A DNA stretch of 36,266 bases from a virus. The stretch's first letter is position 1; every line of letters starts with the position of its first letter. The DNA lies in IMG/VR virus record IMGVR_UViG_3300042514_000624, positions 1 through 36,266 of that record; one strand, given 5' to 3'. The notes under the pieces are model-generated. The model was given only the letters and a program-made list of their open reading frames with translations, was not told the origin of the DNA and made no database searches. This document shows, piece by piece, positions 1-36,266 of the stretch. The translations under genes and the position numbers were made by a program.

Positions 1-127
1 GATATTGCCCCCAGCCCGCAGGGTTCCCACACGAGAACCCACACAGCACAGCCACGCGATCCTCGGGCATTCCGAGATACGCAGCACGCAGGGCTATTTT
101 TTTCTGTTCGGAAGAAACGGACTTTTC
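1..127. repeat. Left copy of 127-bp terminal direct repeat
   Basis: Bases 1-127 are identical to bases 36140-36266. Such an exact end overlap is what assembly leaves when a circular, circularly permuted or terminally redundant genome is closed; 127 is also a common assembler k-mer size. It lies inside the small terminase gene, so it is not an independent repeat gene or element. Confidence 0.95.
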
Positions 128-247
128 AGGTCTCCCCACCCTCTTCTTTTTACCCTCCGACATTCCATGTCCAACCCCATTCAAGGTCTCAACCTGGAGA
201 ACGTCTTTTTTAATTTTTTTCCCCTTGGCCATGCCCCCCGATAGCAT
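1..247 (-). CDS. terS: Small terminase subunit (TerS), N-terminal part, runs off the left edge
   Basis: This is the 5' part of the small terminase gene, read leftwards and cut at base 1; it continues at 36139 after circular closure. The joined protein is 159 aa. The ATG at 247 has GGGG four bases upstream; an internal ATG at 232 is the alternative. Residues 1-40 are lysine-rich, and residues ~46-75 (AALRAAYLGMPEDRVAVLC-like stretch) look like the helix-turn-helix that small terminases use to bind packaging sites on phage DNA. It lies directly upstream of TerL, as expected. The divergent plus-strand genes start about 60 bp away. Confidence 0.75.
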   Translation of the reverse strand, partial: MLSGGMAKGKKIKKDVLQVETLNGVGHGMSEGKKKRVGRPEKSVSSEQKKIALRAAYLGMPEDRVAVLCGFSCGNPAGWGQY

Positions 248-272
248 TTTTCCCCTTTCTTGTATCCCAGAG

Positions 273-301
273 TTGACTTGTCTCGCATCCCGTCGCATTC
301 T
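273..301 (+). promoter_or_regulatory. Candidate sigma70-type promoter for plus-strand early genes
   Basis: TTGACT (273-278) is five of six to the -35 consensus. A 17-base spacer leads to CATTCT (296-301), a weak -10 that keeps the key A2 and T6. The predicted start of transcription falls at about 308, where a GTG codon opens the first plus-strand frame. It sits between the divergent terS and early genes. The -10 is poor, so this is tentative. Confidence 0.35.
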
Positions 302-307
302 CGCCCC

Positions 308-481
308 GTGCAAACCATTAAAGACGGCTTCACCGGAACCCTTGAGATCGGCGACATTCTCATGCCCGAGTGTGAGGACTTGGGCTTTGGACTCATCGTG
401 ACCGAGGACAACATCGCTCCGCTCACCTATTTATTCCGTGCGGAACAAGCCCGCCTTGAGTCCGAAGGTTTCATTCTGTGA
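308..481 (+). CDS. Small hypothetical protein (57 aa)
   Basis: First plus-strand frame of the early cluster; family not recognised. The protein is soluble and mixed in charge, with a beta-rich start (TIKDGFTGTLEIGDILMP) and an acidic helix at the end (AEQARLESEG). The GTG at 308 is chosen because it coincides with the predicted transcription start of the upstream promoter-like sequence. The same frame is open back to a TTG at 260, which would give 73 aa. Neither start has a visible ribosome-binding site. Confidence 0.5.
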   Translation: MQTIKDGFTGTLEIGDILMPECEDLGFGLIVTEDNIAPLTYLFRAEQARLESEGFIL

Positions 482-544
482 CCGGATCCGGTGACTTCCG
501 CTGGGAGTCATCTGGTCTGGTCATTGTGGCCAGTGTCTCAAATC

Positions 545-658
545 ATGAAAACCCTTAAACCCTTCCTAACCGCCCTCGCGATCCTCATCGGATCGGCCAT
601 TGTCCTAGGTTCCCTTGCCTATTGCTTCGCGCAATTGCTTGTAGGGGGTTCCCTGTGA
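545..658 (+). CDS. Single-helix membrane peptide (37 aa)
   Basis: A short frame starting MKTLKPFLTALAILIGSAIV with one strong hydrophobic segment (about residues 6-33) after two lysines, the pattern of a small inner-membrane peptide with a positive N-terminus. Its TGA overlaps the GTG of the next gene (GTGA at 655-658), so translation is probably coupled. The AGGGGG site for that next gene lies in its last codons. Function unknown; small early phage membrane peptides sometimes alter host membranes or exclude other phages, but nothing here shows that. Confidence 0.55.
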   Translation: MKTLKPFLTALAILIGSAIVLGSLAYCFAQLLVGGSL

Positions 659-1347
659 GCAACGGATTCATTCTCCACGAGGATCACGACCGAGTCGTGA
701 TCGCCACCGGGTTTTCCACCCCCAGCGATAACCGGAAAACCGGCGACATGATCCAGATCTGGATTCTCTGCAAAGCGGAAGACCCCGTGACCGCGATTCG
801 AACCGGCTTGGATAGGATTATTTGCGGCAATTGCATGCATCGGGGTCATGAGGTTGACGGTAAACACGGTGTTGAGCGGACATGTTACGTCAACGAAGGA
901 CAGGCTCCGTTGCAGATTTGGAAGTCATGGCGGGCCGGAAACTATCCTTTGCTGCGCTCCCTTGAAGCTTTCGTGGGTCGCAAGGTGCGCTTTGGAGCCT
1001 ACGGTGACCCCACATGGATTCCCCTTTCCCTCGCCTTGGCCATCGCGGGGGTTTCTTCGGGGTGGACAGGCTATACACACCAATGGCGCAAGCCATCGCT
1101 TCAAGGGTGGAAAACCCTCCTTATGGCATCCGTGGACAGCATCGCGGAACTTGTGATCGCTCGGTCACTCGGGTGGAGTACTTTCCGAGTCGGATCCGAA
1201 GCTTCGATCGGCGAATCCCTTTGCGCTTCCGATCGCGATGGAACCCCATGCGCTGTGTGTCAACTCTGTGCCGGAGCCCGCAACGGAATAGAAAACGTGT
1301 GGATACCGCCACACGGAAAGGGTTCAGTCCATTTCATCGAAGCCTGA
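655..1347 (+). CDS. Conserved phage protein with paired cysteines (230 aa)
   Basis: GTG start at 655, about 7 bases after AGGGGG, overlapping the previous stop. Cysteines are grouped as CGNC followed by a Cys further on, and near the C-terminus as C-(x)n-CAVCQLC, the arrangement of a metal-binding or zinc-ribbon protein. The middle carries FGAYGDPTWIPLS, GWTGYTHQWR and LMASVDS. I recall similar unannotated phage proteins with a cysteine-rich end and the motifs GAYGDP and GYTHQW, but no activity is known to me. In-frame codons reach back to 622; the GTG has the better ribosome site. Confidence 0.8.
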   Translation: MSNGFILHEDHDRVVIATGFSTPSDNRKTGDMIQIWILCKAEDPVTAIRTGLDRIICGNCMHRGHEVDGKHGVERTCYVNEGQAPLQIWKSWRAGNYPLLRSLEAFVGRKVRFGAYGDPTWIPLSLALAIAGVSSGWTGYTHQWRKPSLQGWKTLLMASVDSIAELVIARSLGWSTFRVGSEASIGESLCASDRDGTPCAVCQLCAGARNGIENVWIPPHGKGSVHFIEA

Positions 1348-1361
1348 ATTTTCCGTGTCAG

Positions 1362-1379
1362 CCCATGCGAAAGCGTGGG
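1362..1379 (+). other. Hairpin with GAAA tetraloop in gene leader
   Basis: CCCATGC (1362-1368) pairs with GCGTGGG (1373-1379) around a GAAA loop, with one T-G wobble. It lies in the 68-base gap ahead of the gene at 1416 and has no T-run after it, so it is not a typical terminator. It may be a structured 5' leader. Confidence 0.45.
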
Positions 1380-1415
1380 TTGCAACGGGCAATTGGTGTC
1401 CGATTAAAAACCATC

Positions 1416-1736
1416 ATGAAAACCATCATCACACAGCACTCATTCGTTGAAGCTTTCCGCGCATGCGGAAGGGAAAATCAGTTTAGCTATCACGCCTTGC
1501 GCGCCTTGTTTGAGCACCTTGAAAGGGTGGAAGAGGACACGGACACAGAACTTGAATTGGACCCCATCGCCTTGTGCTGTGAATGGGCCGAGTATCCCAC
1601 GGCCTTGGCTGCAGCAACGGACTACGGATTTATTGATGGCGTGGATTCCAAGGACGAGCACCCGATTGAATGGCTCATGAACCGCACGGACTGCGTCCGG
1701 GTATGGGAAAACGGCGTCATCATCCGTAATTTTTAA
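1416..1736 (+). CDS. Conserved hypothetical phage protein (106 aa)
   Basis: Acidic protein beginning MKTIITQHSFVEAFRACGR. The block HALRALFEHLERVEED followed by ELELDPIALCCEWAEY resembles a small hypothetical protein common in phages and plasmids of many bacteria; its function is not known to me. The frame is open far upstream (to 1014), but that part overlaps the preceding gene in another frame and reads as arginine-rich non-coding shadow. The ATG at 1416 follows the intergenic hairpin. No clear Shine-Dalgarno site. Confidence 0.75.
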   Translation: MKTIITQHSFVEAFRACGRENQFSYHALRALFEHLERVEEDTDTELELDPIALCCEWAEYPTALAAATDYGFIDGVDSKDEHPIEWLMNRTDCVRVWENGVIIRNF

Positions 1737-1740
1737 GCTT

Positions 1741-2007
1741 ATGAGAGACATCCTTGAAACGTTCAAACGCAGCTCCGACAAGCAAAGCCTGAAAGCATCC
1801 GTGGGGCGGGCGATTTTTTGCCCACGCTGTGAAAACCTTATGGACTATCGTCGCGCCGTTGAATTTTCCGTGTGGGAAAACGAGACGGGAAAATGCGCCA
1901 CCGTGCGGGCGATGTGTGCGCCATGCTGGGATGGTGTGCGTGAGTTGGTCACAAAGCCCGGTGTGAAGTATCGGGTGGATGTGATAGACGGAAGGAAGCT
2001 TAAGTGA
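1741..2007 (+). CDS. Zinc-ribbon-like small protein (88 aa)
   Basis: Contains CPRC near residue 28 and CAPC near residue 60, two CxxC pairs about 30 residues apart, the usual spacing of a structural zinc ribbon. The rest is basic with a positively charged C-terminus. It starts at ATG 1741, four bases after the previous stop, and its own TGA overlaps a GTG start for the next peptide (GTGA at 2004-2007). Probably a small nucleic-acid- or protein-binding factor; specific role unknown. Confidence 0.65.
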   Translation: MRDILETFKRSSDKQSLKASVGRAIFCPRCENLMDYRRAVEFSVWENETGKCATVRAMCAPCWDGVRELVTKPGVKYRVDVIDGRKLK

Positions 2008-2102
2008 AGCCCTTACTTCGTGTCCTTGGCTATTTAGCGTTATGTCTGCTGTTTACAATACTGTTGGTTCTGTCGGCATTGGCTGGCAACGGTAAGAACT
2101 AG
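2004..2102 (+). CDS. Single-helix membrane peptide (32 aa)
   Basis: GTG start coupled to the previous gene by a GTGA overlap. Reads (M)KPLLRVLGYLALCLLFTILL and then a short polar tail ending GNGKN. One transmembrane helix fills most of the peptide. It is the second such peptide in this cluster (compare 545-658) and the last gene before the terminator at 2132. Function unknown. Confidence 0.45.
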   Translation: MKPLLRVLGYLALCLLFTILLVLSALAGNGKN

Positions 2103-2131
2103 CAAGCCCCGACAAGCCCCGACAGTTGCAA

Positions 2132-2163
2132 GCCCCTAGGAAGCCCCTAGGGGCCTTTTCTTT
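2132..2163 (+). terminator. Rho-independent terminator
   Basis: Perfect 9-bp stem GCCCCTAGG (2132-2140) / CCTAGGGGC (2146-2154) with a 5-base loop, followed by CTTTTCTTT. It ends the first plus-strand gene cluster just after the 32-aa peptide. Confidence 0.85.
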
Positions 2164-2636
2164 GCCCCGTCAGCAGTCAACACCCTGCCGCCAATTAAAA
2201 GCCCCTAGACGAGGCCTTTCCGCTCGTTTGCGGGGCCATTGCCCAAGCCCCTGCCATTGCCAGTCTGCCAGCCAGCCAGCCAGAACCGCTTTTTGCTGCC
2301 AGTGAACCGCAACAGCAACCACTTTAGAGTAGGCCACTTCCAATGTGAATAAGGTTCCCCTGGTCTCAATTCACCGCCCCCTATGACATCGAATGTCACA
2401 CCCCGCTATTGCCATTGGACATCCCGTGTCCGACCCCCCCCGTCGCCCGCTCATGTGCCGCTCATGTGCGCCCCCCAGCCCCGCGATCTCATGGTGCGGT
2501 ATTCCAGATTCTCCATATGCCATACGAAATTCGGAATTCGGAATTCCAGAATCGGGAATCGGGGTACAGGGATTTCTCCATGCCATGAAAGATTACCCCT
2601 TGACGAGGTGGATGATGGTGCGGTAGGTTGGGCGGC
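2164..2636. other. Gene-poor stretch with short repeats and palindromes
   Basis: About 470 bases with no convincing gene. Seen here: a second hairpin (GCCCC 2201-2205 with GGGGC 2232-2236, inner ACGAG/CTCGT), more copies of AAGCCCC (also at 2103-2150), a CAGC-rich run near 2270-2282, and a perfect inverted repeat GGAATTC-G-GAATTCC at 2533-2547 inside an AATTCGG repeat. Several frames stay open (e.g. 2383-2640 +, 2451-2738 -), but their translations are proline/serine/arginine low-complexity. It may hold a promoter or operator for the genes from 2637, or an origin; neither is shown. Confidence 0.5.
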
Positions 2637-2870
2637 GTGAACCAACAAACCATTGTCAGCGACGACCCCACCAACGCCATCACCGTCCCCAACTGCACCC
2701 TGTACACGGGGCAGGACATTTACGGGAATGATATCCAAGCTTTAGTCCCGTTCGTAAAAGATCCGGACGCGGTGTTCGGTGATATCGAGGACTGGGACGG
2801 TGCCCAGCCGGTCAAAGGGCCGGTGGTGTTTGCCTCCACTATTCGGGCGGTGATCGGAGGTGCGCTGTGA
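2637..2870 (+). CDS. Small hypothetical protein (77 aa)
   Basis: Reads (M)NQQTIVSDDPTNAITVPN and contains ALVPFVKDPDAVFGDIEDWDG; acidic, no recognised family. GTG at 2637 is preferred; a TTG at 2628 in the same frame would add three residues. Its TGA overlaps the GTG of the next frame (GTGA, 2867-2870). It opens the short operon that ends with the methyltransferase. Confidence 0.55.
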   Translation: MNQQTIVSDDPTNAITVPNCTLYTGQDIYGNDIQALVPFVKDPDAVFGDIEDWDGAQPVKGPVVFASTIRAVIGGAL

Positions 2871-3016
2871 TCAGCATTGTCGCCACGTTCCGCAAGCCGG
2901 ATGGAGAGATCGTGAAGGACTCCAGCTACCATGAACCGATCAGCGAGGCCCGCGAGGCTGCTGAGGAGGACGCTCATCGCTACGGGTGGGAGTTCCTGAG
3001 TGTGGAGCCGGTGTGA
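2867..3016 (+). CDS. Small hypothetical protein (49 aa)
   Basis: GTG start inside the GTGA overlap with the preceding gene. The protein, beginning ISIVATFRKPDGEIVKDSS and ending in an acidic, alanine-rich helix and GWEFLSVEPV, has a beta-beta-alpha look. Function unknown. It ends 31 bases before the methyltransferase start. Confidence 0.5.
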   Translation: MISIVATFRKPDGEIVKDSSYHEPISEAREAAEEDAHRYGWEFLSVEPV

Positions 3017-3047
3017 ACAACGAGTAACGAACAACGACTATGGGATT

Positions 3048-3833
3048 ATGGATACTACCAAAACAGTTACACACCTCAGCCTCTGCACCGGCTACGGGGG
3101 CATCGACCTTGGACTCCGCAGCGTTGTCCGAGACCTGCGAACTCTTGCTTATGCGGAGATCGATGCGTTCGCGATCGAGGTGTTACTTACGCGAATGGAA
3201 GATGGGTCGCTTGATGCGGCTCCGATCTGGACTGATGTACGGGATTTCCCGTGGCGTCTTCTTCACGGCAGCGTGGATATCCTCAGTGCGGGCTATCCGT
3301 GCCAGCCCTTCAGCCATGCCGGACTCCGCAAAGGTGAGGACGATGAGCGGCATCTCTGGCCCTACATCAAGCGAGGGATCGAGGCAGTTCGACCTGCAAT
3401 TGTCTTCCTCGAAAACGTCGAGGGACACATTTCGATGGGACTCTCCACAGTCATCAGCGACTTGGAAGATTTGGGTTACCGGTGTTCGTGGGGAATCTTT
3501 AGCGCGGAGGAATGCGGTGCGCCGCATCGCAGGAACCGAGTCTTCATCGTTGCTACCGACACCGTGTGCGAACGAGGACAGCTTTCGGTTGAACGGATCA
3601 AGTCAGCAATCCAAGACATTGGAAGCAATGGCGCGACGGGGAGAATTGAGTGGGCCAACTTTCGTGTCTGGCCCATTGAACCCGTCCTTCGTGGAAGTGA
3701 TGATGGGCATTCCAATCGGGTGGACCGCTTGCGACTCCTCGGAAACGGGGTCGTCCCAGCAACCGCCTCTCTAGCCTTCAAAACCCTACTCTCCGCTCCC
3801 TACACCCCATCCGAGCATCAAACGCGCTCCTAG
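3048..3833 (+). CDS. Orphan C5-cytosine DNA methyltransferase (261 aa)
   Basis: Transfers a methyl group from S-adenosylmethionine to C5 of cytosine in DNA. Family motifs are in order: I LCTGYGGIDLGL (residues 12-23, cofactor site), IV GYPCQPFSHAG (catalytic Cys 85), VI LENV (121-124), VIII APHRRNRVFIVA (158-169) and X LLGNGVVPATASL (230-242). The target-recognition stretch between VIII and X (~170-229) is short. The ATG at 3048 is chosen because an in-frame start at 3000 overlaps the previous gene. No restriction endonuclease is adjacent, so it probably protects phage DNA from host restriction or marks it; the target site cannot be read from sequence. Confidence 0.9.
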   Translation: MDTTKTVTHLSLCTGYGGIDLGLRSVVRDLRTLAYAEIDAFAIEVLLTRMEDGSLDAAPIWTDVRDFPWRLLHGSVDILSAGYPCQPFSHAGLRKGEDDERHLWPYIKRGIEAVRPAIVFLENVEGHISMGLSTVISDLEDLGYRCSWGIFSAEECGAPHRRNRVFIVATDTVCERGQLSVERIKSAIQDIGSNGATGRIEWANFRVWPIEPVLRGSDDGHSNRVDRLRLLGNGVVPATASLAFKTLLSAPYTPSEHQTRS

Positions 3834-3921
3834 ACCCATCCAAGCTCCAGCAATCGACATCTCCGATCCACCATCACAACCACCTTATACCTGATACTTC
3901 GTAATCAGTAGAGGGTCATTC

Positions 3922-3987
3922 AAAAACTGCAGCCGCAGCGTGGGGGCCTTCAAAGCCCCCGAAAAGCTTGCGGCGTAAGCAGTTTTT
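3922..3987. other. Long nested hairpin at strand switch
   Basis: Three nested arms: AAAAACTGC (3922-3930)/GCAGTTTTT (3979-3987), GCCGC (3932-3936)/GCGGC (3970-3974), and GGGGGC (3942-3947)/GCCCCC (3955-3960) around a 7-base loop. AGC/GCT also pairs between the last two. The A-run on one side and T-run on the other would let it end transcription in either direction; a structured RNA or origin element is equally possible. It lies after the methyltransferase and before the 4103 gene. Confidence 0.7.
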
Positions 3988-3989
3988 AA

Positions 3990-4028
3990 CTCCCTAGTAG
4001 AGGGAGTGTGAATCTCCCTCTAGGGAGA
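3990..4028. promoter_or_regulatory. Two CTCCCT/AGGGAG inverted repeats (operator-like)
   Basis: CTCCCT (3990-3995)/AGGGAG (4001-4006) with a 5-base loop, then TCTCCCT (4013-4019)/AGGGAGA (4022-4028) with a 2-base centre. The 9-mer AGTAGAGGG at 3996-4004 also occurs at 3907-3915, on the other side of the long hairpin. They lie 75-115 bases before the start of the 4103 gene, where protein-binding sites would be expected. Confidence 0.45.
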
Positions 4029-4102
4029 GTAGTAGTGGCTATGGTAACTCTTTGGGGTGCACTGCAAAATCAACATTCCTTTATCTTGACGCTGGATCGT
4101 CC

Positions 4103-4753
4103 ATGACGCAATTTGCTCTTGCTATGAGTTATCTGGACAATGGTTCCACGCTTCGGTCGATGTTCCGACTGACGCCCCCGCAACGCCATGACATCGACCC
4201 GGCTAAGTCCGAGGTTCTGGCCTACATAATGGCGAATCTCGCCTGTGAGCTTGGTCGAGCGATCCGGGCTTTCAATTCCATGAGGAACAAGAAGTCTCAA
4301 GTCCTTGTTTATGACATGGTTCATCGGCAATGGCGTGGGTGTGACTGGGTTCCTCCGCAGGATGAGGACAAGGTTTCGTTGCTCTTGAGAACCATCAATG
4401 ACCTCAAGCGTGATGTTGCGTATCTGAAGACCTCGGTGAAGAAGCATGAACGATCGATTGGTCAACTCGAAAGGAAGCGTTCGGGTAAGCGTAAGGAGGA
4501 GGATGAATCGAAGAAGGAGGAGGAGGCTCCTAGTTACGAACCCGTCGTCGATGAAACATTGATGGAAGCAGCGAAAAAAGCCTCTGCCGAGGAGGAAGAG
4601 GCTGGTGGAGAAGACTGGTGGAAAGCTATGCGCGCCGCCTTGGCCGATGTGGAGGTGGTTGCGGCTCCTTCAGTTGCGCCCCGGTCATCATCATCGGGTT
4701 CCACTGCTCCCACAGAATACCCGTGGGAGAATGACGAAGATGAAGTGAGCTAG
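4103..4753 (+). CDS. Coiled-coil protein with acidic tail, unknown function (216 aa)
   Basis: Only plus-strand gene after the strand switch. Residues ~1-90 look globular; ~90-128 form a coiled coil (VSLLLRTINDLKRDVAYLKT) followed by a highly charged K/E linker; the C-terminus is Ser-rich and ends in the acidic PWENDEDEVS. The ATG at 4103 follows the inverted-repeat region; a TTG at 4052 is also in frame. Its last 128 bases (4626-4753) overlap the end of the primase-helicase gene on the other strand. Acidic tails can mimic DNA or bind partner proteins; no family recognised. Confidence 0.7.
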   Translation: MTQFALAMSYLDNGSTLRSMFRLTPPQRHDIDPAKSEVLAYIMANLACELGRAIRAFNSMRNKKSQVLVYDMVHRQWRGCDWVPPQDEDKVSLLLRTINDLKRDVAYLKTSVKKHERSIGQLERKRSGKRKEEDESKKEEEAPSYEPVVDETLMEAAKKASAEEEEAGGEDWWKAMRAALADVEVVAAPSVAPRSSSSGSTAPTEYPWENDEDEVS

Positions 4754-6410
4754 ACTGGAGCCGCGATCCGCGCTTGCAGAAGGCCAACTGGAACCTTCTA
4801 GGTTTGTTTTGGCCTACCTCATGGAGAACGGCTATCTCACGCGCCCAGTTGGCGAGTTCGGAGGAGCCGAAGCCTGAGTGGGCCAGTTCCATTGTGGTGA
4901 GTGGTTCGTTGCTTTCCTTACGCTGAGGTTTGGCTACATGGTGCATCCAGACCCAAGCGACCTTGGTCTCGTGGAGGATGGGCTGGAGCTTGTTACGCAA
5001 GAACACGCTGACCTCGCCCTGGTCGCTGAGGTCACCGCCGAAGTAAGAGAACAAAGGATCAGCCACGATGACATCGAGCTTGGATTTGTGGATGAACCGG
5101 CGGGCGTAGGCGAGGAACTGGTCGCCGGTACGGACGGCTTCGGTGCGGAAGTGGAGGTTTTCTTGGAGGATAGCGATCTCGCTGACGCTCATGTTGAGTC
5201 CTTTGATGACCCCGCGGAAGGCTTCGGCGAGGTCGCCCTTGTCGTTCTCGGCCTGGATGACTCCGATCTTCAATCGCTTCACCGGCTTGATCCCGAAGAA
5301 TTCGAGGCCGAGGCACCAGCGGATGACGATCTGCATCATGAGGCTGGACTTCCCGATACCGGTACCACCGCTGATGATCATGGAGGAGCCGCGGGTGAGC
5401 CAGCGTTTGCCGATCAGGTTATCCGGATCGTTGTCTGGATCGAAGTTGATGAGGTCTTTGATCGAGACCACCGTGGACTTGTCGTCATCGGTCTCCCGGG
5501 AGGTGAGGTAATCCTCCCATGAAGCGGAGCCAAGGTTAGTGGCCAGCAGCTTCTGCTGGGAGGTAGGACTCCGCCATGCGCCGGGGAGCCGGGAGTAGCG
5601 CGAGGGGTTCTTGTTCTTGGCATCGATGCCCGGGATGCTGCTGTAGATAATATCCCGGCGAATGTCCCATTCCTTGCGATTGGGCGCATCTACGCGGACC
5701 CAGGCATGGATGGACTTACCACCGCTATCGATGAGTACGGTGATCGGGAGGCCAGAATCGCGGAAGAGCTTCTCCTGTTCGGCCTTGGGCTTGTCATCGA
5801 ACTCCACCAGGACATGGCGGTACGCGCTGACATCGTTGTCGGAGCCGCTGTAGAGGTTGGGCTTGAAGGGGTTGATGCGAACAAAGATACCCTCGCGTTC
5901 CGGTGATAGGATGCGGGATGCCGGATCATCGAAGCGAGCGATCCATTCCTCGATGGGGATGAATGATCCAGCAGTGACTGGCTTACCCTCCTCGACCGCA
6001 TCACAGATGCAGACCACCTCGGTGGGCGCGAAGGCGGCTTGAAGGAACCGCTTGAACTCGCTGGCTTGAGGATCGGGCGCAACCGCTGGTGACGGCCTCT
6101 TGAATGATACCTTGGTGATATCGAAGGGAGCGGTTGAGGGGGATACCCCTGACTGAAGGAGATGGCCGGCTGGTTTGGAGTGAGACTTGGAAGCGGCCTC
6201 GCGGAGCTTGTGGATGAGTTCGCGATCGGACCAAGGTGGTTGGCAGGATTGATTCCAGCTTGAGAGCAGGGCTAGAGAGTCCGCCTCCGATAACTGGAAG
6301 CCGTGTACGAGGCCGACGGCAGCGGTGTAGGTAGTTGAGTGTCCGGACTGGCCAGAGACGGCTGGCGGCACCTTGGAAAGCCAAAGGGCCGCACGTTGGT
6401 GCGGTGTCAT
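4626..6410 (-). CDS. Primase-helicase with AEP-like and RecA-like domains (594 aa)
   Basis: Likely primes and unwinds DNA at the replication fork. Residues ~5-75 form a PPAVSGQSGHSTTY...WNQSCQPPWS domain of the kind found near primase/D5 proteins. Residues ~170-285 look like an archaeo-eukaryotic primase-type domain (VEFDD 202-206, SGGKSIHAWVRV 229-240, NPSRYSRLPG 268-277). Residues ~335-560 are a RecA/RepA-type ATPase: Walker A GGTGIGKS (348-355), Walker B VIVADP (447-452) and a later HH pair before VAKP. The start at 6410 has no Shine-Dalgarno site but the leader CCCAAACAAACAACGAT. Last gene of the replication operon; its 3' end overlaps the convergent 4103 gene. Confidence 0.85.
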   Translation of the reverse strand: MTPHQRAALWLSKVPPAVSGQSGHSTTYTAAVGLVHGFQLSEADSLALLSSWNQSCQPPWSDRELIHKLREAASKSHSKPAGHLLQSGVSPSTAPFDITKVSFKRPSPAVAPDPQASEFKRFLQAAFAPTEVVCICDAVEEGKPVTAGSFIPIEEWIARFDDPASRILSPEREGIFVRINPFKPNLYSGSDNDVSAYRHVLVEFDDKPKAEQEKLFRDSGLPITVLIDSGGKSIHAWVRVDAPNRKEWDIRRDIIYSSIPGIDAKNKNPSRYSRLPGAWRSPTSQQKLLATNLGSASWEDYLTSRETDDDKSTVVSIKDLINFDPDNDPDNLIGKRWLTRGSSMIISGGTGIGKSSLMMQIVIRWCLGLEFFGIKPVKRLKIGVIQAENDKGDLAEAFRGVIKGLNMSVSEIAILQENLHFRTEAVRTGDQFLAYARRFIHKSKLDVIVADPLFSYFGGDLSDQGEVSVFLRNKLQPILHETKVAWVWMHHVAKPQRKESNEPLTTMELAHSGFGSSELANWAREIAVLHEVGQNKPRRFQLAFCKRGSRLQSSSLHLRHSPTGILWEQWNPMMMTGAQLKEPQPPPHRPRRRA

Positions 6411-6442
6411 ATCGTTGTTTGTTTGGGACCGATCGTTGGGGG

Positions 6443-6565
6443 CTACTTCATTTTGTCTATCTTCATCAGCCGTTTGATGGCTTGAGTTTTGGGGGAATAG
6501 GTTCCGGTCTTCTTGGTGCTGGGCTTGGCGGCGTAGGCGGCGGGCTTGGATTTAGCTTTCTTCAT
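6443..6565 (-). CDS. Small basic peptide (40 aa)
   Basis: Starts MKKAKSKPAAYAAKPSTKKT and ends IKRLMKIDKMK; about a third lysine/arginine. Its ATG lies inside the last codons of the upstream gene (6552-6752), overlapping by 14 bases. The composition suggests an unfolded nucleic-acid-binding peptide. It is short and low in complexity, so the call rests on position and frame. Confidence 0.5.
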   Translation of the reverse strand: MKKAKSKPAAYAAKPSTKKTGTYSPKTQAIKRLMKIDKMK

Positions 6566-6752
6566 ATGGTTTGAATTTGGTGTGGAATTCCGAGGTGAGG
6601 CGAACGTAGATGTTGCTGCCTCTTTGGTAGATGATGACGGGAGCTTTGAGTTCTGCGAGACGATACTGGCCAACATGAAGGACCGTGACTACGACTCCAG
6701 GGTTGGATCGATTGACGAACCGGGAGGGTGGGAGAGCTGAGGGATTTTCCAT
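6552..6752 (-). CDS. Small conserved-looking protein (66 aa)
   Basis: The core VVVTVLHVGQYRLAELKAPV, then IIYQRGSNIYVRLTSEFHTKF, reads as a compact beta/alpha domain. I have an impression of similar small phage proteins with HVGQYRLAE and PVIIYQR, but no function. With ATG 6752 it overlaps the upstream gene (6689-6949) by 64 bases; a later GTG start would reduce this, so the first ~18 residues are uncertain. Confidence 0.65.
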   Translation of the reverse strand: MENPSALPPSRFVNRSNPGVVVTVLHVGQYRLAELKAPVIIYQRGSNIYVRLTSEFHTKFKPYEES

Positions 6753-6949
6753 ATGCGACGTTCTATTGGTTCGGGGTAAGCGATCCAGCCTTTAGCGATG
6801 CCCCAAGCAATTATCTGAGAGGACTGCTCGATGAGCCGGCGGTTCTCATCGGTGATGATGGTTCGTTCTTCTTCGGTTATGGGACCAGGTTTCTTATTAT
6901 TTGAGAGGCGGGATTCGTACCAGGGTTGCTCTTGCCTTGGGGTCTTCAT
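6689..6949 (-). CDS. Hypothetical protein (86 aa)
   Basis: Reads MKTPRQEQPWYESRLSNNKK and continues with a charged helix (EEERTIITDENRRLIEQSSQ) and WGIAKGWIAYPEPIERRIWK. The ATG at 6949 overlaps the upstream stop by ATGA, which is why the longer frame to 7009 is not used. Family not recognised. It may be a small helical DNA- or protein-binding factor within the replication operon. Confidence 0.65.
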   Translation of the reverse strand: MKTPRQEQPWYESRLSNNKKPGPITEEERTIITDENRRLIEQSSQIIAWGIAKGWIAYPEPIERRIWKIPQLSHPPGSSIDPTLES

Positions 6950-7191
6950 GCGGTGATGAGGCGAGCCAGGATACAGTTGCAGTAGGAACCCTTGGTCTTG
7001 GCGTTGCATCGACCATGATGCACAGGGTTGGAGATGATGTGTGCTGTAAGGTCGCTCGTGAGCTGGACCAGCTCAAGGAGACGAGTGGATGCTTCTGCAC
7101 AGAGCGCATTGGGGATTCCATCTTGGGTATCTAGTTCGGCTGATAGGATATTGAGCGCGTTGACGAGGTCGTGTGTTGAGGACTGTTTCAT
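6946..7191 (-). CDS. Hypothetical helical protein with C-terminal cysteines (81 aa)
   Basis: Residues 1-55 are predicted helical (DLVNALNILSAELDTQDG... TRLLELVQLTSDLTAHI). The C-terminus carries C-(x)n-YCNC with nearby histidines (NPVHHGRCNAKTKGSYCNC), a possible metal site. ATG 7191 overlaps the upstream stop (ATGA) and its own stop overlaps the next start (ATGA). Function unknown. Confidence 0.65.
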   Translation of the reverse strand: MKQSSTHDLVNALNILSAELDTQDGIPNALCAEASTRLLELVQLTSDLTAHIISNPVHHGRCNAKTKGSYCNCILARLITA

Positions 7192-7448
7192 TTTTGTTTG
7201 TGGACTACGATTCCATTGCCCTTTGAATCAACCAGTTCTACGGATCGAACGCTCTCCATGCGGGCCAAGGTCTTGATCATCTCGATGGGATCATGGGCTT
7301 GGGACACGCAAGTGAGGTGGATATCACCATCTCCGTAGTTGGTCTTTAGATTCTCTTCGGTTCGATCACGCACCACTCGGATGGTTCTTCCATCTGAGAG
7401 ATGGACCACCTTGATGGATTCGACGAGCGGGAATGCGTGACGGCTCAT
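7188..7448 (-). CDS. Hypothetical protein (86 aa)
   Basis: Small beta-rich protein (IKVVHLSDGRTIRVVRD at the start, VRSVELVDSKGNGIVVHKQK at the end). Its final HKQK codons are the same CACAAACAAAAATGA leader that precedes the next start, so the leader is also coding. ATG 7448 overlaps the upstream stop. Unknown family. Confidence 0.65.
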   Translation of the reverse strand: MSRHAFPLVESIKVVHLSDGRTIRVVRDRTEENLKTNYGDGDIHLTCVSQAHDPIEMIKTLARMESVRSVELVDSKGNGIVVHKQK

Positions 7449-7996
7449 TGCTTAGATGTTTTACCGCAATGGGGGCAGTGCCGGCCTAGACCGGGATCGG
7501 CGGGTAGAGTACCAAGCCACGAGCACAGATCGTGGTAGGATCGAACACCGAAGTTCGGCCACTTGAACGGTACGATGTCACGGTTATGGATTGCATGGAT
7601 GGCGGTCTCCTTGTCTTTGATCCCAAGCTTCTCCATCAGGTTCGCGTTGCGAGAACTGAGACCGGCGGTCCATTTGTTATTCGAGGCATCCCGCTTCTTG
7701 CCGGCGGCGATGATCTGGAACACCCGTTGCTTTGAGATGTTTAACTCTGCACCGATAGCTTTGTAGGTAAGTCCCTTAACCCTGAATTCTCTTACCTTAT
7801 CGATTGAATCGTTGGTTTTCATGTATGTATGTTTGAGATACTTTCTTTTTTTCTTCTTTGGTTCTTTATCTATTGCAACGGTATCTGGACCGCTCGATAC
7901 CGTTTCTGTGCTTTGTGGCACTGGACGCACAGTCCGGTTTGAGTTGTGCATCCGCATCCCAAGCATGCGGCCAATTCGTGACATAACAGTTTCCAT
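7445..7996 (-). CDS. Helix-turn-helix protein with C-terminal zinc motif (183 aa)
   Basis: Likely DNA-binding regulator. After a lysine-rich linker (EPKKKKRKY, ~45-53), residues ~66-96 form an HTH (KVREFRVKGLTYKAIGAELN, then ISKQRVFQII) like sigma region 4 or resolvase-type HTHs. The C-terminus has a CPHCGK half zinc site preceded by a His. ATG 7996 has GAGGAA 9 bases upstream, but residues 1-~42 overlap another plausible gene (7870-8046) in a different frame. An ATG at 7822 (125 aa, MKTNDSIDKVREF) would avoid the overlap and has the leader CTCAAACATACATAC. Confidence 0.75.
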   Translation of the reverse strand: METVMSRIGRMLGMRMHNSNRTVRPVPQSTETVSSGPDTVAIDKEPKKKKRKYLKHTYMKTNDSIDKVREFRVKGLTYKAIGAELNISKQRVFQIIAAGKKRDASNNKWTAGLSSRNANLMEKLGIKDKETAIHAIHNRDIVPFKWPNFGVRSYHDLCSWLGTLPADPGLGRHCPHCGKTSKQ

Positions 7997-8046
7997 CGTT
8001 GTAGTTCCTCTATTGTTTGTTTGGTTGTTTGTTCTTGATGTTCCAT
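7870..8046 (-). CDS. Small zinc-ribbon-like protein, overlapping frame (58 aa)
   Basis: Reads MEHQEQTTKQTIEELQRWKL, then ACLGCGC and LCVQC, a CxxC...CxxC arrangement unlikely by chance. It overlaps the 3' end of the 8010-8252 gene and the first 127 bases of the 183-aa HTH frame. An ATG two codons earlier (8052) is also possible. Either the two frames are both used or the HTH gene starts at 7822. No clear ribosome-binding site. Confidence 0.5.
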   Translation of the reverse strand: MEHQEQTTKQTIEELQRWKLLCHELAACLGCGCTTQTGLCVQCHKAQKRYRAVQIPLQ

Positions 8047-8252
8047 ACGCATGAATGCGAGATACCGTATTTCTTGGCCAACTCTCTGTAGGTGAATGTT
8101 GAGTTATCCCTGAGAATCGATTCCCGAATCTTTGCTGGAACAGCTTCCCACCGCCGGCAGATCAATGGATCAGGGGCTTTGAAGGCGGGAACTGGTCCCA
8201 ACATCTTCGCCATTGACTCCTTCGTCAACCCCAATTCTTGAAGTAGGCTCAT
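8010..8252 (-). CDS. Small helix-turn-helix protein (80 aa)
   Basis: Residues ~52-72 (TYRELAKKYGISHSCVWNIK) are a classic HTH, following AKIRESILRD as the first helix. The C-terminal KNKQPNKQ is encoded by the repeated CAAACAACCAAACAAACAA tract that precedes the next genes. Probably a transcription regulator or DNA-binding accessory protein of the replication operon. Confidence 0.7.
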   Translation of the reverse strand: MSLLQELGLTKESMAKMLGPVPAFKAPDPLICRRWEAVPAKIRESILRDNSTFTYRELAKKYGISHSCVWNIKNKQPNKQ

Positions 8253-8259
8253 TTTTAAT

Positions 8260-8772
8260 CTACTCGCTCTTCATGGGGGTGGATTGAACGCCATTATAGG
8301 CCACTGTCTTCGGCCTATAGATACCCACTTGTTCCGTTTCCTCGACCCAGGAAGGACCGCCGCGGACATGGAATATGCAGGAAGACATTCCGTTCCATGA
8401 TTTGGTGGACGACTTGGCGGAGGTATAGGTGGATCCGAACGTAGCGTTCAAGTCGTCGCTCGACATAGCCTTGACGTTGGCCCAGTCGATGTCGCCTGCA
8501 TGCCACAACTTAAAGCCTAGCTCCAGCGGGGCTACCACCTCTGCAATGCCCGGAAAATGCCACACCCACTCGTCATGGGATGACGCATCACCGCTCATCA
8601 CGGCGTAGCACTGGTAATTGCCGAGCGGTACGGAGCCACTGCCCCAGTCGCAGCTCTCGCCGGGCTTTAGGACCGCGCTCCTAGTAGGATGATCGTTGCA
8701 TTTTGGCTGCTCAAAGAGAGCAACGAGGATGGGGACTTCGGTCTGATTTTCAATCTTGATGTGTGTGCTCAT
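8260..8772 (-). CDS. Unrecognised protein (170 aa)
   Basis: Begins MSTHIKIENQTEVPILVALF and contains CDWGSGSVPLGNYQCYAVMS, DEWVWHFPG and WNGMSSCIFHVRGGPSWVEE. It is beta-rich with many Trp/Cys/Gly and resembles no family I know; a beta-sandwich, secreted or membrane-interacting protein is possible but has no signal peptide. ATG 8772 overlaps the upstream stop (ATGA); the frame stays open to 8871, but that part is shadow. It is larger than its neighbours and sits after a run of tiny overlapping genes. Confidence 0.7.
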   Translation of the reverse strand: MSTHIKIENQTEVPILVALFEQPKCNDHPTRSAVLKPGESCDWGSGSVPLGNYQCYAVMSGDASSHDEWVWHFPGIAEVVAPLELGFKLWHAGDIDWANVKAMSSDDLNATFGSTYTSAKSSTKSWNGMSSCIFHVRGGPSWVEETEQVGIYRPKTVAYNGVQSTPMKSE

Positions 8773-8966
8773 GTTAGTAGGTGTTTGATGATCTGATTTC
8801 TGTCTTTGCCCTTCGCTCTGAGAATTTGTTCTAGAACAACGTGCGCGCTGATCGTTGAAACGTGTTTCCACTCTGGATTGCCATCCACGTTTCGAGCTGT
8901 ATCAATACTGTCAACGCGGATCATGCCGTTGCTTTTGTGGACGTAAATGAAGGCGCAGTCTCTCAT
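8769..8966 (-). CDS. Small hypothetical protein (65 aa)
   Basis: Reads MRDCAFIYVHKSNGMIRVDS and ends LEQILRAKGKDRNQIIKHLLT, a beta-hairpin-helix type sequence. The start has a near-perfect AAGGAGGTAAA site located in the last codons of the upstream gene, with ATGA overlap at both ends. Function unknown. Confidence 0.7.
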   Translation of the reverse strand: MRDCAFIYVHKSNGMIRVDSIDTARNVDGNPEWKHVSTISAHVVLEQILRAKGKDRNQIIKHLLT

Positions 8967-9139
8967 TTTACCTCCTTCTCATTCCACAACAGCAGATCCG
9001 CTCGCATTGCGTCGTTCTCGGTTTCGAGTTGCTGGATGTAAGCCAGTCGCACCGCTGCGAGTCGCTCAAGTCTTCGACACAGTATACCTAGCTCGGCTAC
9101 GTTGTGAGGAGTGCTGTCTGAGATGGGCGTATCGCTCAC
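8963..9139 (-). CDS. Small coiled-coil protein (58 aa)
   Basis: The sequence starts (M)SDTPISDSTPHNVAELG and runs into a helix (LCRRLERLAAVRLAYIQQLETENDAM) ending NEKEVK. GTG 9139 is chosen over an ATG at 9157 because AGGAGG lies 7 bases before it and it overlaps the upstream stop (GTGA). It shares the SDTP opening and helical style of the 9429-10031 protein. Confidence 0.6.
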   Translation of the reverse strand: MSDTPISDSTPHNVAELGILCRRLERLAAVRLAYIQQLETENDAMRADLLLWNEKEVK

Positions 9140-9432
9140 GGCTTTGCCTCCTGCCATTTGCCAATCGTGCGGAGAAATGCCTCTGCGCGTTGGGCGGCGG
9201 TTGCGTCAATCGGATGCTGCTCGTCGCACACTTCCGCTAATGCCGTTTTGTAGCGACCGAATCCGCGACTCTGGTTGTAATTTTGCCCTCGGCTTAGCAC
9301 CTTCTCCGCCTCGTGCATGGCGTTGAGGTCGTTGAGGTAGTCGGGCAGAGGATGCCATGCTTCTGGGTCGCGGTATCCGGTTTTCCACCCACACGCTTCT
9401 GCGATAGCGCTACGTTGTTGTTCTGGTGTCAC
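9136..9432 (-). CDS. Small phage protein, possible ABA-sandwich family (98 aa)
   Basis: Reads MTPEQQRSAIAEACGW, LPDYLNDLNAMHEAEKVL and ATAAQRAEAFLRTIGKW. This three-block pattern is one I know from many environmental phage proteins, sometimes assigned to a phage ABA-sandwich domain; the biochemical role is unknown. GTG start at 9432 with AAGGAGGA 7 bases upstream; GTGA overlaps at both ends. The family resemblance is moderate, by memory only. Confidence 0.75.
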   Translation of the reverse strand: MTPEQQRSAIAEACGWKTGYRDPEAWHPLPDYLNDLNAMHEAEKVLSRGQNYNQSRGFGRYKTALAEVCDEQHPIDATAAQRAEAFLRTIGKWQEAKP

Positions 9433-10031
9433 GGCTTGTCCTCCTTGGCTTTGTTCCAGTTTGATTGATCAACCAGCTTTTGAGCAGCGGCTGCTGGTGA
9501 ATCCCAGCGGGTTGGATTGGAGTTTTCGCATAGCGCATCCCCAGCCTCCTCCAGCCGCTTGATGCGGACATTCGAGTCATGCCGCTCTTGAGACACTTTG
9601 AGATTTATCTCGCATATTTTATTATTTAATGATTTCAATTGCTGCGAGGACTTCTCCAGCCGCTTGATGCGCTCTAAAAGTAGAGGCACTTCGCGCTGAA
9701 TCACTTTGCGCTGAGACTCTCCGAGTTTTGCTCCGAGCAGTGTTGCGATGGCGTTGGCGTCCCATTCGCGTTCAACCGCCAATGCCGACTCCTTCCATTC
9801 CTCCAGCCGCTTGATGCGGTCTTGTAACCGCAGATTCTCCTCATTCAACAATTGCTGCTGCCGGATGATTGTGTTGGCTTCGTTGAGTTCGCGTTCTAAA
9901 TTGCGAGCAAAGGCCACATCTACCATCTCGAGCGATTGTGGCGGCTCCGAATCGTAACTGAGATACTCAGCGTCATCTGTCCTCGGTGTGTCGCTGATCA
10001 TTTTCGTGGGGTCAGGAATATGATCGCTCAT
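9429..10031 (-). CDS. Long coiled-coil protein with RIKRLEE repeats (200 aa)
   Basis: Mostly helical, heptad-patterned from residue ~40 to ~165, with the motif RIKRLE three times, spaced 49 and 35 residues (7 and 5 whole heptads). The start carries MISDTPRTDDAE, a phrase common in small phage proteins. ATG 10031 has a perfect AAGGAGGTAAA site in the last codons of the upstream gene. Likely a dimeric or scaffold-like accessory protein; function unknown. Confidence 0.75.
   Translation of the reverse strand: MSDHIPDPTKMISDTPRTDDAEYLSYDSEPPQSLEMVDVAFARNLERELNEANTIIRQQQLLNEENLRLQDRIKRLEEWKESALAVEREWDANAIATLLGAKLGESQRKVIQREVPLLLERIKRLEKSSQQLKSLNNKICEINLKVSQERHDSNVRIKRLEEAGDALCENSNPTRWDSPAAAAQKLVDQSNWNKAKEDKP
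9549..9818 (-). repeat. Three 18-bp direct repeats inside the coiled-coil gene
   Basis: CTCCAGCCGCTTGATGCG (plus-strand sense) occurs at 9549-9566, 9654-9671 and 9801-9818, encoding RIKRLE plus the next codon. Spacing of 105 and 147 bases is an exact multiple of 21, i.e. of coiled-coil heptads, pointing to growth by internal duplication. Confidence 0.85.
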
Positions 10032-10183
10032 TTTACCTCCTTGTTCTTGCGATTCCTTGTCCAGTAACTGAACGCATAGTTCTTTACCTTCTTAGCCGCC
10101 TTATGGATTTCTCCAGCCTCTTTCTTACTGATGCTGTACACTCCGGTGCCGCTATCGATGAAGCTCTTAATCTTGTCGCTCAT
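10028..10183 (-). CDS. Small basic protein (51 aa)
   Basis: Reads MSDKIKSFIDSGTGVYSISK, then an amphipathic basic helix and WTRNRKNKEVK. GGAGGTGGCCG precedes the ATG, and both ends overlap neighbours by ATGA. Its last codons contain the AAGGAGGT site used by the next gene. Probably a small DNA-associated protein; no family recognised. Confidence 0.65.
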   Translation of the reverse strand: MSDKIKSFIDSGTGVYSISKKEAGEIHKAAKKVKNYAFSYWTRNRKNKEVK

Positions 10184-10635
10184 CGGCCACCTCCGAGTGC
10201 GTAGTGCAGCACCAGCAGCGCATCGCAGTTCTTAAGCGTGACATCGAGGTGCGGGTAAAGCTCCTGGGCCTTCGACTTGAGCTTACGCTTCCACTCCGCG
10301 GAATTGGCGCATGACCGCTTTCCACCGAGTCCAAGAGGATCCTGCCAGATCTTGGGTTCGACGCGGTGAAGCGCGTAACCTTGAGAGTAGGCCAGTCCTT
10401 GGACGATGCCGTAGTTTTCATGGAGCGTTGCCACGCTTGCTGAGGGCGTGAGCTTGGACACGAACTTGGGTACCTTCTCGATCCATAGGTGACTGTCCGC
10501 CACCTTGAATCCGCTGAGGAGTTGCGCCATATCCGGTAAGGATTCGGGCATTGCGAAGAGGAGGATGCCGTCCTTGGTGTGGATAGCGAACCCGCCGTTT
10601 ACGCCTGGGTCACAGGCTACGATTGTTTTGTTCAT
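10180..10635 (-). CDS. RuvC-like Holliday junction resolvase (151 aa)
   Basis: RNase H-fold endonuclease expected to resolve branched DNA before packaging. Acidic residues fit the RuvC pattern: D9 in ACDPGVNGGFAI, E53 in WIEKVP, and D138 in NCDALLVLHYA near the C-terminus, with helix TLHENYGIVQGLA between. Length matches compact phage resolvases. Located between a helicase and small accessory genes; ATGA overlaps at both ends and leader CATCCCAAACCA before the start. Confidence 0.8.
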   Translation of the reverse strand: MNKTIVACDPGVNGGFAIHTKDGILLFAMPESLPDMAQLLSGFKVADSHLWIEKVPKFVSKLTPSASVATLHENYGIVQGLAYSQGYALHRVEPKIWQDPLGLGGKRSCANSAEWKRKLKSKAQELYPHLDVTLKNCDALLVLHYALGGGR

Positions 10636-10880
10636 TGGTTTGGGATGTTTCCGTAATAGACGCTCGTGTTGGCTTGCTTCGGATGATCCTTGAAAAGGAT
10701 TTCCTCCATGTCGCTTTTGAATACCATGATCAGTTTAGACATCTTTAACCCCCCCTTGGAGGTCCGGTGTGATTTTGTAGGTGCGTTGATCAGCACTTTG
10801 AACAGATAATGGTCTACTTCTTTGAGCAGTTGCCCGAATCGGACATGCTCCTCAAAGCTCATTTTTTGTTTTTGTTTCAT
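10632..10880 (-). CDS. Hypothetical helical protein (82 aa)
   Basis: Contains MSFEEHVRFGQLLKEVDHYL, then KSHRTSKGG and SKLIMVFKSDMEEILF. ATG 10880 follows GTCCCAAACAA directly; an internal ATG at 10862 (MSFEEH) has the leader AAACAAAAACAAAAA and may be the real start. The 5' end overlaps the small membrane gene 10852-10983. Function unknown. Confidence 0.65.
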   Translation of the reverse strand: MKQKQKMSFEEHVRFGQLLKEVDHYLFKVLINAPTKSHRTSKGGLKMSKLIMVFKSDMEEILFKDHPKQANTSVYYGNIPNQ

Positions 10881-10983
10881 TTGTTTGGGACTTGATGGTG
10901 ATTGAGTGGCCGACATAGATACCAGCGATCACGCACAGTGGCAGCAGTACTGCCATGCCCATGATAGTCAGTGCGGTGTTCAT
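10852..10983 (-). CDS. Single-helix membrane peptide (43 aa)
   Basis: Starts MNTALTIMGMAVLLPLCVIA and continues GIYVGHSIT followed by a polar lysine-rich tail. One transmembrane helix. Its ATG overlaps the SF2 helicase stop (ATGA), and its 3' end overlaps the next gene by up to 29 bases in another frame. Function unknown. Confidence 0.5.
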   Translation of the reverse strand: MNTALTIMGMAVLLPLCVIAGIYVGHSITIKSQTNETKTKNEL

Positions 10984-12104
10984 GGGATCGAGCATCCAAG
11001 TTCCTTGTAGCACTTGACCCGTTTCTTGGAATGAGCCTGAGCCAGAGGATGGAAGGTATCCTTGAAGTCATGGATGAGGGCAGTGTCCTTACCTGGTGCC
11101 CGCCGCAGCGCACGGCTGGCCCGCTGGATGGTTTTCTGTGCGCTCCGCCCTCCAGATACCATTACGAGTGTGTGGACGTTAGGAAGGTCAAGACCCTCAT
11201 CGGCCAATGAAGTGGCGATCATAATTTCGATGTTCCCTGCCTTGAACTCTTCCATTGCTTCGCGGCGATGCTTCTTCGGCATCTTCGAGTGAACGAGTAC
11301 GGAGCCGCTCAAGGACAGGTTGTAATATTCTCCGAGTGTGACTCGTGGAACCAGAACGAGTGTGGGATACTGAGGACCACCGGCTGCGGCCATCATGATT
11401 GCCATATGGTTTCTGGCTTTGTTGCCACAGATGCCGATCTCGGTGAGTGCTTCCCAAGCGCACATGGCCCGAAGGATGGGCTGACTAACTTGCATGTACC
11501 GTTTCCGATCGGCGAACAGCCTCTCGATTTGATCATCGATCCTCTGCTGGAGATGGAGGTCAGTGGCAGAATGCATGTACACGGTTGCATGAGCGAGTAC
11601 ACCGGCCAGTTCATCACGCTTGATTTCGTACTGCTGAAAACGAAAAAGCTTTTGAAGTTCATGGTTCCTATCTGGGTCATCGGACCAAGGGGTGGCATCA
11701 AAGCCGAAGATTGATCCAGGGCATGACTCAATGATCCTGCGCCATGTGACGGCGGGCGCATGCTTCGCCTCATCGACGATCAGGATGGCCTTCTTGGAGA
11801 AATCGACTGACTCATGTGGGCACCTGACTTCGACGCGAGAGATGTCCACTCCAGCAGCGATGAGCGCAATGGTTGCCTGCTGACAGGTCTCACGAGTGGG
11901 AGCGAGCCATCCGAAACTCACATTGGGAAATTTGGTAGCAGCGTATTTGATGATCGAGGAAGCGATCAGTGTCTTACCGCATCCTGCTGGTGCGATGATG
12001 AGTCCGCTATGGGCAAGCAATGCCCACTCGACTGCTCGTTGCTGGTAGGGACGCAGCAGAAATGCTTGCGTCGAATTGGTTTCGGGATGATCTTTGGTCT
12101 GCAT
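10980..12104 (-). CDS. SF2 DEAD/DEAH-type DNA helicase (374 aa)
   Basis: ATP-dependent helicase of superfamily 2. Motifs: Q-like RPYQQRAVEWAL (~18-29), I APAGCGKT (38-45), II IVDEAK (109-114), III FDATPW (135-140), and VI QRASRALRR (~327-335). The domain order matches phage UvsW/RecG-like or DEAD-type repair helicases, but the compact 374 aa lacks extra domains. ATG 12104 is preferred over an in-frame GTG at 12158 that lies in a hairpin. The leader has TCCCAAACAAAC and no Shine-Dalgarno. It probably remodels forks or recombination intermediates. Confidence 0.85.
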   Translation of the reverse strand: MQTKDHPETNSTQAFLLRPYQQRAVEWALLAHSGLIIAPAGCGKTLIASSIIKYAATKFPNVSFGWLAPTRETCQQATIALIAAGVDISRVEVRCPHESVDFSKKAILIVDEAKHAPAVTWRRIIESCPGSIFGFDATPWSDDPDRNHELQKLFRFQQYEIKRDELAGVLAHATVYMHSATDLHLQQRIDDQIERLFADRKRYMQVSQPILRAMCAWEALTEIGICGNKARNHMAIMMAAAGGPQYPTLVLVPRVTLGEYYNLSLSGSVLVHSKMPKKHRREAMEEFKAGNIEIMIATSLADEGLDLPNVHTLVMVSGGRSAQKTIQRASRALRRAPGKDTALIHDFKDTFHPLAQAHSKKRVKCYKELGCSIP

Positions 12105-12142
12105 AGCGTTCGTTGCGACTATGTTTGTTTGGGACTCGATCA

Positions 12143-12168
12143 CCCCCGGGAGCTGCACCTCCCGGGGG
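12143..12168. other. Perfect 10-bp hairpin between SSB-like and helicase genes
   Basis: CCCCCGGGAG (12143-12152) pairs with CTCCCGGGGG (12159-12168) around CTGCAC. It lies just after the SSB-like gene and just before the helicase in their shared (minus) direction. On that strand no T-run follows, so it may be an attenuator, processing site or mRNA-stabilising stem; on the plus strand CTTTCGTTT follows, fitting a terminator for antisense transcription. Confidence 0.7.
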
Positions 12169-12182
12169 CTTTCGTTTAGATA

Positions 12183-12602
12183 TTAGATGGCGTCGAGATC
12201 AGCGGGCACTTTCTTCATGCGGCGCACTCGGAAGGTCGTTTGTTCGGCACCATGCTTGTCGGTGTACTTCTCCTCCTCGATTACGATCACGAGGGACAAG
12301 CCAACGAATCCCTGAAGGAATCGGAGGAAAGCCCCTCCAATGCTAAAATCGAACTCATCTCCATCAGCGATGTTAGCCTCGGTGGCACTGATGAGTGCCT
12401 GAAGCCGCCACATCATGGTGTCCTTGAGAACGAAGCGGTCGCTGATGACCTCACCGGCTGGCCCCTTGTAACGGAGGGTTGCGACGGCGTTGCCAGACTT
12501 GTCGAGTCCATCGTCCTTACAGGAGTTGACGGTGACGGTGTATTCGCCGGGAGCGGCGAACGGCTTAACTTCTGCGGATGCTCTATCTACTTTGAATGTC
12601 AT
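12183..12602 (-). CDS. SSB-like single-stranded DNA-binding protein (139 aa)
   Basis: Reads MTFKVDRASAEVKPFAAPGE then YTVTVNSCKDDGLDKSGN, with a late YTDKHGAEQTTFRVRRMKK strand pair. The opening xxAPGEYTVTV and the helix DTMMWRLQALISAT match my memory of the DUF669-type phage ssDNA-binding proteins. It follows annealing and exonuclease genes, which supports that role. ATG 12602 is chosen, with the A/C-rich leader AAACAAACATCAACCAACG; the longer frame to 12716 lies in the exonuclease gene. Confidence 0.65.
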   Translation of the reverse strand: MTFKVDRASAEVKPFAAPGEYTVTVNSCKDDGLDKSGNAVATLRYKGPAGEVISDRFVLKDTMMWRLQALISATEANIADGDEFDFSIGGAFLRFLQGFVGLSLVIVIEEEKYTDKHGAEQTTFRVRRMKKVPADLDAI

Positions 12603-12628
12603 ATTATTGTGCGTTGGTTGATGTTTGT

Positions 12629-13405
12629 TTATTCGGACTGACGAGCCGCCCACGCGGGCAGCGAGAGTGTTTGTGTGGTTGAAGGGTAACAAGGCCAAGA
12701 GTTGAGTTCTTGGCATTCGATAAACGTGCGGAGCTGCTCGTCGATAATGGAGTTACCAAGATCGATGGCCTGCTGATCAAGCTCGTAGCAGCAGACTCCG
12801 TAGGGTGCTTCCTTCTCGACTGCGATGAAGATGAACCGGTTGATGCCGGTGATGCGCTGATACCAAGCGGCTTGAACGTGGTAACGGAACTGAGCGCAAG
12901 ACTTAGCGAAGGCCGCGGGTGAGGCGTCTTGGGTTGTCTTGAGGTCGATGATGTAATCCTTGCCGATACCATCGATACGGGCTTTGACCTCGATGCCGGA
13001 CCATTCGGCGAAGTAGGAGACCTCGGTCTTGATTCCATCCAGTAAGCCAGCGGCAGCGGGATGAGCGTGAACCGCATCGGCTGCTCCGGTGAGGTTGTTC
13101 CACTGATCTTGAGGCAGCGGGATCTGTCCGTTGTCGATGATCAGTTGGTAGTCTTCCTTACCCTGCTTGGTGCGACGATCACCAGTGAACATCCTGTAGG
13201 TGAGGATAAAGCGTTCCGGCTCCAACACGGCGCAATGGGCAGCGGTACCGAACTCCAGCGCGGGACTGGATTCGTTGCGAGTCTTGCCATCCTGCCAAGA
13301 GCGGAAGTGCGCGGGACTCTTACGGAACTGATCGAGACCAGACTTCGAGAGTGCCTTTGCCTCGTGGTAATCCGCGGCGGGCATGTCGAACATGATATCA
13401 ACCAT
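12629..13405 (-). CDS. PD-(D/E)XK exonuclease, RecE-like (258 aa)
   Basis: Exonuclease that resects DNA ends to give single strands for annealing. Core residues: H57 in AAHCAVLEP, D145 in KARIDGIG, D154-x-K156 in IIDLKTT, and Q178/Y182 in HVQAAWYQ, the pattern of the RecE-like/DUF3799 group. GGAGG lies 7-8 bases before ATG 13405, and the start overlaps the annealing-protein gene by 8 bases, an obligate partner in phage recombination systems. Confidence 0.85.
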   Translation of the reverse strand: MVDIMFDMPAADYHEAKALSKSGLDQFRKSPAHFRSWQDGKTRNESSPALEFGTAAHCAVLEPERFILTYRMFTGDRRTKQGKEDYQLIIDNGQIPLPQDQWNNLTGAADAVHAHPAAAGLLDGIKTEVSYFAEWSGIEVKARIDGIGKDYIIDLKTTQDASPAAFAKSCAQFRYHVQAAWYQRITGINRFIFIAVEKEAPYGVCCYELDQQAIDLGNSIIDEQLRTFIECQELNSWPCYPSTTQTLSLPAWAARQSE

Positions 13406-14180
13406 TGGAAACCTCCGTGGTGGCGATCTCTGGGGTGACGATCACGGCGAGCTTGGACAGGATGAGGTCCGGCTTGGAGATGTACTTGGAAGCGACCGCA
13501 TCGGGGAGATCGCGGAAGGTCTGACCATCTTGAATGCGACCGGCTTTAAGGAGCAGGGCGTTGACCTCTTGCTCGCGGTCCTCGAACAGGGCTTCAAGTT
13601 TGGCGGTGATGTCGAAGGACTTGGTGGGAGCTACCGATACCTCGGTGAGAGCGGGGGTAAACTCCTCGGTCTCTTCAGGTGTGTAGATGCCGGCCACAAC
13701 CTCAGGAGCGAGCATGCGAACCGCTTTGGATATACAACGAGCGCGGAGCATTGCGGAAGGATCCTTGGCCCATCCAGACCCCGGCTTGGCAGGCAGTAAG
13801 CCGGCCATCTTAGCGTCCTCGGTGGTGAAGGAGATCTCGCAAGCATTGCCGTCGTAGGTCCAGAGGGCGATGGCGGCGCGGGAGTCGAACTGCTTCCATA
13901 AAATCTTGCCTCCGCGGGCACGGTAACCAGCGAGCATGGCATCGGAGCGCATGCTCAAGGATCCGTTGATGATGTGATACTCACGTTTGAAGTCGAAGGG
14001 GGTCTTCTTCTCGGCGGCGCACTGCCACGCGATAAGCTTACCTTGTTCGACCTTGGTGCATCCCAGCATTCCGCTGGCTGCGATCCACTCGCCCATCTTC
14101 TCGATGGCGGATATGGGGTCTTGGATCTTGCTGTACATCTCGGAGTTATCCGAGGGCGTTGTTGTTGCGATTGAGTTCAT
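13398..14180 (-). CDS. RecT-like single-strand annealing protein (260 aa)
   Basis: Probable recombinase that anneals complementary strands made by the exonuclease next door. Features: FDFKREYHIINGSLSMRSDA (substrate-binding core), KILWKQFD, the ISFTTEDAK strand, then AMLRARCISKAVRMLAPEVV and AGIYTPEE, a block typical of RecT/Redbeta-like phage proteins; the acidic C-terminal third is variable in such families. ATG 14180 overlaps the upstream stop (ATGA); the longer open frame to 14351 is shadow. Confidence 0.75.
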   Translation of the reverse strand: MNSIATTTPSDNSEMYSKIQDPISAIEKMGEWIAASGMLGCTKVEQGKLIAWQCAAEKKTPFDFKREYHIINGSLSMRSDAMLAGYRARGGKILWKQFDSRAAIALWTYDGNACEISFTTEDAKMAGLLPAKPGSGWAKDPSAMLRARCISKAVRMLAPEVVAGIYTPEETEEFTPALTEVSVAPTKSFDITAKLEALFEDREQEVNALLLKAGRIQDGQTFRDLPDAVASKYISKPDLILSKLAVIVTPEIATTEVSNG

Positions 14181-14347
14181 GGATTTTGTCTGAGGAGTTC
14201 CTCGATTACATCGGAGCGGACACGGATGGTGCGCTTCGTAGCTTTCATAGCCGGAAGCTTTCCTGACCTTATCCACCGCCTCACCGTCTCGGGATGAGTC
14301 CCGAGGGCGGATGCGATCTCTTGGACGGTTAGAAGTTTTACGCTCAC
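14177..14347 (-). CDS. Excisionase/MerR-like HTH protein (56 aa)
   Basis: Reads LLTVQEIASALGTHPETVRR, then WIRSGKLPAMKATKRTIRVR and a final helix: a winged-helix HTH_17 excisionase-type domain with the classic WIRSGKLPA turn. First gene of the replication operon, so it may regulate it. GTG 14347 is chosen; a TTG at 14374 is also in frame. Two palindromes sit immediately upstream (14373-14400). No integrase is present, so a recombination-directionality role is unlikely. Confidence 0.75.
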   Translation of the reverse strand: MSVKLLTVQEIASALGTHPETVRRWIRSGKLPAMKATKRTIRVRSDVIEELLRQNP

Positions 14348-14372
14348 GCAAGCCAAAGTAGCAGCGTGTTGC

Positions 14373-14400
14373 AAACTGTCGAGAGTTTTCTTTCGGAAAG
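14373..14400. promoter_or_regulatory. Two adjacent palindromes, candidate operator
   Basis: AAACTGTCGAGAGTTT (14373-14388) is an inverted repeat with one mismatched pair around TCGA, and CTTTCGGAAAG (14390-14400) is a perfect one around a single G. Both lie in the only gap (14348-14401) between the end of the ejection-protein gene and the start of the replication operon. They may be binding sites for the excisionase-like HTH protein that follows; no strong promoter hexamers are visible. Confidence 0.45.
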
Positions 14401-14401
14401 T

Positions 14402-17047
14402 TTACTCGGGGGAGTCTGACCGTAGGTATTTTGCCACCGTCTGCTGCATCAAAGCGGGTGGTAATTCTGCCAATCGAGCGAGTCTTTCAAGCTGATCTCT
14501 GCGGCGAACCATGCCGGTTGCTCCTGCGCCGTGAGCCAAAGCAGCGGCAAGTCCTTCGTACCCAATAAAATCGACCATAGATCCGATTCCAGGTGTTGTT
14601 GCGAGCTTTTCAAACGCTGATCCGCTGACCGTCGCGCCGGCCCCAGCGGCTCGTTGTTTGGCCTGGTTTATGACTCTAAATCCCGGGACAATTTGATTCT
14701 GAACAACGTCGAAAAGGTTTCGACCAAGGATGGTTTGAAGTTTTTCCGCGCTGTCCGTTCCAGCCATTTCTTTGAGAGAATCGAGTCGAGCCGCCATTCC
14801 CGCTGCGCCAGGAGTTCCAGCGCGAGTTCCACCGCCCTCAGCGACTTGGAGAAGAAGTTCTTCAATGGCTTTGGCGCGGATAGATGTCTGGGTATTTCGG
14901 GCAGACGCGGAGCCGGCCACTGCCCTCCGCTCTAACGCATCCATAACGGTGCGAGTGGTCGCGACATCAGGAAGGTACTGGACTGCACGAGAAACAATTC
15001 CAAGGCTTGCCGGGGTGCCATGCTGAAGAAGTGCAAGCACAGCCTCTGGCCCACGCCGTTGAGCTTCAGGAAGGTTGTCAACGAACTGAACGAACCGGTT
15101 AAGCTCTCGGGTGTTTCCAAATCCAAGCTGGGCCAATCCACCGCCACCCTGCCGTTGTACGCTGTTGAGGTCAGCAGCAAGATTGGTCAGGTTGATTTCT
15201 CCGGTAGATTGATTGATGGATCGGTTTACAATTCCCGATTTTACGATCTCAGAAATTCCAGTTGAACTTGGCACATTCCGAACACCTGAAGCTCTAAGAT
15301 CATCAATCAGGCTGATGGGATTTGAGAACGCTGGAGTTTCAGCACCTTGTTGAGCGACTCGCTGAGTCATTATGTCGGCCATCTGTCCTCGTTCCAGCTT
15401 CTCTGGCTTGAACGCTTGGAAAACTCCGAAATCATCAAACCTAGGGCGAAACTTAGAATAGAACGAGTTTGCAGTGCGAAGAGAAAGAGCGTCAGCGGCA
15501 TTGAGGTGCGATGGAGCTTGATAGTCAATCGTCTGAGTAATGAGATCCGCTATTCTGCGAAGTTCTCTTTTTTCAGGGGTTCCAAAGACTTTTCCAGCTT
15601 CATCAGATGCTGAGTAAAGATTCCTGCGGATTATCCTGAGTTCATTTAAAGAAGCAGGAATGTTCTGGTCAAGAACAGCATTAAGACGATTCAGATACGG
15701 AGAAAACACACGGCTTTGATCTCCACTAACAAGGCTTGGATACTTTTGATTCATATCAAGTATCGCCTGTTCAACAGATGGGAGTGCTCTCCCTGCTTTT
15801 CCGGTTAAGGTAAATACAGGGGTATCTTCAAAAAACTTAACTGGCGTGTATAAAATGTCCGCATGATCATCAAATGCAGCTTTTGTTTTTTCTATGGTTT
15901 GCTCAACCCTGGCACCCATCTGGGGCGACATATATGGAGCAGTTGAAAGAAGTCTTGTCTGAGCGTTTACGGATCTGCGAAAAGACTCTTCAGCATCTGC
16001 CAATGCTTCTTGAGCGAGGCTTTGCTGTGCTCCACTGCGAGCCTTATCAATGGCCTGTTGAGCAGTGGTCATTCCTCGGGCTTCATCAACCAGCCGATTT
16101 ACGGTGTTTGCATCTGTGATTCCGAACTCATTTAGTATTTGGCGAACAGCATTGGGAGTACTTCCTGCTGGTCCTTGTATTCCTCGAACAGCAGCGGTAA
16201 TTGCATCTGATTGCTCAAGAAGTTGGCGATTGAGTTCTTCTCCGCCAGTTCTTGCGGCAATCCGTTTTTCAGCACCAGCTAAGAACGGAAAAGCCTGACC
16301 TATAGTTGCTCTAACTCTGGGTCCAATACCTTCAACATCTTGAATGTTTTCAAGTGCCCTGTTTACAACTCCAGCACCTCCACGAGCTGCTGCACCAAGA
16401 GTTGTTAATGCGCCAGGGATTGCTGCACCAATACTAGCTTCTTTCAATGCACTTCCTGCGCTTGATAAAGGGTCATCAAGAGGATTTTCAATTTTCCCTT
16501 CAACTGCTCCTGCTGCAAGCCCACCTAAAGCACCTGCTCCTATAGTTGCTCTAGCAGCACCTGGAAAACCTCTGAAAACAGGAATGCCACCTCGAATTGA
16601 AGAACCAGCGATTTCTCCAAATCGATAGTCTTGATCTTCATCCAGTTTCTCGATGGTCTGTGCGCCCGCTTCTCCAAGTCCGGAAGACAACGCTCCTGCT
16701 GCGATTTGAATGGGAATGCTGGATCCACCAGTTCCCAATGCAATGGCCAACGGGACTCCATAGCGAGAAACAGTTTTTGGATTCAGTTTTACTGGAGCTT
16801 CTTCATCAAATATTGATCCAGCTCCACTTTCAGCAAGCCTTGCTTCTTCAGCCTGCATCGCTGCACCCATCTTCTGCTCTTGGGTAGGATTGAATCCCGG
16901 CTGCTCCTCGCGACGGCGCATCTCTGCAATCGTTGCAGGAGCCTTTTCAGATGCATATCTCCGCACGGTATCTGAGATAACGTCACGAGATGTTCCATCT
17001 GGAAACGACAGGATTCCAACTCCCTCAACTCTTACTTTGATAGCCAT
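14402..17047 (-). CDS. Large internal/DNA-ejection protein candidate (881 aa)
   Basis: Longest gene, last of the late operon. Residues ~85-235 hold several Gly/Ala-rich hydrophobic helices (IQIAAGALSSGLGEAGA, IGAGALGGLAAGAVEG, LTTLGAAARGGAGVV), as in ejected proteins that cross the envelope; the rest is long, helical and Gln/Arg-rich. No lysozyme or transglycosylase catalytic motif was seen. ATG 17047 is used (GGGAGA about 12 bases upstream) instead of the open frame to 17083. Placement after tail genes fits a podovirus internal core protein. Confidence 0.6.
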   Translation of the reverse strand: MAIKVRVEGVGILSFPDGTSRDVISDTVRRYASEKAPATIAEMRRREEQPGFNPTQEQKMGAAMQAEEARLAESGAGSIFDEEAPVKLNPKTVSRYGVPLAIALGTGGSSIPIQIAAGALSSGLGEAGAQTIEKLDEDQDYRFGEIAGSSIRGGIPVFRGFPGAARATIGAGALGGLAAGAVEGKIENPLDDPLSSAGSALKEASIGAAIPGALTTLGAAARGGAGVVNRALENIQDVEGIGPRVRATIGQAFPFLAGAEKRIAARTGGEELNRQLLEQSDAITAAVRGIQGPAGSTPNAVRQILNEFGITDANTVNRLVDEARGMTTAQQAIDKARSGAQQSLAQEALADAEESFRRSVNAQTRLLSTAPYMSPQMGARVEQTIEKTKAAFDDHADILYTPVKFFEDTPVFTLTGKAGRALPSVEQAILDMNQKYPSLVSGDQSRVFSPYLNRLNAVLDQNIPASLNELRIIRRNLYSASDEAGKVFGTPEKRELRRIADLITQTIDYQAPSHLNAADALSLRTANSFYSKFRPRFDDFGVFQAFKPEKLERGQMADIMTQRVAQQGAETPAFSNPISLIDDLRASGVRNVPSSTGISEIVKSGIVNRSINQSTGEINLTNLAADLNSVQRQGGGGLAQLGFGNTRELNRFVQFVDNLPEAQRRGPEAVLALLQHGTPASLGIVSRAVQYLPDVATTRTVMDALERRAVAGSASARNTQTSIRAKAIEELLLQVAEGGGTRAGTPGAAGMAARLDSLKEMAGTDSAEKLQTILGRNLFDVVQNQIVPGFRVINQAKQRAAGAGATVSGSAFEKLATTPGIGSMVDFIGYEGLAAALAHGAGATGMVRRRDQLERLARLAELPPALMQQTVAKYLRSDSPE

Positions 17048-17048
17048 G

Positions 17049-18575
17049 TTATTTGATCTCCCTTCCTTGAGCGTCCATATCAATGATAGTGTCTACAGCG
17101 TTTGTTCCACCCAGGGGAACTACTTGGCCAACTTTACCCTTCTTACCAAGTGTTAAGAATCCAAATTGATCTCTGGTGTTAAACCAGTTCTGCCTAGCAT
17201 CTTGAATTTCCCTCTGAGTTGTAGGATCAACAAATATAGCGTTGCGATTGAATCGCTTCTCAATCAAATCATCCTTAAACGCGGAATCAATAAGCTTCAA
17301 TGCACGAGGCAAGAAGTTGGCCGATTCTGGATCACCAAACAACCGTTTTGCAGACATAAGTTCGTTTCCGGTAAGAGAAGCTCCAAACAATGTTTTCCTC
17401 TTTCCAGAAACGTATCCTTCAAATTCCTGAATCACATCGTTTAATGCTGCATACCTTGGATCTTCAACGCCGTATTTATTCTTAATTCCAGTGATCCACG
17501 ATTTAAATCCATTGAACCCCTTCTGAGAAACCTTTGCTATATCACCAGTTCCCTGAAGTGCAGATATAGATTGAGCAAGTGTTCCAGCCATTCCAAGACC
17601 TTCTACATAAGAGTTTAGTGAGTCTCTCTCGTCTTTAACCATTGGCCTTGTAACACCAGCAGAAACTCTAAACTCTTCGTTGTCTTGAGAGGATTTAGGC
17701 ATCTGATAATACAAAGACTGTAGCTTTTCTTTATCCGGTTTTTCTGATTTAAGCTCCTGCATGAAGCCTTTGACTGCTTCTTCTTGAAACTTGCCTTTTC
17801 GTTCAAATTGATACTCACGATTCTTCTGCTCATACTCTCGTCCAAGTATGTTAAACCGAACAACAGCCTCTTCGTCAGGAATCTTACTAAGATCCTCGAC
17901 CATCGGAATTTCTCCTTTTTGCTGAAGAAAACTAAGTCCAGCCCTTGCTTGTTTCCCTCTCTCTTCCGCAGGGATTTGGCTTTGGGATCTTGCTACCGCC
18001 TGCTGAAGCATACCCCTAAGCTGGCCAGCGGGCATGTCGGGTCGAGCCTCAACACCATAAGCACTTAGTCCTGCAACAAGCTCTGGAATATCGGTTTCCC
18101 TTGCCAAGTCCTTTGTTTGTTGCAACTCAGCCCTTCTCTGAGCCATTTGATTCGCAGCCTGAGTTGCCGCAATCTTGAAAGCGGGTTCTGCCTCATACTG
18201 AGACGGACCCATTGTTTGGCCCAATCCATAACCCATTCCCTCTCCAGCAGCAATTTGCCTACGAAGAGACTTGTTCCTAAAGTCGGCCATCTTCTCCTCA
18301 AGGGTTGCTCCCTCGGGTGCAGCGATTCCCTGCTGAAGCGCATTGACCATCAACTGACGATCAATGGATCGTTTTTCCTGCAAATCCCCTATATTCTGCT
18401 CCATCAACGCCCGCTTCGCATAGTTCCGATTCCGGATATCCTCGTTGGTACCCGTGAACTCGCCGGCAATGCCACCGGTGAGCATGGAGAGACCCTTCAT
18501 GAAAGGGTTGATGCGCTGATTGGCCTGCCGCTCAAGCATAGCCCTGATGTCCTCGTTTTCTTCTCTGGTAGCCAT
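17049..18575 (-). CDS. Internal virion/ejection protein candidate (508 aa)
   Basis: Largely alpha-helical and charged, starting MATREENEDIRAMLERQANQ, with an N-terminal Gly-rich patch (GLSMLTGGIAGEF) and long helices throughout (QMAQRRAELQQTKDLA). No enzymatic motif recognised. It lies between two other proteins of similar style, and its stop is 1 base before the next start. Assigned by position and composition; it could equally be a tail-associated structural protein. Confidence 0.55.
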   Translation of the reverse strand: MATREENEDIRAMLERQANQRINPFMKGLSMLTGGIAGEFTGTNEDIRNRNYAKRALMEQNIGDLQEKRSIDRQLMVNALQQGIAAPEGATLEEKMADFRNKSLRRQIAAGEGMGYGLGQTMGPSQYEAEPAFKIAATQAANQMAQRRAELQQTKDLARETDIPELVAGLSAYGVEARPDMPAGQLRGMLQQAVARSQSQIPAEERGKQARAGLSFLQQKGEIPMVEDLSKIPDEEAVVRFNILGREYEQKNREYQFERKGKFQEEAVKGFMQELKSEKPDKEKLQSLYYQMPKSSQDNEEFRVSAGVTRPMVKDERDSLNSYVEGLGMAGTLAQSISALQGTGDIAKVSQKGFNGFKSWITGIKNKYGVEDPRYAALNDVIQEFEGYVSGKRKTLFGASLTGNELMSAKRLFGDPESANFLPRALKLIDSAFKDDLIEKRFNRNAIFVDPTTQREIQDARQNWFNTRDQFGFLTLGKKGKVGQVVPLGGTNAVDTIIDMDAQGREIK

Positions 18576-18587
18576 AAGATATAGTTT

Positions 18588-20003
18588 TTAACCCTGCAAC
18601 GACCGCATCGCACCCCGTCTCCTGAATCCGCTCATTGCGGCATTCATGATCTGATCGGGATCGTAGTTGATGTATCGGTACTGGTCCTGTTGTTGTTGGG
18701 AGTTGGCCAGCAAGTCAGCGTAGAGCTTGGCAAAAGGATCGGCCTGACGATCGGGTAGAGGAACCTCCTTGGTTCCCTTGGTGGGGATGACGGTTTCGCG
18801 CCTTATGAGAGGAGTAACTGGCTCCCTAGGGGGAAGGGGGGTGGGTCCACGGCCAGGAGTTCCGCCACCGGGGAGTCCACCGCCCGGTGTACCGCCGCCG
18901 GGTTGACCGCCACCACCAGGAGGTTTAGTACCTCCGCTGGGAGGTGTAGTTACAACAGGAGGCTTAGTGGTACCTTCGCCTGGAGGCTTTTCAGAACACC
19001 TGCCGCCTACACAATCAAATTGGCCTGTTCTATAATTCCACTTATAACCCTCTTGATCAGTACCAAACAGTTCTCCAGTTTTTGGATCACGGTAATCTGA
19101 ATCATCTTTGCCTGTTGGATCAAATACACTCCAAGGCGAATCCTTAAACTCATCACCCGGTTTTGGTTTAGCCTCTTCTTTCCAGTCAGGAGTTATGTCT
19201 TTAACACCACCAGGACCAGCCGTTACATCTCCACCAGTGTTATCAAACCCACCTACGCTAGTAGTTGTCGGTTCATCCGCTCCAACTGATTGATATGATT
19301 CAACTGGTGTTGGTGTTACTTGAGAAGTTGAAGGCGCGGTGTTGACTCCAAAATTAAACTTCTGAGGTACAACTCCTTTATCCAAATCTTCTTGAGATAC
19401 TGAATACGCACTTGGGCGTATAATTGTATCCCTAATATTGTTTCTGTCAGCATAGAGAACATCTCCATTCTCCATTTGCCCGATAGGTATATAATCCGGA
19501 ATCGTTCTTCCCGGGATTTTAACAGTTTCTCCACGAGTCACAACACCTTGAGGAACAGAAGGTGTTTGGCCTGCCGTAAGATCCTCAATCTGCTTTGGCG
19601 TCAGATAATCAACTCCACCTACAGGAGAAGGTGTGGTTCCAGTTGTATTATATCTCTGTTGAGTTACTGGATCCAGCGGGGTTCCGATTCCTGTTCTTAT
19701 AAGCGCATCCTGCTCATCCGTATTCCCAATGTTGATTCGATCAACAGGTTGATCTCGGATGTTGTAATCGATGTTTCCAAAACCTACGTCTGAAGGAGCA
19801 GCCTGAAACTCAAAGCCTCCCGTCCTCCAGTTGTATGGAGCTTCTTGGCCATACGGATCTAAACCGTAAAATAGATCACCAACCCTTACTCCTCCCATAT
19901 CGGGGACTAAATCTCCCATCTTGTATCCAGGATATCCCGGGAACTCATCTACGGCATTGGCCTGATTCAGGTCTTGAGCCAGATTATCGATTGCGTCAGG
20001 CAT
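18588..20003 (-). CDS. Pro/Gly/Thr-rich structural protein (471 aa)
   Basis: Residues ~325-400 are a low-complexity segment of Pro-Gly repeats (PGGGTPGGGLPGGGTPGRGP), flanked by Thr/Pro-rich linker. Two Cys lie close together (FDCVGGRCSEK). The last 60 residues are helical with a Gln run (NSQQQQDQYRY) and end in basic RRRGAMRSLQG. N-terminal half is acidic and disordered-looking. Probably virion-associated; function unknown. Confidence 0.55.
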   Translation of the reverse strand: MPDAIDNLAQDLNQANAVDEFPGYPGYKMGDLVPDMGGVRVGDLFYGLDPYGQEAPYNWRTGGFEFQAAPSDVGFGNIDYNIRDQPVDRINIGNTDEQDALIRTGIGTPLDPVTQQRYNTTGTTPSPVGGVDYLTPKQIEDLTAGQTPSVPQGVVTRGETVKIPGRTIPDYIPIGQMENGDVLYADRNNIRDTIIRPSAYSVSQEDLDKGVVPQKFNFGVNTAPSTSQVTPTPVESYQSVGADEPTTTSVGGFDNTGGDVTAGPGGVKDITPDWKEEAKPKPGDEFKDSPWSVFDPTGKDDSDYRDPKTGELFGTDQEGYKWNYRTGQFDCVGGRCSEKPPGEGTTKPPVVTTPPSGGTKPPGGGGQPGGGTPGGGLPGGGTPGRGPTPLPPREPVTPLIRRETVIPTKGTKEVPLPDRQADPFAKLYADLLANSQQQQDQYRYINYDPDQIMNAAMSGFRRRGAMRSLQG

Positions 20004-20006
20004 ATA

Positions 20007-21440
20007 TCAGTTTTTGGGGATTATGCTGTTGATTCGAGCTATCATCCAGTTGGCCACAAGCTTCTTGACCTTCGGCTTGTTCTTGAGCCACTTCGCGAAC
20101 TTCTCGGCGTTGCTGTCGTAGAAGCTCTTGAACCACTTCGGTCCAACGAGTTCCTTCCAGAAGTAGAACGCCTCCCACTGATCGGGAATGCACTCACGAG
20201 CAACGAAGCATCCGCCAAGCCCGAAGCCCGCGTAGGATGATCCAAGGTTTCCAATCGCACCAGCATACCCTTTGAACTGATTCATGAAGGAGTTCGCTTG
20301 ATCGGATGTGTATTGGTTCTGAGCGTTTGTGAGCGCAAAGTTACTACCCATCTTCATCAGGTCTCCAGGGCTAGATAGCTGGGCACCCTGAATTAACTGA
20401 GGAGTCATAAACGGAGAAGCACCCTGCTGAAGACCACCTAGTTGAGCGGCTTGGGATGAGACCGGTTGGAGTCCTAGGGCGGACTGGACGTTGGCAATGT
20501 TCTGCTGGCGACCGGACAGCATCTGCTGCTGCGAAGCCATCTGGCCTGCAAAGCTCTGTTGTGCCGCGGTGTTCCGCTGGCCAGTGGCCGCAAGGATGTT
20601 CTGGAAGGCTTCCTGTGCGTTCCGATTGGCAGTATCGCTCGTGCTTTGACCGCTCTGAAGCAAGCCCATTGCAGCGTTCCAGCGTTGAGAATTGGCGTTA
20701 CCAAGAGCGTCTTGAATTGCAAGCGACTCACGAAGAGCCGAAGGATTGCCAAGAACATTGCCAATGGAACTACCGCGAGCGCGAGCGGCCTGTTGGACCC
20801 GTCGCTCCATGCTTGGATCGAGAGTTCCAACCTGAGAAAGACCCTGCTGGATCTGACGCTCAAGCTCGCTACGGATCAACTGAGAAGCCCCGGTATCCTG
20901 TTGGGCACCAGGCATCCCAACCCTCTCGTAGGTAGGCGATTCTACCCGCGTATCCGGAGCGGCGGCATCACCCTTAACATCGCTGAGGAATTGCTCGTAG
21001 AGATCGAACTTCCGAGGATCAAGAGCCTCTAGCTCGTTTCGACGTTGTTGGGCAAACTGCGTTCCATACTGCCTTGCAACACCAAGTTGTTCTTTAGCTA
21101 AAGGATCTGCAAGTTTTGATAAAGCAAGAGCTGTTTGCTTGGTGATATCAACATCACCAATATTCTCAAAATCGTATGTTCTTTTGGCACCTTCTGGGCC
21201 GTATGAAATCTTACTGCCAGATCTAGCGGCTTGTTCTAATGCACGAATGAAAGGATATTGCTCGGCCTGAGCTTTTATCGCTTCGGCAGTAGAGGCAGCA
21301 AGGTCCGGCGGTTTGTAACTTGGGCCGCACATTTGCGGCTGACCCCAAGGAATGCAGGAGTAATCTTTAGCCCAGTCATCTTTGGCAAACAGCATTACGC
21401 TGTGAGCCAGAACCCTTGATGTATTAAAATCTATATTCAT
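20007..21440 (-). CDS. Internal virion protein with CFI-box-like C-terminus (477 aa)
   Basis: Middle part (~120-360) is Gln/Ala-rich helix (RQQNIANVQSALGLQPVSSQ) as in ejection proteins. The last ~65 residues change character: GGCFVARECIPDQWEAFYFW, KWFKSFYDSNAEKFAKWLKN and a final basic helix. This resembles the CFI-box-type C-terminal domain (CFIATA-like) and a C(W/F)VARE ending I have seen on other phage proteins. GGAGGA precedes ATG 21440, which overlaps the previous stop. Confidence 0.6.
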   Translation of the reverse strand: MNIDFNTSRVLAHSVMLFAKDDWAKDYSCIPWGQPQMCGPSYKPPDLAASTAEAIKAQAEQYPFIRALEQAARSGSKISYGPEGAKRTYDFENIGDVDITKQTALALSKLADPLAKEQLGVARQYGTQFAQQRRNELEALDPRKFDLYEQFLSDVKGDAAAPDTRVESPTYERVGMPGAQQDTGASQLIRSELERQIQQGLSQVGTLDPSMERRVQQAARARGSSIGNVLGNPSALRESLAIQDALGNANSQRWNAAMGLLQSGQSTSDTANRNAQEAFQNILAATGQRNTAAQQSFAGQMASQQQMLSGRQQNIANVQSALGLQPVSSQAAQLGGLQQGASPFMTPQLIQGAQLSSPGDLMKMGSNFALTNAQNQYTSDQANSFMNQFKGYAGAIGNLGSSYAGFGLGGCFVARECIPDQWEAFYFWKELVGPKWFKSFYDSNAEKFAKWLKNKPKVKKLVANWMIARINSIIPKN

Positions 21441-21799
21441 ACTCCTCCTTCAAAAATCTCGGTTTTCCAAATGGGATTATATCCAAACTTCTTCATATAT
21501 GAGTTGTATGGACTATTCTCATTACACGCTATGAAATACTTAGGAAAACCTTTTGTCTCCATAATAGAGTCATATACACGTTTAAGGTGCATACTGTCTC
21601 TGGCAGACACTTTTTCGGTGTGATTCCAAAGAAGCAGGACAGGCACCCTTCCAAAAGATGACGCACCAATGATCTCGCCATCTCTTTCAACCACATGGGT
21701 TGGGTGAATGATCGAGTCGTTGTTTGCCCGCGCAGCTTGAAGAGCTTGAGACTCTTGCTCAAGCGTTTGTATCATTCGTACTCTCGGGAAGGCGTTCAT
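21437..21799 (-). CDS. GNAT-like acetyltransferase (120 aa)
   Basis: Resembles a small GNAT-fold protein: THVVERDGEIIGASSFGR (beta 2-3), a charged helix (HLKRVYDSIMETKG), KYFIACNENSPYN and a final KKFGYNPIWKTEIFEGG, the usual GNAT ending. The acetyl-CoA loop (Q/RxxGxG/A) is not clear, so activity is uncertain. It lies between the 652-aa tail protein and an ejection protein with ATGA overlaps at both ends, so it is made with the virion; substrate unknown. Confidence 0.5.
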   Translation of the reverse strand: MNAFPRVRMIQTLEQESQALQAARANNDSIIHPTHVVERDGEIIGASSFGRVPVLLLWNHTEKVSARDSMHLKRVYDSIMETKGFPKYFIACNENSPYNSYMKKFGYNPIWKTEIFEGGV

Positions 21800-23754
21800 T
21801 GTTGGGGTCTGACCGAATCGACGAATCCGGAGAGAATGGTGGATTGCAGAGACAAGCGACCAGCGTCTGCGGTTACCTTGAATTGCAAAGTATTCCAGCG
21901 ACCTTGGCTGATCAGGTTGTAAGCCTTCAGGAACTTCTGGCTTGAGGTGATCGCCAGCGCGGAATCAAGCGTAACGAATGTGTCCGACATATCCTTGGCC
22001 AACGACACTGCGGCAGTCGTGGTGGCGGTGGTGTACGGGTTATCGAAGGCGAACTGAACGCTGTACCCGATCTTGTCGGGAATGGGTTCGTTGAGGTTGT
22101 AAGCCTTGGTGATAACCGTGGATTCGTAATTCGCACCGCCATCGGTGTATGCGGAGCTTGAGACCGGATTCAGTCGGCTGTTCGGGAGGTAATCGTTGAA
22201 GGACCATACCTGGCCCGCTCCCGCTGACACCGAGATGATATCGCCGGCAAACATGAGGACGGGTCCAAATGTTGAGAACGAGGTTGGAATGAAGTCGTTT
22301 ACGATCCAGTTGTCCCAGTAACCAAGCCAAGAGCGGGCCAGTGAGTGGTAGACGATGACCGCGTTGTTCTCGTTGAGCGCACCTTCGAGGGCGATATCGA
22401 GGCTGTTCTCGGTCAGGAGCGCGTACTCGCTTTCGATTCCGAGAATCGCTGGTTCATCGGCAACGAACGGAACCGCCAACAAGTATCGGTTGTTCCAGAA
22501 TACACCGTCGCAGAGATCGAGCTTGGTCTTGTCGATGCGACTGATGAGGTCGTTGATCGGGCTGGAGAGCGCGAGACCTACGCTAGTCTGGGTACCGGCT
22601 TGGATCTGCTGGAGAGATCGGATTCCGTCGCGGGAGAAGAAGAATACGTCAGGACCAACCGCGGTGATGGACCGGTGCGATGAGCAGCCGATATTGCCGC
22701 TGATGAGTGATATGGTCCAATCGGCAGCATCCTGCGTAGGATCGGCATTTACGCTCCAAATAGAGCGTTCCTTGAAGACAATGAGTTGATAGCCGAACCA
22801 AGAGTAGAGTCCCTTGATGGGATCGCCATCGCCACCGATACGAAGAGAGCCGAGAGGATCCCAGGATTCGCCATCGAGGATATCCGAGAAGTAGAGGGTA
22901 TCGGGCTGGATGGATGTATCCGCGGAAACTGCGAACAACCGATTGGTGTGGGTGGTTAGATAGATCGGTTTGGCAGGAGGCGTGAGCGATACAAAGGCTT
23001 TGGCGTGAGATTGATTTGCTGGCGAAACACTAACGGTTGGAGCGGTGACATAACCGCTGCCGGGATTGGTGATCGTTATGAATACGAGATTACCATCGTT
23101 AGCAACAACCGCAGTGGCCGTAGCCGTGATGCCGCTGGGAGGCGCGGAGATGGTTATTGTGGGGACAGAGTTATGACCGGACCCCTGATTGATGATATCG
23201 ATGCGGCTGATCTTGCCGGATGTAGTGGAGCTATTGAGGTTTGCGCTTGAGACGTATTTCAGCGTTCCGAGACCGTCCGAATAAAACAATTTGTCATTTA
23301 ATTGCGCAAAATAGACGTAGGAAGCGGCAGCGTTGAGCGTTGAACCCGAAATCAGGTTGTAGGAAACGCCGGGTGACCCGTAGTAGAGGCTCTTGGTGGA
23401 GGTGCTAAGGTCATTAACAGCGATGACGAGGCGTTCGGATGCGGCTGTATCGAAGTAGAAACCGGACAATACCGTCGCGTTGATTGGAAGGTTACTGCCG
23501 AAGTTGGAAGTCGTTGACTCCCAGTTGGTGATGATGTCCTCCCAGTTGGCCGCGATGCTGTTGCCTGCCAGTGAAACGGCTCCTAGACGAGTGACGAGAT
23601 TGCCGAAGTCGTCATAATCCATGTTGATGGCCGATTCCATGCTGGTTGCAGGAATGCCATCGGGACGAGTGGCTGAAATTACGCCGGTCGAAAACCCAGT
23701 GCTTCCATCCAGAAGCATCTGGTCATCGAGAGCATCTGAGGATTGGAATGGCAT
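21796..23754 (-). CDS. Tail tubular protein B-like / tail nozzle protein (652 aa)
   Basis: Probable large tail protein. Opening DGSTGFSTGVISATRPDGIP, then MESAINMDYDDFGNLVTRLG, and a long beta-rich body with repeated W/Y/G strands (e.g. NRLFAVSADTSIQPDTLYFS, FKERSIWSVNADPTQDAADW) as in beta-propeller tail tubular proteins of short-tailed phages. A Gly-rich internal repeat SGSG/NQGSGHNSVPTITISAPP lies ~180-250. It follows the 253-aa adaptor-like protein, the usual tube A/B order. Confidence 0.7.
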   Translation of the reverse strand: MPFQSSDALDDQMLLDGSTGFSTGVISATRPDGIPATSMESAINMDYDDFGNLVTRLGAVSLAGNSIAANWEDIITNWESTTSNFGSNLPINATVLSGFYFDTAASERLVIAVNDLSTSTKSLYYGSPGVSYNLISGSTLNAAASYVYFAQLNDKLFYSDGLGTLKYVSSANLNSSTTSGKISRIDIINQGSGHNSVPTITISAPPSGITATATAVVANDGNLVFITITNPGSGYVTAPTVSVSPANQSHAKAFVSLTPPAKPIYLTTHTNRLFAVSADTSIQPDTLYFSDILDGESWDPLGSLRIGGDGDPIKGLYSWFGYQLIVFKERSIWSVNADPTQDAADWTISLISGNIGCSSHRSITAVGPDVFFFSRDGIRSLQQIQAGTQTSVGLALSSPINDLISRIDKTKLDLCDGVFWNNRYLLAVPFVADEPAILGIESEYALLTENSLDIALEGALNENNAVIVYHSLARSWLGYWDNWIVNDFIPTSFSTFGPVLMFAGDIISVSAGAGQVWSFNDYLPNSRLNPVSSSAYTDGGANYESTVITKAYNLNEPIPDKIGYSVQFAFDNPYTTATTTAAVSLAKDMSDTFVTLDSALAITSSQKFLKAYNLISQGRWNTLQFKVTADAGRLSLQSTILSGFVDSVRPQQ

Positions 23755-23760
23755 GGCGGA

Positions 23761-24522
23761 TTACAGGATGTCTTGGAACGTGTAATCGTACAAGCTATCT
23801 GGGATGATGCGGCTGATTTGCTGTTGTTGGCCGCGTTCCATGTCTTTCATGATGGAGACCTGAGCGGCTCCCTCTTGGAACTTGGCTTGGGCTTTACCGT
23901 ACTGCCGAGAGTATTCGAGGAGATCGCCTTCGGTGTAGGCCATTAGAGCGTTCTCTACGCCTCGCAACTCAAAGTTGGTATCGTTGGAGATGGTGACCGC
24001 CTCACCGAACTGCCGCATCTGCGACTGTTTCTTGGCAAGTATGAACAGGGTGCCATCGGCATTGGGCGTGGGAACGAGCTTGATGCGCGGAACACCGGCC
24101 TGTCCGTAGGCTGTTCCAATGAGCCGAGTCCAGTTAACGAAGTTGCCGGGGGTGGATTTACGGCTATCGACGTTGTTCCAGGTGTTGGGATCGAGCTGGA
24201 AGAATGAGACCCATTCCGCGGCGGGAACTTCGATGCCATCGGTATCTCCGGTGACCGTGAAGCGGATGGCTACGGGGAAGTCGATGAAGGTATTGTAACC
24301 GGTCCCTGAAGCGTAAGCGGAGGCGACGTAATCCGAGAGAGTGATCATCTCATCGCCGGCGGTGACTGGATGAGAGATAATGCCGAGGGTATCGTTCCAC
24401 AGGCAGGAATCCCAGATCATCGAGTAGCGGCGGATACAGAACTTCTTGGCCAACGCGATGGTGGCCGAGTCTGTGAACGACAGCTTGTCGCAAGCCGCTT
24501 GAGCCGCTTCGGAGGGTTTCAT
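23761..24522 (-). CDS. Tail tubular protein A-like / head-tail adaptor (253 aa)
   Basis: N-terminus MKPSEAAQAACDKLSFTDSA and C-terminal helices (GVENALMAYTEGDLLEYSRQ, YGKAQAKFQEGAAQ) flank a beta-rich core (LGIISHPVTAGDEMITLSDY). Its size and its place directly before the 652-aa protein suit a gp11-like tail tube A or head-tail adaptor. ATGA overlap with the fibre gene upstream. Family assignment is by organisation, not by a decisive motif. Confidence 0.6.
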   Translation of the reverse strand: MKPSEAAQAACDKLSFTDSATIALAKKFCIRRYSMIWDSCLWNDTLGIISHPVTAGDEMITLSDYVASAYASGTGYNTFIDFPVAIRFTVTGDTDGIEVPAAEWVSFFQLDPNTWNNVDSRKSTPGNFVNWTRLIGTAYGQAGVPRIKLVPTPNADGTLFILAKKQSQMRQFGEAVTISNDTNFELRGVENALMAYTEGDLLEYSRQYGKAQAKFQEGAAQVSIMKDMERGQQQQISRIIPDSLYDYTFQDIL

Positions 24523-25799
24523 GCGAAGTATTCTTGCAAGATCATTGAGGAGCTTACTCGGGCAATGGACGGAGAGTTTATTCCGTTAAGAACATCTTGA
24601 TACGTCTTGTTAACCCACATTTGCGGAAACACCGACGGTCCAGTAGCGTACAAGTGAATCTTGTAAGTAACAGCAGATGCAGATGCCGGTGAATCAAGAA
24701 TCTGGATAAACTGGCTATTGAAAAAGCTGTTGAAAACAGGTCCAACACCAGGGAACGGCGCAATACCGAACAAGTCTGTACCAATGTTGTTAGATCCAAT
24801 TGGAGTTCCGTTACGAGTTACTCTGAATGCTCCGTAATTCAAGTTTCCATCAGCACCGTAGTTGATAGCTATTGTAACCAACACTGTTGAAGCTATAGAC
24901 CTAGGAGTAATCGATGTGGTGAGCACCGTTATCTCAGTGCCAGATCCAGCACTTGTGGCAACGAACGGACTCGCGCCAGCGGTGGAGTCTTGATAGAGAG
25001 TTTGTTTTACTTGAGGAGCAGTTGTCGCACTTATCCCCAACGAACTGGCGGGAACAACTTTAACCTTGCTAGAATCGTTTGCGTCAGTGATCAGCACCTT
25101 GTCGGCGGCAAGATCTATTGTAGCACTAAGTATATTTGGAACCGTGATCTGATCTGAAAGAATAACTACAAGATCTGCCGGTGCGCTTCCAAGCGTAGTG
25201 TCTCCGTTAACGGTTAGGTTTGCCGCCAGCGTTGCATTGCCGGTTACGCCAAGGGTTGTGCCAACAGTAGCCGCTCCCGTAACAACAGCACTGGCCAACG
25301 TAGAGACTCCCGTGACTCCGAGAGTAGTCCCAACGGTAGCGGCTCCGGTCACGCCAACGCTGGCTAGTGTGCTTGCTCCCGCGACTCCGAGGGTACCGGT
25401 AACAGCGGTGGCACCGGTCAGGGTGGAGGTTCCGGTGACCGCGAGGTTTCCTGGTACCGTGAGATTGCCGGTGAGCGTGGTTGCTCCGGTGACATTGAGC
25501 GCACCGCCTATGGTCGCTGCACCGCTCGTAGCGAGGCTTGATAGGTTGGTAGCCCCGGTGACGGCCAAAGTACCCGCAACAGCCGTGTTGCCGCTTGCAG
25601 AGGCCACTGTGAGCTTGTTAGTGGCTACGCTGAAATCTCCGGTGGTATTGACTGCGGCGTTGGAGACTTGGAGTGCGGAGTCATTGCCGCTGCCGTCGCT
25701 GATGGCTTTGAGCGATGCGCCTACGGTGGAGTTGTCGGAGTTCTTGAGTAGGCCAGTGTAGGTCGATGCAACGCTACTGCCTGTGAGTGGTGTTCCCAT
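24519..25799 (-). CDS. Repeat-rich tail/appendage fibre protein (426 aa)
   Basis: Residues ~60-215 are tandem beta repeats of the type GALAVTGATxLSG, including TGAATVGTTLGVTGVSTL, which also occurs exactly in the fibre at 26964-27956. The last ~170 residues form a distinct globular domain (ADLVVILSDQITVPN, VTRNGTPIGSNN, FFNSQFIQILDSP) ending in a receptor-binding-like sandwich. Likely host-binding fibre or spike. Only 1 base separates it from the preceding lipoprotein gene. Confidence 0.75.
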   Translation of the reverse strand: MGTPLTGSSVASTYTGLLKNSDNSTVGASLKAISDGSGNDSALQVSNAAVNTTGDFSVATNKLTVASASGNTAVAGTLAVTGATNLSSLATSGAATIGGALNVTGATTLTGNLTVPGNLAVTGTSTLTGATAVTGTLGVAGASTLASVGVTGAATVGTTLGVTGVSTLASAVVTGAATVGTTLGVTGNATLAANLTVNGDTTLGSAPADLVVILSDQITVPNILSATIDLAADKVLITDANDSSKVKVVPASSLGISATTAPQVKQTLYQDSTAGASPFVATSAGSGTEITVLTTSITPRSIASTVLVTIAINYGADGNLNYGAFRVTRNGTPIGSNNIGTDLFGIAPFPGVGPVFNSFFNSQFIQILDSPASASAVTYKIHLYATGPSVFPQMWVNKTYQDVLNGINSPSIARVSSSMILQEYFA

Positions 25800-25800
25800 A

Positions 25801-26031
25801 TCAGTTCTTCGGTAAAACGTACCAACCTGCCGGCAAGACCACCTTGGATGGTCCCACCAGCTTCTTATCAGAATCGAATCCGTAGACGCTGGCCGTTGTA
25901 GGCTTGGCCAACATCACCGGATCACCGCTTGGCACTAGGACCACCTTCGTCTGCTGGCAACCCAGGCAGATCGGCAACACGAGCAGCCAGATCATCCTTG
26001 AGGGGTTGAGGTGCTTGGCCGTGTTGAACAT
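25801..26031 (-). CDS. Small lipoprotein-like protein (76 aa)
   Basis: Hydrophobic signal MIWLLVLPICLGCQQTK (from residue 13) with a possible lipobox LGC, then VVLVPSGDPVMLAKPTTASV and a beta-rich tail. The lipobox is imperfect (Cys at -3). Start is either 26031 or the internal ATG at 25995. It overlaps the 57-aa frame upstream out of phase, in the way that outer spanin genes overlap inner ones, and lies with small membrane proteins, so an outer-spanin or lysis role is a reasonable guess. Confidence 0.6.
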   Translation of the reverse strand: MFNTAKHLNPSRMIWLLVLPICLGCQQTKVVLVPSGDPVMLAKPTTASVYGFDSDKKLVGPSKVVLPAGWYVLPKN

Positions 26032-26095
26032 CGGTAGGTGGTGTTTCGCGGAGGAAATCCAGCAGAGCCTTAAGGATCTGATAGATCCAGTTCAC
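25922..26095 (-). CDS. Small protein overlapping the lipoprotein gene (57 aa)
   Basis: GTG at 26095 in a GTGA overlap with the membrane protein upstream. Reads (M)NWIYQILKALLDFLRETPP and then a Pro/Asp/Arg tail. The N-terminus is an amphipathic helix rather than a full transmembrane segment. It overlaps the next gene by 74-110 bases in another frame, a layout like Rz/Rz1, but no coiled-coil periplasmic domain is seen. Function uncertain. Confidence 0.5.
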   Translation of the reverse strand: MNWIYQILKALLDFLRETPPTDVQHGQAPQPLKDDLAARVADLPGLPADEGGPSAKR

Positions 26096-26283
26096 GCCTT
26101 AGGAGCTTCGGCTTCCTTGGCATCCTTGGCCATTATAAGACCGATTCCGGCAGTCACCGCGGCAATGGTCGAGGCAATGTCGATGTTGGTGCTGGGATCA
26201 CCGTCGAAGGCAGCCCGTAGGGCACCACCAACAGCGACAAGTATAGCACCAACACCGGCGAGAGTTGTTTTTGTGTTTTTCAT
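26092..26283 (-). CDS. Small membrane protein, holin candidate (63 aa)
   Basis: Starts MKNTKTTLAGVGAILVAVGG, with a second hydrophobic stretch IASTIAAVTAGIGLIMAKDA: two transmembrane helices separated by a short acidic loop (FDGDPSTN), with a charged end KEAEAPKA, the plan of class II holins. ATGA overlap with the 56-aa membrane protein. Holin function is inferred from size and topology. Confidence 0.6.
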   Translation of the reverse strand: MKNTKTTLAGVGAILVAVGGALRAAFDGDPSTNIDIASTIAAVTAGIGLIMAKDAKEAEAPKA

Positions 26284-26450
26284 TTGGATTTGAACAGCCT
26301 ATAGGCTCCGTAGATGGCGCAGGCTAAGCCAATGAGCGCGGTGATAAGCTGAACCCAGTCGGTAAGCCACGGAATAAACGAAACAGCGGTGGCACCTGCC
26401 GCTGCTGCTAGGCTTAGTCCAGGGCTGGTGCTGCTGTTCGTTGGTTCCAT
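26280..26450 (-). CDS. Small membrane protein, second holin-type candidate (56 aa)
   Basis: Reads MEPTNSSTSPGLSLAAAAGA, then FIPWLTDWVQLITALIGLAC and AIYGAYRLFKSK: a Ser/Ala N-terminus and one or two hydrophobic helices ending in basic residues. The start overlaps the upstream TAA (TAATG) and the stop overlaps the holin-like gene (ATGA). Two adjacent small membrane proteins suggest a holin/antiholin pair or related lysis set. Confidence 0.6.
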   Translation of the reverse strand: MEPTNSSTSPGLSLAAAAGATAVSFIPWLTDWVQLITALIGLACAIYGAYRLFKSK

Positions 26451-26710
26451 TACTCAGTAGGCTGGACGGCTTCAACCACCGGATTGGCCAGCTTGTAAGC
26501 CGCGACAACCGCAGGAGTCCACAGCGCATTGGCAATATTCACCACCTCGGTTGGCTGACCAGTAAGGTCGTCACCGGGAACGAGCGTGTACTGCGAGGTA
26601 ATCTCAGACCCCACAACCGCGCCATCGCTGTCGTAATCGATTCCGGTCGTCACGAACAGCGAGTTGTTCTGGTTTACCTGCACTGCGACAATATCAACTG
26701 GTACGATCAT
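26450..26710 (-). CDS. Small protein, paralogue of upstream gene (86 aa)
   Basis: Reads MIVPVDIVAVQVNQNNSLFV and ends with VPGDDLTGQPTEVVNIANAL and WTPAVVAAYKLANP. The second half closely matches the next gene upstream (26707-26952): DLTGQP-EVV-IANA-WTPA-AAY. Probably a duplicated small structural or accessory protein; the N-terminal halves differ more. ATGA overlap with its paralogue. Confidence 0.7.
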   Translation of the reverse strand: MIVPVDIVAVQVNQNNSLFVTTGIDYDSDGAVVGSEITSQYTLVPGDDLTGQPTEVVNIANALWTPAVVAAYKLANPVVEAVQPTE

Positions 26711-26952
26711 TGGATGGTGGGTTTGAGGTTGGCGTTGTAAGCGGCAATCGCGGCAGGAGTCCAGACAGCGTTAGCAATCGCGACAACCTGCTCTGGCTGA
26801 CCCGTAAGGTCGGAGCCGGGAGCGAGACAGTAGCGGCGGAAGGTGGAGGCTTTGACAACCTCGCCATCGACGATCTGGTCCGACAGGCGGACCTGAAGGA
26901 CAGTTGAAGGAAGAACCTCGCAAAGCGAGAAAATGGTGCGTTCTGTTAGCAT
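26707..26952 (-). CDS. Small protein, paralogue of downstream gene (81 aa)
   Basis: Reads MLTERTIFSLCEVLPSTVLQ and later APGSDLTGQPEQVVAIANAV then WTPAAIAAYNANLKP. Same end domain as 26450-26710, so the pair arose by tandem duplication. It follows a fibre gene and precedes the lysis-type genes; the ending WTPA-AAY is a phrase I have seen in small phage proteins of unknown role. Confidence 0.7.
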   Translation of the reverse strand: MLTERTIFSLCEVLPSTVLQVRLSDQIVDGEVVKASTFRRYCLAPGSDLTGQPEQVVAIANAVWTPAAIAAYNANLKPTIQ

Positions 26953-26963
26953 AGTAGTAATGG

Positions 26964-27956
26964 TTAAGATGCGCGATAGGTTACTTGAGAGGTAAACTCG
27001 TCACTAGTCCCCCATGTTGCTGGCGCGGTTGCGTTAAGTGTCGAAGAAAGAACGGTTGAACCACTGACGGTAAGTGCGCGAAAATCAAAAACAGTAGCAG
27101 AATTACGTGTAACAACACCAAGATACTGTCCAACACCAGACCTCAAAAGGTTTACATATCCAACAGCTATTGTATCAATGGAGAACGGAAGTCCTGAAAT
27201 CGTCAAAACGCTGCTGGTTACAGACGTTGTTGATCCAAACGTAAGTTTGAACATAACTGAAACAATGTTTCCGATTTTTGTGTAAAAACCAGTAACCGAT
27301 CCGTTTCCAAGAGTGACATTCTGAAACGATGGTGTCCACGTCCCCTCCTCGTAATCGTTCAGTAGCTCGGAGGTCATCGTTCCGCTGCTGTTCGCAGTCG
27401 CGGAGAAGTCGATGCCTCTGCCGGACGTAGCCATCACTACGTTGCCGGTGGTTACAGACAGGTCGCCAGTGCTTAGGAGATAAAGGTTCTCGGCTCCATC
27501 TGCCGCGAACGAAAGCCGTTCGTTTAGATGGTCGTACCTTACCTTCCCTGAATTCCCAGCATTCAAATTGTCTCGGAAAACAATCTGTCCAGATTTGTCC
27601 GTATCTGACCGAATGAAAATGTTTGTATCGGAAGCAGCGGCGTAGACATCGAACTTTCCGATTGGAGTAGCTCCCACGCCAACAGCACCAGTCAGCGTCG
27701 AAACACCAGTCACACCCAGCGTCGTCCCCACCGTAGCCGCGCCGGTGATGGTGGCGGAGCCAGCGGTGACGAGTCCGGTGACAGTCAATGCTCCACTCGC
27801 GGTTGGCGAGGATGAGAGGATGTTGTTGACGCTGATCTTCTTAGTCGTACCAGATGCCGCCATCGTGGTATCGCTGACATCAACGATAGGGATAACGTCA
27901 TTAGCCGGATCAGCGGCGGTCAACGCCGTCAGTGCTGTAATCTTTGTGTCTGCCAT
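26964..27956 (-). CDS. Fibre/appendage protein (330 aa)
   Basis: Starts MADTKITALTALTAADPAND, a common phage adhesin opening, then VISVDVSDTT-like and KISVNNIL. Residues ~55-100 hold beta repeats including TGAATVGTTLGVTGVSTL, identical to part of the 24519-25799 protein. The C-terminal half has LNDYEEGTWTPSF and a beta domain, seen in tailspike and head-fibre proteins before the receptor-binding tip. Probably a host-binding appendage. Confidence 0.75.
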   Translation of the reverse strand: MADTKITALTALTAADPANDVIPIVDVSDTTMAASGTTKKISVNNILSSSPTASGALTVTGLVTAGSATITGAATVGTTLGVTGVSTLTGAVGVGATPIGKFDVYAAASDTNIFIRSDTDKSGQIVFRDNLNAGNSGKVRYDHLNERLSFAADGAENLYLLSTGDLSVTTGNVVMATSGRGIDFSATANSSGTMTSELLNDYEEGTWTPSFQNVTLGNGSVTGFYTKIGNIVSVMFKLTFGSTTSVTSSVLTISGLPFSIDTIAVGYVNLLRSGVGQYLGVVTRNSATVFDFRALTVSGSTVLSSTLNATAPATWGTSDEFTSQVTYRAS

Positions 27957-27959
27957 AGG

Positions 27960-28199
27960 TCAGTAAACGGTTAGAATGAATTTGTCGGATGCTTCGGTTA
28001 AAATGAGATCGGTGCCCTGCTCAGTTGCCATTCGATCGTAGGTGCCAAAAGACAACACGATCTTCCCAGTTCCATCCTCTTGCAGTACGAAGAAATCGTC
28101 TTCCTGCAATAGATCCCGGCGCACGATCGGCAGATCGGCGGGCGTGACGTTTCCGCCAGACCCACTTGAAGCCAATCGTGTTCCAAGAGCGAGTGTCAC
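27960..28199 (-). CDS. Small beta-rich protein (79 aa)
   Basis: GTG 28199 opens 2 bases after the previous stop: (M)TLALGTRLASSGSGGNVTPA, then RRDLLQEDDFFVLQEDGTGK and LSFGTYDRMA. The longer frame to 28310 runs inside the neighbouring gene and is rejected. No Shine-Dalgarno site seen. Probably a small head or tail accessory protein. Confidence 0.6.
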   Translation of the reverse strand: MTLALGTRLASSGSGGNVTPADLPIVRRDLLQEDDFFVLQEDGTGKIVLSFGTYDRMATEQGTDLILTEASDKFILTVY

Positions 28200-28201
28200 G
28201 G

Positions 28202-28468
28202 TTAGGAGCTGATGATTCCGTTGAACGCGACCACCTGACCACTGGAAATCTGGAAGCTCGTAATCGGCCCAGGAAGCGTGATGCCAGCGGGGATAGCCAC
28301 TGTGGACCAAGAGCCGCTGATGCCATTACCGGTGATCGAAGTGAAAGTGGTGACGGCAATCGTGGTGATCGCAACGAATGGGCCAGTGGTCAACGCGGTA
28401 GAGGTCACGAGCTGGAAGCCCGCATTGCCCATCGAATACTCGGTTGCCAGATTAGATTCTATGCTCAT
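28202..28468 (-). CDS. Small beta-rich protein, decoration-like (88 aa)
   Basis: MSIESNLATEYSMGNAGFQL, then alternating Thr/Val strands and GNGISGSWSTVAIPAGITLP and QISSGQVVAFNG. All-beta with short loops, as in phage head-decoration or baseplate-type small proteins. ATG 28468 forms an ATGA overlap; an earlier ATG (28477) is in frame. Function by position only. Confidence 0.6.
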   Translation of the reverse strand: MSIESNLATEYSMGNAGFQLVTSTALTTGPFVAITTIAVTTFTSITGNGISGSWSTVAIPAGITLPGPITSFQISSGQVVAFNGIISS

Positions 28469-28719
28469 ATGTCCCAAATTTTACGGATCTGATTCTTGCT
28501 GAAAGTGCTTTCAAAGCGGGTACCCTGCCGGTCTTCCATCCGGCTAAAGCCCTGCTTCACCTTGTCCTTGAGTTCGGCTTCGCGGGCAAAACCGGTAACC
28601 CCGAAGCGGGCTACCGGCTGCCTCGTCCAGCGTTCACCCTTGATCACAAGAGAATCGGTTCCCATCGGAGCGATTTGCTCCAAGGACTTGCCTTTGTTCT
28701 CGAAGGTGTAGATCGGCAT
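28465..28719 (-). CDS. Small basic protein (84 aa)
   Basis: Starts MPIYTFENKGKSLEQIAPMG and later KQGFSRMEDRQGTRFESTF, SKNQIRKIWDI. The MPIYxF opening echoes FmdB-type zinc-ribbon proteins, but the cysteines that would bind zinc are absent. Charged and helical towards the end. ATG 28719 is chosen; an upstream in-frame start lies inside the neighbour. It may be a head-associated accessory protein. Confidence 0.6.
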   Translation of the reverse strand: MPIYTFENKGKSLEQIAPMGTDSLVIKGERWTRQPVARFGVTGFAREAELKDKVKQGFSRMEDRQGTRFESTFSKNQIRKIWDI

Positions 28720-28720
28720 G

Positions 28721-29107
28721 TTAAGACTCCATCTCGCTGTCGTACTCGGAAACCATGTTTCGCATACCTTCTTCGTCCATTGGTTCCATTGATTCCTTGC
28801 CGGCCTTCTCATACTCGGCGGGCATACCGTTCACGCTTTGGATCTCAACGTAAGCCTCACCATTTTCAAGCTTCTTGAGAATACCCCGAACTTCCTGTAG
28901 GACAACTTCATCACCAACCTCGGGGGAAGCCTGTTGGCCATCTTCCGTGTCAGTGGAAAGAGCCTCGACTGGAATCGCAATCATTGGCGCATTGTTGTCA
29001 GCCTCATCACATCCGCAAGCGGAATGAGAAGGGGCACCACCGATTTCTCGACGATGCCCCTTTGGGCCGACGGCAATCACCATGATGGTGGCCGTCTTAG
29101 GTCGCAT
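28721..29107 (-). CDS. Acidic small protein (128 aa)
   Basis: Reads MRPKTATIMVIAVGPKGHRR, then SACGCDEADNN and a long acidic stretch (EVGDEVVLQEVRGILKKLEN ... YDSEMES). A likely start lies at either MRPKT or the internal MVIAVGPKG. Follows the major capsid gene immediately; probably a head or head-completion accessory protein. No family recognised. Confidence 0.6.
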   Translation of the reverse strand: MRPKTATIMVIAVGPKGHRREIGGAPSHSACGCDEADNNAPMIAIPVEALSTDTEDGQQASPEVGDEVVLQEVRGILKKLENGEAYVEIQSVNGMPAEYEKAGKESMEPMDEEGMRNMVSEYDSEMES

Positions 29108-29108
29108 A

Positions 29109-30266
29109 TTACAGCGTGGTCGAGGTCTTAGTACGATGCACCAGGTACCACACCGGGTTGTTGGTGTTGGTTGCGCTCGTGTTACCAGCGGCCAAACGCA
29201 GAGCGGCGAAGTACAGCTTCACACCAACGGTGACGAGCTGGTTCAACGGATCGCTCTTGTCGGGGGTATCGGTGATCACAACCTTCGGGGACAACGGATC
29301 ATCACCGGTCAAGGCAGGGATACCAAACGCCTCGTTACCAAGGAAGAACGAAGCAATGATGTCCTTGCCTGCCGTCAGACCGCCACCAGCCGCAGTGGCC
29401 TGATACACGAACTCATCACCAGCGGTGCTGGAACCGGTGCTGACAAACGAGTTGGTCTGAGTGACAACGCGGCAACCGTAGATGGAACCCACCTCGCCCT
29501 TGTAGAACGGGGTACCCTTGTTGCCGTAGTTGGAGGCGTTCAACCAATCGGTATCGCGCATCAAATCACGGGTAACACGAGGATCGGTCGCCAGGACGTA
29601 GCCACCATTGATCATCGGAGCGCGGTTACGCTTCAGACGAGTCATGGAATCCAAGACAGCCGAAGCGGTCATTGTGGTGTTGGCGGCGGTCGTATCGCTG
29701 TTCAACGCAGAGAAGGTCTGGGTCGTCAGCGTGGCGGGGTTACCGTAGACCTTAACACCCGTAGGGTTTGCGTTCGCACTGACGTTGATCGCGTCATCGT
29801 TGGAAATCGTTGATTCAATACCGCTACCAATCGAAGAGCCGCTGGCGGTGAGATTGGAACCAACGAGGACGTTACGAATGACCGAGTCAACCCAGAGGGC
29901 CATGTCCATACCGGAGGTCTTGGTGGCCTGCTGGAGTGAGTTGAACAGGTCCGTAGCGCGGAGGATGTCGGTCAATCCGATCACCTGACCGTACTGAGAG
30001 AGGCTCTTGGTTAGCTTGTTAAGAACAAGATTACGGTAGTTCGCGGAACCAATTGCCGTACCCTCAGTCAACGTCTTAACATCAGCAACGCTCGGCGAAC
30101 CAAAGCGGAACATCGTGATGGCTTGGTTACCGTTGTTCTTGGGGATCGTAGCCTTGGTGGCAAACTGATCAAGAATCGTCTCCTGCTGGACGATCGAGAG
30201 AAGCTCCTTGCTGAAGAAGTTCTGGAACTGGTTTGTAAGTGTGGTTGAATTAGTAATGCCTGCCAT
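29109..30266 (-). CDS. Major capsid protein, N4-gp56-like (385 aa)
   Basis: Main shell protein (HK97-type fold). The N-terminal block NQFQNFFSKELLSIVQQETI, ATKATIPKNNG, VKTLTEGTAI and LTKSLSQYGQVIGLTDIL matches the N4-gp56 family signature: helix, lysine-rich stretch, TLTEG, then SQYG. Size fits. It follows the scaffold gene; the gap carries the A/C-rich leader CACAACCACAACTAAAAT rather than a Shine-Dalgarno site, although the product must be abundant. Confidence 0.85.
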   Translation of the reverse strand: MAGITNSTTLTNQFQNFFSKELLSIVQQETILDQFATKATIPKNNGNQAITMFRFGSPSVADVKTLTEGTAIGSANYRNLVLNKLTKSLSQYGQVIGLTDILRATDLFNSLQQATKTSGMDMALWVDSVIRNVLVGSNLTASGSSIGSGIESTISNDDAINVSANANPTGVKVYGNPATLTTQTFSALNSDTTAANTTMTASAVLDSMTRLKRNRAPMINGGYVLATDPRVTRDLMRDTDWLNASNYGNKGTPFYKGEVGSIYGCRVVTQTNSFVSTGSSTAGDEFVYQATAAGGGLTAGKDIIASFFLGNEAFGIPALTGDDPLSPKVVITDTPDKSDPLNQLVTVGVKLYFAALRLAAGNTSATNTNNPVWYLVHRTKTSTTL

Positions 30267-30284
30267 ATTTTAGTTGTGGTTGTG

Positions 30285-31244
30285 CTATTGGTTGCTTTCC
30301 CGGTCGAACTCTCTTGTCGCTCGCATGAGCGCATCCCGTTGCTCCTTCATGGATAACCTTGAGAAATCCTTCTCCTCGGTCTTGAGTTGTCCTGCCGGAA
30401 CGCTTTTACCAATGGCGGTCTTCTGCTGGAGCTTGTTGAGCTGTTCTTTCAGAGACTTATTCTCGGCTTCTACAGACTGAAATCGACCCGCAGTATCTTG
30501 GAGCTTCATCAATTCTACCGCATGGGCTAACCCATTGGGCAGCGTTGTTAAGATCGGAATGCGCTGCAACAACTCAACCGTTCGCTTGTACTCGTTACTG
30601 GACTGATCCTTCAACCAAGTCTCTTTCTCGGACAACTTGTTGAAATTATCTGACCAAGTCCTCGTAAAGCGTTCCTGTTGAACCTGCTGCTGCTTCACAC
30701 TCACGGTCTTACGGACGCCATCAGCCTTGGCTCGCGCTGCCTTGGCCAACTGAGAGTCACCATCCGCATCGAATTCCTTGGCCGCAGCCTCGTAATCCTC
30801 AGCAGTGTAACCCTTCTCGTCCCGAAAAGAATTGGTATCAGCAACCGTGGATTGCTCCCGTTGCTTGATCCACTCTTCCCGTTCACGCTTCACCGCCTCG
30901 CGCTCGGCCCTGATAGCCTCCTTCTCAGCGTTGATTTGTTCCCAGGTCTTGGTCTTTCGATTCTGATCCTGGGCGAATTTGCTCTTCTGATCCTTCGGCT
31001 TCTCCCCTTCCTTCTGCTTGGCCTTTGAATCGGTCTCTGACTTACTGCTCGTGCCTACATCCTCTTGCTCGCGGTTATTAACCTCTTTACTGGCATTCCC
31101 CTCATTGGAGGAATCTTGCTCAACCGAAGCTGACTCGTTTTTATTTTGAGTCTGCTCCCGTGGTTGGCTGTCGATATCGACACCAGCATCGTGATCATTG
31201 GCCAAAGCGAGCATCGCATCGGCACTCATTGTTTCATCTGACAT
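30285..31244 (-). CDS. Scaffolding protein (319 aa)
   Basis: Highly charged and helical: acidic/Ser-rich start (MSDETMSADAMLALANDHD), a central K/E-rich coiled coil (EKEAIRAEREAVKREREEW) and a C-terminal helix LSMKEQRDALMRATREFDRE. This plan, just before the major capsid gene, is that of tailed-phage scaffolds that guide shell assembly and leave before packaging. ATG 31244 has the leader GAATACAAGCACAAT; the frame is open to 31292. Confidence 0.75.
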   Translation of the reverse strand: MSDETMSADAMLALANDHDAGVDIDSQPREQTQNKNESASVEQDSSNEGNASKEVNNREQEDVGTSSKSETDSKAKQKEGEKPKDQKSKFAQDQNRKTKTWEQINAEKEAIRAEREAVKREREEWIKQREQSTVADTNSFRDEKGYTAEDYEAAAKEFDADGDSQLAKAARAKADGVRKTVSVKQQQVQQERFTRTWSDNFNKLSEKETWLKDQSSNEYKRTVELLQRIPILTTLPNGLAHAVELMKLQDTAGRFQSVEAENKSLKEQLNKLQQKTAIGKSVPAGQLKTEEKDFSRLSMKEQRDALMRATREFDRESNQ

Positions 31245-31300
31245 ATTGTGCTTGTATTCGTTTGCTGGTCCGCACAGACGCAGCAACCGCAACTTTGATC

Positions 31301-31624
31301 CTATGTATTCGTGACAGAATCCGGATCATCTTCCTGTCCCGTAATTGATTCTCGGTCGGCCATCATCTCGATGACCTTCACAAGACTGGCCTGACCCATT
31401 GCAAATCCAGAGGAGTATTGCAAATGGTTTCTGTCCGTAATTGCAGAAGCGTTCTGCATAAGAACAGTGTTCAGGAGAGCGTCCTTGAACTTTTTTCCGG
31501 TCTCGCTCTTGAAAAAGTTATTGAGGGTGGTCGCGTCATCCCTGTTCCAAGGAAGCGCATCGACCCAGCATTGATGCCGGCCAAAAGTCCATGCGGCGCG
31601 GACTCGTGAAATGAGTGAGATCAT
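31301..31624 (-). CDS. Small hypothetical protein (107 aa)
   Basis: Helical protein: WNRDDATTLNNFFKSETGKK, then LLNTVLMQNASAI and GQASLVKVIEMMADRESITG. A small protein with a WxxxDAxxLxxFLxSxTGxK-like block is common between portal and scaffold genes of podophages; role unknown. ATG 31624 overlaps the previous stop (TGATG); a GTG at 31627 is also in frame. Confidence 0.7.
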   Translation of the reverse strand: MISLISRVRAAWTFGRHQCWVDALPWNRDDATTLNNFFKSETGKKFKDALLNTVLMQNASAITDRNHLQYSSGFAMGQASLVKVIEMMADRESITGQEDDPDSVTNT

Positions 31625-31779
31625 CACTTAGCCTTCTTGCGACCGGCTGCGGCGCGGCGCATGAACTCTGCGGCCCCAAGATTCTTGCGACCAATGTATG
31701 CCGCGAGAGCTTTGGGATCATCCGCGCCCTCCTTCTTGAGTTGCGTTGCCAGTTTGCTGAACTTCGATTTCTTCTTCAT
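31624..31779 (-). CDS. Small basic protein (51 aa)
   Basis: Starts MKKKSKFSKLATQLKKEGAD, then PKALAAYIGRKNLGAAEFMR and RRAAAGRKKAK. The ALAAYIGRKxxGxxxF block is one I recall from small proteins in many phages. Basic and helical, so possibly DNA- or capsid-binding. The longer frame to 31908 is shadow. Confidence 0.7.
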   Translation of the reverse strand: MKKKSKFSKLATQLKKEGADDPKALAAYIGRKNLGAAEFMRRAAAGRKKAK

Positions 31780-31783
31780 AAAT

Positions 31784-32029
31784 CTACCATGCCCGACATG
31801 ACCAAGTTCTGGGTTTCGTAGGATCTTTCGCCGTATCGCAGTTGTGCCTCGCTCGGAAGCTCTTGCGCCGTTCCGGATCGTCTTTCTTAACCTCCATATT
31901 GGGATCACCGAAGCGAACCTTGATCACCGTGCCCTTCGGATTGCGGACGTACACCGCTTTCTTCTTGGACTCGCCCGGTGTGTAGAAAGGTTTGCCTAGC
32001 GATACTTTCTTTCCTTGGTACTCGGCCAT
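31784..32029 (-). CDS. Standalone FGDPNMExKxDDPERR-type protein (81 aa)
   Basis: Reads MAEYQGKKVSLGKPFYTPGE, KKKAVYVRNPKGTVIKVRFG, DPNMEVKKDDPERRKSFRAR and HNCDTAKDPTKPRTWSCRAW. This block is well conserved in phages, often fused to or next to prohead protease or head genes. Two Cys in a HNCD/WSC pair may bind metal. Here no protease gene is present near it. Placed before the scaffold, so likely head maturation. Confidence 0.8.
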   Translation of the reverse strand: MAEYQGKKVSLGKPFYTPGESKKKAVYVRNPKGTVIKVRFGDPNMEVKKDDPERRKSFRARHNCDTAKDPTKPRTWSCRAW

Positions 32030-32030
32030 A

Positions 32031-32333
32031 TCAAGATTGGAATAGGGGTGAATCCTGCAACTCCTTGATGTTCTCCTGCCTCTTAGCCTTCTGGAACCTG
32101 ATCTTCGGTGCCACACCCTCCTCAAGCTGCTCCATTAACGGAGCTTGGGGCTGTGATTGCACCGGAATCGAGGTCAAAACGGGCTGAGGCTCCACAATAA
32201 TAGCGGTCATAGCGTAAAATTCTCCGCACCAATCAAAATCCAGCACAGTGGGCCAGCAAGTTGGCCTACTGGTGGGCGGAAACCGCCGGCAGGTCTTGTC
32301 GGAGGCTCGATATCGGCAATCTTTGCAGGTCAT
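32031..32333 (-). CDS. Small Cys-rich protein (100 aa)
   Basis: N-terminal MTCKDCRYRASDKTCRRFPP, then a TCWPTVLDFDWCGEFY segment: C3, C6, C15 and later Cys suit a small zinc ribbon, a pattern seen in many phage genes near the portal. The second half is Gln/Pro-rich and variable. The ATG follows the portal stop by only a few bases. No specific role known. Confidence 0.7.
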   Translation of the reverse strand: MTCKDCRYRASDKTCRRFPPTSRPTCWPTVLDFDWCGEFYAMTAIIVEPQPVLTSIPVQSQPQAPLMEQLEEGVAPKIRFQKAKRQENIKELQDSPLFQS

Positions 32334-32336
32334 AGC

Positions 32337-34229
32337 TTATTGAACCATCTGCGGTTCTGGTCCGGCGGGCGGCATTGGCATCTGGGGCTGCTGCTGCTGC
32401 AACAAACCGCTGCTGGTCAAGAACTTCTGGATCTCAGCCCGCAATTTCCGCGCTTCATTGGTCGCCACCTGCTCGTACCCCTGCAACAGGCTGTCAATCC
32501 GCACCATAAACGCATTCTTCGAGGCCGGACTAAACTGCTGACCCTGCTGGATCGCCCCATTCAGGTACTGCATCAGCACACCGATACGGCCCGCGAAGTT
32601 CTGACCCGGTTTAGCCGGCACCGGGATGCCGATTAGCAGTGTCGGGATCGTCTTGGTCTCGTCCTCCAGCTCATCCTGCTGCTTCTGACCTGGATCCCGT
32701 ATCAGTTTTTTGATCAGGCTCGGGTCATCCAGCTCCATGATGCTCTTGTCCAGCTCCACCTGATCCACCCAGGGGCTGTTCTGGAACAGTTGCTTACGGT
32801 TAATGGCCTGCTGAACCATCATCTGCCGGCTGACCATGTCCATACCGCCCTTCGGTTCCAGCTCATATTGATCGTGCAATGCCACCGGGTCCGCATCCAG
32901 CGAGTCCTCGGCAAATCGATATCGTAAACTCTTGGAATCATACTGAACATAAAGTCCCCAAGCTTGCCGGTACATCTTGCCCAGTGCCATACGGAATAGT
33001 CGCGCCCGCAGATCACCGCTCTGCATCGCTTGAGCGTTGATACTCTGGATCTCGGTCGCCGTCCGCCGGTCACTGCCCCCGCCCATTGCACTGCCCATCG
33101 CGTAATCCGGACTACCGATCCGGTTCTCCGCCACCGCCCGAGTCTGGTTCAGCTCCTGATCGAAGCTCACCGGCGGCTGCGGCATCTGGACCGGGGCCAC
33201 GCCATAAGGGAGGATCTGACCCGGCGAGAACCGCAGGTTGATGCTGTTCGGCAGCTCCCGTTCCGCCCTAAATAGCGGGCGATTGTAGAGCGTCATCGCA
33301 TCGTGCTTATGGTTCCACATCGAGGTCATCGACAACTCGAACGGAGCCAGGATCTCGCACACGCCCCGCGGGCTGAACCATCCCTTGTCCTTGATCTCAT
33401 ACGGGAAGTCCACGAAGGGACATTGGCCATGATCATATGGCAACTCCATCGGATCCCGCAGATCCATATCCACTGCCGCGGGGCTATACAGGTAAACCTC
33501 CCACACCCCGTCATCCCGCTTCTTGTACACCTCCCACACAATCACCCCATCGGTATTGCTCGTGTAAGTGATACCCTCGCGAAGTTGCTTTGCGTCTTCC
33601 TCGGTTGCTGCTCCCGGGACGTTATCGTCCTGCTGCGGATTACCCCGAATCTTCTCGATCGTCTTGGAATCGCTCTTCCACCCGAACTGCCCAGCCATCC
33701 GCTTGTACGCTCCCACACTCATCGGCATCACATGCACCGCCCAATCTGCATCCTGCAAATCCACGGTGTATGCCGGCACAATGAAATACATCGGGTCAAT
33801 CGCCTCGAACCCCACTCGCTTATCACCAGGATTCCAGAAGCACTTGATCACCCCGCGCCCGCTCATCAGCGTGTAATCCACCCAGCTCAGGACTTCGTCC
33901 GTAAAATTGGTCTTGTCCCGAATCTTATAATTGAACCAGTCCTCCGCCACCTTCGTATACGCATTCAACTGCTGGCGCATCGGAACAAAGCTGGCCACAA
34001 CATCCATGCCCAACGCCTGCTGGAGGAACAGCGGCTTGAGCTTCTCGATGGCCGTATCAATGAGCGGCCAATGCAGATCCGCGGCCTTGGGCCAGGGCTT
34101 ATTGGTACGTCGCAATCCGTGATGGCGTAACTCATACCATCGCGTCTGCCTTATCTCCCACGGGCTTCGCTGGGCAACAGCCTCAACAATCTGGCCCTGC
34201 AACGAATTCCGCTGTTTGTCGCTCATCAT
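32337..34229 (-). CDS. Portal (head-tail connector) protein (630 aa)
   Basis: Ring-shaped DNA channel at one vertex of the head and docking site for terminase. Features: RYELRHHGLRRTNKPWPKAA-type start region, TLMSGRGVIKCFWNPGDKRV, FSPRGVCEIL-like block and the late helix DRRTATEIQSINAQAMQSGD, FRMALGKMYRQAWGLY, typical of podovirus portals. Length fits (500-700 aa). The C-terminus is Gln/Pro-rich (LLQQQQPQMPMPPAG). ATG at 34229 or 34226. Lies directly after TerL. Confidence 0.85.
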   Translation of the reverse strand: MMSDKQRNSLQGQIVEAVAQRSPWEIRQTRWYELRHHGLRRTNKPWPKAADLHWPLIDTAIEKLKPLFLQQALGMDVVASFVPMRQQLNAYTKVAEDWFNYKIRDKTNFTDEVLSWVDYTLMSGRGVIKCFWNPGDKRVGFEAIDPMYFIVPAYTVDLQDADWAVHVMPMSVGAYKRMAGQFGWKSDSKTIEKIRGNPQQDDNVPGAATEEDAKQLREGITYTSNTDGVIVWEVYKKRDDGVWEVYLYSPAAVDMDLRDPMELPYDHGQCPFVDFPYEIKDKGWFSPRGVCEILAPFELSMTSMWNHKHDAMTLYNRPLFRAERELPNSINLRFSPGQILPYGVAPVQMPQPPVSFDQELNQTRAVAENRIGSPDYAMGSAMGGGSDRRTATEIQSINAQAMQSGDLRARLFRMALGKMYRQAWGLYVQYDSKSLRYRFAEDSLDADPVALHDQYELEPKGGMDMVSRQMMVQQAINRKQLFQNSPWVDQVELDKSIMELDDPSLIKKLIRDPGQKQQDELEDETKTIPTLLIGIPVPAKPGQNFAGRIGVLMQYLNGAIQQGQQFSPASKNAFMVRIDSLLQGYEQVATNEARKLRAEIQKFLTSSGLLQQQQPQMPMPPAGPEPQMVQ

Positions 34230-34247
34230 AAATGTATACCCCTCTTC

Positions 34248-35783
34248 CTACCCGCCAACCTCGCATCCAGCAAGCGGAGACCCAGTTTCCTCCACCGGAC
34301 CTATCTCATCCTCCATCCTTTCAAGCAAGCTCCTTCCATCCTCACCCAACGCTTTCAGGTACTCATCCATCCGCTTCCCGCCACCACCGCAAAACGCCAG
34401 TACCATAGCATCCGCCCGATCCGGACTATTCACCCCGCGGGATCGTAACTCATCCTTACCCTCCAGAGTCAGCTTCCCCTTCCCATTAGTCCGCACCTTC
34501 CTGCTCACGAACTGCTGCAATAGAATCTCGTCCGTTCCCACAGGCCCCAGATTCACCTTCGCTTCCTCCACCATCCGCCCAAACTCAATCCACATCTCCG
34601 CCGCCCTATTCACGAACTGATCATCCCGAATGGCCCGCTCACCAAAGTTAACCCGCCGCACATCCCAACCCTCGGAGCGGAGCGCGTCACACATCACAAC
34701 ACCCATGCCGCCCACATCCGCATAGATATCCGCCGCCTTCAGATTCCACTTCCTGAACTCCGCTATGAACCTACCCACACTGGCCATCGTGTCCTTATCC
34801 CGCCATCGCACCAGCCCCTTAACCGTATTACCCTGGCGAATGACGAGAACGCTTTCATCTCCACCAGCCGAGAAGTCACAACCCGCGGTCAACGGCTGAC
34901 CCTCCGTATCCTCTTTAGGTGGGCCACTAACCACCCTCTGCCAATCGATCGTCTTCACCGCCGTCAAACTCCCGTCATCCTCCATGAACTCCGCGTAGAT
35001 CATCGATCTCACAAGCGGATGCCCCTCGCCCCACCTAGCGAACTGATCATCAATCCACTCCTTCCGGATATGCGGACAATCAAAAGCCGTCACCGTAAAG
35101 GTATTCCACTTCCCATCATTTCTGCGAAATACATCGTAGAAATAGCCGCTGCTACCCCCGGGGCTGCTCATCAGCAGAGTCCGCGTTGGCTGGCACCGTT
35201 CCATCGACTGGAATATCCCGTCCGGTACCGCCTTCGCCTCATCCACAATATACAGCAAATCATTGCTCGGACCCTGCACATGCCAGCCCTCCGCTTTCTC
35301 AGGATTGCTCGCGCTAAACCCTATGCACCTACTCACCAACTCCTGACCATCCACCTTCTTCGGGTACACATAGCGGATCTCTCCATCCTTGATCGAGAAT
35401 CCATTCTCCTCGCCTCCCAATCCATTGATCATCTTACGCAGATGCGGCCACAGGGCATCGGCCACCTGCCGGTACACACCCGCGGTACATACCACAAGAC
35501 TCCCAGGCCAGCGGAGCATGTGCCAGACGACCGCGCTCGCGGCTACCATGCTCGTCTTGCCAGAGCCATTCGCGGCTTTAAGGGCCACCTTGGAATGCTT
35601 CTCGTTCAACGCTCCCAGCACCTTCTCCTGCCAAGGGTACACATCGCGAAGCCCCAACATCATCTTAGGGAAGTTGGCCAAATGTTGTGCCTCCTCCAGG
35701 AGCTTACGCTGCTTCCATGCGGGGATATGCGAACCCATTCCTAGTGAAGGGGATTTCTTCCGTTTAATTTGCTTGACACTCAT
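34248..35783 (-). CDS. terL: Large terminase subunit (TerL, 511 aa)
   Basis: Packaging motor and nuclease. ATPase half: Walker A ANGSGKT (about 71-77) and Walker B YIVDEAK (~178-184), coupling motif SSPGG (~206-210). Nuclease half: CDFSAGGDE (D303), ADVGGMG (D356) and SPDRADAMVLA (D455/D458), the acidic triad of RNase H-type terminase nucleases. ATG 35783 chosen; the frame is open to 35822. The gap to TerS carries no Shine-Dalgarno but an A/C-rich end (CCCAACCCAATTTT). It drives DNA into the portal. Confidence 0.9.
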   Translation of the reverse strand: MSVKQIKRKKSPSLGMGSHIPAWKQRKLLEEAQHLANFPKMMLGLRDVYPWQEKVLGALNEKHSKVALKAANGSGKTSMVAASAVVWHMLRWPGSLVVCTAGVYRQVADALWPHLRKMINGLGGEENGFSIKDGEIRYVYPKKVDGQELVSRCIGFSASNPEKAEGWHVQGPSNDLLYIVDEAKAVPDGIFQSMERCQPTRTLLMSSPGGSSGYFYDVFRRNDGKWNTFTVTAFDCPHIRKEWIDDQFARWGEGHPLVRSMIYAEFMEDDGSLTAVKTIDWQRVVSGPPKEDTEGQPLTAGCDFSAGGDESVLVIRQGNTVKGLVRWRDKDTMASVGRFIAEFRKWNLKAADIYADVGGMGVVMCDALRSEGWDVRRVNFGERAIRDDQFVNRAAEMWIEFGRMVEEAKVNLGPVGTDEILLQQFVSRKVRTNGKGKLTLEGKDELRSRGVNSPDRADAMVLAFCGGGGKRMDEYLKALGEDGRSLLERMEDEIGPVEETGSPLAGCEVGG

Positions 35784-35906
35784 AAAATTGGGTTGGGTAC
35801 GGATGGGGGTATAAGGTATCACCCACCCCCCTGCTGGGTGGTCCCCCGCCCCCGTCGTCCTATTACCATATCCGCCATCCGTATACCGCTATTCCTATTG
35901 CCTATC
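35784..35906. other. TerS-TerL spacer with hairpin and AATAGGA repeats
   Basis: Read on the minus strand the 123-base gap has three AATAGGA copies and CCACCC-AGCAGGG-GGGTGG, a 6-bp stem, then a G-rich stretch. No gene is seen. Such gaps by the terminase genes can hold the packaging start (pac/cos) or a regulatory stem, but neither is proven here. Confidence 0.4.
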
Positions 35907-36266
35907 CTATTTAGATTGTCCACCGAATGCGCCAAGCAGATTGCCGCTAACCGATAACTCCTTACCCCCTTTGCCAGTATGTTCTAGCGATGCCCTTGCG
36001 ACATATCCACGGGTACGTTCTAGCAACCATGCGGATCCTTGCCAGCCATTGCCCGCATCTAGAACCCTTCCTTGCATTTCAACCTCACCGGTGACGCGAG
36101 CGGTTTCAAGCTCCCGTTTAAATTCCGGATGGCGAATGAGATATTGCCCCCAGCCCGCAGGGTTCCCACACGAGAACCCACACAGCACAGCCACGCGATC
36201 CTCGGGCATTCCGAGATACGCAGCACGCAGGGCTATTTTTTTCTGTTCGGAAGAAACGGACTTTTC
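35907..36266 (-). CDS. terS: Small terminase subunit (TerS), C-terminal part, runs off the right edge
   Basis: Residues 41-159 of the terminase gene whose 5' end lies at the left edge (247 to 1). Residues from 60 read MPEDRVAVLCGFSCGNPAGW, GQYLIRHPEFKREL, then GEVEMQGRVLDAGNGWQGSA and WLLERTRGYVARASLEHTG, a helical oligomerisation region typical of TerS: an AxxWLLERRxP-like helix. The tail ends GKELSVSGNLLGAFGGQSK. The frame is open to the window edge, and an internal Met at 36209 is not the true start because the reading frame continues through the circular join. Confidence 0.8.
   Translation of the reverse strand, partial: EKSVSSEQKKIALRAAYLGMPEDRVAVLCGFSCGNPAGWGQYLIRHPEFKRELETARVTGEVEMQGRVLDAGNGWQGSAWLLERTRGYVARASLEHTGKGGKELSVSGNLLGAFGGQSK
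36140..36266. repeat. Right copy of 127-bp terminal direct repeat
   Basis: Identical to bases 1-127. Joining the two copies gives a circle of 36,139 bp and restores the terS reading frame exactly, which strongly supports genome completeness rather than a biological repeat. Confidence 0.95.

Follow-up and report, generated by a model that had tools for sequence, protein, structure and literature searches.

A 127-bp end overlap closes a phage genome within a small-terminase gene whose DNA-reading domain appears to be swapped together with a candidate packaging site

The closest described counterparts of the locus reported here are in the P22-like phages. Segments of the small-terminase gene, terS, move horizontally among and beyond these phages (PMC4669245), and the TerS gene of P22 contains that phage's 22-bp pac site (PMC9611059). 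In lambda, 21 and N15, different recognition helices on related machinery give rise to separate packaging specificities (PMC4669245), and the C-terminal part of lambda TerS binds TerL (PMC6739421). Pac sites are hard to pin down; for several phages, in vitro assays found that TerS bound pac weakly or not measurably (PMC9611059). The Rpp proteins of PICIs bind the N-terminal domain of TerS and redirect packaging (PMC6739421), and a proposal made for PhiGT1 is that its small terminase is under diversity selection (PMC10386132).

The DNA analysed here (the window) is a viral stretch of 36,266 nt, positions 1 to 36,266 of IMG/VR record IMGVR_UViG_3300042514_000624. Its first 127 bases (1–127) recur exactly at its right end (36140–36266), as the initial annotation had stated, and no longer end repeat is present. 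A repeat search (seed 14, minimum 20 nt) returned one other direct-repeat family, of 21 nt; an exact match of 127 bp against this background rules out a chance origin. Removing one copy leaves a circle of 36,139 bp, in which terS reads without a break through the join, as a minus-strand ORF of 159 aa from the ATG at 245–247 to the stop at 35907–35909. In the linear record the gene falls into a right-hand piece (35907–36266, minus strand, codons 41–159 and the stop) and a left-hand piece (1–247, minus strand), which holds the start codon and shares the 127-bp repeat with the right-hand piece. The suspicion that the edge truncation of terS is an artefact was borne out: it reflects the point at which the contig was opened, and separate contigs carry a continuous terS.

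Loci of relatives were aligned against the closed circle. The join was continuous in 15 loci, representing 10 distinct contigs (one-piece alignment through the 127 bp plus 30 bp on each side). Two of these, L001 (dataset 3300044645, 99.84% identity over 6,912 bp) and L002 (dataset 3300043469, 100% over 7,493 bp), are the same phage as the window, carry its terS ORF and continue beyond the 127 bp on either side; one of them may come from the window's own dataset. Contigs that cross the join, these two included, rule out a chimera. The overlap is therefore real, the join is continuous in other contigs, and we read the window as a single complete phage genome of 36,139 bp. By itself, a circular contig fits either a circular or permuted molecule or a linear genome with long terminal repeats. 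Of the earlier proposal of a circular or circularly permuted molecule of about 36,139 bp, closure thus stands on the separate contigs; permutation is favoured by the scattered openings described below, which do not prove it.

What sets the length of the overlap? As a control we took 80 unrelated gokushovirus-like microvirus contigs from the same database and scored exact terminal repeats of at least 15 bp. Such repeats were present in 31 of the 80 contigs and absent from 49. Lengths of 121 bp (nine contigs), 127 bp (seven) and 123 bp (five) accounted for 21 of the 31, the others being two of 55 bp and eight single values. The contigs with 127 bp (7/80) came from seven datasets, and those with 121 bp from four datasets with adjacent numbers (3300020017, -42, -43 and -44). 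One of these datasets, 3300020043, also gave 76 and 124 bp, once each, and G007, a relative of the window from this dataset, has an end overlap of exactly 121 bp. Other exact overlaps among the window's relatives measured 25, 40, 105, 114 and 121 bp; 127 bp is not general in the group. The control lengths and the 121 bp of G007 strongly support the conclusion that overlap length mainly follows the assembly rather than the virus. End overlaps of maxK are left by metaSPAdes and MEGAHIT, and metaSPAdes was run with k up to 127 in the COBRA-related contig-joining paper that describes them (PMC10914622). Most likely, then, the copy at 36140–36266 is an assembler k-mer overlap that closes the circle, of the usual largest k of metaSPAdes, and not a phage repeat. 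It corresponds to the maxK-long overlaps that COBRA treats at the ends of contigs from de Bruijn graphs (PMC10914622); no difference between the two is known.

Packaging and head genes were identified near the join, all on the minus strand. The terminase large subunit gene terL (34248–35822, 524 aa; PHROG 2, E 3.3e-34) lies 84 nt from terS, and beyond it are the portal gene (32337–34229; SU10_portal PF23899, E 1.3e-18) and the major capsid gene (29109–30266; N4-gp56 family, TIGR04387, 169.3 bits against a cut-off of 60). With a capsid of the N4-gp56 family and an SU10 portal, the phage does not share the head and tail genes of the P22-like group. A search of TerL against solved structures gave no PDB match at E 1, and its typing comes down to the broad PHROG 2 match, so that packaging type could not be read from it. 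Among the matches listed for terL, the best named phage is 35.6% identical, and the best three (31–36%) infect Akkermansia. In GTDB, three terL relatives (L376, L377 and L378; 73–92% aa identity) lie on MAG contigs of 3.4–5.1 kb titled Verrucomicrobiota, Candidatus Aquidulcis (which we take to be Chloroflexota) and Chloroflexota; these contigs are possibly mis-binned phage.

Elsewhere in the window, a DNA methyltransferase gene (3000–3833, plus strand; PHROG 363, E 5.6e-60) lies in a left arm whose longest ORFs are on the plus strand. A 21-nt repeat occurs three times at 9547–9819, at distances of 105 and 147 nt, inside a 200-aa ORF. The segment 14412–18270 holds two large ORFs (893 and 508 aa), lacking PHROG matches, that perhaps encode ejection proteins; 15 of the 16 long relatives have no DNA alignment longer than 200 bp here (G004 being the exception), and the flanks align in nearly all. 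Two proteins encoded at 24519–25799 and 26964–27956, perhaps tail fibres, have a common type of repeated peptide, TVGTTLGVTGVSTL.

The joined TerS matched PHROG 4102, terminase small subunit (E 4.1e-5), and had no Pfam or NCBIfam match. It has the layout of a small terminase, with an N-terminal helix-turn-helix (HTH) followed by long helices, and its gene adjoins terL. An AlphaFold model, built from an alignment of 57 of the 71 terS listed, places helices at residues 46–57, 62–68, 76–85, 87–110 and 115–134. Block means of pLDDT are 82–95 over residues 41–100; the model as a whole is poor (mean pLDDT 65.5, pTM 0.48). The best nine Foldseek matches were all small terminases, of NV1, Sf6 and PaP3, and were weak (E 0.3–1.1).

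Comparison with relatives divided terS into parts of very different character. DNA similarity to the window breaks at 36029–36058, within terS, in 9 of the 16 long relatives, and in 8 of these 9 it returns at 536–644 beyond the join. Among the remaining long relatives, alignments stop at 35844–35864 in three, two contigs end near there, and G004 and G016 run across. In a set of 73 terS (window included), the N-domains often differ between phages with closely similar terL, and the last ~45 residues barely change. Clustering at 72% identity, from which the class numbers used here are taken, reduced 276 loci (among them several from one contig) to 128 distinct terS in six classes of 41, 26, 26, 17, 17 and 1, class 6 being a single distinct sequence. 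N-domain identity between classes averages 26–58%.

Once near-copies are removed, class does not track the terL tree. With the 72% classes, members differ in class in 201 of 267 pairs whose terL DNA is at least 95% identical, compared with 2095 of all 2628 pairs; clustering at 70% identity instead put the 73 terS into 5 classes and left 195 of the 267 close-terL pairs differing. Near-copies do share class: it differs in 9 of 27 pairs at terL identity of at least 97% and in 2 of 19 at 99% or more. On a terL tree of 58 rows, obtained from the 73 by removing same-class near-copies (terL ≥98.5%), class changed 34 times, where shuffling gave a mean of 34.6 and 88 of 200 shuffles were as low; on a tree of 66 rows the 34 changes compare with 39.7 (as low in 3 of 200), so that class is somewhat clustered. 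Pairwise identities over 54 loci told the same parts of terS apart, with Spearman coefficients against terL of 0.75 for portal, 0.71 for the terS C-terminus and 0.08 for the terS N-domain (a value reached in 6 of 500 permutations). When near-copies were removed (43 loci), the N-domain coefficient was 0.14, reached in 1 of 500 permutations, and therefore a weak link to terL remains. Two classes occurred together in 8 of 118 metagenomes (three classes searched). Loci L041 and L043, both from metagenome 3300044638, carry two terS classes in phages of the same group.

The limits of the exchanged segment can be drawn from pairs in which only part of terS is shared. Of ten listed same-class pairs with divergent terL, six, all of class 1 and overlapping in membership, are 72–93% identical in DNA over a stretch that begins ~420 bases ahead of the terS stop and ends 60 bases ahead of it, with a peak of 82–93% from 420 to 120 bases and a collapse of similarity upstream. 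In classes 2 (25 of 26), 4, 5 and 6, together 60 terS, the upstream edge carries a GRP motif. In two class-2/class-5 pairs the 45 nt before GRP are 100% identical and the HTH DNA after it is 37–41% identical. Different-class pairs seldom share a tail at 85% identity or more (11 of 1,198), and 503 of 572 same-class pairs have unlike tails (<60%); these unlike-tail pairs are on average 77% identical over the candidate site described below and 72% over the HTH DNA, against 55% and 45% between classes. From these identity patterns and the similarity breaks we place the unit of exchange at about codons 41–110 (36056–36266, minus strand; ~70 codons, ~210 bp), which covers the predicted DNA-binding domain. 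Its upstream edge, GRP|E, falls at 36266 (equivalent to 127), and its downstream edge at about 36053–36058. It is flanked by a variable N-terminal tail and by a near-invariant C-terminal segment of ~48 codons (35910–36055, minus strand), presumed to dock TerL. On these comparisons the DNA-reading domain of terS exists as at least six allele classes that are swapped as a ~210-bp block among close relatives, and the C-terminus follows terL.

Codon 41 starts at the contig end (36266), which coincides exactly with the cassette's upstream edge; we spotted this coincidence post hoc. The circle may have been cut at a branching k-mer, made by a second strain that diverges at the cassette edge.

Synonymous variation along terS was then compared within classes 1–5, using spans of ~10 codons and 5,000 column shuffles. 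Each of these five populated classes has a ~10-codon trough where the domain begins or shortly ahead of it, and within the domain codons vary freely. Relative rates in the trough are 0.34, 0.15, 0.30, 0.43 and 0.33 in the five classes, and a span as low arose in 0, 0, 0, 2 and 1 of 5,000 shuffles (0 for the class to which the window belongs). In terL, which served as a control (521 codons, 44 sequences), the lowest 10-codon span was 0.57. The troughs of classes 2–5 end 107–108 codons before the end of terS, and the class 1 trough sits ~12 codons upstream of that position. In the window the trough corresponds to AAGTCCGTTTCTTCCGAACAGAAAAAAATA (36234–36263, minus strand, codons 42–51; second copy at 95–124), which we take as a candidate pac site. 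In the predicted structure its codons encode the beginning of the first HTH helix. Allowing up to 3 mismatches, a search of the window placed a 21-nt core at the two copies alone, and a 26-nt core has exact matches in 14 stretches of the viral collection. Trough sequences differ between classes, and each of the five finishes within or close to an A-tract (AAA AAA or similar). The shared A-tract is less class-specific than a pure pair of reader and site predicts, and a regulatory or RNA element might also account for such a trough.

We lean towards reading the trough as a pac site within terS that travels with its own reader. The terS block of ~210 bp would then carry both a DNA reader and the ~30-bp pac site that it reads. 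Recombination at two short shared sequences would swap reader and site together, so that packaging specificity would change in one step with the match between them kept, and the fixed C-terminus of TerS would keep docking to TerL after the swap. Packaging would probably be headful and start from the candidate site within terS. The account as a whole, combining a closed genome, an overlap derived from assembly and a swapped terS block that carries reader and pac site, is in our judgement probable.

End comparison covered 23 long contigs (the window, 16 long relatives and 6 further ones), 12 of which, window included, have end overlaps. Six of the 12 overlaps are inexact (176 to 588 bp, 89.6–99.7% identity), as expected where an assembly runs past its own start into another strain. 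The openings are scattered, at window positions of 4.7, 5, 9, 12, 19, 19–21, 21, 27–28 (three contigs), 35.3–35.9 and 36.1/0.1 kb, some of them extrapolated over unaligned DNA, and no fixed terminus was seen among the openings of the 23. This scatter favours permutation and does not prove headful packaging. Might the 127 bp instead be a genuine short direct repeat at the ends of the virion DNA? It is exact and the sole long direct repeat found in the window, and the exact overlaps of relatives differ in length; yet 127 is a standard assembler k that recurs in unrelated microviruses, and the repeat sits within terS coding sequence that L001 and L002 extend past on both sides. We rejected a real terminal repeat on the microvirus control and consider it extremely improbable. 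A linear phage whose ends are fixed (either cos ends or a long direct terminal repeat) and that assembles as a circle, its terS mosaicism unrelated to packaging signals, has somewhat more to commend it. The authors of CheckV note that direct terminal repeats often come from assembling a circular genome or a linear genome replicated as a concatemer (PMC8116208), and a map of contig ends has hot spots. The densest, at 35798–35948 (15 of 210 mapped ends) and 34148–34298 (13 of 210), both flank terL, in a map from which 105 of 315 true ends were dropped (104 unmapped or >60 nt from an alignment, 1 duplicate) and which samples most of the genome thinly, its loci having been gathered through three genes (terL, portal and primase). 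However, the long relatives open at many positions, the hot spot at 35798–35948 mixes both end types (8 left, 7 right), and it lies just inside the conserved flank of a border with variable DNA, a place at which mixtures of strains would be expected to break assemblies. The ends concentrate ~290–460 bp away from the candidate pac site, not on it. A fixed terminus at these hot spots is not distinguishable from assembly breaks at conserved/variable borders, and we regard fixed ends as improbable.

A pac site in the trough, packaged from as proposed above, has likewise to be set against other readings of the same codons. They might also be constrained by a promoter, by the site of a regulator, by mRNA structure or by frameshifting at a slippery A-run, and both the recurrence of the A-tract in all five tested classes and the ~12-codon shift of the class 1 trough would suit such an element. 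The trough nevertheless reaches upstream of the A-run; the class-2 and class-5 consensus troughs have no in-frame ATG, GTG or TTG; and in the classes with the GRP motif the trough moves with the HTH domain rather than with the upstream tail. Frameshifting at the A-run was rejected, as the −1 and +1 frames after it close in the window after 41 and 2 codons. An element of another kind seems rather unlikely to us. Whatever the trough is, the terS classes themselves might be old diversity kept by drift and recombination, without selection on packaging specificity, and other blocks of the genome are indeed mosaic too, as alignment gaps against the long relatives indicate. Indirectly, drift fits less well with exchange that is confined to the reading domain, the C-terminus and portal tracking terL, or with finding two of the three searched classes together in the same metagenomes, and we hold it to be possible but doubtful. 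We infer, tentatively, that selection keeps the terS classes.

What would such a block mean for the phages that carry it? Tentatively, it may be a multi-allelic, self-matching packaging cassette in a common group of uncultured phages, whose many alleles would coexist because a rare specificity evades mis-packaging by rival phages or capture by TerS-targeting satellites. The Rpp proteins of PICIs represent one pressure that could drive terS diversity (PMC6739421), and the published guess of diversity selection on small terminases becomes testable here (PMC10386132). For the analysis of metagenomes, matching ends alone are a routine sign of a closed assembly, and strain mixtures may break phage assemblies at cassettes of this kind. 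Synonymous constraint that travels with a swapped reading domain offers a way to seek pac sites in metagenomes.

How does the locus compare with the systems described at the outset? The P22-like phages are alike in exchanging terS segments and in having pac inside terS, the site here being a candidate. They differ in that the exchanged unit here is a sub-gene block, found as six classes within one close group of uncultured phages, with block edges at GRP upstream (classes 2, 4, 5 and 6) and approximately at GNGWQG downstream; the candidate site comes from synonymous constraint, not from genetics. In the lambda-like types the site (cosB) is in cos, whereas the candidate here lies within the reading domain's own codons. 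The PhiGT1 proposal was drawn from deep trees (PMC10386132), whereas the exchange described here is among phages whose terL DNA is mostly 95–98% identical, some of them from the same metagenome. Among the matches listed in the open-licence literature, we found no description of a self-matching sub-gene TerS cassette. Exchange of terS is thus already known from the P22-like phages, and a sub-gene cassette that carries its own matching site would be a new form of it.
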